NCBI GenBank assembly: GCA_035573435.1
Contig: DATMZR010000019.1
Span: 62,001 to 126,000, forward strand
Direction of reading: 5' to 3'
DNA length: 64,000 nt
From: Solirubrobacterales bacterium
GTDB lineage: Bacteria > Actinomycetota > Thermoleophilia > Solirubrobacterales > 70-9
The position numbers were made by a program, and so were the translations under genes. The notes under the pieces are model-generated. The model searched no databases. It was not told where the DNA came from and saw only the letters and a program-made list of their open reading frames with translations. This document shows, in pieces, positions 1 through 64,000 of the stretch (the first letter of the stretch is position 1; every line of letters begins with the position of its first letter).

Positions 1-1
1 C

Positions 2-889
2 GCCGGCGAGCTCGGCACCGAGGCTGCCGCGGTGGTGGTCGGCGAGGTGGGCGACGAGGCGTGCGCGGCGCTCGGCGCCTACGGCGCCGGGAAGGTGTAC
101 CGGGCCAAGGCGGCCCCCGAGGGCCTCGCCCAGCCCGTCGTGGACGTGATGGCCAAGGTGATCGCCAACGAGGGCTTCTCCTACGCGCTCTTCGGCGGCG
201 GCCTACTGGGCTTCGAGATCGGAGCCGGTCTGACCGCGCGCCTCAACGCGGGCGTGACCATGGAGGTCACCGAGGTCAAGGCCCAGGACGGGAAGCTGGT
301 CGCCGAGAGGCCGGTGCTCCAGGACTCGGCGATCGTCGACGTGGGTTACGTCGGCGACCCGGGGATCATCATCGGCCGCCTGAACGCCTTCGACGCCACC
401 GAGCGCGACGGCGGCTCGGCCGAGGTCGTGGACGTCGAGGTCGAGCTCTCGGAGTGGTCGACCAAGGCGACCATGGTCAATCGCGGCGAGCAGCGCGGCG
501 CGGACGTCAACATCGAGGATGCCGAGATCCTGGTTGGCGGCGGCCGGGGACTGGGCGAGGCCGCCAACTTCAAGCTCGCTGAGGAGCTTGCAGCGGCGCT
601 TGGCGGCGCGGTGGCCGCGACGCGCGCCGTCGTGGACGCGGGCTGGTACCCGTACGCGGCCCAGATCGGGCAGACGGGCAAGACCGTGGCGCCGAAGCTC
701 TACCTGGCGGCTGGGATCTCCGGCGCGATCCAACACAAGGTCGGCATGCAGAGCTCCGAGAACATCCTGGCGATCAACAAGGATCAGAACGCGCCGATCT
801 TCGAGTTCTGCGACCTGGGCGTGGTCGGCGACCTTCACAAGATCCTGCCCAAGCTCACCGAGGCCATCAAGGCCAAGAAGAGCGGCTGA
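2..889 (+). CDS. etfA: Electron transfer flavoprotein alpha subunit (5' partial)
   Basis: This is the alpha subunit of electron transfer flavoprotein, which takes electrons from acyl-CoA and other flavin dehydrogenases in the cytoplasm. The reading frame is open to the first base, so the N-terminus lies outside the window. The C-terminal FAD-binding domain is clear: VGGGRGLGE near codon 180, the GWYPYAAQIGQTGKTVAPKLY block, GISGAIQH and a final NKDQNAPIFE...DLGVVGD segment. These are hallmarks of the EtfA FAD site. Its stop overlaps the start of the next gene (TGATG), so the two are translationally coupled, and the neighbour is the quinone-side acceptor of the same electrons. The beta subunit presumably lies upstream. 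Confidence 0.96.
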   Translation, partial: AGELGTEAAAVVVGEVGDEACAALGAYGAGKVYRAKAAPEGLAQPVVDVMAKVIANEGFSYALFGGGLLGFEIGAGLTARLNAGVTMEVTEVKAQDGKLVAERPVLQDSAIVDVGYVGDPGIIIGRLNAFDATERDGGSAEVVDVEVELSEWSTKATMVNRGEQRGADVNIEDAEILVGGGRGLGEAANFKLAEELAAALGGAVAATRAVVDAGWYPYAAQIGQTGKTVAPKLYLAAGISGAIQHKVGMQSSENILAINKDQNAPIFEFCDLGVVGDLHKILPKLTEAIKAKKSG

Positions 890-2586
890 TGGCCATCGCG
901 CCGGCCGAATTCCCGCCGCCCGTCGAGCCGGCGGAGGAGTTCATCTCCGAGCCAACCGATCCCGTCGAAGACCGGATCGAGGTCGGCGTTGCGATCGTCG
1001 GCGGCGGCCCGGCCGGGCTCGCCTGCTCGATCAGGCTCATGCAGCTCCTCGAGGGAGAGCCCGAGCTGGCCGAGCAGCTGGGCGAGGTCCCCGTTGCGGT
1101 GATTGAGAAGGGCAAGGTGGCCGGCGCGCACCTGCTCTCCGGCGCGAACCTGCGCCCCTCAGCAATGCGAGAGCTGTTTCCGGATCTCGACCCCTCCGAA
1201 TGGCCCGTGTACCAAGAGGTCACGAAGGACGCCGTCTACCTGCTGACCCGCAAGCGGGCGCTGCCGCTGAAGCCGCCGCCCCCCAACTTCCGAAACCACG
1301 GCAACTACGTCACCTCGATTGCGAAGCTGGGTCGCTTTCTGGGTGAGAAGGCCGAGGAGGCAGGCGTCTACCTGCTGTCGGAGACCGCCGCGGAGAAGCT
1401 TCTGGTGTCCGATCGCATCGTCCGGGGGGTGCGCTCGGGCGACAAGGGGCGGGGCCGGGACGGCGAGGAGCTTTCGAACTTCGAGCCCGGTTCGGACGTG
1501 GTCGCCAGGGCCACCGTGCTGGCCGAGGGGACCCAGGGGCACCTGTCCGGCGCCGCGATGGACTACTTCGGGCTGCATGGCCTTCAGCCGCAGCGCTGGG
1601 AGCTCGGGGTGAAGGAGATCTGGAAGGTTCCGAAGCCGCTCGACCGCGTCATTCACACGATGGGATGGCCGCTGCGCAAGGGCGCCAGGTACAACGAGTT
1701 CGGCGGCAGCTTCATCTACCCGATGGGCGAGGACAAGGTCTCGATCGGGCTGGTGGTCGGCCTCGACTACACGGACGCCACCTTCTCGGTCCACGACGCG
1801 CTTCAGGAGCTCAAGACGCACCCGTTCGTTCGCAAGATCCTGGAGGGCGGAGAGCGCGAGGCGTGGGGGGCGAAGACGATCCCCTCCGGCGGCTACTGGG
1901 CGCTGCCGCGCAAGCTGGCGGTGCCGGGGATGGTGATGTGTGGCGACAACGCCGGGATGTGCAACGTCTCCGAGCTCAAGGGCATCCACTACGCGATGCA
2001 CGCGGGCATGTACGCGGCCGAGGAGATCATCGCGGCGCTGAAGCGCGACGAGGTCAACTTCGACGCCTACGACCAGCGGATTCGCAACAGCGCGATCACC
2101 GAGGACCTGTACCGCTGGCGCAACGTGCGGCAATCGTTCTCCAAGGGGTTCTTCGTCGGCGGCGCGATCGCGAACATGGCCCTGCTCAGCGGCGGCCGCT
2201 TGCCGCCCGGGCGCTGGAAGCAGCACGAGGACTCTGAGGAGGCGATGCGCCTCGGTAAGGCGGCGGACAGCTACCCGAAGCCCGACAACAAGTACACGTT
2301 CGACAAGCTCTCCTCGGTGTTCGCCTCGGGCAACGCCACCCGCGACGACGCGCCCAACCACATCCGGGTCCAGCGCCACGTGCCCCGCGAGGTCGCGCAG
2401 ACATGGGCTTCGATGTGCCCGGCTCAGGTCTACGAGATTCCCGACGAACAGCTCGGCAACGGCGCCTCGGCGGTCGACCTCGCGATCACGCCCTCGAACT
2501 GCGTCCAGTGCGGCGCGATCACCGCCAAGGGTGGCCGCCTGACCCCGCCTGAGGGCGGCGACGGCCCCCTTTACCAGGAGACCTAG
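889..2586 (+). CDS. Electron transfer flavoprotein:quinone oxidoreductase
   Basis: This 565-residue membrane-associated flavoprotein passes electrons from reduced ETF to the quinone pool. An N-terminal dinucleotide fold (VAIVGGGPAGLACSIRL, about residues 35-52) binds FAD. The middle carries the quinone- and membrane-binding region, with MGWPLRKGARYNEFGGSF and a CGDNAGMCNVSELKGIHYAMHAG block. The C-terminus is the ferredoxin-like domain that normally holds a [4Fe-4S] cluster with four cysteines. Here Cys510, Cys538 and Cys541 are present, but the last position of the expected CxxCxxC is Ile544 (NCVQCGAI). The end (PEGGDGPLY) is otherwise family-typical. The ATG overlaps the etfA stop. Family assignment is firm; the cluster type is open. 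Confidence 0.95.
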   Translation: MAIAPAEFPPPVEPAEEFISEPTDPVEDRIEVGVAIVGGGPAGLACSIRLMQLLEGEPELAEQLGEVPVAVIEKGKVAGAHLLSGANLRPSAMRELFPDLDPSEWPVYQEVTKDAVYLLTRKRALPLKPPPPNFRNHGNYVTSIAKLGRFLGEKAEEAGVYLLSETAAEKLLVSDRIVRGVRSGDKGRGRDGEELSNFEPGSDVVARATVLAEGTQGHLSGAAMDYFGLHGLQPQRWELGVKEIWKVPKPLDRVIHTMGWPLRKGARYNEFGGSFIYPMGEDKVSIGLVVGLDYTDATFSVHDALQELKTHPFVRKILEGGEREAWGAKTIPSGGYWALPRKLAVPGMVMCGDNAGMCNVSELKGIHYAMHAGMYAAEEIIAALKRDEVNFDAYDQRIRNSAITEDLYRWRNVRQSFSKGFFVGGAIANMALLSGGRLPPGRWKQHEDSEEAMRLGKAADSYPKPDNKYTFDKLSSVFASGNATRDDAPNHIRVQRHVPREVAQTWASMCPAQVYEIPDEQLGNGASAVDLAITPSNCVQCGAITAKGGRLTPPEGGDGPLYQET

Positions 2587-2595
2587 GCGCTTCTT

Positions 2596-2609
2596 CCGCT
2601 CGTTAGCGG
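2596..2609. terminator. Short hairpin between convergent genes
   Basis: CCGCT, a CGTT loop and AGCGG form a 5-bp stem that overlaps the stop codon of the minus-strand hydrolase and lies 10 bases after the ETF:QO stop. Its position between convergent genes suits a bidirectional terminator. The stem is short and there is no T-tract, so this is weak evidence. Confidence 0.3.
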
Positions 2610-3478
2610 CGTGCGGCCGCGGCGGGCGCCTTCGAGGTCTCCGCCATGAACGCCGTGATCAGCTCCGCGAGGCGCTCCGGCTGGTCGAGCGACACGAAGG
2701 TCTTCGCGTCAGCGATCGTCTCGATCCGCGCGTCGGGGATCGTCTCCGCGAGCCGCTGCGCGTAGGAGAGCTTGAAGAAGCGGTCCTCGGGAGCCCAGGC
2801 GAGCAGGGTCGGTCGGTCGAATTGGCGGAGACGCTCCGCGGCCTCCAGCGTGTAGCGCTTGTTCAGTCCGGCGGTGAACTTCGCCGTATCGCGTTTCACC
2901 CCGGGGTCCCGCTGGGAGGGCTCCATCCAGCTGTCGATCAGCTCGGGGGGAATCTCGGTCTTCGCAAACGGCGCGAACGCCGCCCGGCGAAGCGGGCCCA
3001 AGCGGAACGGCAGCGACATCACGGTCATCGCGCCCGGCAGCTTCGCCAGGGGCGGCATCAGCTTGAAGGCGGATGGCGGGAAGTTCTCGTGCGTGTCGCA
3101 GTTGGTGAGCACCAGCCGGCCGATTCGCTCCGGGCGGCGTGTCACGAGCACCTGCGATATCGCCCCTCCGCTGTCGTTGGCGACGATCGTGACGCGGTCC
3201 AGCTCCAATGCCTCGAGGAAGTCTGCGATGAGGTTCGCGATCCCGGGGGGTGAGAGGTCCGCGTCGGCGTTCATGGGAATCCCATGGGCGCCCATCGGCC
3301 AGTCCGGGAGGATGCAACGGTGCGCGGAAGAGAGATGCTCGGCGGCCTGGCTCCACAGCCGTCCGTCGACCAGATATCCGTGGACGAAGACGATCGGCTC
3401 GCCTGAGCCCACGTCCCGGTAGCGGATCGTGCCCTGGGGAAGGCGGATCTCATGAGTCGCGCTGCTTGCCTCGGCCAT
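2603..3478 (-). CDS. Alpha/beta-fold hydrolase with Asp-type elbow
   Basis: This is a cytoplasmic alpha/beta hydrolase of 291 residues. The start at 3478 is chosen because AAGGAGG lies 5 bases upstream; the longer frame would run through the divergent operator region. The oxyanion region is IVFVHGYLVDG (about residues 29-39). The nucleophile elbow reads A-N-D-S-G-G (residues 100-105). In the usual small-x-Nu-x-small-small pattern this places Asp102 at the nucleophile position, as in haloalkane dehalogenases and epoxide hydrolases, with Ser103 beside it. An acidic residue follows in WAPEDRFF. The usual catalytic histidine near the C-terminus is not seen; that region reads AKTFVSLDQPERLA. The substrate is unknown. 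The divergent TetR gene suggests induction by a small molecule. Confidence 0.85.
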   Translation of the reverse strand: MAEASSATHEIRLPQGTIRYRDVGSGEPIVFVHGYLVDGRLWSQAAEHLSSAHRCILPDWPMGAHGIPMNADADLSPPGIANLIADFLEALELDRVTIVANDSGGAISQVLVTRRPERIGRLVLTNCDTHENFPPSAFKLMPPLAKLPGAMTVMSLPFRLGPLRRAAFAPFAKTEIPPELIDSWMEPSQRDPGVKRDTAKFTAGLNKRYTLEAAERLRQFDRPTLLAWAPEDRFFKLSYAQRLAETIPDARIETIADAKTFVSLDQPERLAELITAFMAETSKAPAAAARR

Positions 3479-3503
3479 CTGTCCTCCTTCGGGGATAAGC
3501 TTT

Positions 3504-3540
3504 CGTACAGTCAGTACGCAACTATCATACAGACTGTATG
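3504..3540. promoter_or_regulatory. Divergent promoter with two candidate TetR operators
   Basis: CATACAG-A-CTGTATG (3526-3540) is a perfect 7-bp inverted repeat whose last three bases are the tetR start codon. A second, related dyad, CGTAC-AGTCA-GTACG (3504-3518), lies 7 bases away. A plus-strand -10 candidate TATCAT (3523-3528) sits 9 bases before the tetR ATG, and a minus-strand -10 candidate TATGAT (3529-3524) points toward the hydrolase. A repressor bound here would cover both promoters. Operator identity is inferred from symmetry and position. Confidence 0.65.
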
Positions 3541-4173
3541 GATACCACGGAAGCCGGGATTCCGCCATCCGAGGCCGGCCAGCGCCGGACCCAGGCAGAG
3601 CGGTCGCAGGCCACCCAGGCGGCGCTGATCGCCGCCGCGCGCAAGCTGTTCGCCGAGCGGGGCTACGCCGGGGTGGGCACCGAGGAACTGGTGCGGGCGT
3701 CGGGGGTCACGAGGGGCGCCCTCTATCACCACTTCGAAGGCAAGGCGGACCTGTTCGGCGCTGTCTTCGAGCAGATCGAGGGGGAGCTCGCCGAGCGGCT
3801 CGCGACCGAGGCCCTGTCGAAGGAGGATCCCTGGGAGGGGCTCGTGGCGGGCCTGGAGATGTTCCTCGACCTCTGCGTCGAACCGGAGGTGCAGCGGATC
3901 GCCCTCCTCGACGCGCCATCGGTCCTCGGCTGGGACGCCTGGCGGCAGGTGGAGGCGCGCCATGGCCTCGGATTGATCAAGCTGGCGCTCCAGAGGTTGA
4001 TGGACGAGGGGGCGATCGAGGCGCAACCGGTCGACCCGCTCGCCCACGCGATTCTCGGCACGCTGATCGAGGCCGGCCTGTACGTCGCGCGCGCCGACCG
4101 AGTGGACGTCGCGCGGGCTCAGATGGGGGCTGTGCTGCGCAGGATGCTCGAGGGCGTTCGCTCGCCGGGCTGA
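3538..4173 (+). CDS. TetR/AcrR family transcriptional regulator
   Basis: This 211-residue repressor-type regulator has an N-terminal TetR helix-turn-helix at about residues 25-70 (AALIAAARKLFAERGYAGVG, then VTRGALYHHFEGKADLF), followed by a helical ligand-binding domain. The C-terminal part (DAPSVLGWDAWR...GTLIEAGLYVARA) resembles a common actinobacterial TetR ligand domain. The ATG at 3538 lies inside a perfect palindrome and 9 bases after a TATCAT -10 box, so the mRNA is probably leaderless and the gene probably autoregulated. It is divergent from the alpha/beta hydrolase, its likely target. Its 3' end faces the formate dehydrogenase gene across only 9 bases. The ligand is unknown. Confidence 0.9.
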   Translation: MDTTEAGIPPSEAGQRRTQAERSQATQAALIAAARKLFAERGYAGVGTEELVRASGVTRGALYHHFEGKADLFGAVFEQIEGELAERLATEALSKEDPWEGLVAGLEMFLDLCVEPEVQRIALLDAPSVLGWDAWRQVEARHGLGLIKLALQRLMDEGAIEAQPVDPLAHAILGTLIEAGLYVARADRVDVARAQMGAVLRRMLEGVRSPG

Positions 4174-4182
4174 CCGAGGGCG

Positions 4183-5385
4183 TCAATCCGCGCTGAAGCG
4201 CGCCGCCTCTTCGGAGCCCCCGGTCGCGTCGCCGGCGCTGTAGGAGTGCGCGCCGGCGCCGGCCAGCGCGCCACCCTCGACGATCAGATACTCCTCCCGG
4301 ATCGGGCGCCCCTCGAAGTAGCACTCGAGGATCTCGCGGACGCCCGCCGCGTACCGCGCCTGGGCCGACAGGCTCGTGCCGGAGACGTGGGGAGTCATGC
4401 CGTGGTGGGGCGCGGAGCGCCAGGGATGGTCCCTCGGAGCCGGCTGTGGAAACCAGACATCGCCGGCGTACCCGGCGAGCTGGCCGCTCTCGAGCGCCCG
4501 CACCACCGCGTCGCGGTCGCAGATCTTCCCGCGAGCGGTGTTCACCAGGTAGGCGCCGCGCTTCATCTTGCCGATCAGCTCGTCATCGAAGAGGTGCTCC
4601 GTCTCGGGGTGAAGCGGCGCGTTGATCGTCACCACGTCGCAGACCTCCACGAGCGACTCTGGCGTCGGGTGATAGGTGACGCCCAGCTCTTCCTCGACCG
4701 CGTCGGGAAGGGGATGGCGATCCGTGTAGTGCAGCCCAACCTCGAACGGCTTCAGGCGCCTCAGCACGGCCGAGCCGATCCGCCCGGCTCCGACGGTTCC
4801 GACCTGCATCCCCTCCAGGTCGTAGGAGCGCGAGGCGCAGTCGGCGATGTTCCAGCCCCCCTCGATCACCTGCTGGTACGACGGGATGTAGTTGCGGACC
4901 AGCGCCAGGATCATCATCACCACGTGCTCGGAGACGCTGATCGAATTGCAGTAGGTGACCTCGGCGACGGTGATCCCGTGCTCGATCGCCGCCTGGAGGT
5001 CGACGTGATCGGAGCCGATGCCGGCGGTGATCGCCAGCTTGAGGTCGGGGGCGTTGGCGATCCTGGCCGCGGTCAGGTACGCGGGCCAGAAGGGCTGGGA
5101 GATCACCACCTCGGCATCCGGAAGCTCTCGCTCGAAGGCCGACTCCGGCCCGTCCTTGTCCGCCGTCACGACCAGCTCGTGCCCGCGGTCCTCCAGGAAC
5201 CCTCTCAGCCCGAGCTCGCCCGAGACGCTTCCCAGGAGCTCACCCGGGCTGAAGTCGACCCCCTCCGGGGTGGGAGTGGTCTGCCCGTCCCAGTAGCTCT
5301 CGATCTTCGGGATGGCGTCCCGGGGATACGCCGGCGGATAGCCGTCGACGGGGTCGTCGTACAGAACGCAGAGAACCTTGGACAT
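4183..5385 (-). CDS. fdh: NAD-dependent formate dehydrogenase (metal-independent)
   Basis: This enzyme oxidises formate to CO2 with reduction of NAD+ in the cytoplasm. The 400-residue protein follows the Pseudomonas/methylotroph FDH family closely along its length: [14 protein letters not shown] at the start, [31 protein letters not shown], the GAGRIG nucleotide loop, HYTDRH (acidic residue giving NAD preference), NTARGK (catalytic Arg, about 285) and TPHVSG (catalytic His, about 333). The tail [13 protein letters not shown] is also family-specific and separates it from other D-2-hydroxyacid dehydrogenases. The start at 5385 has GGAGG 8 bases upstream and matches the family N-terminus; a longer frame to 5445 is less likely. 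It needs no molybdenum or selenium. Confidence 0.95.
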
Positions 5386-5423
5386 GTGCTTAGCCTCCGG
5401 TTGGATCGTGGGAGTGCCCTCGA

Positions 5424-5447
5424 CCGTGGGCCGGATCGGGCCCACGG
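5424..5447. promoter_or_regulatory. Perfect 9-bp inverted repeat between fdh and rpmE
   Basis: CCGTGGGCC, the spacer GGATCG and GGCCCACGG form a perfect dyad between two divergent genes. It ends 8 bases before the rpmE -10 candidate and lies 38 bases upstream of the fdh start. It could be an operator for either gene. Nothing ties it to a known regulator, and it does not resemble actinobacterial Zur boxes. Confidence 0.4.
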
Positions 5448-5455
5448 ACCGCCGC

Positions 5456-5461
5456 TAACAT
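5456..5461 (+). promoter_or_regulatory. Candidate -10 box of a leaderless rpmE transcript
   Basis: TAACAT fits the TANNNT -10 pattern and ends 8 bases before the rpmE ATG, which would place transcription initiation at the start codon. No ribosome binding site is visible upstream of that ATG. Confidence 0.5.
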
Positions 5462-5469
5462 CAGTGCAG

Positions 5470-5673
5470 ATGAAGGCTGAGATCCATCCAGATTACGTGC
5501 TCGCCCACGTCCGCTGCTCATGCGGGAACGAGTTCTACACGCGTTCCACGAAGCCCGAGCTGCATGTTGAGATTTGCTCGGAATGCCACCCGTTCTACAC
5601 CGGAAAGCAGAAGCTCGTCGACACGGGCGGCCGGGTGGAGCGCTTCAAGCGTCGCGCGGCCCGGGCCCGCTGA
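5470..5673 (+). CDS. rpmE: 50S ribosomal protein L31 (zinc-binding type)
   Basis: This is ribosomal protein bL31, 67 residues, at the surface of the large subunit near the central protuberance. The N-terminus [10 protein letters not shown] is the family signature. Four cysteines (Cys16, Cys18, Cys37 and Cys40, in [12 protein letters not shown] and [14 protein letters not shown]) make this the zinc-binding C+ form. The basic tail [10 protein letters not shown] is usual. There is no Shine-Dalgarno sequence, but TAACAT lies 8 bases upstream, suggesting a leaderless start. It opens the rpmE - DUF1385 - (RTX insertion) - prfA - prmC - tsaC series, an actinobacterial translation cluster. Confidence 0.97.
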
Positions 5674-5682
5674 GGGGCAACG

Positions 5683-6759
5683 GTGGGTGTCGGGGACGAC
5701 GGCGGAGCAATGGCGCCGCTCGGGAACGTGACCCAGGCCGAGCGGCCGGCTAGCGCTCCAGCTGAGGGCGGCGCCCCGGCATTGGACGGGCGGCCGCGCC
5801 TGGCCGAGGTGCGGATGCCGGATGGCCTGCCGGTCGCCAGCCGCGACGCCCCTGTCGGCGGCCAGGCGGTGCTCGAGGGGGTGATGATGCGCGGCGTCTC
5901 CACCTGGGCCGTGGCTGTTCGCAAGCCGGACGAGCAGATCGAGGTGATCTCGGAGCCGCTGGTGTCCTGGGCGAAGCGCCACCGGGTGCTCCGCTGGCCG
6001 GTGATCCGAGGCGTGGTCGCCCTGGCTGAGTCGCTGCGGATCGGCTTCCGGGCGCTGGGGATCTCGGCCAACGCGCAGCTCGAGCCCGAGGATGGCGAGG
6101 AGCCAGAGCCCATTGGCGGTTGGGTATGGGGGCTCACGATCGCGCTGTCGCTGGCACTCGCGATCGGCCTCTTCTTCGTCATCCCCGTCGGAGCGACCAG
6201 CCTGATCAAGGACGAGCTCGGCTCCTCGTTGCTGTTCTGGCTCGTCGAAGGGATTCTGCGGACCGCCATCTTCATCGGCTACCTCCTGGTCATCACCCGG
6301 CTGCACGACCTGCGGCGCGTGTTCGAGTACCACGGCGCCGAGCACAAGACCATCTCCTGCTACGAGGCGGGCGACCGGTTGACCCCGGCACGGGCCGAGC
6401 TCTACTCGCGCCTTCACCCGCGCTGCGGCACGAGCTTCCTGCTCGTCGTGATGGTGGTCGCGATCTTCGTCTTCGCGCCCATCGGACTGCCGGCCTGGTA
6501 CTGGCTGCTGGCCTCCAGGATCCTGGGCATCCCGCTCATCGCCGGGATCTCCTACGAGCTGATCAAGTGGGCCGGGCGCCACCGCCGCAAGCGCTGGGTG
6601 CGGGCGCTGATGTGGCCAGGCCTGATGCTCCAGAACCTGACCACCCGGGTGCCCGACCGCGACCAGCTGGCGGTGGCGATCGCCGCGCTGGAAGCGGTCC
6701 TGGCGGTGGAGAGCCCCGAGAGCGACCCCGAGGCCGGCGAGCTCGAGATCGTCGCCTAG
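5683..6759 (+). CDS. DUF1385 family integral membrane protein
   Basis: This 358-residue protein belongs to the DUF1385 (YqhQ-like) family, whose biochemical role is not established. After a variable N-terminus of about 60 residues comes the family motif GGQAVLEGVMMRG (about residues 59-71). Later come FEYHGAEHKTISCYEAG and the LHPRCGTSFLL segment; the conserved His, Glu and Cys residues have led to guesses of metal binding. At least four hydrophobic segments are visible (WVWGLTIALSLALAIGLFFV, LLFWLVEGILRTAIFIGYLL, FLLVVMVVAIFVF, YWLLASRILGIPLIAGI). The GTG start at 5683 has GAGGGG 5 bases upstream. The gene sits 9 bases after rpmE, and related genes often accompany prfA. Confidence 0.88.
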   Translation: MGVGDDGGAMAPLGNVTQAERPASAPAEGGAPALDGRPRLAEVRMPDGLPVASRDAPVGGQAVLEGVMMRGVSTWAVAVRKPDEQIEVISEPLVSWAKRHRVLRWPVIRGVVALAESLRIGFRALGISANAQLEPEDGEEPEPIGGWVWGLTIALSLALAIGLFFVIPVGATSLIKDELGSSLLFWLVEGILRTAIFIGYLLVITRLHDLRRVFEYHGAEHKTISCYEAGDRLTPARAELYSRLHPRCGTSFLLVVMVVAIFVFAPIGLPAWYWLLASRILGIPLIAGISYELIKWAGRHRRKRWVRALMWPGLMLQNLTTRVPDRDQLAVAIAALEAVLAVESPESDPEAGELEIVA

Positions 6760-6817
6760 CGCGAGCAGCCGCGACTCAAGCGTTCAAGGGTTGGGTAGGG
6801 GGTGACGTCGTGCCTGT

Positions 6818-6854
6818 TGGCGCTTTTGTGGCGCTACGCGCCATAAACTCGCCA
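6818..6854. repeat. REP-like palindrome, copy 1
   Basis: This 37-bp imperfect palindrome (TGGCG ... TTTGTGGCGC, TACG, GCGCCATAAA ... CGCCA) lies 12 bases downstream of the stop of the first RTX gene. It shares sequence and fold with elements at 8322-8358, 35717-35755 and 55358-55395. In RNA it would form a long hairpin and could protect or end the transcripts of the two convergent genes here. Confidence 0.85.
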
Positions 6855-6866
6855 GCCGGCCGAGTT

Positions 6867-7571
6867 TTACGGGCAGCTGAGCAGGGTCCCGGTTCCGGGT
6901 CCCTGATCGCAGGTGTCGCTGCCCGTGCCGCCGTTGATGTCGTCGTTCCCGCCTTCGCCGAACAGGAAGTCGGCGTCGGCGTTGCCGAACAGGTCGTCGG
7001 GGCCGCCTCCACCGTGGACCCGGTCGCTGCCTGCGCCGCCCTTGAGCTTGTCGCGATTGTCATCCCCCGTGATCCGGTCGTCACCGCCGCCGCCCTTCAA
7101 GACGTCGGGAATCGGATCCGAGGCGACGTATCCGTAGCCGTCCAGCCTGTCGTTGCCGGGTCCACCGCTGAGCTTGCTGTCGCCAAGCAGCAAGTCCCTG
7201 CCGCGGCCACCGAGCAGCACGTTGTCGTCGCCGCGGCGACCGTCGAGGAAATCCCTGCCACCCTCGCCCGCGATCTTGTCGCCCTGGTCGCCTCCATGCA
7301 GCTCGTCGTTGCCGGACCCGCCGCAGATGAAGTCATCGCCTTCGTGGGAATCCACCACATCGTTGCCACCTCCAGAGGCGATCACGTCGGTCCCGGGCGT
7401 CCCGTCCAGGTGGTTGTTGCCCGGTCCGCCGGTGATGGTGGGCGTGTGCCCGAAACACTTGTTGGCGGCATCGCTCGACCCTGGCGCGGCGAGCATGGCG
7501 AGCAGGGCCACGGTGGCCACTACACCGCACAGACGCGCCCACCGAAGCAATCTCGCGCTCTCGCTGGCCAT
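6867..7571 (-). CDS. Exported RTX (haemolysin-type) calcium-repeat protein 1
   Basis: This protein of 234 residues begins with a Sec-type signal peptide (WARLCGVVATVALLAMLAAP, cleavage near SSDAA). The rest is tandem GGxGxDxLx nonapeptides (GGGNDVVD, GGSGNDELHG, GGRGRDLLLG, GGPGNDRLDG and others), which in known RTX proteins form Ca2+-binding parallel beta-rolls. Four cysteines bracket the domain (KCFG, ICGG, TCDQ, SCP) and recur at the same places in the two upstream paralogues, suggesting two disulphides. The ATG at 7571 is preferred; a TTG at 7577 overlapping the upstream stop (TTGA) is an alternative. It is last of three in a tandem run. No type I exporter is seen, and the signal peptide suggests Sec export. 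The role is unknown. Confidence 0.85.
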   Translation of the reverse strand: MASESARLLRWARLCGVVATVALLAMLAAPGSSDAANKCFGHTPTITGGPGNNHLDGTPGTDVIASGGGNDVVDSHEGDDFICGGSGNDELHGGDQGDKIAGEGGRDFLDGRRGDDNVLLGGRGRDLLLGDSKLSGGPGNDRLDGYGYVASDPIPDVLKGGGGDDRITGDDNRDKLKGGAGSDRVHGGGGPDDLFGNADADFLFGEGGNDDINGGTGSDTCDQGPGTGTLLSCP

Positions 7572-7573
7572 GG

Positions 7574-8374
7574 TCAAGCCTCGCAGTTGACCACGGCGCC
7601 GGCGCCGCCCCCCTGGTCGCAGGTGTCGAAGTCGGGGCCGCCGTCGAGGTTGTCGTCGCCGGGACCGCCGTGCAGCTCGTCGTCGCCGGCCTCGCCGAAA
7701 ATCCGATCCCGGTGAGCCAGTCCCCTCAGTTTGTCGGCGTCCGCACCGCCACGGATCACGTCGCGGCCGCGCCCGCTGTCGTCGCCCGCGATGTGGTCGC
7801 GTCCGGATCCTCCCTTGAGGACGTCTTGGTGAGAATCGTTCACGTAGCCGGTGCCGTTGATCCGGTCGTTGCCCCCGCCGCCGACCGATCTCTCCCCGCC
7901 GATCATACGGTCTCTGCCCCGCCCGCCGATCAGCACGTCACCGAGCTCGCCGCGGCGCCCGTCGAGGAAGTCTCTGCCGGTACCTCCGATGATCTTGTCG
8001 CCGCCGTTGTAGCCGTGGAGCTCGTCGGATCCGTTCCCGCCATCGAGGAAGTCGTCGCCCCTGCCGGTGTCGATCGTGTCGTCGTCGCCCTCACCGCAGA
8101 CGTAGTCGACCCCGTCGCCGGCGGCGACGGTGTCGTTGCCCCCGCCCGCGACGATCACATCGCTGCCCGCGGTGCCCTGGATGGTGTCGTTTCCGGAGCC
8201 GCGAACGATCGTCGCCGCGCGGCCGAAGCAGGTTTGGGCCCCGGCGGCGGTCTCGCTGCTCCCCCAGACGGCGAGCATCGCGTAGAGCGCCGCCGCGCAC
8301 ACCACGATGCGACCCGCCGCCTGGCGACTTTGTGGCGCTATGCGCCACATAGGCGCCAACCCGCCGAGTTTCAC
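7574..8374 (-). CDS. Exported RTX calcium-repeat protein 2
   Basis: This paralogue has up to 266 residues with RTX nonapeptides throughout (GGGNDTVAAG, GGTGRDFLDGRR, GGSGRDHIAGDD, GGPGDDNLDGG) and the four cysteines of its neighbours (TCFG, VCGEG, TCDQ, NCEA). The hydrophobic signal core is VVCAAALYAMLAVWG, ending near TAAGA. The start is uncertain. A GTG at 8374 overlaps the upstream stop (GTGA), and an ATG lies at 8350. Both routes translate through a REP-like palindrome (8322-8358) that encodes MWRIAPQSRQ and supplies the positive charges of the signal peptide. Translational coupling to the upstream RTX gene is likely. Function is unknown; calcium-dependent folding outside the cell is inferred. 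Confidence 0.82.
   Translation of the reverse strand: MKLGGLAPMWRIAPQSRQAAGRIVVCAAALYAMLAVWGSSETAAGAQTCFGRAATIVRGSGNDTIQGTAGSDVIVAGGGNDTVAAGDGVDYVCGEGDDDTIDTGRGDDFLDGGNGSDELHGYNGGDKIIGGTGRDFLDGRRGELGDVLIGGRGRDRMIGGERSVGGGGNDRINGTGYVNDSHQDVLKGGSGRDHIAGDDSGRGRDVIRGGADADKLRGLAHRDRIFGEAGDDELHGGPGDDNLDGGPDFDTCDQGGGAGAVVNCEA
8322..8358. repeat. REP-like palindrome, copy 2 (inside an RTX reading frame)
   Basis: TGGCGACTTTGTGGCGC, a short loop and GCGCCACATAGGCGCCA form this copy of the family at 6818-6854, 35717-35755 and 55358-55395. It follows the stop of RTX gene 3 by 12 bases, as copy 1 follows RTX gene 1. The flanking bases are also alike, so gene and palindrome seem to have duplicated together. 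It is read through by the start of RTX gene 2. Confidence 0.85.
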
Positions 8375-9108
8375 GGGCAGGCCCGCAGCGTCCCGGTCCC
8401 CGGTCCCTGATCGCAGACGTCGGTTCCCGAGCCGCCGTTGATGTTGTCGTTTCCGTTCTCGCCGTAGAGCTTGTCGTTGTCGCTGCCACCGCCGAGCCGG
8501 TCGTTGCCGTTTCCTGCCCGGATCGTGTCGTTCTTGTGACCGCCCTTGAGCTGTTCGCCGTTGGGGCCGCCGGCGATCCTGTCCCGACCGCCACCGCCGT
8601 CAGTAGCGTCCGGGCTGATCCCGCTGACGGTGTAGTAGCCGTAGCTCTCGATCTCGTCGTTGCCGGGCCCACCGTCGATCTTGCCGTCGGCTTGAATCAG
8701 ATCGTCCCCGCGGTCGCCGATCGAGACGTTGCCCTGCTGACTTCGCCGCCCGTCGAGCCAGTCGTCCCCCGGCCCACCGTTCATGTAGCCGGGTCCCTCG
8801 GCGGCATGGACCGTGTCGTCACCCGAGCCGGCGCAGACGTAGTCCTTGCCCTGTCGCGAGCGGACCGAGTCGTTGCCGCCACCGGCGATGATCACGTCGC
8901 GGCCGTTGGTACCCACGATCTGCTGGCTGCCCGCGCCACGGACGATCGTCGGCACCTTGCCGAAGCACCGCTGCTGGCCGGCGTCGGAGTACGGCGGGAT
9001 TGCCAGGGCCAGGGCCAGCACGCCGACCAGCCCGAGGCCCCCGATGAACAGATTTCGTGCCTGGTGTGCGTGCGTGGTCCGTGCCTGCTGTGCGTGCGTA
9101 GCGTTCAT
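8371..9108 (-). CDS. Exported RTX calcium-repeat protein 3
   Basis: This 245-residue protein is the first gene of the RTX run. After a polar N-terminus (MNATHAQQARTTHAHQAR) comes a hydrophobic stretch (LFIGGLGLVGVLALALAIPP), then RTX-type repeats (GGGNDSVRS, GGPGDDWLDGRR, GGPGNDEIES, GNGNDRLGGG, GENGNDNINGG). The four paralogue cysteines are conserved (RCFG, VCAG, VCDQ, ACP). Repeats are more degenerate than in the other two copies. The ATG at 9108 was chosen; a GTG at 9144 about 15 bases after a TAGGAT box is possible. The long N-terminus before the hydrophobic core may leave it membrane-anchored rather than released. It ends in TGA within GTGA, coupled to RTX gene 2. Confidence 0.82.
   Translation of the reverse strand: MNATHAQQARTTHAHQARNLFIGGLGLVGVLALALAIPPYSDAGQQRCFGKVPTIVRGAGSQQIVGTNGRDVIIAGGGNDSVRSRQGKDYVCAGSGDDTVHAAEGPGYMNGGPGDDWLDGRRSQQGNVSIGDRGDDLIQADGKIDGGPGNDEIESYGYYTVSGISPDATDGGGGRDRIAGGPNGEQLKGGHKNDTIRAGNGNDRLGGGSDNDKLYGENGNDNINGGSGTDVCDQGPGTGTLRACP
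9056..9103. repeat. Tandem 24-bp direct repeat in the 5' end of RTX gene 3
   Basis: CGTGCCTGGTGTGCGTGCGT and CGTGCCTGCTGTGCGTGCGT stand side by side (units start at 9056 and 9080). On the minus strand they encode the repeated peptide THA(Q/H)QAR just before the signal anchor. This is a simple internal duplication. Confidence 0.75.
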
Positions 9109-9206
9109 GGGCCGATGATCGCAATCAGCCGGTGGCTTGTCCACCCACCCTAGGGTGAAATCCTACGACCCCCTTCCTGGGTCGCTCGCGTCACACTTAG
9201 CGGGAG

Positions 9207-10283
9207 ATGATCGAATCCCTCGTGGAGCAGATCGAAGCCCGCTTCGCGGAGCTGGAGCGGCAGATGTCGGACCCTGCGGTGATCGCCGATCGGGAGGGGT
9301 ATGCCGAGGTCGGACGCGAGTACCGGGAGCTGGAGCCCGCTCACGCCCTGGCGCGTGAATACGCGGTGCTCCGCGACGATCTGGAGGGCGCCAGGGAGCT
9401 CTTGGCCGACGACGGGGACGACCCTGAGCTTCGCGAGCTCGTGGCTGAAGGGCCGGCCCGGCTCGCTGAGCTCGGCGAGCAGATTCGCCTGGCGACCGTG
9501 GAGAAGGACCCGAACGACTCGAAGAACGTCCTGGTCGAGGTCAGGGCCGGCACGGGCGGCGACGAAGCCGCGCTGTTCGCGGGCGACCTGTTCCAGATGC
9601 TGACCCGCTACGCGGAGGAGCGTGGCTTCGCGACCGAGGTGCTCTCGCAGTCGCCGGCCGAAATCGGCGGTTTCAAGGAGGTCACCTTCGCCGTCAAGGG
9701 CGACGGCGCGTATTCGGTCTTCAAGTACGAGGCCGGAACCCACCGCGTGCAGCGGGTCCCGAAGACCGAGTCGCAGGGCAGGATCCACACCTCGACCGCC
9801 ACCGTGGCCGTCCTGCCCGAGGCGGAGGAGGTCGAGGTCGAGATCGACCCGAACGATCTCCAGGTGGACGTCTACCGGTCCTCCGGTCCCGGAGGCCAGC
9901 ACGTCAACAAGACCGACTCAGCCGTCCGGCTGACCCACAGGCCCACCGGAATCGTGGTCGCGATGCAGGACGAGAAGTCCCAGCTCCAGAACCGGGAGAA
10001 GGCGATGCGAGTGCTGCGTGCCCGCCTCTACGAACAGAAGCTGGCCGAGCAGCAGGCCGAGATCGCATCCGAGCGCCGGTCCCAGGTGGGCTCGGGGGAG
10101 CGGTCGGAGAAGGTCAGGACGTACAACTTCCCCCAGGGCCGTGTCACCGACCACCGCATCAAGCTCACTGCCCACAACCTCGACCAGGTGCTGGGGGGCG
10201 ACCTCCGGGAGTTCACCGACGCTCTCGCCGGCGAGGAGAAGCGCCGGCGGCTCGAGGTACAGGCGGCCGAGGCCGCGTCCTGA
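9207..10283 (+). CDS. prfA: Peptide chain release factor 1
   Basis: RF1, 358 residues, reads UAA and UAG stop codons on the ribosome and triggers peptide release. The stop-codon recognition tripeptide is Pro185-Lys186-Thr187 in HRVQRVPKTESQGR; the PxT form marks RF1 rather than RF2. The catalytic GGQ loop is Gly229-Gly230-Gln231 in SSGPGGQHVNKTDSAV. Length and the C-terminal YNFPQGRVTDHRI are typical. The stop overlaps the ATG of prmC, whose product methylates the GGQ glutamine, so substrate and modifying enzyme are co-translated. A CACACT element 9 bases before the ATG may be the -10 of a leaderless transcript; the nearby GGGAG is too close to act as a normal ribosome site. Confidence 0.97.
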   Translation: MIESLVEQIEARFAELERQMSDPAVIADREGYAEVGREYRELEPAHALAREYAVLRDDLEGARELLADDGDDPELRELVAEGPARLAELGEQIRLATVEKDPNDSKNVLVEVRAGTGGDEAALFAGDLFQMLTRYAEERGFATEVLSQSPAEIGGFKEVTFAVKGDGAYSVFKYEAGTHRVQRVPKTESQGRIHTSTATVAVLPEAEEVEVEIDPNDLQVDVYRSSGPGGQHVNKTDSAVRLTHRPTGIVVAMQDEKSQLQNREKAMRVLRARLYEQKLAEQQAEIASERRSQVGSGERSEKVRTYNFPQGRVTDHRIKLTAHNLDQVLGGDLREFTDALAGEEKRRRLEVQAAEAAS

Positions 10284-11125
10284 TGCCGACCGAGACGATT
10301 TCCGGAACGGCCCGCGAGGCCCTGGCCGCCGCGAGCGGCGCGCTGACCGCGGCGGGAGTCACGGACGCACGACTGGATGCCGAGCTGCTGCTGGCAGAGG
10401 CCACGGGTTGGGATCGGGCGCGACTGGCCGCGGAGCCCGAGGCGGGAGTTGAGCGCGGCGCCGCCCGCCGCTTCGGCGAGATGGTGCGCCGCCGGTCCCG
10501 CCGCGAGCCCGTCGCCTACATCCTCGGCCGCAAGGGCTTTCGGGGGCTGGAGCTCGCGGTGGACGGCCGGGCCCTGATCCCGCGCCCGGAGACGGAGCTG
10601 CTGGTCGAGGTCGCACTGGAGCTCGCCCCCCGCTCGGTGCTCGACGTCGGCACCGGATCGGGCGCCGTCGCGCTCGCGATCGCGGACGAGCTTCCGGACT
10701 GCGAGGTCACCGGGACTGACACCTCCATCGATGCGCTCAGCTTGGCTCGGGAGAACGCAGAGCGGCTCGGGATCAATGGCCGAGTCCGGTTCGAGCGAGG
10801 GACGGTGCCGGAGGGCCCGCGCTTCGACCTCGTGCTTGCGAACCTCCCCTACGTTCGTGAGGACGAATGGCCCGGCCTGGAGCCGGAGATCACCCGGTAC
10901 GAGCCACGCCAGGCGCTCGTCGGAGGCGCGGACGGCGTGGAGGCCATCGCCTCCATCGTTCCGGCGACCGCCGCGGCGCTGAATCCGGGCGCGTCGCTGG
11001 CCCTGGAGGTTGGCGCGGGCCAGGCGGGGCGGGTCGCGGAGCTCTTGCTGGACCTCGGGTTCGGACAGGTCGAAGGGCGCCAGGACCTCGCCGGGATCCC
11101 CCGGGTAATCGTCGCTGGTCAGTGA
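10283..11125 (+). CDS. prmC: Release-factor glutamine N5-methyltransferase
   Basis: PrmC (HemK), 280 residues, methylates the GGQ glutamine of RF1 and RF2 using S-adenosylmethionine. The N-terminal helical substrate domain (LDAELLLAEATGWDRARL) is followed by GRKGFRGLELAVDGRALIPRPETE, the usual linker and hairpin. The Rossmann fold begins with VLDVGTGSGAVALAIA (SAM loop). The catalytic NPPY position is Asn187-Leu-Pro-Tyr, an accepted NxPY variant, which binds the glutamine amide. The ATG overlaps the prfA stop and the gene ends in GTGA shared with tsaC, so the three genes form a tight operon. Assignment is firm. Confidence 0.96.
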   Translation: MPTETISGTAREALAAASGALTAAGVTDARLDAELLLAEATGWDRARLAAEPEAGVERGAARRFGEMVRRRSRREPVAYILGRKGFRGLELAVDGRALIPRPETELLVEVALELAPRSVLDVGTGSGAVALAIADELPDCEVTGTDTSIDALSLARENAERLGINGRVRFERGTVPEGPRFDLVLANLPYVREDEWPGLEPEITRYEPRQALVGGADGVEAIASIVPATAAALNPGASLALEVGAGQAGRVAELLLDLGFGQVEGRQDLAGIPRVIVAGQ

Positions 11126-11760
11126 CCAGGACGGTTTCGATCGCCGACGGCGGGGCCGGCCCTGCCCGCGAAGCGCTGGAGGATTGCGTCAGGGGGGGCG
11201 GCGTCGCCGTCTTCCCGGCGGACACCCTGTACGGCCTGGGCTGCGACCCGTCGAGCGGAGAAGCGATCGCCCGGATCAACTCCCTGAAGGGCCGCGACGA
11301 AGCCAAGCCCTCGGCCGTGATGTTCTTCGCGCCCCTGGCGATGCGTGAGCTTCTCTCGACCCTCGGGCCGCGCACCCGCGAGGCGCTGGGGACGCTGCTT
11401 CCCGGCGCGGTGACCCTCGTCGTCCACAACCCCCAGAGCCTCTACCCGTTGGCCGGACCCGAGCATCCCGACCGGCTCGGGATCCGGTTGATCGAGGGCT
11501 CGCTCGCCGGCGCCGCCTCCCCGCTCCTCCAGACGAGCGCCAACCGGAGCGGCGAGCAGGCGCCGAGCCGCTTCGACCAGGTCGATTCGCGGATTCTCGA
11601 CGGTGCCGACCTGGCAATCGACGGCGGCGAGCTTGGCGGCGAGCCTTCGACCGTGGTCGACCTGACGGCGCTCGAGTCGGACGGGTCCTGGCGCGTCCTC
11701 CGGGAGGGGGCGGTGAGCCGTGCCCAGATCGGCGCTCGTCTGGGCGAGCCGCCGGGCTAG
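11122..11760 (+). CDS. tsaC: L-threonylcarbamoyladenylate synthase
   Basis: This YrdC/Sua5-family enzyme of 212 residues makes threonylcarbamoyl-AMP from threonine, bicarbonate and ATP, the first step of t6A tRNA modification. Family motifs are [12 protein letters not shown], the KGR segment ([16 protein letters not shown]), [20 protein letters not shown], and [13 protein letters not shown] near the C-terminus. It lacks the extra C-terminal Sua5 domain, so it is the short TsaC form. The GTG at 11122 overlaps the prmC stop (GTGA). Its stop shares three bases (CTAG) with the stop of the convergent SnoaL-like gene. Gene order prfA-prmC-tsaC is common in actinobacteria. Confidence 0.95.
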
Positions 11761-12164
11761 GCGGATCCGGCAGCCTCCACCGCCGCCACCGCCTCGTCGA
11801 GGGTCGCGAAAACCTCGACCCGGATCACCTTGTCATCGCGCAGCGACCAGACCAGCACGACCTCCTGCTGGACCTCGATTCCGGTCGCTCGTCCTCGAGC
11901 GCTCAGGGTGGACTGGGCGATCACGCGCCCGCCCACGTCCCGGAACTCGCCCGGCTCGAAGCGGATCTCCTCCATTGCGTCGTAAAAGGAGTCGAAATAG
12001 CGGCGAACGCCATCCGCGCCGCGGTAGGTGTCGGGCTCGGCGGCGAGGTTGGGGGGCGTCGTCATCTCGAACTCGGGGTGGATCAGCGGCACGAGGGCCT
12101 CGGCGCCGCCCTCGTTGAGCGCCTCGAAGCCTCCACGGATGATCTCCACGTTCCGGCTCGCCAT
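11757..12164 (-). CDS. SnoaL-like (NTF2-fold) protein
   Basis: This 135-residue single-domain protein has the NTF2-like/SnoaL pattern: an N-terminal helix ([16 protein letters not shown]), a short hydrophobic helix ending [10 protein letters not shown], an [27 protein letters not shown] stretch, and terminal strands with [25 protein letters not shown]. Members include polyketide cyclases, isomerases and many small proteins of unknown role, so no substrate can be named. The ATG at 12164 is preceded by TAGGCT 7 bases upstream on the same strand, consistent with a leaderless transcript. It lies on the opposite strand between tsaC and glyA, and its stop overlaps that of tsaC by three bases. Confidence 0.8.
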
Positions 12165-12200
12165 GCCCGCAAGCCTAGCCGCGCCCGCCAGCACCGCTGC

Positions 12201-12206
12201 TATGGT
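12201..12206 (+). promoter_or_regulatory. Candidate -10 box of glyA
   Basis: TATGGT ends 9 bases before the proposed TTG start of glyA. It overlaps the region upstream of the divergent SnoaL-like gene. No Shine-Dalgarno sequence precedes the TTG, so a leaderless transcript is the simplest reading. No convincing -35 is visible. Confidence 0.45.
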
Positions 12207-12215
12207 CGCCGCACG

Positions 12216-13493
12216 TTGGCTCTTCCCGACGATTTCCAGACCGCTTCGCTCGCCGACGTCGACCCGGCGATCGCCGAGGTGCTGCGCCGGGAGCTGCATC
12301 GCCAGCAGAACACCCTGGAAATGATCGCCTCCGAGAACTTCGTCCCTCAGGCGGTTCTCGAGGCGACCGGCTCCGTGCTCACCAACAAGTACGCCGAGGG
12401 CTACCCCGGCCGCCGGTACTACGGAGGCTGTGAGGAGGTGGACGTGGCCGAGCAGCTGGCCATCGACCGCGCGACGGAGCTCTTCGGAGCCGAGCACACA
12501 AATGTCCAGCCGCACGCAGGGGCGCAGGCCAACAACGCCGCCTACATGGCGATGCTCGAGCCTGGGGACACGATCCTGGGGATGGCGCTCGACCACGGCG
12601 GCCATCTGACGCACGGGATGAGGCTGAACGTCTCGGGCAAGCTGTACGAGGTCGTCGCTTACCACGTTCGGCGCGAGGACTTTCGATGTGACATGGAGGA
12701 GGTGGAACGCCTCGCGAACGAGCATCGGCCCAAGGTGATCGTCGCCGGCTGGTCCGCCTATCCGCGCCAGCTCGACTTCGCCGCCTTCCGGGAGATCGCC
12801 AACGCGGTGGGTGCCCGGCTGATGGTCGACATGGCCCATTTCGCGGGCCTGGTGGCAGCGGGGGAGCATTCGAGCCCCGTGCCCCACGCCGATGTCGTCA
12901 CGACCACGATCCACAAGACGCTCGGCGGCCCGCGCAGCGGCATGATCCTGTGCACCGAGGAGCTCGCCAAGGACATCGACCGTTCGGTTTTCCCGGGTCA
13001 GCAGGGCGGGCCGCTGATGCACGTGATCGCCGCCAAGGCGGTCGCGCTGGGGATCGCCCAGTCGGAGCCCTTCCGAGCGCGCCAGCGACAGACGGTGGCC
13101 AACGCGAAGGCATTCGCGGAGGAACTGATCGCCGGCGGGGTGTCGGTGCTGACCGGGGGCACCGACGTGCACCTGGTGCTCGTCGACCTGGGGCCGACCG
13201 GGCTGGATGGCAAGACCGCCGAGAGCCGCCTCGAGGAGGTGGGGATCACCGTGAACCGCAACGCGATCCCGTTTGACGAGCGTCCCCCGATGAACCCCTC
13301 CGGCCTGCGGATCGGAACGCCCGCGCTCACCACTCGGGGCCTGGTCGAGGAGGACATGGGCGAGATCGCCAAAGTGATCTGCGTCGCCCTCTCCGATGAC
13401 TTCGAGGGCGAGAAGGACCAGCTGCTGGAGCGAACGAGGGCGTTGATGGAGCGCTACCCCCTCTATCCACAGCTCTCGCCGGCGCCTGTCTAG
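12216..13493 (+). CDS. glyA: Serine hydroxymethyltransferase
   Basis: SHMT, about 425 residues, interconverts serine and glycine with transfer of a one-carbon unit to tetrahydrofolate, using pyridoxal phosphate. The N-terminus [20 protein letters not shown] leads into [19 protein letters not shown]. Further hallmarks are [26 protein letters not shown], the PLP lysine in [14 protein letters not shown] (about Lys234), and [13 protein letters not shown]. The start is a TTG at 12216 because no ATG or GTG lies in frame before the conserved N-terminus; a TATGGT box lies 9 bases upstream. Family identity is certain and the start codon is the only uncertainty. It lies in the tsaC - glyA - wecA - atp order. 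Confidence 0.96.
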
Positions 13494-13504
13494 ACGGGCG
13501 CACG

Positions 13505-14488
13505 ATGCCGCTCCAAATCGGCCTGGAACGGCTGAGGCTGGGGGAGGGGCCGACCCCGGTGCGGGAGCTGACCCGGCTTGGCGATGAGCGCGGGCGAGCG
13601 CCCGTGTGGATCAAGGACGACGGCGCCTATGCCCCCGCGGGCGGCAACAAGGCGCGCAAGCTCGAGTGGCTGCTTGCCGACGCACGCCGCCGCGGCAAGC
13701 GCACCATCCTCACGGGCGGAGCGCTGGGCACCAATCACGGGCTGGCGACTGCACTGTTCGCCCGCCGGCTCGGGATGCGGACGGTGCTCGTCCTGGTGCC
13801 CCAGCCAGAGACCGAGCACGTCCGCCGCCAGCTCGAGCGGATGCGCGCCAGCGGCGCCGAGCTCCATCGGGCGCCGGGCGTGGCGCGCGCCTACGCGCTG
13901 GCCGCTTCGTTGATGCTCCGGCGCGCCAGCGCGCCGGTGAAGCTCCCCTACTTCCTCCGCCCCGGCGGATCCGTGCCGCTGGGCTGCGTCGGCTACGTGG
14001 AGGCAGCGATGGAGCTCTCCGAGCAGGTCCAGGCGGGCGACCTCCCGGAGCCCTCGCACATCGTCGTCCCGCTGGGTAGTGGCGGTACAGCGGCCGGGCT
14101 GCTCGCCGGCCTGAGGCTCGCCGGCCTGCACTCGCGCCTCGTCTGCGTGCTGGTCAACGACCTGATCCGGGTCGACGAGCGGACCGTCGCCAGGCTCGCT
14201 CGCCGGACTCTGCGCTTGCTACATAAGCACGGCGCCAACGTCGGGGACGGCGAGATCGCGGCCGAGGACGTGGACCTGGAGCGCGGCTGGTTGGGCGCAG
14301 GCTACGGGCACTCGACGCCGGCGGCGGAGCGCGCGATCGTGCTCTTCGCCGAGCGGGAGGACGTGGTGCTGGAGCCGGTCTACACGGCTAAGGCGGCGGC
14401 CGCGCTCCTGGACCTCAACCGCCGCGGCGCCTTCGGGAAGGGCCCGGTGCTCTACTGGCACACGTACAGCCGTCCGGACGGCGCCTGA
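13505..14488 (+). CDS. PLP-dependent D-cysteine desulfhydrase / ACC deaminase-like enzyme
   Basis: This cytoplasmic PLP enzyme of fold type II has 327 residues. The N-terminal part (GPTPVRELTRL) and the lysine site GGNKARKLEWLL (Lys49 as probable Schiff-base residue) match the D-cysteine desulfhydrase/1-aminocyclopropane-1-carboxylate deaminase group. GALGTNHGLATALFARRLG follows where the amino acid carboxylate binds, and PLGSGGTAAGLLAGLRLAG is the phosphate-binding loop. The C-terminus carries LEPVYTAKAAAALLDL. The sequence alone does not decide between D-cysteine, ACC or another substrate. It starts 11 bases after glyA and probably shares its transcript. It converges on the exonuclease gene. 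Confidence 0.87.
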   Translation: MPLQIGLERLRLGEGPTPVRELTRLGDERGRAPVWIKDDGAYAPAGGNKARKLEWLLADARRRGKRTILTGGALGTNHGLATALFARRLGMRTVLVLVPQPETEHVRRQLERMRASGAELHRAPGVARAYALAASLMLRRASAPVKLPYFLRPGGSVPLGCVGYVEAAMELSEQVQAGDLPEPSHIVVPLGSGGTAAGLLAGLRLAGLHSRLVCVLVNDLIRVDERTVARLARRTLRLLHKHGANVGDGEIAAEDVDLERGWLGAGYGHSTPAAERAIVLFAEREDVVLEPVYTAKAAAALLDLNRRGAFGKGPVLYWHTYSRPDGA

Positions 14489-14503
14489 GCGCCCCGTCGC
14501 TCG

Positions 14504-15382
14504 TCAGCCTTTCCTTCGCTCCGCCAGGCGACGCGCACGCTCGGCGAGCCCGGCGGCGTCGAGTCGCTCTGCCCATTGCTGGAACGCGGGCGTGGGCCCC
14601 AGCCACCGCCAATCGTCGACCGCCCCCACGGGCGCGTCGGTGCGCAGGGTGGCGAGGTCGCGGAAGAGCGTCGCCAGATCACGCTGAGCCACCAGTGTCG
14701 TCGCGAGCTTCGCTGGCCCGCGTACCTCCACCTCCCAGCTGCTCGCCTCCTCGGGGATCTTCTCCAGGTGCTCGTAGCGGGCCAGGACGGCAGAGGCCGA
14801 CTTGGCGCCCCAACCGGGCAGGCCCGGGAAGCCGTCGGCACTGTCGCCCACGAGCGCCAGCCAGTCGGGGATGGAGGCGGGGCCGACGCCGAACTTCCCG
14901 CGCACGCCCTCCTGGTCCATCAGCCGGCGGTGGCGGCGGTCGAGCTGCACCACTCGCGTTCCGGACACGCATTGCGCCAGATCCTTGTCGGGCGTCAGGA
15001 TCAGCACCTGTTCCACCCGCTCATCATCCGCGGCATGCGCGGCCGCCGCGGCCAGGGCGTCGTCGGCCTCCTGGTCCACCATCGGCCAGACCCGAACGCC
15101 CAGCGCCTCGATCGCCTCCTCCAGCAACGGGAACTGGGCCAACAGCTCCGGGTCGACGCCGGCACCCGTCTTGTAGCCGGGCCAGAGCTCGTTGCGGAAC
15201 GACTCGATCACGTGGTCCGTGGCTACGCCGAGGTGGGTGGCGCCGTCCTCGAGGATCGTCACCACGGTTCCGAGCACCCCGCGCACAGCGCCCACCTCGG
15301 CGTCCTCCGCGTCGCGGTGCGACGGCACTGCGAAGAAGTGACGGAACAGCTCGTACGTCCCGTCGAGTAGGTGGACGCGCAC
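14504..15382 (-). CDS. 5'-3' exonuclease (PIN/H3TH flap-nuclease family)
   Basis: This 292-residue protein matches the stand-alone 5'-3' exonuclease domain found at the N-terminus of DNA polymerase I. Acidic metal ligands appear in order: LLDG (Asp7), DQEADDALAA, ILTPDKDLAQ, and GDSADGFPGLPGWGAKSA, the last being the helix-3-turn-helix DNA-binding region. Like other actinobacterial copies it is separate from a polymerase. The probable role is trimming flaps or RNA primers during replication and repair. The GTG at 15382 follows a TAGCCT box by 8 bases on the minus strand, again suggesting a leaderless mRNA. It lies opposite the surrounding operons. Confidence 0.88.
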   Translation of the reverse strand: MRVHLLDGTYELFRHFFAVPSHRDAEDAEVGAVRGVLGTVVTILEDGATHLGVATDHVIESFRNELWPGYKTGAGVDPELLAQFPLLEEAIEALGVRVWPMVDQEADDALAAAAAHAADDERVEQVLILTPDKDLAQCVSGTRVVQLDRRHRRLMDQEGVRGKFGVGPASIPDWLALVGDSADGFPGLPGWGAKSASAVLARYEHLEKIPEEASSWEVEVRGPAKLATTLVAQRDLATLFRDLATLRTDAPVGAVDDWRWLGPTPAFQQWAERLDAAGLAERARRLAERRKG

Positions 15383-15435
15383 GCGACGGCAGGCTACCGC
15401 GTCGCACCTGTGCTCTAGCGTTCCGCGGGATCCGC

Positions 15436-16446
15436 ATGAGGATCTGGGTGGACATGAGCGCGCCGGCGCACGTCCTCGTGCTCAGGCCGATCATCGCCCG
15501 TTTACGGGACGCCGGTCACCATGTCCAGGTCACCTCCCGGGAGTACGCGCAGACGCAGGAGCTGCTGGAGCTCCAGGGCATCGAGCACACGCCGATCGGG
15601 CGTCACGGCGGCGCCTCCCGGGCCCAGAAGCTGCTCAGGTTGATGCAGCGCACGCCGATGATGCGGCGGTTCGGCAAGGGCCGGGGGTTCGAGCTTGCCC
15701 TTGGGCACGGCTCGTACGACCTGGCGATGGCCGCGAGGTCGCTGGGCATCCCCGAGGTGAACATGCACGACTACGAGTTCGCGGTCATGCAGCATCGGAT
15801 CGCCTGCCGGCTCGCGACCCGGGTGATCTTCCCCGACTCGGTTCCCCCCGAGCGGCTGCGGCGCTACGGGGTCGGGCTGGAGAAGCTTCGCCAATACCCG
15901 GGCCTCAAGGAGGAGTACTACCTGGCGGACTTCGAGCCCGATCCGGGCGTGCTCGAGGGTCTCGGCGTCGACAGCCGGCGGGTCGTGGTCGTGGTCCGGC
16001 CGCCACCGGACGTCTCGCTGTACCACCGCAGATCCAATCCGCTCTTCCCGCAGGTTCTCGCCCGGCTTGGAGCCGATCCCGGGGTCCACGCGGTCGTTCT
16101 GCCCCGCACGGACGCCCAGCGAAGCCACCTGAAGAGCCTGGATCTTCCGTCGTTGATCGTCGCCGAAGGGGCCGTCGAGGCGCAGAGCCTGGTGGCGCTC
16201 GGCGATCTGGTCGTCTCGGCCGGAGGGACGATGAACCGCGAGGCTGCGGCGCTGGGAACGCCGGTCTACACGACTTTTGCGGGCAGGCTCGGTGGCGTCG
16301 ACGAGGCGCTGATTCGCGCTGGACGCCTGCGCCCGCTGACCGATTCCGGGGACCTCGTGCTCGAGAAGCGACGCGTCGGGAACGGTCAGGCCACGCTCCG
16401 CGACCCCTCCCTCCTGGTCGACCTCGTCCTGAGTGCGGTTGAGTGA
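15436..16446 (+). CDS. DUF354 family protein (GT-B-like fold)
   Basis: This 336-residue protein fits DUF354, a family related by fold to UDP-GlcNAc 2-epimerases and GT-B glycosyltransferases, found mainly in archaea and some bacteria. The N-terminal signature is MRIWVDMSAPAHVLVLRPI, followed by GHHVQVTSREY. The first half ends with YPGLKEEYYLADFEPD and the second with VSAGGTMNREAAALGTPVY, which resembles the nucleotide-sugar end of these enzymes. No reaction is known. It lies 42 bases upstream of a WecA-like transferase, so a role in cell-envelope glycan synthesis is plausible but inferred. A TAGCGT element lies 14 bases before the ATG. Confidence 0.82.
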   Translation: MRIWVDMSAPAHVLVLRPIIARLRDAGHHVQVTSREYAQTQELLELQGIEHTPIGRHGGASRAQKLLRLMQRTPMMRRFGKGRGFELALGHGSYDLAMAARSLGIPEVNMHDYEFAVMQHRIACRLATRVIFPDSVPPERLRRYGVGLEKLRQYPGLKEEYYLADFEPDPGVLEGLGVDSRRVVVVVRPPPDVSLYHRRSNPLFPQVLARLGADPGVHAVVLPRTDAQRSHLKSLDLPSLIVAEGAVEAQSLVALGDLVVSAGGTMNREAAALGTPVYTTFAGRLGGVDEALIRAGRLRPLTDSGDLVLEKRRVGNGQATLRDPSLLVDLVLSAVE

Positions 16447-16488
16447 GCCTTAGAAGCGTGGGCTACCCTCGCCGACCGACCGACCGCG

Positions 16489-17778
16489 ATGCTCGCTGAC
16501 GGAAGACCCGATGCGATCGACGGGCTGTTCGCCTTCTTGACGGCTCTTTCGATCGCCTGGCTGCTGGTCCCTTTGACCGAGGCGGCCGCGCGCCGGCTGA
16601 ACGCGATCGACAAGCCCCGGGAGCGCAGCCTGCACGAGGCGCCGACGCCCAAATTGGGGGGCCTGGCGATCCTCTGCGGAGTGCTGGTCGCCGGCGTCCT
16701 CTTCCTGCCCTGGGCGCCCCTGACGAGAGCGATCCTGGGCGGCGCCGCGGTGATCGCCCTTGTGGGGGTGCTCGACGACGTCTTCGACCTGCCGGCCGGT
16801 GCGAAGCTCGCGGGCCAGGTCGGCGCCGCCATGATCCCGGTCTTCAGCGGCGTTTGGGTCAGTGACTTCACCCTGCCGTTCGTGGGCGCCGTCCAGCTCG
16901 ACGACGTGCTGTTCCGTGACGTCCCCCTGCTCGGCAACGTCAAGGTGGGCCACGTCCTCACCGTGGTCGGCTTCGTGGCGGTGATGAACGTGATCAACTT
17001 CATCGACGGTGTCGACGGGCTGGCCGCGGGCGTCTGCGTGATCTCCGCGGGCACCTTCGCGATCATCGCTCTGTCGCTCGATCGCCCGGGGGCGGGGGTG
17101 CTGGCCGCGGCCACCGCCGGCGGCTCGCTGGGCTTCCTGCGGCACGGGTTCCCGCCTGCGTCCAGCTTCATGGGGGACACGGGCTCAAACCTGCTCGGCT
17201 ACCTGCTCGCCACGGTCGCGGTGCTGGGCGCCCTGAAGACGAACGCCGTCGTCGCCCTGTTCTTCCCGCTGATCGTGCTTGCAGTGCCCATCCTCGACGG
17301 CGGCTTCGTGGTCGCCAAGCGGCTCAAGTACCGGCGCCCGGTGTATTCGGCCGACCGCTGGCACTTCCACCACCGGATGGCGAACATCGGCTTCTCGCAG
17401 CGGCGCACGCTGGCCTACCTGTATGGCTGGGTCGCGATCCTGGCGGGGCTGGCGCTCGCGCTTCGGTTCGTCCCCTACAGCGACAACCACGGCAATTTCC
17501 ACGCCGGCTGGACGGTGCTGATCGTGGTCTGCAGCCTGGCCGCGCTCGCCGCCAGCGTCTACCTGGTGATCCTGCTCGAGATCCTCAAGCTGCGTCGCTT
17601 CCGCCTCCGCCAGCTGGTCGGGTTGCGCGGCCCGGCCGCGCCCGCGCCTGAGGAGGTTGACGCGGGCGTCGCACGCGAGCTGGAGACGGGCAGCTTCGCC
17701 GCGCTCAACCCCGAGACGGGTGAATTCGAGGCGATCGACCCCGACACGGGGGAGTTCGAGGTGGTGGAGCAGCAGTGA
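16489..17778 (+). CDS. WecA/TagO-like polyprenyl-phosphate sugar-1-phosphate transferase
   Basis: This 429-residue membrane enzyme of the MraY/WecA superfamily transfers a sugar-1-phosphate, usually GlcNAc-1-P from UDP-GlcNAc, to undecaprenyl phosphate. That starts a cell-wall polymer. Motifs in order: HEAPTPKLGGLAI, VGVLDDVFDLPA (catalytic Asp pair), VINFIDGVDGLAAG, FMGDTGSNLLGY and DRWHFHHRM (the HIHH-type loop of WecA/TagO rather than MraY). About ten hydrophobic segments are visible. The C-terminal tail of about 35 residues carries three near-repeats of xPxTGEFExx (ETGSFAALN, PETGEFEAID, PDTGEFEVVE), which the family does not need. It lies between DUF354 and the atp operon, the usual actinobacterial position for this gene. 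Confidence 0.92.
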   Translation: MLADGRPDAIDGLFAFLTALSIAWLLVPLTEAAARRLNAIDKPRERSLHEAPTPKLGGLAILCGVLVAGVLFLPWAPLTRAILGGAAVIALVGVLDDVFDLPAGAKLAGQVGAAMIPVFSGVWVSDFTLPFVGAVQLDDVLFRDVPLLGNVKVGHVLTVVGFVAVMNVINFIDGVDGLAAGVCVISAGTFAIIALSLDRPGAGVLAAATAGGSLGFLRHGFPPASSFMGDTGSNLLGYLLATVAVLGALKTNAVVALFFPLIVLAVPILDGGFVVAKRLKYRRPVYSADRWHFHHRMANIGFSQRRTLAYLYGWVAILAGLALALRFVPYSDNHGNFHAGWTVLIVVCSLAALAASVYLVILLEILKLRRFRLRQLVGLRGPAAPAPEEVDAGVARELETGSFAALNPETGEFEAIDPDTGEFEVVEQQ

Positions 17779-17803
17779 GGTCCGGGGAGCACGCCGTTTC
17801 GGA

Positions 17804-17840
17804 TATATTCGCCGCGCCGCCTGGAACCGGCTTCAGCCGG
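17804..17840 (+). promoter_or_regulatory. Candidate atp operon promoter and leader hairpin
   Basis: GGATATATT contains a TATATT -10 candidate (17804-17809) 102 bases upstream of atpZ. It is followed by a hairpin CCGGCT-TC-AGCCGG (17827-17840). This is the most AT-rich spot in the gap between the WecA-like gene and atpZ. No good -35 is visible, and read-through from upstream is also possible. Confidence 0.45.
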
Positions 17841-17911
17841 GGCTGAGCGGCTATCTGTTCCTTGGAGACCAATCGACCGACGAGTGTCTCGTCCCGAGTT
17901 CGAAAGCCCGG

Positions 17912-18109
17912 ATGAACGACGGCCCACCCAGCAGGGCGGATGCCGCCGCGGCTGGAGGCCTGCTCCTGGGGACGATGGTCGCCTGTGCCGCAGCCGGGTT
18001 CGGGCTCGGCTCGCTCGTGGGTCTCGCAGTCCCGGCCGGCCTGGTGGGGCTGTTCGCGGGGGCCGTCGTGGGATTTGCCCTTGTCTACGCTCGCTTTAGA
18101 AGGATCTAG
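17912..18109 (+). CDS. AtpZ/AtpI-type small membrane protein of the ATP synthase operon
   Basis: This 65-residue protein has two hydrophobic helices (AAGGLLLGTMVACAAAGFGLG and VPAGLVGLFAGAVVGFALVYA) joined by a short glycine-rich turn and ending in a basic RFRRI. This is the layout of the ATPase gene1/AtpZ family encoded at the front of atp operons, linked in other bacteria to assembly or Mg2+/Ca2+ transport for the synthase. The ATG at 17912 has no clear ribosome binding site. Four bases separate its stop from the proposed start of the next gene. Identification rests on size, topology and position. Confidence 0.7.
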   Translation: MNDGPPSRADAAAAGGLLLGTMVACAAAGFGLGSLVGLAVPAGLVGLFAGAVVGFALVYARFRRI

Positions 18110-18113
18110 CCGG

Positions 18114-18491
18114 CTGGACGGCAGCCGGCGAACGGTCTTCGCGCTCGGCTACGCCGACCTGGTGCTGCTGGCGCTCGCCTTGCCGGTCTTCCTGCTCGCC
18201 GGCTGGCCACTCGGCGGTTACGCGGTCGCTGCCGGGGCCTGGCTCGCCCAGCGGGCGATCCAAAGCTGGGCCTCGCGCCGCGCCATTGGCGCCCAGAAGC
18301 GCGGCGACCGAAGGACGGCCCTCGGGGTCATGGCCGCGGCCACGCTGACGCGCGTCTGGCTGATCACGCTCGCCGTGCTGCTGGTGGGGCTGGCGGAGCG
18401 TGAGGCGGGGCTTGCGGCCGCCGTGCTCTCGGCGGCCCTGTTCACGGTCTATCTGGCGACCCAGTTCGCCACTCGGCTGCTGGGTCCTTGA
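18114..18491 (+). CDS. AtpI-like ATP synthase assembly membrane protein
   Basis: This is a hydrophobic protein of about 125 residues with four likely membrane helices ([70 protein letters not shown]), the size and topology of AtpI. AtpI helps assemble the c-ring in other bacteria but is poorly conserved, and it lies just before atpB. The start is not settled. AGAAGGA lies 9 bases before a CTG at 18114, and TTG codons at 18075 and 18081 inside atpZ are alternatives; no ATG or GTG fits. It contains the helix-loop motif ASRRAIGAQKRGDRRTA, which is positively charged. Confidence 0.65.
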   Translation: MDGSRRTVFALGYADLVLLALALPVFLLAGWPLGGYAVAAGAWLAQRAIQSWASRRAIGAQKRGDRRTALGVMAAATLTRVWLITLAVLLVGLAEREAGLAAAVLSAALFTVYLATQFATRLLGP

Positions 18492-18567
18492 TGATGGCGT
18501 CGAGCAGAGCGGGCGCAGCCCGCGAGTGCGAGGCGACAGGCTGGTGGATGTGGGGGTGGCCCGGCCG

Positions 18568-19476
18568 ATGAGGACTCGGACCAAGGTCCTGCTGGGCGTT
18601 GCCGGCTACATCGCCGTGGCCGTCCTGCTCGTGGTGATCTTCGGCAACGAGGGCAAGAACGACGAGTTCAAGCCCCAGGACGAGTTCAAGCTCGAGCCGT
18701 GGCTCAGCATCAAGGTGGGCGGGATCGACTTCAGCATCAACCGGGCGGTCTTCTACCTGGCGCTGGCGTGCGGCCTGACGATCGCGGTGATGGTGTGGAT
18801 CTCGCGGCGCATGCAGCAGAAGCCGAACAAGGTCCAGACGGCGATCGAGCTGGCCTATGACCTGACGCGCAACAACATCACGGGCTCGAACCTCGACCAG
18901 CGCACCGCGACCAAGTGGTTCCCGTTCCTGGCGACGCTGTTCTTCTTCCTCTGGTTCTCGAACGTGATCGGCTATCTGCCGCTGCCCACGAACACCGCCG
19001 AGACGGTGAACATCTTCGGCCTCGAGCTGCCGACCTTCTCGATCTACGCCGCCACGGCGAACATCTCGGTGCCGCTTGCCCTGACGCTCGTCGTTTGGAT
19101 CTCCTACAACGTCGAGGGGATCCGCGCCAAGGGCTTCTTCCCCTACTTCAGGAGCTGGCTGCCGCCGGGCCTGGAGGACATGAACCCGGTGGGCAAGGGC
19201 CTGATCTTCGTGATCGAGGTGATCTCGCACTTCGTGCGCCTGATCTCGCTCTCGGTGCGGCTGTTCGCGAACATCCTCGCCGGACACCTGCTGCTCCTGT
19301 TCATGGGCGGCGGGCTGGCCGTGCTGCTTGGTCTCGCCGCCCTGGGCGCGCTGACCTTCCCGCTTGCCTTCCTGTTCTTCGTCTTGGAGCTTGGCCTGAT
19401 CGCCACGCTGCAGGCGTTTATCTTCTCGATGCTTACCGCGATCTACCTCGGCGGGGCGACCGCCGAAAGCCACTGA
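18568..19476 (+). CDS. atpB: ATP synthase Fo subunit a
   Basis: Subunit a (302 residues) is the membrane stator that forms the two proton half-channels next to the c-ring. After an N-terminal anchor ([19 protein letters not shown]) and an extracytoplasmic loop come the family helices. The signature [14 protein letters not shown] contains the essential arginine, and the last helix carries [19 protein letters not shown]. The ATG at 18568 follows GGGGGTGG by 9 bases. The gene stands third in atpZ-I-B-E-F-H-A-G-D-C, and the downstream atpE is 13 bases away. Confidence 0.96.
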
Positions 19477-19489
19477 AAAGGAGCTCTTC

Positions 19490-19768
19490 ATGGATCTGTT
19501 GCTACCGATTGCCCAGGCCAGTGACGGAATCACCGACACAGGCATCACGGACGCCGGCAAGGCGATCGCACTGGGGGTGGGCGCCGGCCTCGGGTCGATC
19601 GGGGCGGGCATCGGGATCGGCATCATCTTCGGGAAGGAGATCGAGTCGGTGGCCCGCCAGCCAGAGATGAAGGACGAGCTTCAGGCGATCCGCTGGCTGG
19701 GGTTCGCGCTCACCGAGGCGGTCGCCTTCTACACGTTCATCTTCGGCCTGATCGCCTTCTTCCTCTAA
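19490..19768 (+). CDS. atpE: ATP synthase Fo subunit c
   Basis: This 92-residue subunit forms the proton-driven rotor ring. Two hydrophobic helices are joined by the polar loop [11 protein letters not shown], which touches gamma and epsilon. The first has the glycine motif [20 protein letters not shown] needed for tight packing. The ion-binding carboxylate is Glu76 in [13 protein letters not shown]; the residues around it suit H+ rather than Na+. About 20 extra residues precede the first helix. A good ribosome site (AAAAGGAG) lies before the ATG, as expected for the subunit made in the highest copy number. Confidence 0.96.
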
Positions 19769-19771
19769 GCC

Positions 19772-20347
19772 TTGGACGGGCTCGGCGACATAGGCGCGGT
19801 TCTGCTCGTCGCAGACGAGGGGGGAAGCTTCCTTGTCTCCCCGGCCCTTGGGCTGATGATCTGGACCCTGGCCCTGTTCGGGTTCACGATGTGGGTGTTG
19901 AGCAGGGTCGCCCTGCCGAGGATCGGCGAGGCGCTCGAGCGGCGGGCGAACGCGATCCGGGACAGCATCGAAGCGGCCGAGGCCCAGCGTCGCGAGGCCG
20001 ACGAGCTGCTGAGCGAGTACCGCGAGCGCCTCAAGGAGGCCCGCGAGCAGGCGGAGGACATCGTGGCGCGCGCCCGCAAGGCTGCCGAGGCCGGGACGGC
20101 CGAGGCGGTTTCCGAGGGCAAGGAGAAGCGCGAGGAGCTGGTGGCCGCGGCCCGCCGCGACATCGAGATCGAGACACGCCGCTCGCTGGAGCGGATCCGC
20201 AAGGAGGTGGCCGACCTCACCGTGCTCGCCACGGAGAAGGTGACCCGCAAGACGCTCGACTCCGAGGACCACAAGCGCCTGATCGACGAGGCGCTCGCCG
20301 AAGTCGACTTCTCGGCCCTGGCCGGCAACGGGGGTTCGGAGAGCTAG
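19772..20347 (+). CDS. atpF: ATP synthase Fo subunit b
   Basis: The 191-residue subunit b forms the peripheral stalk that stops F1 from turning with the rotor. One N-terminal membrane helix (LGLMIWTLALFGFTMWVL) is followed by a long charged, alanine-rich coiled coil (ERRANAIRDSIEAAEAQRREADELL and onward) that reaches F1. The TTG at 19772 is the best start; it is 3 bases after atpE and has no strong ribosome site, so re-initiation after atpE is likely. Its stop overlaps the GTG of atpH (TAGTG). Confidence 0.93.
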   Translation: MDGLGDIGAVLLVADEGGSFLVSPALGLMIWTLALFGFTMWVLSRVALPRIGEALERRANAIRDSIEAAEAQRREADELLSEYRERLKEAREQAEDIVARARKAAEAGTAEAVSEGKEKREELVAAARRDIEIETRRSLERIRKEVADLTVLATEKVTRKTLDSEDHKRLIDEALAEVDFSALAGNGGSES

Positions 20348-20880
20348 TGGAGGAGATTGCCCGGGTCTACGCCGAGGCCCTGTTCGAGGCCGCACGTGAC
20401 AACGACAAGCTCGATGCGATTCACGAGCAGCTTGACCAGTTCGCCCACGCCGTTGCGGAGAATCGCGACCTTCAGGTCTTCCTCTTCAGCCCCTATTTCT
20501 CCTCGGCCGAGAAGCGGGAGGGAATCTCGCGCGCGGTCTCAGGCGCCGAGCCGGAACTGACAAACTTCCTCGAGCTGCTCGCCGAGAAGCACCGGATGCC
20601 GGCGATCTTCCGCATCCGGGCTCGGTTCGACGAACTGTGGGCGGAAGCGAACAGACGCCTCGAGGTGACGCTGACGAGCGCCATCGAGCTGGACCCGAAG
20701 GTGGTTGAGAGCGTGGGCGCCGAGATCGAGCGTCAGACGAAACGCACCGTCGACCTTCGCACTGAGGTCGACGAAGGGATCCTCGGCGGCCTCCGGCTGC
20801 GGGTCGGCAACATGGTGCTCGACGCCAGCCTCCGCAGCAAGCTGGAAAGACTGAGAAAGGAAGTCGCTCAGGCGGCTTAG
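20347..20880 (+). CDS. atpH: ATP synthase F1 subunit delta
   Basis: Subunit delta (177 residues) joins the peripheral stalk to the top of F1. The N-terminal helical bundle begins IARVYAEALFEAARDNDKLD, typical of the family, and the C-terminal domain includes DEGILGGLRLRVGNMVLDASLRSKL, the most conserved OSCP/delta segment. The start is GTG at 20347, which shares a G with the atpF stop. Unlike the mycobacterial arrangement, delta is not fused to a second b subunit. Confidence 0.94.
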   Translation: MEEIARVYAEALFEAARDNDKLDAIHEQLDQFAHAVAENRDLQVFLFSPYFSSAEKREGISRAVSGAEPELTNFLELLAEKHRMPAIFRIRARFDELWAEANRRLEVTLTSAIELDPKVVESVGAEIERQTKRTVDLRTEVDEGILGGLRLRVGNMVLDASLRSKLERLRKEVAQAA

Positions 20881-20910
20881 CGACAGATTTCGAGAAGGAG
20901 CTAGCCAACC

Positions 20911-22572
<1,662 letters not shown>

Positions 22573-22604
22573 AATCGGTGACTCCTCCCACGACAGCCCG
22601 TCTT

Positions 22605-22706
22605 AGCGGGCTGCAAACCGTCGCCAGCCGGCGTCCTCGCTCGCTCGCGCACTCTTCAAGTGCGCCACGCTCGCTGCGTCCTCGCCTGGCTCGGTTTTCG
22701 CCCGCT
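22605..22706. repeat. Foldback (MITE/REP-like) element between atpA and atpG
   Basis: The outer arms AGCGGGC-TGC-AAACCG (from 22605) and CGGTTTTC-GCCCGCT (to 22706) are inverted copies. The exact middle is a perfect hairpin, GCGCACT-CTTCA-AGTGCGC (22647-22665). A direct repeat, GCGTCCTCGC, flanks the centre (22631 and 22676). The left end also lies in a small hairpin, CAGCCCG-TCTTAG-CGGGCTG (22594-22613). No protein is encoded. The symmetry and site suggest a small mobile or processed element. Confidence 0.65.
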
Positions 22707-22735
22707 GAGTCGCACTGTCGCGGAAGGAGGCACCG

Positions 22736-25181
<2,446 letters not shown>

Positions 25182-25182
<1 letters not shown>

Positions 25183-25601
25183 TGGCTGACGGCCACGACA
25201 AGCTCGAGGCGCAGGTCCTGACCCCCGAGCGCGAGGTCTTCAGCGGCGAGCTCGTGCAGCTCTCGACCCGCACGGCCGTGGGGGAGGTGGGAATTCTCGC
25301 CCGCCACATCCCGATGGTCGCTCGCCTGGTGCCGGCGGAGCTGCGGCTCCACGTCTCCGATTCGGAGATCGAGCGATACGCCCAGGGCGAGGGCTGGCTG
25401 GAGGTGTTCGCCAACCGGGCGCGAGTGCTGATCGCCGAGGCGATTGCGCCCGACCAGCTCGATGCCCGCGAGCTGCGCGAGCGCCTCGACGATGCGCAGC
25501 GGCGCGCCGACGAAGCCGAGGAGGGGTCTGCCACGCACGACGGCGCCCAGCGCGAGGTGGCCCGGTTCCAGGCCTTCCTGGAGATAGCAGAAGCCGGGTA
25601 G
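25182..25601 (+). CDS. atpC: ATP synthase F1 subunit epsilon
   Basis: Epsilon (139 residues) couples rotor to F1 and can brake ATP hydrolysis. The N-terminal beta-sandwich starts LEAQVLTPEREVFSGELVQLSTRTAVGEVGILARHIP, close to the family consensus. The C-terminal part has two helices (AREL RERLDDAQRRADEA and AQREVARFQAFLEIAEAG). The start codon is GTG at 25182, overlapping the atpD stop. It closes the operon, followed by a strong inverted repeat. Confidence 0.95.
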
Positions 25602-25623
25602 GAAAGAGGCCGGCGGGCGGGAA

Positions 25624-25661
25624 GCAGTCCGCGGTGGGGCGCACCGCGTGACGCGGACTGC
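25624..25661. terminator. Long inverted repeat after the atp operon
   Basis: GCAGTCCGCG (25624-25633) and CGCGGACTGC (25652-25661) are perfect 10-bp arms, with an inner dyad GCGGTG-GGGCG-CACCGC. A very stable hairpin can form 22 bases after atpC. There is no T-tract, so it may be a non-canonical terminator or a processing site. Its last base begins the CATACT -10 candidate of the next gene. Confidence 0.6.
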
Positions 25662-25672
25662 ATACTGCCTCG

Positions 25673-26794
25673 ATGATGGAGCGGACGCTGACGGAAGAGC
25701 TGATCGCGTACGACACCTCCCAGCCGGACGGCATCAGGCTGTGCGCGGGATTCGTCAAGGGCTGGTTGGAGTCGCGCGACATCGTGGCGCGCCAGATCGG
25801 GGTTCGCGACCTGCCCGTGACCATGGCGGAGGTGGGGCCGGCGGACGCCTCACAGACCGTGTTGCTCCATGGGCATCTGGATGTGGTCCCGGGGCGGCCG
25901 GAGCAGTTCACCCCCCGCCTGGAGGGAGAGCGACTGTACGGGCGCGGCGCCTACGACATGAAGGGCGCGCTCGCCTGCCTGCTGCTGGCGCTCGCTGACC
26001 TGCGCAAGCAGGACCAGGTGCGGGTGCGACTGGGGATCGTTCCCGACGAGGAGGCCGAGGAGGAGACGGACCGGGGGGGCGACCGGCTGGTCGAGGCGGG
26101 CTTCCTCGGCGATTTCGCCATCACCGGGGAGCCCACCGACATGCAGGTCGGGATCGCGGCGAAGGGAGTGCTCGCCATGCGGATCGAGGTGCTCGGACAC
26201 GCGGCTCACGGGGCGACTCCGTGGCTCGGCGAGAACGCGATCCTTCGTGCCTACGAGGTGTTCCGTGAGCTCGAGTCGCTACCGTTTGCCAGCCGGAGCT
26301 CGGAGCTCTTCGACCGGCCGTCGATCAACCTCGGCCGCATCCTCGGCGGCGACGCCCTGAACAAGGTCCCCGACACCTGCTTCATAGACGTGGACGTGCG
26401 CTACCTGCCAGAGCAGGACCCGGACGAGATCCTCGCGGAGGTCGCCGGGCTGCCGCGCGCCCGAGTGATCTCGACCTTCTCGCGCCCGCCGGTCGTTGTC
26501 GACCCCGACTCGCCATACGTGACGGCCCTCCGCTCCTCTGCCGCCCCGCATACGGACGGCCAGGCTTGGGGGGTCGTGGGCCGCGACGGGGCCTCCGATG
26601 CGGTCTCGTTCCTTCGCGTGGGAATCCCAGCCGTTGAGTTCGGGCCGCACGGCGGCGGCCACCATGGGCCTGACGAGTGGGTATCGGTCCCCTCCCTTGC
26701 CAGCTACCGCAAGGCCATCGTCGACTTCGTCACCGGGCTTCCACACGCGCTCGCCGGCGAGCCTCGCGATCCCTCCGAGGCTGGCGGCCGTTGA
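25673..26794 (+). CDS. M20 family metallopeptidase (ArgE/DapE/carboxypeptidase-like)
   Basis: This 373-residue zinc-dependent amidohydrolase of clan MH has its metal-ligand motifs in order: HGHLDVVP (His, Asp), GRGAYDMKGALA (bridging Asp), PDEEAEEE (catalytic Glu and ligand), TGEPTD (Glu/Asp ligand) and FGPHGGGHHGPDEWV (final His). The central dimerisation or lid domain begins at about residue 165 with VGIAAKGVLAMRIEVLGHAAHGATP. The family covers acetylornithine and succinyl-diaminopimelate deacylases and dipeptidases, and the exact substrate cannot be read. CATACT lies 6 bases before the ATG, so a leaderless transcript is possible. The stop overlaps the LCP gene start (TTGA), an unusual partnership. 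Confidence 0.88.
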   Translation: MMERTLTEELIAYDTSQPDGIRLCAGFVKGWLESRDIVARQIGVRDLPVTMAEVGPADASQTVLLHGHLDVVPGRPEQFTPRLEGERLYGRGAYDMKGALACLLLALADLRKQDQVRVRLGIVPDEEAEEETDRGGDRLVEAGFLGDFAITGEPTDMQVGIAAKGVLAMRIEVLGHAAHGATPWLGENAILRAYEVFRELESLPFASRSSELFDRPSINLGRILGGDALNKVPDTCFIDVDVRYLPEQDPDEILAEVAGLPRARVISTFSRPPVVVDPDSPYVTALRSSAAPHTDGQAWGVVGRDGASDAVSFLRVGIPAVEFGPHGGGHHGPDEWVSVPSLASYRKAIVDFVTGLPHALAGEPRDPSEAGGR

Positions 26795-28788
26795 GCGACC
26801 CTCGTGACGAGAGGCCGGAGGCGCCGCCGCCGGCGACCTGGGCGGGCCGAGAGCGCAGCTCCCCCGCGGGGCCGCCCCCGAGCGACGAAGGGGGGGTCGA
26901 CGGCCCGGCGCCGAGGGTCGACGAGCAGGAGCTCGAGCAAAAGTCGGACGCCGACGAGCTCGAGGGCGAGGAGGTGGCCGAGGAGCCCCAGTCCGACGAG
27001 GTGGCCGAGGAGCCCCAGTCCGACGAGAAACCGGGCCCGGGATCGAGCCAGGACACCGTGGAGGCTGACACCCCGGCCCTGGCCGACCGCGAGGCTGCTC
27101 GCGAGGCGGCGCTGGCCGGGATTCGGGCCCGGACGGCCCAGCATGCCGCCAACCGTGGTGCCGGGACCTCCACAGGCACCGCGCCGCCGCTTCCGGCCGA
27201 ACCTCCTGGGGCCGCCGAAGCCGCTCCTGACGCGGAGCCGGCCGCCGCGGCCGAACCGGAGCCGCCCGGCGAAACCCCTCCGCCGCCCGTAGCCGAGCTC
27301 CAGCCGGAGGGGGCACCCCGTCGTGGTCTTTGGCCGCGCTTCCTCGCGGGCTCGCTGGTGATCATCGTCGCGATTACGACGGCGACGGCGGTCAGCCTGC
27401 TCGTCTACCTGAAGGGCATAGCGCGAGGCCTGGGCGGCCTGCCGTCGGTCCACAGCCAGCTCGAGGTTGCCGACCCCGGCAACCCACAGACGATCCTGAT
27501 CCTCGGCTCGGACCAGCGGCCCACGGACGAGTCCGCCCGTTCGGACACGACGATCCTGCTCCGAGTGGCGGCCGAGCAGATCACGGTTCTGTCGATCCCG
27601 CGCGACCTGAAGGTGAACATTCCCGGCCACGGGATCGACAGGTTCAACGCCGCCTACTCCTACGGGGGCCCGAAGCTCGCCCTGAAGGTGGTCAAGCAGC
27701 TGACCGGCCTGGACAACATCAACCACGTCGTCAACGTCGACTTCAACGGCTTCGCCGACGCCGTCAACTCGATCGACTGCGTCTACGTGGACGTCGACCA
27801 TCACTACTACCACTCCAACGTCGGTCTGGCAGCCACCGAGCAGTACGCGGAAATCGACGTCAAGGCTGGCTACCAGCGAATGTGCGGCTACAACGCGCTC
27901 CAGTACGTCCGCTATCGCCACGAGGACAACGACCTGGTCCGGGCCGCGCGCCAGCAGGAGTTCCTGCGCGAGGCACGCCAGGAGCTGCCGGCTTCGAAGA
28001 TCCTCTCAGACCGCAGTGAGCTGATCGAAATCCTCAAGAAGTACGTGACTTCGGACATCGAGAACGAGACCGACCTGGTCAGCCTCGGGAAGCTGTTCAT
28101 CGGCGCGCGCGACGCCCCGGTGATCCAGATCCACTTCCCCGCGAACCTCGGCGGGCCGACAGCTTCCTACGTCACCGCCTCTGAGTCCGCGATCCGGGAG
28201 GCGGTGACGCGGTTCGAGGGCGAGTCCCCGCCGCCCCCGGAGCCGGCGCCCACACAGGGCGGCTCGAACGCCAAACGGCATCAGAAGTCGCGCGACAAGC
28301 AGCCCGCCCCTCCGCCGCTCGTCGATTCGTCCGCTACCGGGGTGTCCGGCGAGCAGGTTGCGGCCGAGCTGGCGGGCACGCAGAAGAAGAACGGCAAGCC
28401 GATGCTCAACTTCCCGATCTACTACCCCACCAAGCTGGCGCCGGGCTCTACCCTGAGCGACGATTCGCGGGCCTTCCCGATCGACGGTCCGGGGGACGAC
28501 AAGTACTACGGCTACAAGTTCGTTGCGTCCCTGGCCACGGAGGGCTACACCGCCTATTACGGCCTCTCGGGCACGGACTGGAAGAGCCCGCCGATTCTGG
28601 ACAACCCGAGTGAGACACGGACGATCGACGGGCGGGAGTACCTGCTGTCTTGGGACGGGGGCCGGCTGCGGTTCGTGGGCTGGAAGACCGACCACGGCTC
28701 CTACTGGATTGACAACACGCTGCTCACCGTGCTCACCCCCGGCCAGATGTTCGGCATCGCCGAATCGGCGCGCGAGTACACGGGCTAA
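26791..28788 (+). CDS. LytR-CpsA-Psr (LCP) family cell-wall ligase with long disordered N-terminus
   Basis: LCP proteins transfer lipid-linked glycopolymers onto peptidoglycan outside the membrane. The first roughly 180 of 665 residues are Pro/Glu/Ala-rich, acidic and low-complexity, presumably cytoplasmic. One membrane helix follows (LAGSLVIIVAITTATAVSLL, about 184-205). The LCP domain (about 230-405) has LGSDQR, SDTTILLRV, LSIPRDLKVNIPG, DRFNAAYSYGG and YVRYRHEDNDLVRAARQQEFL, with the usual Asp/Arg pattern. After a proline-rich linker a further C-terminal domain (LNFPIYYPTKLAPGST and onward) carries several aromatic residues. The TTG at 26791 overlaps the M20 stop. The sugar-nucleotide genes downstream fit a cell-wall polymer pathway. 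Confidence 0.9.
   Translation: MSDPRDERPEAPPPATWAGRERSSPAGPPPSDEGGVDGPAPRVDEQELEQKSDADELEGEEVAEEPQSDEVAEEPQSDEKPGPGSSQDTVEADTPALADREAAREAALAGIRARTAQHAANRGAGTSTGTAPPLPAEPPGAAEAAPDAEPAAAAEPEPPGETPPPPVAELQPEGAPRRGLWPRFLAGSLVIIVAITTATAVSLLVYLKGIARGLGGLPSVHSQLEVADPGNPQTILILGSDQRPTDESARSDTTILLRVAAEQITVLSIPRDLKVNIPGHGIDRFNAAYSYGGPKLALKVVKQLTGLDNINHVVNVDFNGFADAVNSIDCVYVDVDHHYYHSNVGLAATEQYAEIDVKAGYQRMCGYNALQYVRYRHEDNDLVRAARQQEFLREARQELPASKILSDRSELIEILKKYVTSDIENETDLVSLGKLFIGARDAPVIQIHFPANLGGPTASYVTASESAIREAVTRFEGESPPPPEPAPTQGGSNAKRHQKSRDKQPAPPPLVDSSATGVSGEQVAAELAGTQKKNGKPMLNFPIYYPTKLAPGSTLSDDSRAFPIDGPGDDKYYGYKFVASLATEGYTAYYGLSGTDWKSPPILDNPSETRTIDGREYLLSWDGGRLRFVGWKTDHGSYWIDNTLLTVLTPGQMFGIAESAREYTG
26971..27024 (+). 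repeat. Exact 27-bp tandem duplication in the LCP gene
   Basis: Two identical 27-base units (26971-26997 and 26998-27024) encode EVAEEPQSD twice in the disordered acidic N-terminal region. The identity at the DNA level suggests a recent slippage or duplication event. Confidence 0.85.
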
Positions 28789-28830
28789 CCGCGTCTCGGC
28801 CGTCTAGCCGCGATCATTGGCGAAGTTGGA

Positions 28831-30189
28831 ATGAGCGAACGGCAATCCATCGGCGTGATCGGAGTTGGCTGGGTGGGCCTGGTGACGGCTGCCTGCTTCG
28901 CAGAGGTCGGTCATCCCGTGATCGCGATGGACATCGATGAGGGGAAGATCGACGCCCTCCGCAAGCGTGAGGTCCCGATCCACGAGCCCGGCATCGAGGA
29001 GCTCCTCGAACGCAACCGGGAGCGCCTTCGGTTCACGACCGAGATGTCGGAGGCTCTGGAGGGCGCCCGGCTTCTGTTCTGCTGCGTGGACACGCCTCCC
29101 ACTTATTCGGGCGACGCCGATCTGTCCCGGGTCCAGGCGGTCCTGTCCCAGCTGCGCGACGACGGGGATCACGCCCTCGTGATGAAGAGCACGGTGCCCG
29201 CCGGCACCGGAAGGGCCATCCGTCGCGAGGCTCCGAAGCTGACCTACGTCTCCTGCCCCGAGTTCCTCAAGGAGGGCTCCGCGGTCGATGACTTCATGGT
29301 CCCGGACCGGGTCGTGATCGGCGTCGACGTGGGCGACGAGTGGGCGGCCGACGAGGTCGAGGAGGCCTACCGGCCGCTCGGGGGGGAGCTGGTGCGCACC
29401 GACGTCGCCTCGGCCGAGATGATCAAGCTGGCCTCGAACGCCTTCCTCGCCACGAAGATCTCGTTCGTCAATGAGATCGCGAACGTCTGCGAGGAGGTCG
29501 GCGCCGACGTCAGCGAGGTCGCCCGGGGCATGGGCCTGGACCAGCGCATCGGCTCGGCGTTCCTGCGGGCAGGAATCGGCTACGGCGGGTCGTGCTTCCC
29601 CAAGGACGTCAGCGCGCTCAAGCAGCTCGCCGGCAACACCGGCTACCACTTCCAGCTCCTCACCGCGGTGATCGAGGTCAACGAGCTGCAGAAGCGCCGC
29701 GTGATGAAGAAGCTGGAGAAGCACCTGGGCTCCCTGGTCGGCAAGAAGGTCGCGCTCCTGGGGCTGGCGTTCAAGCCGGACACCGACGACATGCGGGAGG
29801 CGACCAGCCTGGTGCTCGCGTCGCGCCTCGAGGGCGAGGGTGCGCGGGTGAGCGGGTACGACCCCGTGGCCGAGCGCCCGGCGCACGAGCTCCTTCCGAG
29901 CGTCGAGCTCTGCGACTCGGCAGAGCAGGCGGTCGACGGCGCCGACGCCGCGATCCTGGTCACCGAGTGGCCCGAGTTCGCCAACCTGGATTGGGCCTCG
30001 CTCGCCGATCGGATGGCGAACCCGCTGCTGATCGATGGGCGCAACTTCCTCGATCCACAGGCGCTTCGAGCCGCGGGCTTCACCTACGAGGGAATCGGGC
30101 GCCCGAACGGAGGGGGAGGGGGCGGGGCGCCCCAATCTGCGAGCGAGGTCCAGGAAGGCGACGCTCGGGCCAGATCCCCGCAGCGCTGA
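28831..30189 (+). CDS. UDP-glucose/nucleotide-sugar 6-dehydrogenase
   Basis: This 452-residue cytoplasmic enzyme oxidises a nucleotide sugar, most likely UDP-glucose to UDP-glucuronate, in two NAD+-dependent steps. The N-terminal Rossmann loop is GVIGVGWVGLVTAACFAEVGH. STVPAGTG and SCPEFLKEGSAVDDFM surround the active site. The catalytic cysteine is Cys255 in GYGGSCFPKD, and the C-terminal UDP-binding domain starts around KKVALLGLAFKPDTDDMREA. A glycine-rich tail follows YEGIGRPN. Whether UDP-glucose, UDP-GlcNAc or UDP-ManNAc is used cannot be read. The stop overlaps the next ATG, giving an operon of sugar-nucleotide genes. Confidence 0.92.
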   Translation: MSERQSIGVIGVGWVGLVTAACFAEVGHPVIAMDIDEGKIDALRKREVPIHEPGIEELLERNRERLRFTTEMSEALEGARLLFCCVDTPPTYSGDADLSRVQAVLSQLRDDGDHALVMKSTVPAGTGRAIRREAPKLTYVSCPEFLKEGSAVDDFMVPDRVVIGVDVGDEWAADEVEEAYRPLGGELVRTDVASAEMIKLASNAFLATKISFVNEIANVCEEVGADVSEVARGMGLDQRIGSAFLRAGIGYGGSCFPKDVSALKQLAGNTGYHFQLLTAVIEVNELQKRRVMKKLEKHLGSLVGKKVALLGLAFKPDTDDMREATSLVLASRLEGEGARVSGYDPVAERPAHELLPSVELCDSAEQAVDGADAAILVTEWPEFANLDWASLADRMANPLLIDGRNFLDPQALRAAGFTYEGIGRPNGGGGGGAPQSASEVQEGDARARSPQR

Positions 30190-31319
30190 TGCAGGCCCTC
30201 GTCCTGGTCGGCGGAGAGGGCACGCGCCTGCGCCCGCTGACACTCAGGCACCCGAAGTCGGCTCTGCCCCTGGTGGACCGCCCGTTCATCCGCTACATCG
30301 TCGATTGGCTCGCCCTGCATGGGGTCTCCGAGGTGGTCCTCGCGTGCGGCTTCGGCGCCGACCCCCTTCGCGAGGCCCTCGGCGAAGACCAGGGGAAGGG
30401 GCCTCGCGTCCGCTACGTCGAGGAAGACGAGCCATTGGGCACGGCTGGGCCCATTCGCCTGGCCGCCGACCAGGGGCTGCTCGGCGAGCGCTTCCTGGTG
30501 CTCAACGGTGATTTGCTCAGCGACCTCGATCTCGGGGCGTTGATCCGGGGACACTCCGAGCGTGGGGCGGTGGCCACCCTGGCGCTGTCCCCCGTCGCGG
30601 ACCCCGGCGCCTACGGTCTCGTTCGTCGCGAGGGCGGGCCGCAGGCGCCGGGTGGCAGTCCGGCCAGCGTCGACGGCGAGGTCCTCGCGTTCATCGAGAA
30701 GCCGGACAGCGGCGAGATCGACACAGACGAGGTCAGCGCGGGCGCCTACGTGTTGGAGCGCAGCCTGATCGAGTTGATCCCGCCGGGCCAGATGGTCTCG
30801 ATCGAGCACGAGGTCTTCCCGCGCCTGGTGGGCCAGGGGTTGTACGGTCACCGGCTGGAGGGCTATTGGATGGACATCGGAACCCCCGACCGCTACCTGC
30901 AGGCAACCTGGGACATCCTCGAGGACAGGGTGCAGACGGCCCTTGGGGCGCGCCTCGGCGACGACGGGCTCCTGATCGAGGACGGCGTGCGGGTCGACCC
31001 ACGCGCCCGCCTGAGCCCGCCCGCAATGCTGGACGCCGACGTTGCCGTGGGGGCGGGCGCGGCGGTCGGGGCCCGCGCCGTGATCGGCCGGGGCTCAGAG
31101 ATCGGCGAGCGGGCGACGGTGTCCGGCTCGGTGGTGTTCAGCGACTGCAGGATCGCCCCGGGGGCAATCGTCGACGAGGCGATCCTGGCGCCCGGCGTCG
31201 AGGTGGGGGAGGGCGCGCGGGTGGAAGCAGGCGCCGTGGTCGGCGAGGGGGCGCGAATCGAGGCCGGCGCGCAGATCGGTGACGGGGTGCGCCTGGGCCC
31301 GGGCGAGGTGGCATCGTGA
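30189..31319 (+). CDS. Mannose-1-phosphate guanylyltransferase-like NDP-sugar pyrophosphorylase
   Basis: This 376-residue enzyme forms a nucleotide sugar from a sugar-1-phosphate and NTP. The N-terminal nucleotidyltransferase domain starts with LVLVGGEGTRLRPLTLRHPK (activator loop and lysine), then EDEPLGTAGPIRLA, VLNGDLLSDLD and EKPDSGEIDTDEVSAGAYVLE. YWMDIGTPDRYLQATWDIL ends the domain as in GDP-mannose pyrophosphorylases. From about residue 255 a left-handed beta-helix of hexapeptide repeats (GARAVIGRGSEIGERATVSG and onward) follows. The next gene encodes a PGI/PMI isomerase, which would supply mannose-6-phosphate, supporting GDP-mannose as product. Its ATG overlaps the stop of the upstream dehydrogenase gene and its stop overlaps the GTG downstream. 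Confidence 0.88.
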   Translation: MQALVLVGGEGTRLRPLTLRHPKSALPLVDRPFIRYIVDWLALHGVSEVVLACGFGADPLREALGEDQGKGPRVRYVEEDEPLGTAGPIRLAADQGLLGERFLVLNGDLLSDLDLGALIRGHSERGAVATLALSPVADPGAYGLVRREGGPQAPGGSPASVDGEVLAFIEKPDSGEIDTDEVSAGAYVLERSLIELIPPGQMVSIEHEVFPRLVGQGLYGHRLEGYWMDIGTPDRYLQATWDILEDRVQTALGARLGDDGLLIEDGVRVDPRARLSPPAMLDADVAVGAGAAVGARAVIGRGSEIGERATVSGSVVFSDCRIAPGAIVDEAILAPGVEVGEGARVEAGAVVGEGARIEAGAQIGDGVRLGPGEVAS

Positions 31320-32347
31320 GCGACGCACTGCCCGAGGTGCGGGCGACCGATCACGCCAACCAGCTCGATGACGTCCTCGCTCTCCCCGAGCAGCTCTCCG
31401 ACGCACTGTGGCGGGTGGAGTCCGCCAGGCTCGAGCCGTTCGACGCTGTCGGCGGCCTCGTGGTCTGTGGAATGGGTGGATCGGGAATCGGCGGCGACCT
31501 GGCCGCCGTCGCGTTCGGAAGCCGGCTCAGCAGGCCCCTCGACACGGCCCGCAGCTATGAGCTGCCCTCCTGCATCCTCCCCGACCGTGCCGTGCTCTGC
31601 TCGAGCTACTCCGGGGACACGGAGGAGGTGATCGCCTGCTACGAGGCGGCGGAGGCGCTCGGCGCCCGGCGCATCGTGGCCACCACTGGTGGGGAGCTCG
31701 CCGCCGCCGCCCGGCGTGACGGTGTCCCGGTGATCGGCCTGCCGGCGGGCCTCCAGCCTCGCGCCGCGGTCGGTTACCTGTTCACGGTCGCCGCCGAGGT
31801 CGCCGCTCTGATTGGAGCGGCGCCGGGCATCCGAACCGAGATCGACAGCTCGGCCGCTCACCTGCGAGAGGCCAGCGACTTGCTCGCCGGGCTCGCCGCC
31901 GAGCTCGCCGAGACGCTCGAGGAATCGATTCCGGTGATCCACGGCGCGGACCTGACCGCGCCTGTTGCCGTTCGCTGGAAGACCCAGATCAACGAGAACG
32001 CCAAACTTCCCGCCTTCGCGTCGGAGCTCCCAGAGGCCAACCACAACGAGATCGCCGGCTGGGGTGAGGCGAGCGAGTCGAGTCACCTCAGCGCCGTCTT
32101 CCTCGAGGACCGGGACCAGCACCCACGAGTACGGCAGCGATTCGAGCTGACCGCGAAGCTCGTGGAGCCCGGGGCGGCGGCGGTCGTCAGCGTGGAGACC
32201 GAGGGCCAGAGCCGCACCGAGCGCCTGCTCTGGGGGGTGATGCTCGGTGACCTCCTGTCGCTGCATCTCGCTGCTCGCGGGGGAGTCGATCCCTCCCCGG
32301 TCGAGGCGATAGATCGGCTCAAGGACCAGCTCGGCCGCTCGGAATAG
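31316..32347 (+). CDS. Bifunctional phosphoglucose/phosphomannose isomerase
   Basis: This 343-residue SIS-domain isomerase interconverts fructose-6-phosphate with glucose-6- and mannose-6-phosphate. Motifs are VVCGMGGSGIGGDLAA (phosphate loop), CSSYSGDTEEVIACYEAA (second phosphate-binding site), GLQPRAAVGYLF, and the active-site strand LPEANHNEIAGWGEA with catalytic Glu and His. These match the archaeal/actinobacterial PGI/PMI group. The GTG start overlaps the preceding stop (GTGA). With the upstream guanylyltransferase it would feed GDP-mannose synthesis. Only the phosphomannomutase step is missing from the window. Confidence 0.92.
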   Translation: MSDALPEVRATDHANQLDDVLALPEQLSDALWRVESARLEPFDAVGGLVVCGMGGSGIGGDLAAVAFGSRLSRPLDTARSYELPSCILPDRAVLCSSYSGDTEEVIACYEAAEALGARRIVATTGGELAAAARRDGVPVIGLPAGLQPRAAVGYLFTVAAEVAALIGAAPGIRTEIDSSAAHLREASDLLAGLAAELAETLEESIPVIHGADLTAPVAVRWKTQINENAKLPAFASELPEANHNEIAGWGEASESSHLSAVFLEDRDQHPRVRQRFELTAKLVEPGAAAVVSVETEGQSRTERLLWGVMLGDLLSLHLAARGGVDPSPVEAIDRLKDQLGRSE

Positions 32348-32377
32348 TCGGTTGGCGGAGTCGGCCGGGACCAGTCC

Positions 32378-33124
32378 ATGGATGGCACGCCGGCGCTCGA
32401 GACACGCGACCTGACCAAGGTCTACGGGGAGGGGGAGACCGCCGTCCGCGCCCTGGACGGGGTCACCCTGGGAATCGCACGCGGGGAGATGACCGCGATC
32501 ATGGGCCCGTCGGGATCGGGCAAGAGCACGCTCCTGCACCTGCTGGGTGCGCTGGACACCCCCAGTTCCGGGCAGATCCTGCTCGCAGGGCAGCGCTACG
32601 ACGGACTGGGCGACGGCGAGCTGACCAGGCTGCGTCGGGAGAAGATCGGCTTCGTCTTCCAGTTCTTCAACCTGCTGCCCTCGCTGACCGCCGAGGAGAA
32701 CGTGCTCCTGCCCGCCCTGATCGCTGCGCGGCGCGGCGAGGAGATGCGCCGGCGGACGGCGCAGCTGCTGGCCCGCGTGGGACTGGCGGAGCGGGCCGAC
32801 CACCTGCCCGCCGAGCTCTCGGGCGGAGAGCAGCAGCGGGTATCGATCGCGCGGGCGCTGCTCACGGAGCCCGAGATCGTGCTCGCCGACGAGCCCACGG
32901 GCAACCTGGACACGAGGTCGAGCGGCGAGGTGCTGCGCCTGTTGCGGGAGCTGAACGAGAGCGAGGGACAGACCCTGGTCGTCGTCAGCCATGATCCGGT
33001 CGTCGCGGCGACCGCCACGCGGGTCGTCTTCCTGCGTGACGGGCGGGTCGCCGGGGAGGTCGCGGGAGGCTCCACCGAGCGCGTGGCAACGGCCTTGACC
33101 GAGCTGGATCCGGGCGCGCCTTGA
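32378..33124 (+). CDS. ABC transporter ATP-binding protein (MacB/LolD type)
   Basis: This 248-residue ATPase drives an FtsX-type permease. Walker A is GPSGSGKSTLLHLLGALDTP, the Q-loop lies at FVFQFFNLLPSLTAEEN, the signature is LSGGEQQRVSIARALL, Walker B is IVLADEPTGNLDTRSSGEV and the H-loop is VVVSHDP. The LTAEENVLLP segment is typical of the LolD/MacB/FtsE-like class that powers mechanotransmission or extraction rather than solute flux. The stop overlaps the permease ATG (TGATG), so they form one transporter. It follows the sugar-nucleotide genes by 30 bases. Confidence 0.94.
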   Translation: MDGTPALETRDLTKVYGEGETAVRALDGVTLGIARGEMTAIMGPSGSGKSTLLHLLGALDTPSSGQILLAGQRYDGLGDGELTRLRREKIGFVFQFFNLLPSLTAEENVLLPALIAARRGEEMRRRTAQLLARVGLAERADHLPAELSGGEQQRVSIARALLTEPEIVLADEPTGNLDTRSSGEVLRLLRELNESEGQTLVVVSHDPVVAATATRVVFLRDGRVAGEVAGGSTERVATALTELDPGAP

Positions 33125-35691
33125 TGCGCTCCTTCGGCTCGCTCGCATTTCGACAGGTTCGCGCCAGGCGACTGCGCGCGCTGCTGACCACCGCCGGGAT
33201 CGTGCTCGGCGTGGCGATGATCCTCGGCGTCCTGCTGCTCACCGTCACCATCCACCGCACCTTCAACGACCTGTTCGACTCGGTCTACGGGCGGACCGAC
33301 CTGGTCGTCTCCGGGGTGGGCGGCGACGGCGTGCGCCACTCGACGCTCCGCGAGGTCAGGCGCACGCCCGAGGTCGACGAGGCGGAGGGCGTGGTCTTCA
33401 GCGTCTTCACCCTGGTGGATCGCTCGGGGGAGGCGTCGACCGACGCCTCGAAGCAGCTGAATGCCGCCGGGCAGAGCACCCGGGCCGCCGGGCTGTCGGA
33501 CGCGCGGACGGTCGCCGGGCGCAAGCCGAGCCATGGGCTCGAGGTCGATCTGCAGGAGAGCTGGGCCGAGGCGAACGGCATCGAACTCGGTGACCGGGTC
33601 CGGCTGGCCACTCCCGCCGGCGTCAAGCGGCTGCGCGTCGTAGGGCTGTTCCAGTTCTCGAACGGGCTCGACTTCGGCGGCCAGGGGTTCGCCAGGATGC
33701 CGCTGGCCCCGGCTCGGCGGGTGATGGACCGGCCGTCGGTGTGGGACGAGGTGGACGTGGTCGTCGCGGGCGGCGAAGAGACCATCGCCCGTGTACAGGC
33801 GGACCTGCGTCGCCGCCTGCCAGAAGGGGTCCAGGTCGATACACCGGACGAAAAGAGCGCGGACGTGGAGTCGCAGCTCCAGGGCTTCAACGCGATCCTC
33901 TACTTCTTCGCCGCTATGGCCCTGTTCGTCGGCGGCTTTCTGATCTTCAACTCCTTCAACATGACCGTCTTCCAGCGCACGCGGGAGATCGGCATGCTGC
34001 GCACCCTCGGAGCCGGGCGCTGGAGGATCACCGGTTCGGTGCTCGGCGAGGCCGCCCTACTGGGTGTCCTCGGCGCCGCGATCGGTCTCGGCCTCGGCGT
34101 CGCGCTTGCGCTCGGCCTGATCGAGCTGATGCAAGCGCTCGACTTCCCCGTCGGGAAGCTCTCGTTCTCGGCCTTCGCCCCGGTGGCCGCGCTGGCGACG
34201 GGGCTCATCACCGCCGTCCTCGGCGCCCTCTACCCTGCGCGCCGCGCCGGCCGCACGTCGCCGATCAGGGCCGTGCTCGGCACTGAGGGGCTCAGGGCGA
34301 GACCGAGCGTGCGCCGCGCCGTTGCCGGCGCCGTCCTCATCCCTCTCGGCCTCGGGGGAGCCTTCTGGCTCGGGGCCGCCGACGAGACCACGACGACCGT
34401 GGCGGCCGCCGGGATGGTCGGGACGCTGGCGATCTTCTTCGGCATCGCGATGGTGGCGCCCTTCGTCATCCGTCCGGCTGTCAGGGTCCTTTCGTGGCCG
34501 TTTCGCTTCGTGTTCCCGGTCGAGGGCCGCCTTGCCGCCGACGCGGCCCGCTCCGATCCCGGGCGCACGGCGGCCACCGCCACCGCGCTCATGATCGGCC
34601 TTGCCCTGGTCGTGGCGGTCAACAGCCTCGGCTCCAGTTTCCTGCGGACGATCTCCGACGAGTTCGACCGCAGTTTCGCCCGCGACCTGACCGTGCAGCC
34701 GCATGGGTTCGCCCCCGGGCAGGGGCCTCAGCAGACGATCGCCAAGGGTCTGGGGGGCCGTCTCGCCCGCATCCCCGAGGCTGAGGTCGTGGCGCGCGAG
34801 CGCTTCCTGTACACCACCGACCTGCCGGGGTCGCCGCAGAAGAAGGGCTCGGATGGCCTCCTGCTGGGGTTCGCCCCGGCCCAGTACGAGCAGGTGGACC
34901 AGACCGAGATCCAGGGAGCCCCCAGGGCGCAGGTGTTCGCCCGCATGGAGCGGGGCTGGGTGACGATCGGCAGGGGATGGGCCGACGAGACAGGGCTCGG
35001 GGTGGGCGACCCGGTGACGCTGCGCGGGCCGTCGGGAACTCGCCGGACCCACGTTGCGGGCGTCGTGGACACCGTGGTCTTCGGGGGCCAGACGGTGAGC
35101 ATGTCCCTGCGGACGATGCATGACGTCTACGGCGTCACCGCGGACTCCGAGCTCGCCCTGAAGGCAACGTCCGCCGCCGCGCGACCGGTCCTGCGCGACC
35201 GGGTGGAACGCATCGTCAGTCGCGACTACCCGAACCTGGCCGTGCTCTCGAATGAGGAACTCAAGTCGAAGGTGGAAGATCAGGTGAACCAGCAGTTCGG
35301 GATCTTCTACGCGATCGTCGGAGTGGCGATCTTCGCCAGCCTGTTCGGGATCGTGAACACGCTCACGATGTCCGTGATCGAGCGCACCCGCGAGATCGGG
35401 GTCCTGCGGGCGCTGGGCGCCTCTCGCTGGCAGGTCCGCCGCACCATCGGTGACGAGAGCCTGGTGATCGGCCTGATCGGCGCGCTGCTCGGAATCGCCG
35501 TCGGTACCGGGCTGGGCTACGCCCTGCTGCAGGGGCTCTCGTCCGGCATCCCGGGGGTGGAGTACCGCCCGCCGCTGGCGACCATGGTCTTCGTAGGCAT
35601 CGCGGGCGTCGCGCTGGGTCTGATCGCCTCGATCCTGCCGGCCCGCCGCGCCGCCCGCCTCGACGTGATCCGAGCGATCAGCTACGAGTGA
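33124..35691 (+). CDS. FtsX-like ABC transporter permease (two-repeat type)
   Basis: This 855-residue permease has two FtsX units. The first membrane helix (LLTTAGIVLGVAMILGVLLLTV) leads into an extracytoplasmic MacB-like periplasmic domain (about residues 45-250). Then comes a three-helix FtsX domain with FNMTVFQRTREIGMLRTLGAGRWRI. A second half repeats the pattern from about residue 450: LAADAARSDPGRTAATATAL, another outer domain, then LTMSVIERTREIGVLRALGASRWQ. Both RTREIGxLRxLGAxRWx loops are coupling helices. Substrates of such exporters include lipoproteins, lipids and peptides; none can be named here. Confidence 0.93.
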   Translation: MRSFGSLAFRQVRARRLRALLTTAGIVLGVAMILGVLLLTVTIHRTFNDLFDSVYGRTDLVVSGVGGDGVRHSTLREVRRTPEVDEAEGVVFSVFTLVDRSGEASTDASKQLNAAGQSTRAAGLSDARTVAGRKPSHGLEVDLQESWAEANGIELGDRVRLATPAGVKRLRVVGLFQFSNGLDFGGQGFARMPLAPARRVMDRPSVWDEVDVVVAGGEETIARVQADLRRRLPEGVQVDTPDEKSADVESQLQGFNAILYFFAAMALFVGGFLIFNSFNMTVFQRTREIGMLRTLGAGRWRITGSVLGEAALLGVLGAAIGLGLGVALALGLIELMQALDFPVGKLSFSAFAPVAALATGLITAVLGALYPARRAGRTSPIRAVLGTEGLRARPSVRRAVAGAVLIPLGLGGAFWLGAADETTTTVAAAGMVGTLAIFFGIAMVAPFVIRPAVRVLSWPFRFVFPVEGRLAADAARSDPGRTAATATALMIGLALVVAVNSLGSSFLRTISDEFDRSFARDLTVQPHGFAPGQGPQQTIAKGLGGRLARIPEAEVVARERFLYTTDLPGSPQKKGSDGLLLGFAPAQYEQVDQTEIQGAPRAQVFARMERGWVTIGRGWADETGLGVGDPVTLRGPSGTRRTHVAGVVDTVVFGGQTVSMSLRTMHDVYGVTADSELALKATSAAARPVLRDRVERIVSRDYPNLAVLSNEELKSKVEDQVNQQFGIFYAIVGVAIFASLFGIVNTLTMSVIERTREIGVLRALGASRWQVRRTIGDESLVIGLIGALLGIAVGTGLGYALLQGLSSGIPGVEYRPPLATMVFVGIAGVALGLIASILPARRAARLDVIRAISYE

Positions 35692-35716
35692 GTCAAGTAG
35701 GCCAGCCCATCCGCAT

Positions 35717-35755
35717 TTGGCGAGTTTGTGGCGCATAGCGCCATAAACTCGCCAA
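35717..35755. repeat. REP-like palindrome, copy 3
   Basis: TTGGCGAGTTT-GTGGCGC, a short AT loop and GCGCCATAAACTCGCCAA form a 39-bp near-perfect palindrome. It lies between the convergent ends of the permease and arfB genes. It is the same family as 6818-6854, 8322-8358 and 55358-55395 and would act as a hairpin in either transcript. Confidence 0.88.
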
Positions 35756-35774
35756 CCCGGGTGCGGTGGGCGGC

Positions 35775-36188
35775 CTACTCGTCGATTGGGGGCGGTCTGC
35801 GCGTACGCTTGCGCTGGGCCGTCCGCCGCTTCGTTTCCAGGCGCCGTTCCCTCGCCGCCTTGCTCGGCCCGGTCGGTCGCCGCTGGCGCCGCACCGCCAG
35901 CCCCGCCGCCAGCTTGTCGCGCAGCCGTTCCAGCGCCAGCTCGCGGTTTCTGGCCTGGCCGCGGGTGTCCTGGGCGACGGCGGTCACTCGGTCGCCGTGG
36001 AGTGACGCCAAGCGCCGCTTCTGCTCTCCGGTGAGCGCCGTGGACGGGGCGATCTCGAACACCGCCTCGACGCGCGAGGCGGTCACGTTGGCGTGCTGGC
36101 CTCCTGGCCCCGAGGAGCGGCTGGTGCGTATCTCGACCTCGGAGAGCGGGACCGCGACGTCGGCGTTGACCTGGATCGGATCGTTCAC
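35775..36188 (-). CDS. arfB: Aminoacyl-tRNA hydrolase, ArfB/ICT1 type
   Basis: This small release-factor homologue (137 residues) frees ribosomes stalled on broken mRNA by hydrolysing peptidyl-tRNA. The catalytic loop SSGPGGQHANVTASRVE contains GGQ, and no stop-codon recognition domain is present. The C-terminal tail from about residue 100 is highly basic (RRLETKRRTAQRKRTRR), as needed to enter the empty mRNA channel. The GTG at 36188 is chosen because TACCTT lies 7 bases upstream on that strand; an ATG at 36236 would add 16 residues. The gene converges on the FtsX permease with a REP palindrome between them. Confidence 0.9.
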   Translation of the reverse strand: MNDPIQVNADVAVPLSEVEIRTSRSSGPGGQHANVTASRVEAVFEIAPSTALTGEQKRRLASLHGDRVTAVAQDTRGQARNRELALERLRDKLAAGLAVRRQRRPTGPSKAARERRLETKRRTAQRKRTRRPPPIDE

Positions 36189-36284
36189 GCATTCAAGGTA
36201 TCCGCCGGCGGGTTTGAATCCCCGCATCCTTGACATGGGCCGCGCGTCGCGGGTAGGGTCGCCAGAAGAGCAAGGGAGGCCGAG

Positions 36285-37871
36285 GTGACCCGAACGACCC
36301 CGATCGCGCTCGCGATCGGATCGATGCTGGCGCTGGTCGCGGCGCCGGCCGCATTCGCCGGCCAGCAGACGATCACGAACCCAGCGGGACCCCTGACCAA
36401 GATCTACCTGAACGACCGCCTTGGCTGCCAGGTTGACCAGGCTGGCGAGCCCTCAAGTGAGTTCTACGGAGGCACGAACCCGGGGGCATGCGGAACCTTC
36501 ATCGCGTCCCCAGCTGGCGGCGGTGCCACGATCTACGGCCCGAACGTTCCCGCGGGCAACCCCACCACCGCGTTCACCCCCGTGAGTCAAACCGCCGTGA
36601 AGGGCTCTGGCACAGGCGACGACCCCTACGTGGTGACGACCGTCGCGGACGTCGGTGCGACCGGCCTGAGAATCACCCAAGTCGACTCATACATCGTCGG
36701 CGAGCAGTCCTACGCCACCCAGATCAGGGTGCAGAATCGCGGCGCTTCCAGTAAGGCGGCGATCCTCTACCACGCAGGGGACTGCAAGCTCGAGGGCTCG
36801 GATGCGGGCTACGGCGCCTACGACGCAGGCACCGGCGGAGTGTTCTGTTCCGTAAGCGCCGGCAACTCACCTCGCGGGCGTGCCCTGGGCTTCATACCGC
36901 GAAGCACCGGGAGCCACTATGTCGAGGCTGAATACGGCTCCGTCTGGGACGGCATCGATGGCAGCAATTTCCCAGACACGTGCGACTGCGGGACCCTCCA
37001 AGACAACGGGGCCGGCCTGAGCTGGCCCATCACGGTCCCCGCAGGGCAAGGCCTAACCCGGTCCTTGACGACCTTCTCGGCGGACCTGACTCCGCCCGAA
37101 ACCACGGTCAGCTCCGGCCCGTCTGGCCTCACAAACGACCCGACCCCTACCTTCACCTTCTCCTCATCGGAGTCGAGTTCGAGCTTCGAGTGCAAGATTG
37201 GCTCGGAAGCCTATGCCGCGTGCAGCTCGCCGCATACCGCCATCCATCTCACGGACGGCTCCTACACCTTTTCCGTTCGCGCCATCGACCGGGCTGGAAA
37301 CGTGGACCCGACCCCGGCCACTCGCGCGTTCACGGTCCAGACCGCCGCGGTCAGCGTCTCGGGCTCGACCTTGCTGGTCACCGCCGCGCCGACCGCCAAG
37401 GATGACCTACAAATCACCCGTCCCTCGGTCTCGACCCTGCGCGTGACCGACACGCCGGGCGCCGTCTACACGGGCTCCGGCATCCACGCCGGCGCGGGAT
37501 GCACCACAAGCGGCGACTTCAGTGCCAACTGCAGCCGCGCCGGGATCACCCAGGTCACGGTTGACTCTGCCGATCAAGTCGACCGGATAGTCAACGCGAC
37601 CGGGGTCGACAGCTCCCTCAACGGCGGAGCGGCGAGCGACGTCTTGATCGGAGGCTCCGCCAACGACACCCTGACCGGAGCGGCGGGCTCCGACATGCTG
37701 TACGGGATGAACGGAGACGACCAGCTCTTCGCCCGGGACTCGGCCTCCGATCAGACCATCAACTGTGATGGCGGGAGCACCCCGGGCAGCGCCGACAAGG
37801 CTGACCTCGACCTGCTCCCGAAGGACCCCGACTCCGCCGTCATTGGGTGCGAGACCAAGACGCGGCACTGA
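36285..37871 (+). CDS. Exported protein with Ig-like domain and C-terminal RTX-like repeats
   Basis: This is a 528-residue secreted protein of unknown function. A signal peptide (IALAIGSMLALVAAPAAFAG) is clear. Residues about 30-265 form a Gly/Ser/Tyr-rich domain with several cysteines (GACGTF, GDCKLEG, VFCSV, DTCDCGT) that I do not recognise. Next, DLTPPETTVSSGP...NDPTPTFTFSSSE to DRAGNVDPTPATRAF is a bacterial Ig-like module common in actinobacterial surface proteins. The C-terminus has RTX-like repeats (GGAASDVLIGGSANDTLTGA, GMNGDDQLFARD) and ends CDGGS...GCETK, resembling the RTX proteins at 6.9-9.1 kb. The GTG start has GGGAGG upstream. The sulfatase gene follows after 11 bases. Confidence 0.8.
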   Translation: MTRTTPIALAIGSMLALVAAPAAFAGQQTITNPAGPLTKIYLNDRLGCQVDQAGEPSSEFYGGTNPGACGTFIASPAGGGATIYGPNVPAGNPTTAFTPVSQTAVKGSGTGDDPYVVTTVADVGATGLRITQVDSYIVGEQSYATQIRVQNRGASSKAAILYHAGDCKLEGSDAGYGAYDAGTGGVFCSVSAGNSPRGRALGFIPRSTGSHYVEAEYGSVWDGIDGSNFPDTCDCGTLQDNGAGLSWPITVPAGQGLTRSLTTFSADLTPPETTVSSGPSGLTNDPTPTFTFSSSESSSSFECKIGSEAYAACSSPHTAIHLTDGSYTFSVRAIDRAGNVDPTPATRAFTVQTAAVSVSGSTLLVTAAPTAKDDLQITRPSVSTLRVTDTPGAVYTGSGIHAGAGCTTSGDFSANCSRAGITQVTVDSADQVDRIVNATGVDSSLNGGAASDVLIGGSANDTLTGAAGSDMLYGMNGDDQLFARDSASDQTINCDGGSTPGSADKADLDLLPKDPDSAVIGCETKTRH

Positions 37872-37882
37872 GGAGGTTCGCA

Positions 37883-39349
37883 GTGGCCAATCATTCGTCC
37901 GGTCCCAGGTTGCACCGCGTCCAGCTCGCCGCGGCCTTCGTGGCGCTTGCGGCAACGGTCGGTTTGGCCTTGGCCACGCCGGGCTCGCGCAGCCTCGCGG
38001 ATGAGTCTCGGCCGAACGTGCTGGTGATCGAGAGCGACGATCAGACGCAAGAGTCGATCCGGTTCATGGCCAACGTCAACGCGCTGATCGGCGACCAAGG
38101 GGCGACCTTCAAGAACAGCTTCGTCAACTTCTCGCTCTGCTGCCCCTCGCGTGCCACCTTCCTCACCGGCCAATATGCACACAACCACGGGATCCTCGAC
38201 AACAGGGCTCCAGCCGGCGGCTTCGACCGCTTCGAGGCGCTGCACGGAGACAACAACCTCGCCGTCTGGCTGCGAAACGCGGGCTATTACACCGCGCTGA
38301 TCGGCAACTACCTGACCTTCTACGCGAACAGCCCGCGCATCCCACCGGGCTGGTCGGAGTGGCAGGCAGCGGCTCCCGACGCACACGACTACTACGACTA
38401 CACGCTGAACGACAACGGCACGCTGGTCCGCTACGGGACCGACCGGGCCGACTACAAGCAGGACGTGCTCACCGGGAAAGCCGTCGACTTCGTCGACCGC
38501 CGGGCGCCGAAGGACCAACCGTTCTTCCTCTGGCTGACCTATCCGGCGCCTCACGTTGGCGGACCGGAACCGAACCCACAGCCGCCGTCCAACTGTCAGA
38601 ACGCTCCCAAGCCGGCACCCCAGCACTCGCACGCCTTCGATGCAGAGCCGCTTCCCAAGCCGCCGAACTTCAACGAGGCCAACCTCTCCGACAAGCCCGC
38701 GGCGATCCGGAGCAAACCGCCGCTGAGCGCCACTCAGATCGCGACCATCCAGCGCAAGTACCGCTGTGAGCTGGAGTCGCTGCTCTCGGTGGATGAGGGC
38801 GTGAAGAAGGTTCTCCAGGCCCTCGAGGCCGACGGCGAGCTGAACAGCACCCTGGTCATCTACACCTCGGACAACGGCTTCTTCCACGGCGAGCACCGGA
38901 TCTTCGACGGCAAGAGAAACATCTACGAGGAATCGATCCGAGTGCCGCTCCTGATGCGTGGCCCCGGCATCCCCGCCGGAGTGACCATCCCTGACCTGGC
39001 GATCAACGCCGACCTCGCGCCGACGATCGTCGACCTGGCGAACGCCACCCCCGGCCTGGAGATGGACGGGCGCTCGCTGATCCCGGTGACGCAGAAGCCA
39101 GGGATCGAGCGGGGACGCGAGCTCTTGATCGAGGAGCCGAGCTTCAAGGCGATCCGGACAGAGCGCTACGTCTACGCCGAGCACAGCACTGGCGAAACCG
39201 AGCTCTATGACGTGTTGAAGGACCCCTTCGAGCTTGTGAGTCGCCACAACGACCCCGCCTATGCCTCGATCAAGGCGCGGCTTGCCAGCCACCTGCAGCA
39301 GCTTCGGAATTGCGCCGGTCCCAGCTGCCGGGTCCGTTTCACGCCCTAG
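37883..39349 (+). CDS. Exported sulfatase (arylsulfatase A / GlcNAc-6-sulfatase type)
   Basis: This 488-residue type I sulfatase hydrolyses sulfate esters outside the cell. The start at GTG 37883 has GAGGAGG upstream. The N-terminus is signal-like ([20 protein letters not shown]). Metal ligands appear at VIESDDQTQ. The formylglycine site is Cys87 in [19 protein letters not shown], the canonical C-x-P-S-R motif needing a formylglycine-generating enzyme. The C-terminal metal site is [12 protein letters not shown] with [20 protein letters not shown]. The tail ([12 protein letters not shown]) is also sulfatase-typical. It is probably co-transcribed with the upstream exported protein. Substrate unknown; sulfated glycans are likely. 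Confidence 0.92.
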
Positions 39350-39425
39350 CCGCAGCCGCCGGCCGCCCCGGATGCGCGGCAGTGCCCCTATCCTTCCCAA
39401 CTCACTCACGACCGAAAGGACCGTC

Positions 39426-40697
39426 TTGGAAACGGCAGAGAAGGGCTACGACATCGCCGATGTCGGCTTGGCCGACGAGGGGCAGCGCCGGGTCGAATGG
39501 GCGGACCGCCAGATGCCCGTGCTGCAAACGATCCGCGAGCGCTTCGGTAAGGAGCGGCCTCTCGACGGAATCACCATGGCCTGCTGCCTCCACGTGACCA
39601 CGGAGACGGCCAACCTCGCCCGCACGCTGATCGACGGGGGCGCCGAGGTGCTGCTGTGCGCCTCGAACCCGCTCTCCACCCAAGACGACGTGGCCGCCGC
39701 CCTCGTCGACCGCTACGGCGCCGAGGTCTACGCGATCAACGGCGAGGACAACGACACCTACTACCGGCATATCAACACCGTTGTCGATCGCGGTCCCCAG
39801 ATCACGATGGACGACGGGGCCGACGTGGTCGGCGTGCTGCACGGCGAGCGGGCTGACCAGCTCTCCAGCGTTCTCGGCGGCACCGAGGAGACGACCACCG
39901 GGGTCATCCGCCTTCAGGCGCTCGAGCGCGAGGGCAAGCTCGGGTACCCGATCGTCGCCGTCAACGACGCGAAGACGAAGCACTTCTTCGACAACCGCTA
40001 CGGCACCGGGCAGTCGACCCTGGACGGGGTGATCAGGGCCACCAACGTCCTGATCGCCGGCCTGCGCGTCGTGGTGATCGGCTACGGCTGGTGTGGACGG
40101 GGAGTGGCGATGCGCGCCAAGGGCCACGGGGCCCACGTGATCGTCTGCGAGGTCGATCCGCTGCGCGCGCTCGAGGCGCTCATGGACGGGTTCGAGGTGA
40201 TGCCCGGCACGGACGCGGCAAGGGTCGGCGACGTGTTCATCTCCGTGACCGGCAACCGCGACGCGATCGCCGGCGAGATGTTCGAGGTGATGAAGTCTGG
40301 TGCGATCGTCTGCAACTCGGGCCACTTCGATGTCGAGGTCAACAAGGAGGACCTGAACGCGCTCACCGTCGAGAAGTTCCAGGCGCGTCCGTTCGTCGAG
40401 GGCCACCGCACCAAGGATGGGCGGGAGATCTTCCTGCTGGCGGATGGACGGCTGGTCAACCTGGCGGCCGCCGAGGGCCACCCTGCCGCGGTGATGGACA
40501 TGAGCTTCGCCAATCAGGCGCTCGCGGCCGAGCACGTGGCGCGAGACCACTCGTATCTGGAGAAGCGGGTCTATCCCGTGCCCGAGGAGATCGACCGCGA
40601 AATCGCCCGCCTGAAGCTGGCCTCGCGCGGGGTGGAGATCGACGACCTCACGGACGCGCAGCAGAAGTACCTGGCGAGCTGGGACCAGGGCACGTAG
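39426..40697 (+). CDS. ahcY: S-adenosylhomocysteine hydrolase
   Basis: AhcY reversibly splits S-adenosylhomocysteine to adenosine and homocysteine using bound NAD+, relieving product inhibition of methyltransferases. At 423 residues it is the short form without the 40-residue insert of the eukaryotic and many bacterial enzymes. Motifs: [87 protein letters not shown] (NAD loop), and NSGHFDVEV. The TTG at 39426 follows AAAGGA by 5 bases and gives a normal N-terminus. A TATCCT box lies 31 bases upstream. No SAH riboswitch fits the 76-base gap. Confidence 0.96.
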
Positions 40698-40737
40698 CGC
40701 CGCCGCCGATGGGGACAGGCAATAGCCTGCTCGCTCG

Positions 40738-41721
40738 ATGCGAGCGATGGTGATGGCGGCGGGTCTCGGGACCCGCCTACGCCCGCTCACCTACGAGATC
40801 GCCAAACCGCTCGTGCCGGTTGCGAACCGTCCCGTGATGGAGCACATCCTGCTGCTCTTGCGCCGGCACGGCTTCGGACCCGTGATCGCCAACCTCCACT
40901 GGTTCGGTGACGCGATCCGCGACCGCTTCGGTGACGGCTCGCGATTGGGGATCGACCTCACCTACAGCCGCGAGGACGAGTTGCTGGGCACCGCCGGGGG
41001 CGTCCGGAATGTGGCCGATTTCTTTGGCGACGAGCCCTTCCTGGTGATGGCCGCCGACGCGCTCACAGACATCGACCTGAGCGCGCTGCGCGCCGCTCAC
41101 GAGGCCAACGACGGCATTGCCACCCTGGCGGTCAAGCGGGTTTCCGAGGTGAGCGAGTTCGGGGTCGTGATCACGGATTCGGCCGGCCGGGTCCAGGGTT
41201 TTCAGGAGAAGCCCGAGCCGGCCGAGGCGCTCTCGGACCTGGCGAGCTGCATGATCTACGTCCTCGACCGCGAGATCTTCGACTACTTCCCCTCCAAGCC
41301 GGCGGTCGATTTCGCTCGCGAGGTGTTCCCGGCCCTGCTCGAGAACGATGTCCCGTTCTACGTTCACCGGATCGACGCCTACTGGAACGACGTCGGCTCG
41401 CTGCCGGAGTACCTGCGGGGAAACCTCGACGCAGTGGAGGGCACAGTGGAGGTCGAACCGGCCGGCGAGCTGCTCCCCTCGTCGGGTGGCGACGAGGCCC
41501 TGGAGCGAGGCGACCCGGGTGTGGGCGGCCTGGTCCTGGCCGCAGAAGGGTGCGAGATTGGAGCAGACGTGCGCCTGGACGGCCCGCTTGTGATCGGGGC
41601 CGGGTGCGCCATCGGCGCCGGCGCGCGCATCAAGGAGTCGGTGGTCCTGCCGGGGGCGGAGGTGCCGCCGGGCGCGTTGGTGGCGAGCGCGATCTACGGC
41701 CGCAAGGCTGCCCTGAGCTGA
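40738..41721 (+). CDS. Sugar-phosphate nucleotidyltransferase
   Basis: This 327-residue protein is a second NDP-sugar pyrophosphorylase, related to the one at 30.2 kb. The N-terminal site is VMAAGLGTRLRPLTYEIAKPLVPVANRP, followed by EDELLGTAGGVRNVADFFG, VMAADALTDID, GFQEKPEPAEALSDLASCMIYVL and YWNDVGSLPEYLRGN. The C-terminal beta-helix is short (GCEIGADVRLDGPLVIGAG...). The sugar and nucleotide cannot be fixed; mannose-1-phosphate or glucose-1-phosphate are likeliest. TAGCCT lies 9 bases before the ATG with no ribosome site, giving another likely leaderless gene. It starts 40 bases after ahcY. Confidence 0.87.
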   Translation: MRAMVMAAGLGTRLRPLTYEIAKPLVPVANRPVMEHILLLLRRHGFGPVIANLHWFGDAIRDRFGDGSRLGIDLTYSREDELLGTAGGVRNVADFFGDEPFLVMAADALTDIDLSALRAAHEANDGIATLAVKRVSEVSEFGVVITDSAGRVQGFQEKPEPAEALSDLASCMIYVLDREIFDYFPSKPAVDFAREVFPALLENDVPFYVHRIDAYWNDVGSLPEYLRGNLDAVEGTVEVEPAGELLPSSGGDEALERGDPGVGGLVLAAEGCEIGADVRLDGPLVIGAGCAIGAGARIKESVVLPGAEVPPGALVASAIYGRKAALS

Positions 41722-41758
41722 GGGCAGTCTCCCGCCGAGCAGGCCCTAACCTGGGGGC

Positions 41759-42100
41759 ATGGCCCATGAAGCGCCCAAGATCGAGCTCCTGTGGTGGCGG
41801 GGATGTCCCTCGTGGGAGGAGGCGCTTGAGATGCTGCGTGAGGAGATGAGTGCCATCCGACTTGACCCGGCGTCGGTCGAGGTGCGCGAGGTTCGCACCG
41901 ACGAAGAGGCGGGGCGCCAGGGTTTCGTGGGATCGCCGACGATTCGGATCTCGGGGCGCGACCTGCAGCCGCCCGACGACGAGCCCGCCGGGTTGACCTG
42001 TCGTGTCTACAGGCTTCGCGACGGCAGGGTTTCGCCCCTACCCGACCGCGCCGAGCTGCGCGAGACGCTTGCAAACGCGATCCAAGGAGGTGGTGAGTGA
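41759..42100 (+). CDS. Thioredoxin-fold protein with single-cysteine site
   Basis: This 113-residue protein has a thioredoxin-like fold pattern: strand IELLWWRGCPSWEEALEMLREEM at the active site, strand VEVREVRTDEEAGRQGF, then VGSPTIRISGRDLQP with the cis-proline. The active site is RGCPSW, so only the first cysteine of a CxxC is kept; Cys21 and Cys80 are the only cysteines. Such proteins often accompany mercury- or peroxide-related genes. TAACCT lies 6 bases before the ATG. The stop overlaps the redoxin gene (GTGA), so the two are probably partners. No reaction is assigned. Confidence 0.72.
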   Translation: MAHEAPKIELLWWRGCPSWEEALEMLREEMSAIRLDPASVEVREVRTDEEAGRQGFVGSPTIRISGRDLQPPDDEPAGLTCRVYRLRDGRVSPLPDRAELRETLANAIQGGGE

Positions 42101-42639
42101 TGGCTCAGGCGACCGCTACGAAGGTGGGAGATTCCGCGCCTGGGCTGGAGCTGCCCGATACCGAGGGCCGGGTGCACACCCTGCCGACGCCTGGGGAGGC
42201 TTCGGCGACGGTCGTCATCTGGACCTGCAACCACTGCCCTTACGCGCTCGCCTGGCACGAGAGGCTGGTCCAACTGGCGCGAGACTACGCCGCGCGAGGG
42301 GTCCGCTTCCTGGCCGTCAACTCCAACGACGCGGAGCGCTACCCACGCGACTCGCTCGAGGCGATGCGCGAGCGGGTCGGCAGCGAGGACTGGCCCTTTC
42401 CGTACCTGCACGACGAAAGCCAGCAGGCGGCACGAGACTGGGCGGCCCAGGTCACTCCGCACGTCTACGCGCTCGACGGCGATCTGCGCGTGCGCTACGA
42501 GGGCGCCCCGGACGCCGACCACATGGATCCTGGACAGAATGCGGCCTGGCTCAGAGCGGCCCTCGACGATCTGCTGAGCGGCCGCCAGCCACGGCGCGCC
42601 GAGACCGAGCCGGTTGGGTGTTCGATCAAGTGGAAGTGA
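42097..42639 (+). CDS. Redoxin-family (AhpC/TSA-like) thiol protein
   Basis: This 180-residue peroxiredoxin/thioredoxin-fold protein lacks a signal peptide. The active-site region is TVVIWTCNHCPYALAWHERL, where CNHC is typical of a redoxin subfamily, followed by FLAVNSNDAERYPRDS, YLHDESQQAARDWAAQVTPHVYALD and a closing GCSIKWK with a third conserved cysteine. These features are seen in thioredoxin-like proteins of unknown partner. The start is GTG 42097 or ATG 42100; AAGGAGG suits both. The overlap with the upstream single-cysteine protein suggests a redox pair. Homoserine kinase follows after 22 bases. Confidence 0.83.
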   Translation: MMAQATATKVGDSAPGLELPDTEGRVHTLPTPGEASATVVIWTCNHCPYALAWHERLVQLARDYAARGVRFLAVNSNDAERYPRDSLEAMRERVGSEDWPFPYLHDESQQAARDWAAQVTPHVYALDGDLRVRYEGAPDADHMDPGQNAAWLRAALDDLLSGRQPRRAETEPVGCSIKWK

Positions 42640-42661
42640 TCCCGGGGTCACCGCCCAGCCG

Positions 42662-43546
42662 ATGACCGTTCGCCGCCGCCTCGTCCGCGTGCCGGCCTCC
42701 TCCGCCAACCTCGGGCCGGGCTACGACGTCCTGGCCGCGGCCCTCTCGCTCCATCTCGAGCTCGAAGTCAGCGAGGCCGGGGGGTTCTCGGTCGACGGGG
42801 GTGGCCAGCCGGTCCCGGAGGACCGGGACAACCTGTGCGTTCGCGCTTTCGAGGCCCTTCATCCCGCCGATGGGCTGCGGTTCGAGATCCGCAGCGAGAT
42901 CCCGCTCGCTCGCGGCCTGGGCTCCTCGGCTGCCGCGATCGTCGCCGGGCTGATGGCCGCCGACCATCTGTTCGAGCTGGGGCTCGAGCGCGAGCAGATC
43001 TACGACCGCGCCGTCACACTCGAGGGCCACCCGGACAACGTCGGCGCGGCGCTCTACGGCGGTCTGGTTCTCTGCCCGTCGGTCGACGGCGACTCCAGGC
43101 CGCCGCCCGTCCGGCTCGACCCTCCGCAGGGCGTCGAGGGAGTCGTCGTGGTCCCGGCGGAGGAGGTCCCTACCGACAAGGCCCGCGCCGCGATGCCGGC
43201 AGAGGTGCCCGTTGCCGACGCGGTCGCCAACGTGGCCGCGGCGTCGCAGCTGGTGCTCGGGATCCAGCGCTCCGACCTGACCCTGATTGCTCGCGGCCTG
43301 GCCGACCGCCTCCACCAGCCGCACCGCGCCCATCTCTACCCCCGCTCCATGGAGCTCCTCGCCGAGGCGCGGGACCTGGGGGCGATTGGGGCAACGATCT
43401 CGGGTGCCGGACCGGCGGTGCTCTTTTGGTGCTTCTGGCAGGACACCGGCAAGGTCACCGAGGCCCTGCGGGAGCGCGTCGCGGACTGGGGTGAGATCCG
43501 CCGCACGCCCTTCAGCCCCCTGGGCGCCGACGTGCCCGAGCTATAG
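42662..43546 (+). CDS. thrB: Homoserine kinase
   Basis: This GHMP-family kinase (294 residues) phosphorylates L-homoserine with ATP on the way to threonine. The start at 42662 gives the family N-terminus VRVPASSANLGPGYDVLAAAL. The ATP loop is PLARGLGSSAAAIVAGLMAA, and EGHPDNVGAALYGGLVL and GATISGAGPAVLFW complete the three GHMP motifs. These fit homoserine kinase better than mevalonate-type kinases. The usual neighbours thrC and hom are absent. The end overlaps a convergent SnoaL-like gene (CTATAG). Confidence 0.9.
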   Translation: MTVRRRLVRVPASSANLGPGYDVLAAALSLHLELEVSEAGGFSVDGGGQPVPEDRDNLCVRAFEALHPADGLRFEIRSEIPLARGLGSSAAAIVAGLMAADHLFELGLEREQIYDRAVTLEGHPDNVGAALYGGLVLCPSVDGDSRPPPVRLDPPQGVEGVVVVPAEEVPTDKARAAMPAEVPVADAVANVAAASQLVLGIQRSDLTLIARGLADRLHQPHRAHLYPRSMELLAEARDLGAIGATISGAGPAVLFWCFWQDTGKVTEALRERVADWGEIRRTPFSPLGADVPEL

Positions 43547-43972
43547 CAATCCGACCTGGCGCAGGATCGAAACCGAGTCGGAGTAGACGTCCTTCCGCTT
43601 CACGAGGCCGTCCTCGAAGGGGATCACGTCCAGCCCATCCCAGGTGACCTTCCTTCCCGAGGGCTCGGCGACCAGGTTCCCGCGGCTCATGCGGTTGGCG
43701 TGGGTTGCCGTCGCGGTCCACTCCTGGACCACGAGCCCGTCGCGCACGTAGAGCCTGCGGGTGGTGAAGTCGATGTCGGGCCAGGTCTCGAAGATCGAGC
43801 CGATGTGCTCGCGTACCGCCTCGCCTTCGGCCCGCTCGCCGGCGGTGTGGTTCTCGAACACCATGCCCGGCGCGTGCATGGCCATGATCGCGTCAAGGTC
43901 GTGGGCGTTCCAGGCCTCGTTGTAGCGGGCGATCACTTCCTCGAGCGCGGAGGGTGCGTTCTGCTCAGTCAT
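43541..43972 (-). CDS. SnoaL-like (NTF2-fold) polyketide cyclase-type protein
   Basis: This 143-residue single-domain protein has the NTF2/SnoaL pattern: VIARYNEAWNAHDLDAIMAMHAPGMVFENHTAG at the start, GEAVREHIGSIFETWPDIDF, and terminal strands with VQEWTATATH and WDGLDVIPFEDGLVKRKDVYSDSV. It resembles ester-cyclase or dehydratase-like family members, but the substrate is unknown. It is a second, only distantly similar SnoaL-type gene besides 11757-12164. An AATACT box 7 bases upstream of the ATG suggests a leaderless mRNA. Its 3' end overlaps that of thrB by six bases. Confidence 0.82.
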   Translation of the reverse strand: MTEQNAPSALEEVIARYNEAWNAHDLDAIMAMHAPGMVFENHTAGERAEGEAVREHIGSIFETWPDIDFTTRRLYVRDGLVVQEWTATATHANRMSRGNLVAEPSGRKVTWDGLDVIPFEDGLVKRKDVYSDSVSILRQVGLL

Positions 43973-43979
43973 CGCGGGA

Positions 43980-43987
43980 AGTATTCT
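43980..43987. promoter_or_regulatory. Back-to-back -10 boxes of a divergent promoter
   Basis: Read on the minus strand, AATACT (43985-43980) lies 7 bases before the SnoaL-like ATG. Read on the plus strand, TATTCT (43982-43987) lies 45 bases before the exported lyase-like gene. The two boxes overlap, so polymerase may serve only one gene at a time. Confidence 0.45.
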
Positions 43988-44032
43988 GCAGTCGAAGCGC
44001 CGGTGCTCGACGGGTTGGACAGGGGGAGGAAC

Positions 44033-44980
44033 GTGATCACACGAGGAGGGTCGGCGAAGAGCCGCAGGGCGTGCGTGCTGGCTGCCTGTACCGCCCTGGT
44101 GGGGCTGTCCGCGATCGCCGCCATCGATCCGGCCCCCGGTCGCCAAGCGGATAAGCGCACCAAGCTGCTGTTCTCCTCCGGCTTCGAGCATCCGGTCACC
44201 GTTGCTCCGCCGAGGACAGAAAGCGGTGACTGGCGCTTTCCGATCCGAGGTGCCGATGAGGGCTTCGCGTGGCAGTCGGAGCTGCCCGGCGGCAAGCCGC
44301 ACGCCTTCTTCCCGATCGTGCCGTCCTCCGTGCCCGTGGGGCCGTACGCCGACACCCGGTTGGAGACCGTCCCGGGCCCCCACGGAGGGACGCCGACCAG
44401 GGCCCTCTACCAGGAGGTGAGCAAGGATGTCGAGTTCACCCCGAACAAGCGCGTTCGCAATCAGTTCCCGACCCACTGGAAACGTGAGCGAGGGTCGCTG
44501 GCGTACTGGATCAAGCTCCAGGCAAACCTGGCCCAGTTGATGCCGAACGACGGGACGAACTACTGGCGCCAGCTGATCGAGTTCCGAGGGAGCTGGCAGC
44601 ACAGGACCGATTACCGGGTCTGGATCGGCGTGGTGCGCGGTCCGAGGGGGTCGCTCCTTCACTGGAGAACCACGGCCGAGCTCAGGCCTCGCAAGGGCGG
44701 TCGGATCATCGACTTCACCCACAACGCGCGCCGGCCGCCGATCCCACTCGGGAAGTGGTTCCGGTTCAAGGTGCGGTGGGTGCTCGACCGCAAGCACGGC
44801 TTCCTGAAGGCGACCGTCAACGGCGTCCCGATCATCAACCGCAGAGGACCAACCCGGATCAACGACTCGGTCGACACAGAACAGATCTTCAAGGTCTACA
44901 TGGGAGCGAACTCGCTCGACCGCGGTCCCGCCTTCCAGTGGATCGACGACGTCCAGCTGCGCACCTGGCCCCCGCGCTAG
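44033..44980 (+). CDS. Exported protein resembling polysaccharide-lyase/concanavalin-fold domains
   Basis: This 315-residue protein has a signal peptide (basic SAKSRR then ACVLAACTALVGLSAIAA). The mature part (FSSGFEHPVT...GDWRF...RALYQEVSK) and the end (LGKWFRFKVRWVLDRKHGFLKATVNG...TEQIFKVYMGAN...WIDDVQLRTW) look like a jelly-roll polysaccharide-binding or heparin-lyase-like domain: the run of W-x-x-F/K strands, then a short loop with a ligand asparagine, is typical. I cannot identify catalytic residues, so lyase activity is not claimed. The GTG start has AGGGGGAGG just upstream. The gene converges with parA, sharing three stop-codon bases. Confidence 0.68.
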   Translation: MITRGGSAKSRRACVLAACTALVGLSAIAAIDPAPGRQADKRTKLLFSSGFEHPVTVAPPRTESGDWRFPIRGADEGFAWQSELPGGKPHAFFPIVPSSVPVGPYADTRLETVPGPHGGTPTRALYQEVSKDVEFTPNKRVRNQFPTHWKRERGSLAYWIKLQANLAQLMPNDGTNYWRQLIEFRGSWQHRTDYRVWIGVVRGPRGSLLHWRTTAELRPRKGGRIIDFTHNARRPPIPLGKWFRFKVRWVLDRKHGFLKATVNGVPIINRRGPTRINDSVDTEQIFKVYMGANSLDRGPAFQWIDDVQLRTWPPR

Positions 44981-45768
44981 GCCGGGACCATTTCGGTGCT
45001 GAGCTGGTCGAGCCGCTCGAGCATGTCCTGCTTTCCCAGGCGGCGCAGGATCTCGCCGGCCAGCGATAGGTAGTCGGCACCCTTCTCCGGGCGGTAGTCG
45101 AGGATCGGGATCGCGCGTTCGGCCGATTCCGCATACACGATCGATTGCCGGATGACCGTTCGGAAGAGCTTGTCGCCGAAGCGCTCGCGAAGCGCCTCCA
45201 GCGTCTGGCGCGCGTGGCGGGTGCGCATATTGGCGATGTTCAGGCAAATCCCCAGCAGCTCCAGCTCCGGGTTCAGGGAGTCGCGCGCCAGGTCCAGGAC
45301 CTGCATCGCCTGCTCCATCCCCTGGAGGGAGAAATACTGCGCCTCGGTCGAGAGGATCGCGTGCGTGGAGGCGACCAGAGCGTTCACGGTCATCAAGCCG
45401 AGGGTGGGCGGACAGTCGATCAGGATCAGGTCCCTGTTTCGCCGCAGGTCCCGCAGCGCGTTGCGAAGCGTCACCTCCCGCCCGATCTTGCCCGCCAGGA
45501 CCAGCTCGGCCTCCGCGAGCCGAAGGTTCGCCGGCACCACGCGGCCGTGCACGGCGTCGGCCGCGCGCGCCTGCCCCTGGAGGACGTCGCCCAATGTGGG
45601 GTGGGAGTTCGGGTCGGCGTCGAAGTAGTCGGACAAGTTGCCCTGGGGGTCGGCGTCGATCGCCACGACGTCCATCCCGAGCCGCTCGAAGACGTCCGCC
45701 AGCGAACGGACCATGGTCGTCTTTCCGGTACCCCCCTTCTGGGAGAGCACGGCGATCGCTTCGGACAT
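44977..45768 (-). CDS. ParA family ATPase (orphan)
   Basis: This 263-residue P-loop ATPase of the ParA/MinD group has a deviant Walker A (SQKGGTGKTTMVRSLADVF), the A' motif DADPQGNLSDYF, and Walker B LILIDCPPTLGLMTVNAL. The C-terminal domain (GICLNIANMRTRHARQTLEAL, FGDKLFRTVIRQSIVYAESA) matches chromosomal Soj-like proteins. No parB lies beside it, and the neighbours are unrelated, so it is not evidently the chromosomal parAB locus. It may place another cargo, such as a protein cluster. TATAGT ends 7 bases before the ATG, suggesting a leaderless transcript. Confidence 0.88.
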   Translation of the reverse strand: MSEAIAVLSQKGGTGKTTMVRSLADVFERLGMDVVAIDADPQGNLSDYFDADPNSHPTLGDVLQGQARAADAVHGRVVPANLRLAEAELVLAGKIGREVTLRNALRDLRRNRDLILIDCPPTLGLMTVNALVASTHAILSTEAQYFSLQGMEQAMQVLDLARDSLNPELELLGICLNIANMRTRHARQTLEALRERFGDKLFRTVIRQSIVYAESAERAIPILDYRPEKGADYLSLAGEILRRLGKQDMLERLDQLSTEMVPA

Positions 45769-45834
45769 GGGCCGGACTATATGGCCGGCGCGAGTTCACG
45801 GTGTGGCTTGACGCTTCCGCGCCGCCGCCGGCTT

Positions 45835-45840
45835 TATACT
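45835..45840 (+). promoter_or_regulatory. Candidate gltB -10 box (TATACT) with leader
   Basis: TATACT is close to the consensus -10, and TTGACG lies at 45808-45813, giving 21 bases of spacing, more than the ideal 17. A leader of about 55-60 bases with GGGAGG 5 bases before the TTG start follows, unlike most genes here. No riboswitch fold was recognised in the leader. Confidence 0.45.
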
Positions 45841-45902
45841 GCGCTTCCGTTTGTCCCCGTCGCGCGCCCGCTCGAAGAAGGCGCGGAAACCGGGAGGTCC
45901 GA

Positions 45903-48900
45903 TTGCTCAGCTCTTCCAGTAATCAATTGCCGCTGGCCGACGAGCAACGACGCTTTTCGCCTGAGCGGGCCTATAGGCCCCGCGTCTCGCCGCCCAGCGT
46001 CGAGGACCGCGACGCCTGCGCGATCTACGCGTCCGTCCGCAAGGACGCGACTCCCAGCCGCGCCCCCGTGGAGCTGGCGCTGGACAACCTCCAGAAGATG
46101 CTCCACCGCGCCGGAAACGTCGACGGCCAGGGCGACGGCTGCGGCATCCTGGTCGACATCCCGCGCAGGATCTGGGCCGAGGAGGTTCGCTCTGGCGGCC
46201 ACAACCCGGCACTCGCCCTCGACCCGGCGTTCGCGGTCGCTCACATCTTCATCGACCGCTCGGCCGACGTTGGACGGGCTCAGCACGACGCCCGGGAGAT
46301 CCTGGGCCGCGGGGGCTTTCGCATCCTCGCCGAGCGCCTCGGCGCGGTCAACTCCCAGGCGCTCGGGGCGACGGCTCGCGAGGAGGAGCCCCACTTCTGG
46401 CAGGTCGCCGGGCTCTTGCCGGATGCGAAGCGGCGCGAGCGCCTGACCTTCGACCTGATGAGCGTGCTCGAGGTCGAGCTGGGCTTTCACCTGGCCTCGT
46501 TCTCGGCCTCGACCTGCGTCTTCAAGGTGATGGGAGCGCCCAAGGTGCTCGGCCGGTACTACCCGGACCTCCGTGATGAGCGGTTCGAGACGATCGGCTG
46601 CTTCGGCCACAACCGCTACTCCACCAACACCTGGCCGTCGTTCAAGCGCGTGCAGCCGTTCACGGTGCTGGGCCACAACGGCGAGATCAACACGATCGAG
46701 CAGCTCCGCCAGGAAGCCGCCATGCTCGGCGTCTCGATCCAGGCCGACGGCTCCGACTCCCAGGATCTGAACCGTGTGGTCGATCACCTGATCCGGGTGG
46801 AGCGCCTCTCGCTCGCCGAGGCGATGGAGATGGTCGTGCCCCCGATCGTCGACGAGATCCGATCCCTGCCCGCGGAGCTCCAGCCGTTCTACATGTACAT
46901 GCGCCAGACGATGGGCCCGTTCTCGCAGGGGCCCGTGGCGCTGATCGCCCGCCACGGCGACGAGTGCGTGTTCTCGGCCGATGCGCTCGGCCTGCGTCCG
47001 CTGTGGAAGCTGGAGACGCCCCACGACTTCATCTTCAGCTCCGAGCCCGGCGTGGTGGGCTGCGACGACATGGTCTCCGAGCCCAAGCCCCTGGGTCCGG
47101 GCGAGAAGTTCATGGTCAGGATCGATCGGGAGCGGCGATCGTCGCGACTGTTCGAGCACTGGGAGATGCAGCGCGAGGTCGCCAAGCGGTGGCTCGAGCG
47201 GACCGGCGCCTCCGAGGCCGCGCCGTACGATCGCGCGCTCACCACCGGCGGCCCGCTGGAGGGCGCCGAGATCCCGGGCTACACCTCGGCCGGTCCTTCG
47301 GAGCCGGTCAAGGTCTCCGACAGGGTGCTGGCAGGGTTCGGGTGGCAGCGCGACGACGTCAAGCTCTGCCAGCAGATGGCCTCCAATGGGGCCGAGCCGA
47401 TCGGCTCGCTCGGCTACGACGGGCCGCTGGCCGCGCTCTCGCCGGAGCGCCAGAATCTCGCCGACTACTTCAAGGAGACGGTGGCGGTGGTCACCAACCC
47501 GGCGATTGACCGCGAGCGCGAGATCGAGCACTTCTCGACCAGGGCGGTGTTCGGGCGCCGTCCACTGGTCCACGCTCCCGCGGTCGACACGAGGACGATC
47601 GAGACCTCCTTCCCGGTGATCCTGGGCGGCCACCACGACCTTGCGCCCCTCTCCGATTCGACCTACCGCAAGATCGCCCGCGACCACAAGACCTACCTGC
47701 TCGAGGACCTCTGGGAGGAGTTCCGTGACCGCGCGGCGGCCATCGACACCGCTCTGCTGGAGGCCGAGACGACCCACGGCGCGATCGAGCGGATCAAGCA
47801 GGAGGCCGTGAAGCTCGTTCGCGAGGGCGCCGAGCTGCTGGTGCTCACCGACCGCACCGTGTACGACGGCGAGCGTCGCTATCTCGACCCTCACCTGGCC
47901 ACCTCCGCTGTGGACCAGGCGTTGAAGCATCTCAAGGTCGGCGAGACCAACGAGGAGAATCTGCGGCGCCGCTGCTCAATCGTCCTGCGCTCGGCGGCGC
48001 TCCGCAACGTCCACGACGTCGTCATGGCGCTGGGGCTCGGCGCCAACGGCGTCTGCCCTTACGTGATGGTCGAGGTGATCTGCGTAGACGACTACGACGC
48101 CGACGTCTCCAACCTCTGCTCCGCGCTGCGCAAGGGAATTGAGAAGGTGATCTCCACGATCGGCATCCATGAGGTGCGCGGCTACGCGCGCCAGTTCTCC
48201 TCGATAGGCATCAAGCCCGAGCTCGCCGAGATCTTCCAGACCCAGACGTTTTGCGCATCGAGCAAGGCGGGAATGGGGTTCTCCGACCTCGACGGCGACA
48301 CGGACGAGCGCTTTCAGATCCTTGGCGGCGACGAGGATGCGAAGCCGGCAAAGACGTTCCGCTTCTACCCCAAGGTCTACAAGGCGGCCGTCGCCGCCGC
48401 GAACGGTACGGCCACCTACGAGGAGTACTCCGAGAAGGTCCGCGAGCTGGAGCGCGAGAGCCCGATCTCGATGCGGCACATCGTCAAGCTCCGCTCGGAC
48501 CGCGCCCCAGTCTCACCGGAAGCCGTGGACACCTCGATCGGCCATCACGACTACCCGATCGTGATCTCCTCGATGAGCTTCGGCTCGCAGTCCGAGCCCG
48601 CCTTCCGCGCCTACGCCGACGCTGCCAAGGCGATCAACATCCTCTGCATCAACGGGGAGGGTGGCGAGATCCAGGACATGTACGGCCGGTACCGCAAGTG
48701 GCGGGGCCAGCAGGTGGCCTCGGGCCGTTTCGGCGTCTCCGCCGAGATGCTGAACTCGTCGTATGTGGCCGAGATCAAGATCGGACAGGGAGCGAAGCCG
48801 GGCGAGGGCGGTCACCTCCCGGGCCGTAAGGTCTCGGAGAAGGTCGCCGAGGCGCGCAACGCCGCCCCGGGGACCGATCTGATCTCGCCCTCCAACAACC

Positions 48901-50588
48901 ACGACCTCTACTCGATCGAGGACCTCGCCGAGCTGATCGACGAGCTCAAGACCGTGAACCCGGATCTGAGGGTGTCGGTGAAGGTTCCGGTGGTGCCGAA
49001 CATCGGCACGATCGGGCTCGGGATCGCCAAGGCCGGGGCGGACATCATCACCCTCTCAGGATTCGAGGGCGGTACCGGCGCGGCTCGCCAGCACGCCCTG
49101 CGGCACGTCGGCCTGCCTTCGGACATCGGCACGCGCGCCGTTCACCGCGCCTTGATGGAGGCCGGGCTTCGCAACCGGGTCGAGATCTGGGCCGACGGCG
49201 GCTACCGCCATGCCCACGACATCGTGAAGCTGCATTGCATGGGCGCCAACCGGGTTGCCTTCGGCACCCTGGCGATGGTCTCGCTCGGCTGCACGATCTG
49301 CCGCGGCTGCCAGCTCGACACCTGCCATGTCGGCATCGCCACCCAGATCGAGACCACCGAGCAGGCTCAGGAGCACGGGTTGAAGAAGTTCACGCCGCAG
49401 CGTGTGGACTCCGCAGCCGAGAACTGCGCCCGTTTCTTCTCCTCGATGGGTGAGGAGGTGAAGCGCGTGGTCGCCGAACTCGGCTACGAGCGCGCCCAGG
49501 ACCTGGTGGGTCGCTACGACCTGCTCGAGCAGGAAGGTGGCTCGGAGCGCCTCGACCTGGCCGAGCTGATCACGCCGCTCGAGGAGTTCCTGGACCTGGA
49601 GCCCGTGGACCTGCCGGTGGCCGCGGAGGAGCTCGTGGAGGCGCGGGCCGAGGCCGGCCTGGTGCGGGCCCGGCCGATTCGCATGGAGCCCAAGCAGGCC
49701 TCGGCGGAGCTTGCCGGGCTCGCCCACAGGGTGCTCTCCGGCGAGTCGATCCGCCAGGAGTTTCCGCGCGCCACCGACGCTCACGACCGCGTCCTCGGCA
49801 CGGAGCTGGCCGGGGAGATCTCGCGGGCCAGGATCTACGAGGGAGCCCCGCGGGGGGAGGCGGCGGACGTGCTGGCGGAGTTCAGCTTCAACGGCGGCTC
49901 CGTCGCCGGTCAGGGCTTCGGCGCGTTCAACGCCTGGGGGCTCGTGGTACGGGTCGAGGGCGGCGCCCAGGACGGCGTGGGCAAGACGATGCTCGGCGGC
50001 ACGGTCTCGATCCTCAAGGGGCGCAATCGCGAAGGACAGAGGGTCAACGGGTCCGTGGGCAAGTCGTTCGCCTACGGCGCCCAGCGGGGGCGCCTGTTCG
50101 TGCAGGGGTCAGCCGACTCGCGCTTCTGCATTCGCCTCTCGGGCGCCGACGTGGTGCTGGGGGGCGAGCCGGCCGAGCCGCTGGACGATTCGCGCGGCTG
50201 CATCTCCGACCGGGCCAACGCCAAGGGGTTCGCCTTCGAGTACATGACGGCCGGGCGCGCGGTCGTGCTCGGTGACCTCGGTCCCTGGGCCTGCTCGGGG
50301 ATGACCGGCGGCCGCGTCTACGTGCGGGTCAATCCGGAGTGGAACCTCGACCGCGAAGCAATCACTCGCCGGCTGGGCGAGGGGGCCAAGGTGGAGCTAC
50401 AGGAGCTCGACGCCGAGGCGATGCTCGACATCGAGGAGCTGCTGGGCCATTACGCCGGCGAGCTCGAGGCCACGGGCCAGGGCGACGAGGCCGAGCGCGT
50501 CGTCGGCCTTGGGGCGAGCGCTGCGCAGAACTTCCTGATGATCGTCCCGCACAAGGTTCAGGCGGACCCGAACATCTCGACGGAGTAG
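45903..50588 (+). CDS. gltB: Glutamate synthase large subunit (GOGAT)
   Basis: GltB makes two glutamates from glutamine and 2-oxoglutarate in nitrogen assimilation; 1561 residues. A 38-residue propeptide precedes Cys39 (DRDACAIYAS), the likely N-terminal nucleophile of the glutaminase domain (to about residue 440), with LGHNGEINTIE. A central domain follows (480-790). The FMN synthase domain (about 860-1240) has GEGGHLPGRKV, SVKVPVVPNIGTIGLG, and the [3Fe-4S] motif Cys-x5-Cys-x4-Cys in LGCTICRGCQLDTCHVG. The C-terminal GXGXG helix lies at about 1310-1500. The TTG start at 45903 has GGGAGG 5 bases upstream. The small subunit gltD is not nearby. Confidence 0.96.
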   Translation: MLSSSSNQLPLADEQRRFSPERAYRPRVSPPSVEDRDACAIYASVRKDATPSRAPVELALDNLQKMLHRAGNVDGQGDGCGILVDIPRRIWAEEVRSGGHNPALALDPAFAVAHIFIDRSADVGRAQHDAREILGRGGFRILAERLGAVNSQALGATAREEEPHFWQVAGLLPDAKRRERLTFDLMSVLEVELGFHLASFSASTCVFKVMGAPKVLGRYYPDLRDERFETIGCFGHNRYSTNTWPSFKRVQPFTVLGHNGEINTIEQLRQEAAMLGVSIQADGSDSQDLNRVVDHLIRVERLSLAEAMEMVVPPIVDEIRSLPAELQPFYMYMRQTMGPFSQGPVALIARHGDECVFSADALGLRPLWKLETPHDFIFSSEPGVVGCDDMVSEPKPLGPGEKFMVRIDRERRSSRLFEHWEMQREVAKRWLERTGASEAAPYDRALTTGGPLEGAEIPGYTSAGPSEPVKVSDRVLAGFGWQRDDVKLCQQMASNGAEPIGSLGYDGPLAALSPERQNLADYFKETVAVVTNPAIDREREIEHFSTRAVFGRRPLVHAPAVDTRTIETSFPVILGGHHDLAPLSDSTYRKIARDHKTYLLEDLWEEFRDRAAAIDTALLEAETTHGAIERIKQEAVKLVREGAELLVLTDRTVYDGERRYLDPHLATSAVDQALKHLKVGETNEENLRRRCSIVLRSAALRNVHDVVMALGLGANGVCPYVMVEVICVDDYDADVSNLCSALRKGIEKVISTIGIHEVRGYARQFSSIGIKPELAEIFQTQTFCASSKAGMGFSDLDGDTDERFQILGGDEDAKPAKTFRFYPKVYKAAVAAANGTATYEEYSEKVRELERESPISMRHIVKLRSDRAPVSPEAVDTSIGHHDYPIVISSMSFGSQSEPAFRAYADAAKAINILCINGEGGEIQDMYGRYRKWRGQQVASGRFGVSAEMLNSSYVAEIKIGQGAKPGEGGHLPGRKVSEKVAEARNAAPGTDLISPSNNHDLYSIEDLAELIDELKTVNPDLRVSVKVPVVPNIGTIGLGIAKAGADIITLSGFEGGTGAARQHALRHVGLPSDIGTRAVHRALMEAGLRNRVEIWADGGYRHAHDIVKLHCMGANRVAFGTLAMVSLGCTICRGCQLDTCHVGIATQIETTEQAQEHGLKKFTPQRVDSAAENCARFFSSMGEEVKRVVAELGYERAQDLVGRYDLLEQEGGSERLDLAELITPLEEFLDLEPVDLPVAAEELVEARAEAGLVRARPIRMEPKQASAELAGLAHRVLSGESIRQEFPRATDAHDRVLGTELAGEISRARIYEGAPRGEAADVLAEFSFNGGSVAGQGFGAFNAWGLVVRVEGGAQDGVGKTMLGGTVSILKGRNREGQRVNGSVGKSFAYGAQRGRLFVQGSADSRFCIRLSGADVVLGGEPAEPLDDSRGCISDRANAKGFAFEYMTAGRAVVLGDLGPWACSGMTGGRVYVRVNPEWNLDREAITRRLGEGAKVELQELDAEAMLDIEELLGHYAGELEATGQGDEAERVVGLGASAAQNFLMIVPHKVQADPNISTE

Positions 50589-50593
50589 GTTCG

Positions 50594-51136
50594 TCAGGCC
50601 TGAATGACGTAGAGCCGGTAACAGCCGATCTCGAGCTCGTCGCCGTCCTCAAGTGGCGCCCACTCGACCCTCTCGCCGTTGACGAACAGGCCGTTCAGGC
50701 TGCGATCGTCGAGGGCGCGCAGCTCGTCTTCGGGAGTGCGGACGATCAGAGCATGTCGGCGCGAAACGGTCGCGTCGTCGAGCTGGATATCGGCCGCGCC
50801 GCTGCGACCGATCCGGTTCCAGCCATCGTTGAGCTCGATGACCATGGGCTCGTCGTCCTCCTCGAAGGCGACGCACAGGCTTCCGGGCGCGAGGTTCGCG
50901 CGCACACCGTCCAGCCATGCGGGCAGCGCGGGCGCCGGCGCGATCGCGTCCGCATCTACCGTGGGCAGCTCGAACATCGAGGCGCGGCGGAACCGCGACC
51001 CGCCGCAGGCGGGGCAACTGGGCAGCTCGTCGGAGAGCGAAAGCGAGATCGAGTAGCCACACTCGACGCAAGCGAGGGATCCGACGAGCGCGAGCTCACC
51101 TGTCTCGTGGACGTCGGTTCCGGGGTCAATGAGCAT
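50594..51136 (-). CDS. Zinc-ribbon and FHA domain protein
   Basis: This 180-residue cytoplasmic protein has an N-terminal zinc ribbon (Cys-x2-Cys in LACVECGYSISL and SCPACGGSRF) and a C-terminal FHA domain at about residues 95-175. The FHA core has NRIGRSGAADIQLDD, SRRHALIV and LDDRSLNGLFVNGERV, containing the Gly-Arg, Ser-x2-His and Ser-Leu-Asn-Gly features that bind phosphothreonine. It probably reads Ser/Thr kinase signals, but no kinase gene lies in the window. An A/T-rich gap with a palindrome separates it from the divergent SRPBCC gene. The partner is unknown. Confidence 0.85.
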   Translation of the reverse strand: MLIDPGTDVHETGELALVGSLACVECGYSISLSLSDELPSCPACGGSRFRRASMFELPTVDADAIAPAPALPAWLDGVRANLAPGSLCVAFEEDDEPMVIELNDGWNRIGRSGAADIQLDDATVSRRHALIVRTPEDELRALDDRSLNGLFVNGERVEWAPLEDGDELEIGCYRLYVIQA

Positions 51137-51150
51137 CCCAATACCTCATA

Positions 51151-51175
51151 CCGAATTCCGGTCCCTGGAATTCGG
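51151..51175. promoter_or_regulatory. Perfect 9-bp inverted repeat between divergent genes
   Basis: CCGAATTCC, the spacer GGTCCCT and GGAATTCGG form a perfect dyad 15 bases upstream of the FHA gene and 118 bases before the SRPBCC gene. It is a plausible operator for the FHA gene. The surrounding 150 bases are the most AT-rich in this part of the window; I see no other gene in them. Confidence 0.45.
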
Positions 51176-51292
51176 GAGCAATGCCATGCGGAGCCCATGG
51201 TAACGGCGGACCTTCAATCCGGGCAAACCCATTGGCCTAAACGTCCGCAATTTGGAAGATTGGTTACGGATTGATCCATAGAATCCCCCGGC

Positions 51293-51790
51293 TTGGGCCC
51301 GATCTCGGTCAAGACACCGATCGATGCGCCGCGCGTGCGCGTCTTCGAGCTCATCTGTGACCTCGCCACGAGGCCGGCCTTCACGGATCACTTCATCGGC
51401 GAGTATCGGCTCGAGCGCCTCGAGTCTTCAGGGGTGGGCGCCGCCGCCCGGTTCCGGGTGAAGGAGCCGGGAATCTGGATGGAGACGGTGATCGACGAGA
51501 TCTCGCCGCCGCACCGGATCCACGAGGCGGGCGCCGGAGGCCGATGGGATCGCATCCCGGTCACCACCTCGTGGGAGCTTCTCGAGCTGGGACCCACCGG
51601 CTGCGAGGTGACGCTTCGCTTCTGGACAGGGCCGTCCCATCGGCTGGACCGCCTGCGCGAGAGGCTCGGCGCTGAGCGCTACTACCGACGCCAATGGTCC
51701 ATTGCGCTGGCGAGGCTGAAGCAGTTGGTCGAGTCGGGCCGCCCACCGGACCGCGTGGTGGTCGCCGGCGCCCCCCGGCTGCCTGCCTGA
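51293..51790 (+). CDS. SRPBCC (START/Bet v1-fold) protein
   Basis: This 165-residue protein has a START/polyketide-cyclase-like fold: ISVKTPIDAPRVRVFELICDLATRPAF at the first strand and helices, central strands (GAAARFRVKEPGIWMETVIDEISPPHRIHEAG) and TSWELLELGPTGCEVTLRFW, ending with the long helix YYRRQWSIALARLKQLVESG. Such proteins bind hydrophobic ligands. The start is TTG at 51293 because TAGAAT lies 8 bases before it with no Shine-Dalgarno sequence, a leaderless configuration. The ligand is unknown. It is followed by an exported lipoprotein gene with its own promoter. Confidence 0.8.
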   Translation: MGPISVKTPIDAPRVRVFELICDLATRPAFTDHFIGEYRLERLESSGVGAAARFRVKEPGIWMETVIDEISPPHRIHEAGAGGRWDRIPVTTSWELLELGPTGCEVTLRFWTGPSHRLDRLRERLGAERYYRRQWSIALARLKQLVESGRPPDRVVVAGAPRLPA

Positions 51791-51845
51791 CCGCGACCCG
51801 AGAGGGTTCGTCGCCCGACTGGCTCGATATAGACTGGCCGCCGCC

Positions 51846-52409
51846 ATGCTGCGCGCCGGCCGCCCCACCACGCGTCTGGGTGTCGTTTCAGTGCTCGCCG
51901 CCGCGCTCGCCGCCGCGGCGCTCCTGTCCGGCTGTGACACGGATCCGGAGAGCGACCTGAGCGCGGAGGAGGGCCAGCCGATGAAGCTCGGCGAGCTTCT
52001 CTACAACGTGCAGATCAGCCGTCCCCTCAACCCGAGCGATCCGGAGGACAAGGCGTACCTTGCGGGCCAGCCCCCACCGGCGAACGACAAGCTCTACTTC
52101 GGGGTCTTCATGACGGTGGAGAACGTAGGCGATACGGCCCAGGACGTGCCCACGGACTTCACGGTCGTCGACACCGAGGGCACGGAGTTCCAGCCGATTC
52201 CAAGCGACAGCCTGTTCGCCCTCGACCTCGGTGTCAAGCTGGCGCCCGACGAGCAGCTGCCCGAGCCCGAGTCGACGGCAGCCAACGGGCCGATCCAGGG
52301 GGCGATGGTCCTGTTCCTGATCGACGAGGCTGCGACCGAGCTCAGGCCCCTCACGCTCGAGATCCCGTCGCCGACCGGGTCGGTCGGCGAGATCGAGCTG
52401 GACATCTAA
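51846..52409 (+). CDS. Lipoprotein, DUF4352-like
   Basis: This 187-residue membrane-anchored exported protein has a signal peptide and lipobox ALLSGC (Cys about residue 30). The mature domain is a beta-sandwich of the DUF4352/Telomeric repeat-binding type: LGELLYNVQISRPLNP, LYFGVFMTVENVGDTAQDVPTDFTVVDTEGTEF and FLIDEAATELRPLTLEI. The function of the domain is unknown. TAGACT lies 10 bases before the ATG, with TTCGTC 17 bases further up as -35 candidate, giving one of the best promoters here. The stop overlaps that of the convergent PBP gene. Confidence 0.83.
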   Translation: MLRAGRPTTRLGVVSVLAAALAAAALLSGCDTDPESDLSAEEGQPMKLGELLYNVQISRPLNPSDPEDKAYLAGQPPPANDKLYFGVFMTVENVGDTAQDVPTDFTVVDTEGTEFQPIPSDSLFALDLGVKLAPDEQLPEPESTAANGPIQGAMVLFLIDEAATELRPLTLEIPSPTGSVGEIELDI

Positions 52410-54157
52410 CCGCCACCGAGGCCTACGGCAAGGACCTGCCGCACGATCGGGGCAGCCACGGTGCCGCCGTCCCCGTCGGCGTTGACGACCATGGCCGCCG
52501 CCGCGAGCTTCGGGTCCTCCGCCGGTGCGAAGGCGGTGAACCAGGCGTCCACCTCCTGCTCGGGGGCCGCGCCGGCCTCCTTGCCGGGCTCGAGCGGCTT
52601 CGGCCCAAGCTCGGCGGTGCCTGTCTTGCCGGCCACCTGCACACCTGGGAGCGCGGCCGCCGTCCCCGTCCCACTCTTGACCACCTGAATCATCAGGTCG
52701 CGGACGGTGGTCGCCACCTTCCCCGACGTCACCCGCACGGGCTTCGCCGCGGACTGCAGCTTGCGGTCGCTGACGATCCCGGTGGGACTCCGCGTCCCAT
52801 CGTCGGCGATCGTCTGGGCGACCGACGCCATCTGCAGCGGCGTCGCCAGCACCTGGCCCTGACCGATCGCGCTCACGCCGAGCTCGAGCTCATCGGGGAT
52901 CGATGTGGGGATCGTGCTCTGGGGCACGTTCACAGCCCGAATGGCCGCCTGGTCGAAGAGGGCGGGGGGCGAATTGAAGCCGTAGCGCTCCGCCGACTGC
53001 ACGAGCCGCTCCGACCCGATCTTCGGCCCGAGTGGGACGAAGACGCTGTTGCACGACTGCGCGAACGCCTCCACGAAGCTGCCGCCACACGCTTCATTGT
53101 GGGCGTTGGCGACCTCGCGCCCGCCGATCTCGACGGAGGTCTGGACCGGGAACTGGTCCGTGAGCTCCACCACCCCGGCCTCGAGTGCGGCGGTGGTGGT
53201 GATCACCTTGAACGTCGAGCCGGGAGGCTGTGGGCCAGAGAACGCGATCCCCGCGAGCGCCAGCACTGAGCCCTTGCGCGCGTCCAGGACCGCGACGCCG
53301 CCGTACTGGCCCCCGAGTGCCGCCACCGCCGCGCGCTGGAGGACCGGGTCGATCGTGGTGTGAACGGGCTTGCCCGTGACGGGCGAGCCTTGGGCCAGGA
53401 CTGTTCCGCCGGGTGGACCGCCCTCGCTGCCCACCGCGAGGAGCTCCCCGCCCGGTTGTCCGGCGAGCCGTCGGTTGAAGGCGAGCTCGAGCCCGCTGGC
53501 CCCGGTCGGCGTGCCGGAAGGGAACCCGAGCCGGGAGAGCTCGCGGTCCAGCTCGGGGGTGGGGGCCGCGGTGCTCCCGGCGACGCTCTGCGCGGCCGCG
53601 CCCAGCGGGGAGGAACGGCTCGCGGCCGGGCCCTCCGCCAGCGGCGTCCCGTCCCGAGCCAGGATGGGGGCGCGTTCGGGGACTCGGGCTCGCCGGACGA
53701 GACGGCCTCCGGGCTCCAGGCCCGGGAATACGAGTTCCGGGGACCAGGCGATCTCGTCGCCGTCCAGCGGCAGCAGGAGTCGGCCGGAGATCTGACCGAA
53801 GGCGTGAGTGTCCAGGCTTACAGGGACCGCCGCTGCCGGCTGGTCCCCAGATTCGGCCGCGGAGGGCGCGCCTGTCTCCACGCTCGCCACCGTGGCCGTC
53901 TCCTGGGCCCTGCCATAGTCGTCGGTGAACTGGGCCAGCGGGTAGCGCCTGGCCGCCTTGGGGGAGAGCTCCTCGTGCATGGCGGCGAAGTCCTGGCGTT
54001 CCCACGCGTCCGCAAAGCGCTGGGCGGCCGAGAGCTCGGGACCCCCGCCGCTGATGATCGCCCAGGCGATGAACGCGGCGATGGCCAGCACGGCGACCGG
54101 CACGGCTCTGGTCAAAAGTCGGCGGCGGCGCTCCGCAGCGGGGCTGATCGGGCTCAA
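52406..54157 (-). CDS. Penicillin-binding protein (transpeptidase with MecA-N-like domain)
   Basis: This 583-residue class B-type PBP cross-links peptidoglycan outside the membrane. One N-terminal membrane helix (AVPVAVLAIAAFIAWAIIS) is followed by an NTF2/MecA-N-like domain (LSAAQRFADAWERQDFAAMHEEL...), then the transpeptidase. Active-site motifs are Ser314-x-x-Lys317 in PPGSTFKVIT, SCN (about 368) in AQSCNSVFVPLG, and Lys511-Thr-Gly in AGKTGTAEL. The TTG start at 54157 lies 9 bases after a TAAGTT box. It is smaller than cell-division PBPs and lacks PASTA repeats. It lies divergent from a MarP-like protease, which is interesting as both act on the envelope. Confidence 0.92.
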   Translation of the reverse strand: MSPISPAAERRRRLLTRAVPVAVLAIAAFIAWAIISGGGPELSAAQRFADAWERQDFAAMHEELSPKAARRYPLAQFTDDYGRAQETATVASVETGAPSAAESGDQPAAAVPVSLDTHAFGQISGRLLLPLDGDEIAWSPELVFPGLEPGGRLVRRARVPERAPILARDGTPLAEGPAASRSSPLGAAAQSVAGSTAAPTPELDRELSRLGFPSGTPTGASGLELAFNRRLAGQPGGELLAVGSEGGPPGGTVLAQGSPVTGKPVHTTIDPVLQRAAVAALGGQYGGVAVLDARKGSVLALAGIAFSGPQPPGSTFKVITTTAALEAGVVELTDQFPVQTSVEIGGREVANAHNEACGGSFVEAFAQSCNSVFVPLGPKIGSERLVQSAERYGFNSPPALFDQAAIRAVNVPQSTIPTSIPDELELGVSAIGQGQVLATPLQMASVAQTIADDGTRSPTGIVSDRKLQSAAKPVRVTSGKVATTVRDLMIQVVKSGTGTAAALPGVQVAGKTGTAELGPKPLEPGKEAGAAPEQEVDAWFTAFAPAEDPKLAAAAMVVNADGDGGTVAAPIVRQVLAVGLGGG

Positions 54158-54187
54158 GCCGATACAAACTTAGTGCCTGGTGCCCAC

Positions 54188-55342
54188 GTGAATTTCGTCG
54201 ACGTGATCATCGCCGTCTTCGCCCTCGCGCTGGCCGTGATCGGCTACGAGCGAGGCCTGATCGGCAGCGCCCTGCCGCTGGCGGGGTTCGTGGTTGGCGC
54301 GGCGATCGGGGGCCGCCTCGGCCCCGCGCTCCTGGCGGGGGGTGGGGGGTCCCCCTATGCGCCCCTGATCACGGTGGTTGCAGGGCTCGTGCTGGGCGTC
54401 ACCCTGGCGGTGTTGATGGAGGGCTTTTCCGCGGACCTCAGCGCCCGGATCTCAGGCGGCACGTTGGGCTACCGGCTCGACGGGATCGGGGGCGCCGCGC
54501 TGCTCGCCGCCCTGGGCCTCCTGCTCGCCTGGGCGTTCGGCGCCGTCGCCCTCAACTCGCCGGGGCCCGGCGAGCGCGACCTGCGTCACGCGCTCCAGAG
54601 CTCGCGGATTCTGACCGCGCTGAACGACCTCCTGCCGCCCTCGGGGCCGCTTCTCAACGTCCTGCGGCGAATCGATCCAACGCCGACCGTCAGGGGGCCG
54701 AACGCGAACGTCCAAGCGCCCAATGGGGCGATCGCCAAGGATTCAGACGTGCATGGAGCGGGAGACAGCGTGGTGAAGGTCCTCGGCTCCGCCTGCGGGC
54801 TTGGGATCGAGGGGTCCGGATGGGTCGCCGGACCCGAGCTCGTGGTGACCAACGCGCACGTGGTCGCGGGGGAGGACGACACCACCGTGACGCTGCGATC
54901 GGGCGAGACACTGGACGCGTCGGCCGTTCACTACGAGCCGCACAACGACCTCGCGATCCTCCACGTCGCCGGGATGGAGGCACCGGCGTTGCGGCTCGCG
55001 CCAAGCGTGCCCAAGGGGACGGCCGCCGCGGTGTTGGGCTATCCGGGGAATGGACCCTTCACGATCTCGCCGGCACGCGTCGGTCGCACCGGGCAGGTGA
55101 TCAGCCAGGACTCCTACGGACTGGGGCCGGTGCAGCGCCAGATGACCCCGTTTCGTGGTCAGGTCGAAAGCGGCAACTCCGGCGGCCCCGCCGTGGACGC
55201 CGCCGGGCAGGTGCTGACGACGGTCTTCGCGGCGGAGCAGGGAGGGGCGCCCCCGGGAGGGCTCGGCGTCCCGAACCAGGTCGTGCGCCGGGCGCTGGAG
55301 GGAGACCTGCGGCCCACGGATACGGGTCCCTGCTCGGCGTAG
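54188..55342 (+). CDS. MarP-like membrane serine protease (CvpA domain plus trypsin-like domain)
   Basis: This 384-residue protein has a CvpA-like N-terminal domain with four membrane helices (VDVIIAVFALALAVIGYERG, ALPLAGFVVGAAIGG, PLITVVAGLVLGVTLAVLM, GAALLAALGLLLAWAFGAVAL) and an extracytoplasmic chymotrypsin-fold protease. The triad is His224 (TNAHVVAG), Asp254 (HNDLAILHV) and Ser331 (ESGNSGGPA). This is the architecture of mycobacterial MarP, an acid-stress protease. Cys-Gly near residue 200 and the C-terminal Cys might pair. The GTG start at 54188 is inferred. A REP palindrome follows the stop by 15 bases. Confidence 0.9.
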   Translation: MNFVDVIIAVFALALAVIGYERGLIGSALPLAGFVVGAAIGGRLGPALLAGGGGSPYAPLITVVAGLVLGVTLAVLMEGFSADLSARISGGTLGYRLDGIGGAALLAALGLLLAWAFGAVALNSPGPGERDLRHALQSSRILTALNDLLPPSGPLLNVLRRIDPTPTVRGPNANVQAPNGAIAKDSDVHGAGDSVVKVLGSACGLGIEGSGWVAGPELVVTNAHVVAGEDDTTVTLRSGETLDASAVHYEPHNDLAILHVAGMEAPALRLAPSVPKGTAAAVLGYPGNGPFTISPARVGRTGQVISQDSYGLGPVQRQMTPFRGQVESGNSGGPAVDAAGQVLTTVFAAEQGGAPPGGLGVPNQVVRRALEGDLRPTDTGPCSA

Positions 55343-55357
55343 TCCCAGAGCCGCTAC

Positions 55358-55395
55358 TTGGCGACTTTGTGGCGCTATCCGCCACAAAGTCGCCA
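55358..55395. repeat. REP-like palindrome, copy 4
   Basis: TTGGCGACTTTGTGGCG, the loop CTAT and CCGCCACAAAGTCGCCA form the most symmetrical of the four copies (others at 6818, 8322 and 35717). It lies after the MarP-like gene and 70 bases before the HxlR gene, and probably forms a 3' hairpin. Confidence 0.9.
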
Positions 55396-55464
55396 GCGGG
55401 TTGGCTGGCCCAGCCCGCTGAACCTCGCCGGGCCAGGTTGGCGCTTCGCTAAGCTCAATCGAGG

Positions 55465-55824
55465 GTGTCAGGGCTACCGCAAGCCGAGGGCGCTCCGGCG
55501 CGGTCCAACGGCCGCCCGGCGCGCGTTTGTCCCGAGTTTCATCACGCGGTGGAGCTGATCGGCAAGCGCTGGGCGGGCGCGATCATCTGGGCGCTCTCCG
55601 AGCATCCGCACTACTTCGCCGAGCTGTCGCAGGCGGTCCCGGGCCTCTCGGACCGCCTCCTGTCGCGGCGCCTGCGCGAGCTGGAGAGCGAGGGCCTGGT
55701 GACTCGCTCGGTGTACGCCGACACGCCGCCACGCGTCTCGTATGCGCTGACGGAGAAGGGCAAGGCCCTACGGCCGGCGATCCGCGAGCTTCGCGCCTGG
55801 GCTCAGCACTGGAACAGCGACTGA
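55465..55824 (+). CDS. HxlR family transcriptional regulator
   Basis: This 119-residue winged-helix regulator of the MarR-related HxlR family has its hallmarks: CPEFHHAVELIGKRWAGAIIWAL (Cys22 near the N-terminus is the conserved position), FAELSQAVPGLSDRLLSRRLRELESEGLVTR (recognition helix) and the wing PPRVSYALTEKGKALRPAI. The GTG start at 55465 is 9 bases after TAAGCT, so the mRNA is probably leaderless. Family members sense aldehydes, quinones or disulphide stress. The propeller gene starts 16 bases downstream and could be co-transcribed. Confidence 0.9.
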   Translation: MSGLPQAEGAPARSNGRPARVCPEFHHAVELIGKRWAGAIIWALSEHPHYFAELSQAVPGLSDRLLSRRLRELESEGLVTRSVYADTPPRVSYALTEKGKALRPAIRELRAWAQHWNSD

Positions 55825-55840
55825 GCCCGAGCCACTGGGG

Positions 55841-57136
55841 ATGTCCCCCGGGATGAGGTCGACCGCGGTCGGGGGAGCGTTGGTCGTGACGCTTCTCTTC
55901 GCCTCGGTCGGCAGTGCGGCCGGCTCCTTCGCCGGCGACGGGTTCGAGACTGTGGACTTCGGCGGCGCCGACAAGGCACAGGGGGTCGCGATCCGGTCCG
56001 GCGGCACGATCGTGGTGGCCGGGTCGACCAGGACGGGGCCGAGCGCGTCCGACTTCGCGGTCGCCCGCTTCAAGCGAAGCGGCAGTCTCGATGACTCTTT
56101 TTCTGAAAACGGCATGAAGACGACCGACTTCGGCGGTCGCGACGAGGCGTACGACGTGGCGATCCAGCCCAACGGGCGGATCGTGGTCGTCGGGACCTCC
56201 ACGGGCGGGGGAAGACGCACGTTTGCCCTTGCTCGGTACCGCAAGGGCGGCGCGCTCGACGACTCCTTCTCGAGCAACGGTAAGGCGAGGACGAGCTTCG
56301 GCGTGGTTGCGAAGGGCGTCGCGATACAGGCAAACGGCCGGATCGTGGTCGTCGGCCGCACTAGGGACGAGTTCGCCGTCGTCCGCTACAAGCGGAACGG
56401 CCATCTCGACGACTCCTTCTCGGGGAACGGCAAGACGAGGACGGACTTCGGCGACTACGACTCCGCACACGACGTGGCGATCCAGCGAAGCGGCAGGATC
56501 GTCGTGGGCGGCCAGGGGAGCCGCCACGACGACTTCGCCCTCGCCCGCTACAAGCGGAACGGCCGCCTGGACCGGTCCTTCTCCAGCGACGGAAAGAGGA
56601 CCGTCAGATTCAGCGGCCATGAGGCAGCCGAAGGCGTCGCGATCCAGGAGAACGGGCGGCTTGTCGCTGCCGGGAGTACTCACCCCTCCGCCCCTGGTGA
56701 CAGCTTCGCCGTGGCCCGCCTGAAGAAGGAGGGCGGACTCGACCGCTCCTTTGGCGGGGAATTCTCCTGGCTTGGGGACGGCAAGACGATTACCGGGTTT
56801 CGTGACGACGCCGCAGCCCACAACCTGGCGATTCAGCGAAACGGCAGGATCGTCGTCGTCGGCGAGAGCGGCATCAAGCACACATGGAACACGTTCTTCC
56901 ATTTCGAGTTCTCGCTCGCCCGCTACAAGCGGAACGGCCATCTCGACCACTCCTTCTCGGGCAACGGCAAACAGACGACCGCATTCGGGCCGGGCGATGA
57001 GGTCGCCTACGACGTGGCCTTCCAGTCACGGAGGAAGCTCATCGTCGCCGGAGTGATCTCCGCCGGTGATCTGACCGATCCGGCCCAGGACTTCCTCATC
57101 GCCCGCTATCGGAACAACGGCGACCTGGACCACTAA
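55841..57136 (+). CDS. Exported seven-repeat beta-propeller protein (delta-60 type repeats)
   Basis: This 431-residue protein has a signal peptide (AVGGALVVTLLFASVGSAAGS), then seven repeats of about 50-63 residues. Each reads roughly VAIQxNGRIVVVG, then DFALARYKRNGxLDxSFSxNGK. This matches the delta-60 repeat family (TIGR02608-like). Counting repeat ends (ENG, SNG, GNG, SDG, GDG, GNG and the last without one) gives seven, which suggests a closed seven-bladed propeller. Function unknown; such propellers bind partners at the surface. Repeats 3, 4 and 6 share the near-identical ARYKRNGH/RLD, consistent with recent internal duplication. Confidence 0.83.
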   Translation: MSPGMRSTAVGGALVVTLLFASVGSAAGSFAGDGFETVDFGGADKAQGVAIRSGGTIVVAGSTRTGPSASDFAVARFKRSGSLDDSFSENGMKTTDFGGRDEAYDVAIQPNGRIVVVGTSTGGGRRTFALARYRKGGALDDSFSSNGKARTSFGVVAKGVAIQANGRIVVVGRTRDEFAVVRYKRNGHLDDSFSGNGKTRTDFGDYDSAHDVAIQRSGRIVVGGQGSRHDDFALARYKRNGRLDRSFSSDGKRTVRFSGHEAAEGVAIQENGRLVAAGSTHPSAPGDSFAVARLKKEGGLDRSFGGEFSWLGDGKTITGFRDDAAAHNLAIQRNGRIVVVGESGIKHTWNTFFHFEFSLARYKRNGHLDHSFSGNGKQTTAFGPGDEVAYDVAFQSRRKLIVAGVISAGDLTDPAQDFLIARYRNNGDLDH

Positions 57137-57148
57137 AACACGCCCGAA

Positions 57149-57730
57149 TTACCACTCCCGCGGATTGCCGGCGGGGATCCGGTCGCGGACCAGCACGCCA
57201 TAGACGATCTCGACCGGCCGCGGGTCGGTTGTGGCATGGAACAGCTCCAGCTGGCTGGGGCCGAGGGACTCGAACGCCGCCTCCACCGCGCGGGCGTAGG
57301 AGGCGAGAATGATCGCTCCCGGTGGCGGCGACGGGGCGTAGTTGGAGGGCTTGGCGGTGAAGGTGACCACGCGGTCGAAGTCCAAGGGCCCCTCGGCCGC
57401 GATCTCGGCGGTGACCTCGACCCGGTCGTAGCGGATCTCGCGCACGGCGAGGCGATCGAGCTCCTCCTCGGTGATCTCGATCAAGGACCCGTTGGGCCCC
57501 GGTCCGGGGCGCCGCTCGACGTTGAGGCCGAGGCAGTAGGAGGGAGTGGTGCCGTCGGCGAGGGCGAAGGTCTTCTCGGAGCGGAGGTTGTCGCGCGCCT
57601 GAGTCCAGCTTCGTGCCCAGCCTGTCAGCCGCGCCGCGCCGGCGCTCGCCGTGGACCTGCCCAGGGTTCGCTCCGCGCTCGCCAGGCTGACGAGCGAGCC
57701 GTACCCAAATACGGCGAGCCGAGGGCTCAC
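57149..57730 (-). CDS. Gamma-glutamylcyclotransferase-fold protein
   Basis: This 193-residue cytoplasmic protein has the GGCT/ChaC N-terminal signature LAVFGYGSLVS, which forms the anion-binding loop, then RLTGWARSWTQ and further on NGSLIEITEEELDRLAVREIRYDRVEV, where the glutamates align with the catalytic region. This fold includes gamma-glutamylcyclotransferase and gamma-glutamylamine cyclotransferase. Substrate is uncertain, so glutathione breakdown is not claimed. The GTG start overlaps the upstream stop of the AddA-like gene (GTGA), so translation is coupled. It has no obvious functional link to DNA repair. Confidence 0.8.
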   Translation of the reverse strand: MSPRLAVFGYGSLVSLASAERTLGRSTASAGAARLTGWARSWTQARDNLRSEKTFALADGTTPSYCLGLNVERRPGPGPNGSLIEITEEELDRLAVREIRYDRVEVTAEIAAEGPLDFDRVVTFTAKPSNYAPSPPPGAIILASYARAVEAAFESLGPSQLELFHATTDPRPVEIVYGVLVRDRIPAGNPREW

Positions 57731-60700
57731 CGTGCTGACGAGGCGGCCCACTGCGGCCGCCAGGCGGGCTTCGCGCAGAGCCGCGCCGCGGCCGGGCAGC
57801 CGTAGCAGAGCGCGGAGTGGGGGGCGTCGGTGCGCTCGAAGCGGCCGGCGCGAATTCCGGCCACGAGTTCCTCCAAGCGCGTGCGCGCTGCCCCGACCCG
57901 GGCCTCGTCGTAGCTCTCGACCGAGGCGCGCTCGGGAGCCTCCAAAAAGCAATAGGCCGCGCGCACGCTCGCCGCCTCCCCATTTCGTCGCGCGCCATGG
58001 ACGGCGAGCGCGTAGAGGTCGCGCTGAGTCCCGTAGCGGTCCGCCAGCGCACTCGCGTCGACCTCCCCGAGGGCATCGGTCTTGTAGTCCACGACCAGGG
58101 GGCCGTCGGGAAGCTCGGCCAGCAGGTCGATCTTTCCGCGCACCACCGCGCCCCCCAGCCCGAGCACGAACGGAACCTCGGGCCGCAGGCGCGCACCGCT
58201 CGCGTCGAGCTCGGCGCGAAGCTCGGAGGTGAGCCATCCCTGGACCAGCGCCAGGACGCGGTCGCGGGCCTCCCCGTCGCGGCCCAGGCCCGTTCGCGCC
58301 AGGATCGTCTCCATCTCCGCGTCGTCGGGCAACGCCCAGGAGCGTCGCGCGCTCGCCTCCAGGGCGGCGTGGACCGCGGTGCCGATCGCCAGCGACCGCT
58401 CACGCGGCCCAGCCGCCGGAGCGGGAATCTCGTCGCTCCGCAGGCGATCGCCGTCCTGGTCGCCCTCCGGGGACTCCTCGCGAAAGATCGGCGCCTCCAG
58501 GCCGAGCACCCGCTCGACGTAGAAGCGGTAGCCACAGCCGGAGTAGGTGGCGAGGGCGGAATAGGACAGGCGGCCGGCCGCTCCCGCCGGCTCGAGCCCT
58601 TCCAGCAGGTGCCCCTGGACCCGATCCTGGGCGCCGTCGGCGGACGGCGCCGCCCAGGGGGTCCGGCGGCAGAGCTCGGCGGCGCGCGCCGTGCTCGGTG
58701 CTTGTGTGCGGATCACGAGCCGCGGCTGCGGCCCTCCGGAGGGAGCGCCCCCGATCGCCGGCGCACGGTCGAGGTCCACCGACTCGTCGCCACCGCCCCA
58801 GCCCCGCTCGCGGAGCGCAGGGAGCAGCAGCTTCAGGGCCGAGTGACCAGGCCTCGGCTCCTCGGGGGCTTCGAGGTCGCTCGAGCGGAAGATGCCGCTC
58901 AGGATCAGCCGGTCCTGGGCTCGCGAGAGCGCCACGTGGACGAGACGGCAGGCCTCCTCGATGTCCGCGCGGCGTTCGTCCCCGCAGAGCTCCACCAGCT
59001 CCCACAATCGCAGGGACCCGGCAGCCGCGATCGGCAGCCGCATCCCGAACCCGGCGCGCGCGGCAGCCTGTTGGCGAGCGGCGGCCCCTGTGTCGGTGTC
59101 CGCCTCATCGATCCGGCCGATGACGACGTCGCCTTCACGGCTTCCCATCCCGAGCCCGCGCCCGAGGTCGGCCACGGCGACCACGGGGAACTCCAGACCC
59201 TTGGCGGCATGCACCGTCATCACCCGGACGCCGTCGTGTCCCTCGACCTGGAGCGCTGCCATCCCCTCGCGACCGTCGCGCAGCGTGCGCTCCTCGGCGA
59301 AGTCGAGGAAGCCACGAAGGTTGCGGCCCTCGTGCTCCTCGTACTCGGCCGCCATCCGCATCAGCTTGCGCACGTTGGCCATCCGCCGTCGCCCACCCGG
59401 GCGTGCCAGCAGGGCCAGGTCGTAGTCGAAGGCGGAGATCGCCCGGTCGATCAGCGAATCGAGCGGCAGCAGCGGCGCCTCGTCTCGAAGACGGACCAGG
59501 GTCTCCTGGAACCGGCCCAGGCGCTCGGAGTCCCCGGCGGCCATCTCGGCCGGCCATTCGCCCCCTTCGACGGTCGGCCAGACGTGTCGAGGATCGCCCT
59601 CCGGAGTGCGGGCCGCCCGGCGCAGGAGCCAGAGCGCGTCGGGGCTCACGCCGCAGCCCGGAGAGGCCAGCGCGCCGAACAGGAGCTCGTCGTCCAGCGG
59701 GTTCGCGACCACGCCGAGCAGTCGCAACACGTCCTCGACCTGCTGCTGGGACCAATAGCCTCGACCGCCGACGACGTACGGAGCCAGGCCGGCCCGTTCA
59801 AGCGCCTCCTCGTAGGCATCCACGTGGGTGAAGGCCCGCAGGAGCACGACCATGTCGCCGCGCGGGACGTCGGCGTCGGCCAGCTCGCGCAGGCGCTGGG
59901 CTAGGAAGCGGGCCTCGGCGACGCACGGCGGGCTCCCCTCCGCAGCGGGCGGCTCAAGGTCAATCCCCTCTGCTCTCCAGCCGGTCGGCTGCCCGGGTTT
60001 GTCGGCCGAAACGTCCGTGAGCAGGAGCTCGGTTGCCGGCCCAACGCCTGCCTCCCGACCAGCCTCGAGCGGCACGAAGTCGCGGAGCAGGGCCGCACCC
60101 GCGAAGTTGACCGCGGCGAGCACCTCCGGTCGAGAACGGAAGTTCCCCCGCAACGGCCGCTCGAGCGTGCGCCCGTCCCTCCTGGCCTCATCCCGGCGGC
60201 GGCGGAACACCTCCAGGTCGGCGTGGCGGAACCGGTAGATGGATTGAAACTCGTCGCCGACGACGAACAGCCGCGTCTGGGGGCCGCGTAGCGCGTCGAT
60301 CAGCGCCAGTTGGACGCCGTTCGTATCCTGGAACTCGTCGACCATCAGGTGGTCGAAGCGCTCCCGCCACGCGGTACGCACAGGCCCGGGCGACTCCAGG
60401 AGCGCGAGCGCCCTGAGCTCGAGGTCCTCGAAGTCCGCCCCGGAGCGCTCGGCCTTGAGCCGCTCGTAGCGGTCGTGGTAGGCGTCGAGCAGGGACCGCA
60501 ACGCCGCGAAACCGTCGGCGGCCAGGGCGGCCTCGGCCGGAGACAGCGTCGCGCTCTCGCCCTTGTCTTTCACGGATCGCACCGGGGCTCCCGGTTCCGG
60601 CAGACGGGGTGGGTCCACTCCCTGGCTTCGAAGCCGCTCGTGCGCGGCCCGTACGGTCTCTTTGAGGCGGAGCTGGTTGAAGCCTGCCGCGAAGCTAGCG

Positions 60701-61206
60701 ACGGCGTCCCCACCCGCCGCCACGCCTTCCTCCAGCGCGGCGCTGAACGCCCGCTCGCCGAGCCTGGCCGACTCGAGCTCGTCGAGGACGCGAAAGCGCG
60801 GGTCCATGTGAGCGGCCACGGGATGCGTCGCCAACAGGCGCCGGCAGAACCCGTGCATGGTGGTGATCCACGCCCGCTCGCCCTCTCGTGCGGCGTCGGC
60901 GATCTGCCGGGCGCGGTCGTGCTCGCCGGCATCGAACGCGGCTCGGGATCTGGCGACGAGCTGGCGCCGGATCCGCTGCCGCAGCTCGCCCGCCGCCCGC
61001 TCGGTGAAGGTGAAGGCGAGGATGGCATCGGGAGCGCTGCCGTCCTCGGTCACGGCGTCGCAGTAGCGCTCGACGAGGACCCGGGTCTTGCCGGTGCCTG
61101 CTCCGGCCTCCGTGAATACGTCGCTGGAGCGCGGCTCGATGGCGGCCTGCTGCTCCGGGGTGTGCTCGGGAGGCGGAGCCAAGGTGAGGTCGGAGGCGGC
61201 GCTCAT
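57727..61206 (-). CDS. addA: AddA-like helicase-nuclease (UvrD-type with C-terminal PD-(D/E)XK)
   Basis: This 1159-residue subunit of a double-strand-break resection enzyme has Walker A EAGAGTGKTRVLVERY (about residue 35), motif Ia FTFTERAAGELRQRI, DExx box VDEFQDTNGVQLALIDAL (about 300), motif V MTVHAAKGLEFPVVAVADL and a C-terminal PD-(D/E)XK nuclease (GKIDLLAELPDGPLVVDYKTD). A Cys near residue 891 (YSGCGYRF) and Cys-x2-Cys-x6-Cys at about 1133-1144 resemble the iron-staple set of AddB-type nucleases; AddA normally lacks it. The ATG overlaps the upstream stop (ATGA) and the product works with the next protein. Confidence 0.92.
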   Translation of the reverse strand: MSAASDLTLAPPPEHTPEQQAAIEPRSSDVFTEAGAGTGKTRVLVERYCDAVTEDGSAPDAILAFTFTERAAGELRQRIRRQLVARSRAAFDAGEHDRARQIADAAREGERAWITTMHGFCRRLLATHPVAAHMDPRFRVLDELESARLGERAFSAALEEGVAAGGDAVASFAAGFNQLRLKETVRAAHERLRSQGVDPPRLPEPGAPVRSVKDKGESATLSPAEAALAADGFAALRSLLDAYHDRYERLKAERSGADFEDLELRALALLESPGPVRTAWRERFDHLMVDEFQDTNGVQLALIDALRGPQTRLFVVGDEFQSIYRFRHADLEVFRRRRDEARRDGRTLERPLRGNFRSRPEVLAAVNFAGAALLRDFVPLEAGREAGVGPATELLLTDVSADKPGQPTGWRAEGIDLEPPAAEGSPPCVAEARFLAQRLRELADADVPRGDMVVLLRAFTHVDAYEEALERAGLAPYVVGGRGYWSQQQVEDVLRLLGVVANPLDDELLFGALASPGCGVSPDALWLLRRAARTPEGDPRHVWPTVEGGEWPAEMAAGDSERLGRFQETLVRLRDEAPLLPLDSLIDRAISAFDYDLALLARPGGRRRMANVRKLMRMAAEYEEHEGRNLRGFLDFAEERTLRDGREGMAALQVEGHDGVRVMTVHAAKGLEFPVVAVADLGRGLGMGSREGDVVIGRIDEADTDTGAAARQQAAARAGFGMRLPIAAAGSLRLWELVELCGDERRADIEEACRLVHVALSRAQDRLILSGIFRSSDLEAPEEPRPGHSALKLLLPALRERGWGGGDESVDLDRAPAIGGAPSGGPQPRLVIRTQAPSTARAAELCRRTPWAAPSADGAQDRVQGHLLEGLEPAGAAGRLSYSALATYSGCGYRFYVERVLGLEAPIFREESPEGDQDGDRLRSDEIPAPAAGPRERSLAIGTAVHAALEASARRSWALPDDAEMETILARTGLGRDGEARDRVLALVQGWLTSELRAELDASGARLRPEVPFVLGLGGAVVRGKIDLLAELPDGPLVVDYKTDALGEVDASALADRYGTQRDLYALAVHGARRNGEAASVRAAYCFLEAPERASVESYDEARVGAARTRLEELVAGIRAGRFERTDAPHSALCYGCPAAARLCAKPAWRPQWAASSAR

Positions 61207-64000
61207 CCCGCTCCGTTTCCTCCCTCGCCGTTGCCCGTGGCTTCCTCGGCACCGATCGAGCGCTCCAGCCGGCAGATCGGCTGGTAGCGGCACCACACTG
61301 GGCAGGCGCCGCCGTTCGGGTCGCGCCCGATTTCGCCCTCGCGCATCGCCGCGACCTTCTCTTTGGCGCGCGATGCGCCGGCTTCGAGCATCTCCTGGAC
61401 CTCGTCGGGCTCGAGGCGATCGGTGCTCAAGACGTCGAGGGCCTCGGTGGCTTCGGTCCCGGCCGCGACGAACCCTCGGGGCCGGGGGTCGTTTCGCGCG
61501 CCGAGCGGGTAGTACAGGCCGCCGATCGGCTCGATGTCCCAACGGTCGCGAAGGGCGCGCGCGTAGAGCTGGAGTTGCAGCTTGCCCTCGTCGCCGAGCT
61601 TCGCCGCCGCCCACACCCTGGAGCCGGTCTTGTAGTCGTAGACGACGCCGAAGCGGCCGTCCGGGGTCACGTCCACCCGGTCGATCTGGCCGTGGATCCG
61701 GACCTCGCCGAGGTCGAGGGACGGCACCAGGCTGTCAGCGCCCTCCCCGAAGGAGGCTTCGAACAGTGCGGGTCGCAGCTCGGTTTCGCCCGCCGCCTCG
61801 CGGTCCAGGAGGCGCTCGATCTGCGCCCGCATGCGGGCCATCAGGATCCTGGTTCCGGGCAGGTGGGGCTCGAGACCCCTTCTTTCGGCCTCGCCCTCGA
61901 GCAGGGTCGCCGCGTGCTGTCGCCAGCGAGCAACGTCGTCCGTGCGGGGGATTCGATCCTCGCCGGGGGGCTCCGAGTAGAGACGCTCGAGCACATCGTG
62001 GACGATCGAGCCGGTTGTCAGGTGGTCGGGATCCGGCTCGAGGCGCTGCGGGGAGAGCTCGTGGTCGACGAACCACCTGTAGGAGCACTCGATCCACTTC
62101 TCGATCGTTCCCGGTCCGACCGGGTCGCGCCGCTGGAGCTCGGCGAGCACGCCGGGGTTGGCAAGCGGCCCCGGGAGGTCCTCGCGCTTCCGCGGCCCGC
62201 AGGCCGCCAGGGAGCGCGCAAGCTCGCGAGCACTGGGGGCGTCCGCAGGCTCGAAGACGACGTGCTCCAGGCCATGGACGCGCTTGAGGCGCTCCTCGGC
62301 CTCCTCCGGAGCCGGGGCCAGCAGGTCCAGGGCCTCGTCCACGAAGGGCGACCGGGTCGCGGGGCGGCCCTCCTCGTCGGAGCTTCGCCAGCAGAGCCAG
62401 AGCCGCTCGGTGGGACGGCAGGCGCAGGCGTGGAAGAGGTAGCGCTCCTCGGTGGCCTGGTCCTGCCGGACGAGCGCCGGGATGCCGAGCCGCCGCCGCC
62501 GCTCGTCCCCCAGCAGCGGATCCCCGGTGTCGCCCCCCGGGAACTCGCCGTCCTGGAGTGAGCAGACGAACAGGTGCCGGGCTCGCGCGGCTCGCGCCCG
62601 GTAGGGGCCCAGCACCCGGACCCTTCCCTCGGTGGGGCCGCGCCAGAGAGGCACCCGAACCTCCTCGAGCAGCTCGAGCGCCTCGGCGGGTGCGGGGGCC
62701 GCGGAGCCTGCTATCCCGTCGAGCTCGGCGAGGTCGGTGAGGGTGCTCGCGGCCGCCGCAGCGGCGCGCAGCTCGAGCGGGGCGAAGGGCACGGCTTCGC
62801 CTGCGGCACCCCCTTGGCTGCGTCCGTCGACGGGCTCCTGGCCGGCATGTGACTCCTCCGCGAGCTCGTGCGCGGCGGCGGCGAGCGCACGCAACCACTC
62901 GCCGCCCGGGCGGGCGTCGCGAACGGCGGCGAGCATCCAGGGACGTGCCTTCCAGCCGGCAACCAGCTCGTCCGCCGTGTGGGCCTCGCCGCGCAGCAGG
63001 CGGCGCTCGACCCAGTCGCCGATCCCCTGAGGCTTGCCAGGGCGAGCCCGCATGAAGGCGAGCAGCTCCTCGCCGCCGGCATCGGGCAGGCTTGCGCGCG
63101 CGAGCGCCGTGAGCCCGCGGCCGGCGGCGGTTCGAGCCAGCGGCACGGACGCCTCGGCGGCGACCGGGACCCCGAGCCCCTCGAGCACTCGCGCAAACAG
63201 GGGCCCGTGGCGATCGGGATGCCGCAGTACCACCGCGATGGCGTCCGCAGGGACTCCGGCGGCGAGCAGCTTGGCGACCTCGCCGCCGACGGCCTCCGCC
63301 TGCCCGCGCTCGCCACCGCATTCGAGCATCGCGATCCCGTCGTCCGGCTCGATCCCGCCGGCGCCTGCCTCGAACAGGTGGCGATCGAGGTGGCGCAGGG
63401 CCGCGCTCTGCGTGTAGCCGTCATCGAAGGCGAGCCTGTCCTCCTCCGTGCCCCCGAGCTCGTCGCGCAGCCGGGCCAGCAGTACGGCTCGCGGCGCGAG
63501 CGCCTCGCGGTCCTCGTAGTTGACGGCGACCGTGACCTCGCAGGCGCCGGTCAGGGCCGCCACCAGGTCGAGCTGCTCCTCGGTCAGATCGTCGAAGCCG
63601 TACAGGAGCACCGGCCTCGAGTCCCAAGCTTGCGGCCGCTGGCGCAACGCGGCCGTGGCCTTGCGGAGGGCCGAATGGGCATCGTCGCGCTCCGCGACGT
63701 CCCGTTTGTCGATGTAGGCCCCATAGAGCCGCGCGAGCTCGGACTCGTAGGCGCCGTCCTCGAGCTCGGCAGTCGCGTCCCCGAGCTCGCCGGGGCTGAT
63801 GACGCTCGACTGGAGCTCTGAGATCAGTCGCTCGAGCGCTGGTGCGAACCCGGGTCGGGCCGCCGAGCCGCTGAGCGGCCCAAGGCGAGTTTCACGGACC
63901 GCGGCGCGGACGAGCGCCAGGCGCTGCGCATCCGAGAGCTGGGGACGGAGCCCCGCCCCCGTGGCCGTGGCGAGCTCTTCGCTGAAGGCGCGAAAGGTGC
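61203..64000 (-). CDS. addB: AddB-like subunit (inactive-helicase fold with PD-(D/E)XK nuclease), 5' partial
   Basis: The frame runs off the window at 64000, so the N-terminus and any Walker A are missing. Visible: ARLYGAYIDKRD, LLYGFDDLTEEQLDLVAAL (Rossmann-like strand of an AddB/RecC-type fold), FEAGAGGIEPDDGIAMLECGG, and the nuclease (HGQIDRVDVTPDGRFGVVYDYKTGS). Iron-staple cysteines are in WIECSYRWFV and CPVWCRYQPIC near the end. About 930 residues lie in the window, consistent with AddB. ATGA overlap joins it to addA, so the two form one AddAB-type complex for double-strand break repair. Confidence 0.9.
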   Translation of the reverse strand, partial: TFRAFSEELATATGAGLRPQLSDAQRLALVRAAVRETRLGPLSGSAARPGFAPALERLISELQSSVISPGELGDATAELEDGAYESELARLYGAYIDKRDVAERDDAHSALRKATAALRQRPQAWDSRPVLLYGFDDLTEEQLDLVAALTGACEVTVAVNYEDREALAPRAVLLARLRDELGGTEEDRLAFDDGYTQSAALRHLDRHLFEAGAGGIEPDDGIAMLECGGERGQAEAVGGEVAKLLAAGVPADAIAVVLRHPDRHGPLFARVLEGLGVPVAAEASVPLARTAAGRGLTALARASLPDAGGEELLAFMRARPGKPQGIGDWVERRLLRGEAHTADELVAGWKARPWMLAAVRDARPGGEWLRALAAAAHELAEESHAGQEPVDGRSQGGAAGEAVPFAPLELRAAAAAASTLTDLAELDGIAGSAAPAPAEALELLEEVRVPLWRGPTEGRVRVLGPYRARAARARHLFVCSLQDGEFPGGDTGDPLLGDERRRRLGIPALVRQDQATEERYLFHACACRPTERLWLCWRSSDEEGRPATRSPFVDEALDLLAPAPEEAEERLKRVHGLEHVVFEPADAPSARELARSLAACGPRKREDLPGPLANPGVLAELQRRDPVGPGTIEKWIECSYRWFVDHELSPQRLEPDPDHLTTGSIVHDVLERLYSEPPGEDRIPRTDDVARWRQHAATLLEGEAERRGLEPHLPGTRILMARMRAQIERLLDREAAGETELRPALFEASFGEGADSLVPSLDLGEVRIHGQIDRVDVTPDGRFGVVYDYKTGSRVWAAAKLGDEGKLQLQLYARALRDRWDIEPIGGLYYPLGARNDPRPRGFVAAGTEATEALDVLSTDRLEPDEVQEMLEAGASRAKEKVAAMREGEIGRDPNGGACPVWCRYQPICRLERSIGAEEATGNGEGGNGAG

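What the first reader, a model, noticed from the sequence alone, without database searches (positions are those of the whole stretch)
22605..22706. Foldback element of about 100 bp between atpA and atpG
Inverted outer arms (AGCGGGC...AAACCG / CGGTTTT...GCCCGCT) and a perfect central hairpin share one centre of symmetry near 22656. Elsewhere in the atp operon genes overlap or lie within 76 bases; here the gap is 163 bases. This looks like a MITE- or REP-type insertion that may alter mRNA processing or alpha:gamma stoichiometry.
Basis: seen in the sequence. Interest (0 to 1): 0.55.

Follow-up and report, generated by a model that had tools for sequence, protein, structure and literature searches.

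The report
Mobile hairpin bridging stop and start
Between two ATP-synthase genes of an actinobacterium sits an inserted hairpin of about 160 bases that belongs to a large unnamed family of repeats placed right at the ends of genes, and many copies inside operons carry a tiny reading frame that may hand the ribosome on from one gene to the next.

Summary
The foldback is real and larger than reported: one imperfect palindrome (arms 22574-22611 / 22700-22737) fills the whole atpA-atpG gap. It is an insertion: two congeners have an empty junction there, and near full-length copies lie between ribosomal-protein genes of related genomes. A covariance model of its core matches 78 of 151 Solirubrobacterales genomes; Rfam shows nothing credible.

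In 110 sampled loci no called gene spans a copy and no copy lies between divergent genes. The upstream gene is in sense in 98 of 108, and 91 of those 98 cores lie at two fixed distances from its stop codon. In tight operon pairs the hairpin runs from stop to start codon; its arms differ between copies but covary.

Many such copies hold a relay frame: its start overlaps or abuts the upstream stop and its stop the downstream start (22 of 50 tandem loci sampled, shuffles average 6.2; 13 of 17 with gaps of 155-180 nt). In the window it is a 56-codon ORF, ATGA to ATAG, with Shine-Dalgarno sequences before it and before atpG, whose start appears to be ATA.

Best reading: a MITE-like element tolerated in operons because it keeps translation coupled. 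Expression is untested.

The parts
22573..22737 (+). whole foldback element, filling the atpA-atpG gap (the longer BLAST copies span about 22576-22735)
   Evidence: inverted repeat; copies in other genomes; empty sites in G001 and G002
22574..22611 (+). left arm, holds CTCCT 22582-22586 opposite the atpG Shine-Dalgarno
22606..22705 (+). core shared with the whole family (covariance model match, 93.6 bits)
   Evidence: G000:C19:84606-84705, minus 62000
22647..22665 (+). perfect central hairpin
22700..22737 (+). right arm, holds the Shine-Dalgarno of atpG
22569..22739 (+). relay ORF, 56 codons: ATG overlaps the atpA stop (ATGA), its TAG overlaps the atpG start (ATAG)
22556..22562 (+). Shine-Dalgarno AGGAGGT inside the end of atpA, now before the relay ORF; the like letters of G001 stand before its atpG
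22724..22730 (+). Shine-Dalgarno AAGGAGG before atpG, supplied by the element
22736..22738 (+). apparent start codon ATA of atpG
   Evidence: same ATA in G001 and G002 without the element; other relatives read have ATG there, apart from one unclear case (L086); no ATG, GTG or TTG in frame between the stop at 22706 and codon 24
20911..22572 (+). atpA, F1 alpha subunit
   Evidence: TIGR00962
22736..23656 (+). atpG, F1 gamma subunit
   Evidence: TIGR01146

Best explanation
A non-autonomous, MITE-like foldback element has inserted at the tight atpA-atpG junction. Shown from sequence: it is an insertion; it belongs to a large family whose copies mostly lie in sense orientation close against the stop codon of the upstream gene; operon-internal long-arm copies are hairpins running from stop to start codon with covarying arms, and most of those sampled hold an open relay frame with stop/start overlaps or near-contacts at both ends. 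Inferred: such copies are tolerated because they keep the two genes translationally coupled. The ribosome that ends atpA restarts on the overlapping ATG of the relay ORF (22569-22739), opens the hairpin while reading it, and ends at the TAG that overlaps the atpG start, where AAGGAGG, freed from the hairpin, helps it start atpG. When atpA is not translated the hairpin partly hides that Shine-Dalgarno.
For: Family and spread: 33 of 61 relatives by BLAST at E <= 0.01, 78 of 151 genomes of the order by model. Empty sites: atpA-atpG in G001 and G002, cysD-cysN in 7 genomes against 2 filled, rpsQ-rplN in the 12 loci that could be read. Placement: upstream gene in sense in 98 of 108, no divergent pair in 106, 91 of 98 sense cores at -9..+11 or 29..46 nt from the stop. 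Covariation of arms in nine copies: 23 of 52 pairs changed on both sides against 11.3 in shuffles, score 0.323 against 0.130, 0 of 500. Relay frame: 22 of 50 sampled tandem loci against a shuffle mean of 6.2 (maximum 12 in 400); both junctions at -4 or -1 in 11 against 2.7 (maximum 6); 13 of 17 in gaps of 155-180 nt; control gaps 10 of 79, strict 2. Predicted pairing of the downstream Shine-Dalgarno and its release.
Against: No expression data. The relay test was framed after I had seen examples, and the loci are partly related. 28 of 50 sampled tandem loci have no relay frame. With only the gap interior shuffled 16.8 of 54 are expected by chance against 26, so the signal lies mainly in the matching ends. 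Convergent copies (25 of 106) and copies far from any start cannot serve coupling, so coupling is not the function of the whole family. 7 of 20 long-arm pairs have no Shine-Dalgarno of four letters; Shine-Dalgarno letters before relay starts exceed shuffles only modestly (15 of 26 against 10.2). In the window the left arm lowers access to the Shine-Dalgarno only slightly (0.30 against 0.40 with a shuffled arm) and L189 goes the other way. The peptide is not conserved. A review passage reports that structure just downstream of the stop codon went with lower coupling in one screen (PMC12548453). Stem correction at the DNA level could make arms covary without an RNA function.
Confidence: 0.5

Rival explanations
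1. Unfolding-type coupling without a translated relay ORF: the hairpin hides the downstream Shine-Dalgarno and the ribosome that terminates at the foot of the stem opens it. The open frame is a by-product of duplicated stop/start overlaps and high GC.
For: Stop codon at the foot of the stem, Shine-Dalgarno in the right arm of 13 of 20 long-arm pairs; predicted unpaired mean 0.15 free, 0.38 with shuffled left arm, 0.42 with 13 nt after the stop occupied. Precedents are reviewed in PMC12548453 (passages).
Against: 7 of 20 lack such a Shine-Dalgarno; relay frames with in-phase overlaps at both ends are well above the shuffles and control gaps.
Confidence: 0.2
2. A neutral or mildly harmful MITE: insertions survive only where they do no harm, and stop/start overlaps at both ends come from target duplication; no coupling function.
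For: Three of nine copies of one subfamily repeat TAGTGG at both ends (L335, L336, L344), which alone would give overlaps at both ends. Gaps between genes are short in these loci (median tandem gap 23 nt), which favours junction insertions.
Against: Sense bias (98 of 108) and contact with the stop even where the next start is more than 90 nt away (20 of 27 at -2..+4) are not expected from neutral survival. Arms covary.
Confidence: 0.2
3. The family is a 3'-end RNA element (stability, RNase processing or Rho-related) of which the operon-internal copies are only a part.
For: Copies follow stop codons in sense also in convergent pairs (25 of 106) and before distant starts; strand-specific unpaired motifs such as GTCCTCG are conserved. 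A review describes orientation-dependent destabilisation of upstream transcripts by ERIC (PMC2229807, passages).
Against: No expression evidence; the placement between essential operon genes would have to be tolerated.
Confidence: 0.15
4. Intrinsic transcription terminator or attenuator.
For: Strong hairpins close after stop codons, including convergent pairs.
Against: No T-tract: longest T run in the 40 nt after the core is 1 to 3 in 106 of 110 loci and 4 in 4. Copies lie inside ribosomal-protein, atp, nuo and cys operons.
Confidence: 0.05

Closest known systems
ERIC / IRU / RU-1 and other MITE-like intergenic repeats (review PMC2229807, passages read)
   Same: Short, non-coding, inverted-repeat elements scattered between genes, transcribed with neighbours, orientation said to matter for the effect on mRNA
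   Different: Here sense orientation and contact with the upstream stop codon, hairpin from stop to start, covarying arms that differ between copies, relay frame; no sequence link was tested
attC sites of integrons with a short ORF (review PMC8876359, passages read)
   Same: Hairpin after a stop codon; the review describes a short ORF inside an attC site that relieves the stem-loop barrier by termination-reinitiation
   Different: No RYYYAAC...GTTRRRY boxes in 0 of 110 elements with flanks; copies are scattered between housekeeping genes, not in cassette arrays
Termination-reinitiation at overlapping genes (PMC10666635, abstract and passages; PMC6728339, search listing only)
   Same: The junctions at the two ends of relay ORFs are of the ATGA / TGATG kind; short distances are enriched in subunits of complexes
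   Different: Two such junctions in series made by an inserted element of about 160 nt, where a plain gap of about 20 nt is reported to abolish coupling
Coupling by unfolding of a hairpin over the ribosome-binding site, e.g. E. coli atpHA (cited in PMC12548453; the original paper not seen)
   Same: Shine-Dalgarno paired inside a stem that an upstream ribosome would open
   Different: Here the stem is carried by a mobile repeat that occurs at many loci
REP / RAYT systems
   Same: Short palindromic repeats outside genes
   Different: No association with Y1 transposases; one long hairpin, not short REP units

Membership tests
MITE | short non-coding element with terminal inverted repeats | tested here: met
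   about 160 bp, arms 38 nt at 82%
MITE | dispersed copies and empty sites in relatives | tested here: met
MITE | target-site duplication | tested here: inconclusive
   at most AT in the window against the empty site of G001; TAGTGG at both ends in 3 of 9 copies of one subfamily, which may equally be stop/start overlaps
MITE | an autonomous relative whose transposase moves it | not tested
   no systematic search for longer elements with the same ends was made
REP with RAYT (Y1 transposase) | genome encodes a RAYT that goes with the repeats | tested here: not met
   PF01797 matched in 7 of 41 genomes, none in G001, G002, G003 or G011, which hold copies; the exact motif letters sought near the Y1 match of the own genome (L103) were absent
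attC site | R'' RYYYAAC and R' GTTRRRY boxes | tested here: not met
   0 of 110
intrinsic terminator | hairpin followed by a T-tract | tested here: not met
   longest T run 1-3 in 106 of 110, 4 in 4
known Rfam family | match at the family's gathering score | tested here: not met
   window 22400-22900, E up to 10: two matches, both far below gathering
ERIC | the ERIC consensus sequence | not tested
   no comparison with an ERIC sequence was run
translationally coupled gene pair | downstream expression depends on upstream translation | not testable with these tools
   only sequence signs: stop/start overlaps and predicted pairing

The most novel reading that the evidence does not exclude
A mobile element has evolved to be transparent to operon translation: copies keep a stop/start overlap at both ends and an open relay frame in whichever of the three frames of the core the junction needs, so that 160 inserted bases between co-translated subunits do not break their coupling. 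Its contact with stop codons in sense orientation and its strand-specific conserved loops hint at an unknown way of choosing targets, perhaps at the level of the mRNA.
Probability: 0.35. Interest if true: 0.85.

Novelty: new variant of a known kind. Interest (0 to 1): 0.7.

Why it matters
Insertions inside operons of essential complexes (ribosome, ATP synthase, NADH dehydrogenase) should harm the cell, since coupling by reinitiation is reported to collapse within about 20 nt of added distance. A natural family that sits in such places and often keeps stop/start overlaps at both ends offers test pieces for how ribosomes pass from gene to gene, and a case where a repeat may be selected for an open frame rather than for a peptide.

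Tried and rejected
Copies in the own genome: besides the query the only BLAST match below E = 0.05 is at C12 (secY-adk by my reading), 68%; the 19-base hairpin pattern with up to 3 mismatches is found once. RAYT/REP. Outer-arm pattern CGRTGACTCCTNCC with one mismatch: hits in all 41 genomes, too unspecific; five exact hits read out were not elements. RNAalifold on the MAFFT alignment of the cores gave a poor structure because the inner stems vary, so the model was built with pairs named by hand. Finding the hairpin foot by folding with coding flanks or by a lax extension failed in GC-rich sequence; a stricter extension put 49 of 93 feet within 5 nt of the last base of the stop. Preference for TAG stop codons as a target: not significant (45 of 92 beside elements, 101 of 258 elsewhere, p = 0.11). 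attC and terminator readings. Selection on the relay peptide: not supported (differences by codon position 0.253, 0.254, 0.222 in one subfamily). The first relay count (26 of 54, 17 of 21 long gaps) held four copies that I had added by hand (L034, L092, L335, L336), all with a relay frame; I repeated it without them and give that count first (22 of 50, 13 of 17). The first control (16 of 95) held elements that the filter had missed; with a filter on both strands it is 10 of 79. Literature: nine searches listed no paper whose title or abstract describes this family; most subscription papers are not in that library. Structure prediction was not used; no protein fold is in question.

Full report
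What is there. The gap between atpA (stop TGA 22570-22572) and atpG is one imperfect palindrome: arms 22574-22611 and 22700-22737, 38 nt, 82% complementary, around a perfect hairpin at 22647-22665. Folding of 22595-22715 is far stronger than in shuffles (z -4.7, 0 of 200). The element is about 160 bases, not 100, and fills the gap.

It is an insertion. BLAST over 61 genomes (own, and most from genus, family and order) gave matches at E <= 0.01 in 33, with near full-length copies in G003, G019 and G025. Of the 30 atpG loci read, the window's own included, only the window carries it; G003 gave no atpG match. The congeners G001 and G002 have a tight empty junction, gcATAgcc, in which the atpA stop TAG overlaps the atpG start ATA. 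Two more places show the same contrast. cysD-cysN: filled in G118 and G029; seven other genomes of that genus show both flanks without it; in the five of these seven that I could read, the junctions are TAGTG (G021, G027), TAATG (G025) or about 25-28 nt (G132, G112). rpsQ-rplN: filled in G112; of 14 other loci tried, 12 show no element in the 60 nt before rplN, and in two my search string was not found. Record titles of atpG relatives point to Solirubrobacterales, class Thermoleophilia; the window's own record is not named.

The family. From 22 copies I built a covariance model of the core with 12 named pairs. It matches 78 of 151 genomes of the order at E <= 1e-4; six of them reach the limit of 27 scored candidates, so true numbers are higher. 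In an even sample of the phylum 13 of 198 match: 3 of this order, 5 others of the class, 5 outside the class. The own genome has three model matches. Rfam gives nothing near a gathering score. The core is strand-specific: GTCCTCG-like letters occur on both sides of the stem as direct repeats, while several stems between them vary.

Placement. I took 110 of the listed places, best scores first (30 loci given, 80 fetched; some listed rows were skipped), and called genes with a codon-score script of my own. Of these, 106 have both neighbours: 71 tandem in sense, 25 convergent, 10 tandem antisense, 0 divergent; no called gene spans a copy. Gene pairs in the same loci without an element include 38 divergent of 238. 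The upstream gene is in sense in 98 of 108. Of these 98, 91 have the core at -9..+11 (70) or 29..46 nt (21) from the stop codon. In tandem pairs where the next start is more than 90 nt away, 20 of 27 cores lie at -2..+4 from the stop (the 27 include the window, whose atpG start my caller misses because it is ATA). Sense copies are the majority in 38 of 43 genomes, antisense in 4. By a strict stem extension 49 of 93 hairpin feet lie within 5 nt of the last base of the stop.

Operon-internal copies. In the long-arm class the hairpin runs from stop to start. Neighbours confirmed by profile: rpsS and rplV, rplX and rplE, rpsQ and rplN, rplP, rplB, rplO, rplR, cysD and cysN, nuoH, an oligopeptide-type permease, der, a pyruvate dehydrogenase E1 beta subunit, atpA and atpG. 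Their partners (rpsC, nuoG, cmk and so on) are my reading of the sequences. A copy before rpsS in G018 (L048) and one in G003 (L094) have arms without most of the core. Cognate arms pair better than arms of different loci: median 4.5 against 0.5, with 35 of 104 above the 99th percentile. Nine copies of one subfamily are all 166 nt from TAG to the right foot; in two of them (L338, L339) I did not verify that the TAG is a stop codon in sense. They covary: 23 of 52 pairs changed on both sides against 11.3 in shuffles, score 0.323 against 0.130, 0 of 500; the outer helix is paired in 95.6% of cells, the second in 77.8%.

Relay frame. In the window ATG 22569-22571 overlaps the atpA stop (ATGA) and opens a 56-codon frame that ends with TAG 22737-22739, overlapping the atpG ATA. 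AGGAGGT in the end of atpA now precedes the relay ORF; the like letters of G001 stand before its atpG; the element supplies AAGGAGG before atpG. Of 50 tandem loci with a near start (49 sampled and the window) 22 have such a frame; shuffling the gap gives 6.2 on average, at most 12 in 400 rounds. Both junctions at -4 or -1: 11 against 2.7, at most 6. In gaps of 155-180 nt: 13 of 17. Control gaps without the core on either strand: 10 of 79, strict 2. With four more copies added by hand the counts are 26 of 54 and 17 of 21. Shuffling only the interior gives 16.8 of 54, at most 22 in 300, so the signal lies mainly in the matching ends; the test was framed after I had seen examples. The core is read in all three frames (13, 9, 4 of 26) and codon positions differ equally: if anything is kept it is openness, not the peptide.

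Fold model. Of 20 long-arm pairs 13 have a Shine-Dalgarno of four or more letters; its mean unpaired probability is 0.15 in free RNA, 0.38 with a shuffled left arm (p = 0.006) and 0.42 with the 13 nt after the stop occupied (p = 0.0005); the pairs are partly related. In the window the values are 0.30, 0.40 and 0.48, and L189 goes against the trend.

How it most likely works. Reinitiation at ATGA-type overlaps falls off within about 20 nt in the pairs tested (PMC10666635, abstract and passages). An inserted hairpin of 160 nt should therefore uncouple the genes. The relay ORF turns one tight junction into two, and the ribosome that reads it opens the hairpin. Relief of a stem-loop by a short ORF is described for attC sites (PMC8876359, passages), but these elements lack attC boxes (0 of 110). 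Unfolding alone is the main rival (PMC12548453, passages). What the family does at convergent and operon-end positions, why it touches stop codons so closely, and how it moves are open.

The ATA start of atpG is shared by the window, G001 and G002. In the window no ATG, GTG or TTG is in frame between the stop at 22706 and codon 24; a CTG seven codons upstream remains possible. AUA starts with extended Shine-Dalgarno sequences are reported in S. aureus (PMC13009471, passages).

Noticed in passing
window 22736-22738; L065 (G001), L061 (G002): atpG appears to start with ATA in three genomes of the genus; in G001 and G002 it overlaps the atpA stop as ATAG.
   Followed up: partly
L174 (G003:C258): Convergent pair in which the arms reach into both genes and include both TAG stop codons (GCAGTAGGA / TCCTACTGC).
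   Followed up: no
G050:C8:4410-4811 (L159); G037:C26:133-2390; G055:C9:163107-163264: Copies in short clusters or side by side.
   Followed up: no
L048 (G018:C12), L094 (G003:C37): Arms present with most or all of the core missing: deletion, or a form without the core.
   Followed up: no
G000:C9:4844-5089 (L103): One Y1-transposase-like match in the own genome, without the motif letters sought nearby.
   Followed up: partly
L089 (G003:C193, about 5382-5560): A run of N and tRNA T-arm-like letters beside a broken copy before rplO; may be an assembly fault.
   Followed up: no
L235 (G085), L338 (G011:C21): Copies lying antisense to their genes also fill a tandem gap and, read in the sense of the genes, also give a relay-like frame.
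   Followed up: no
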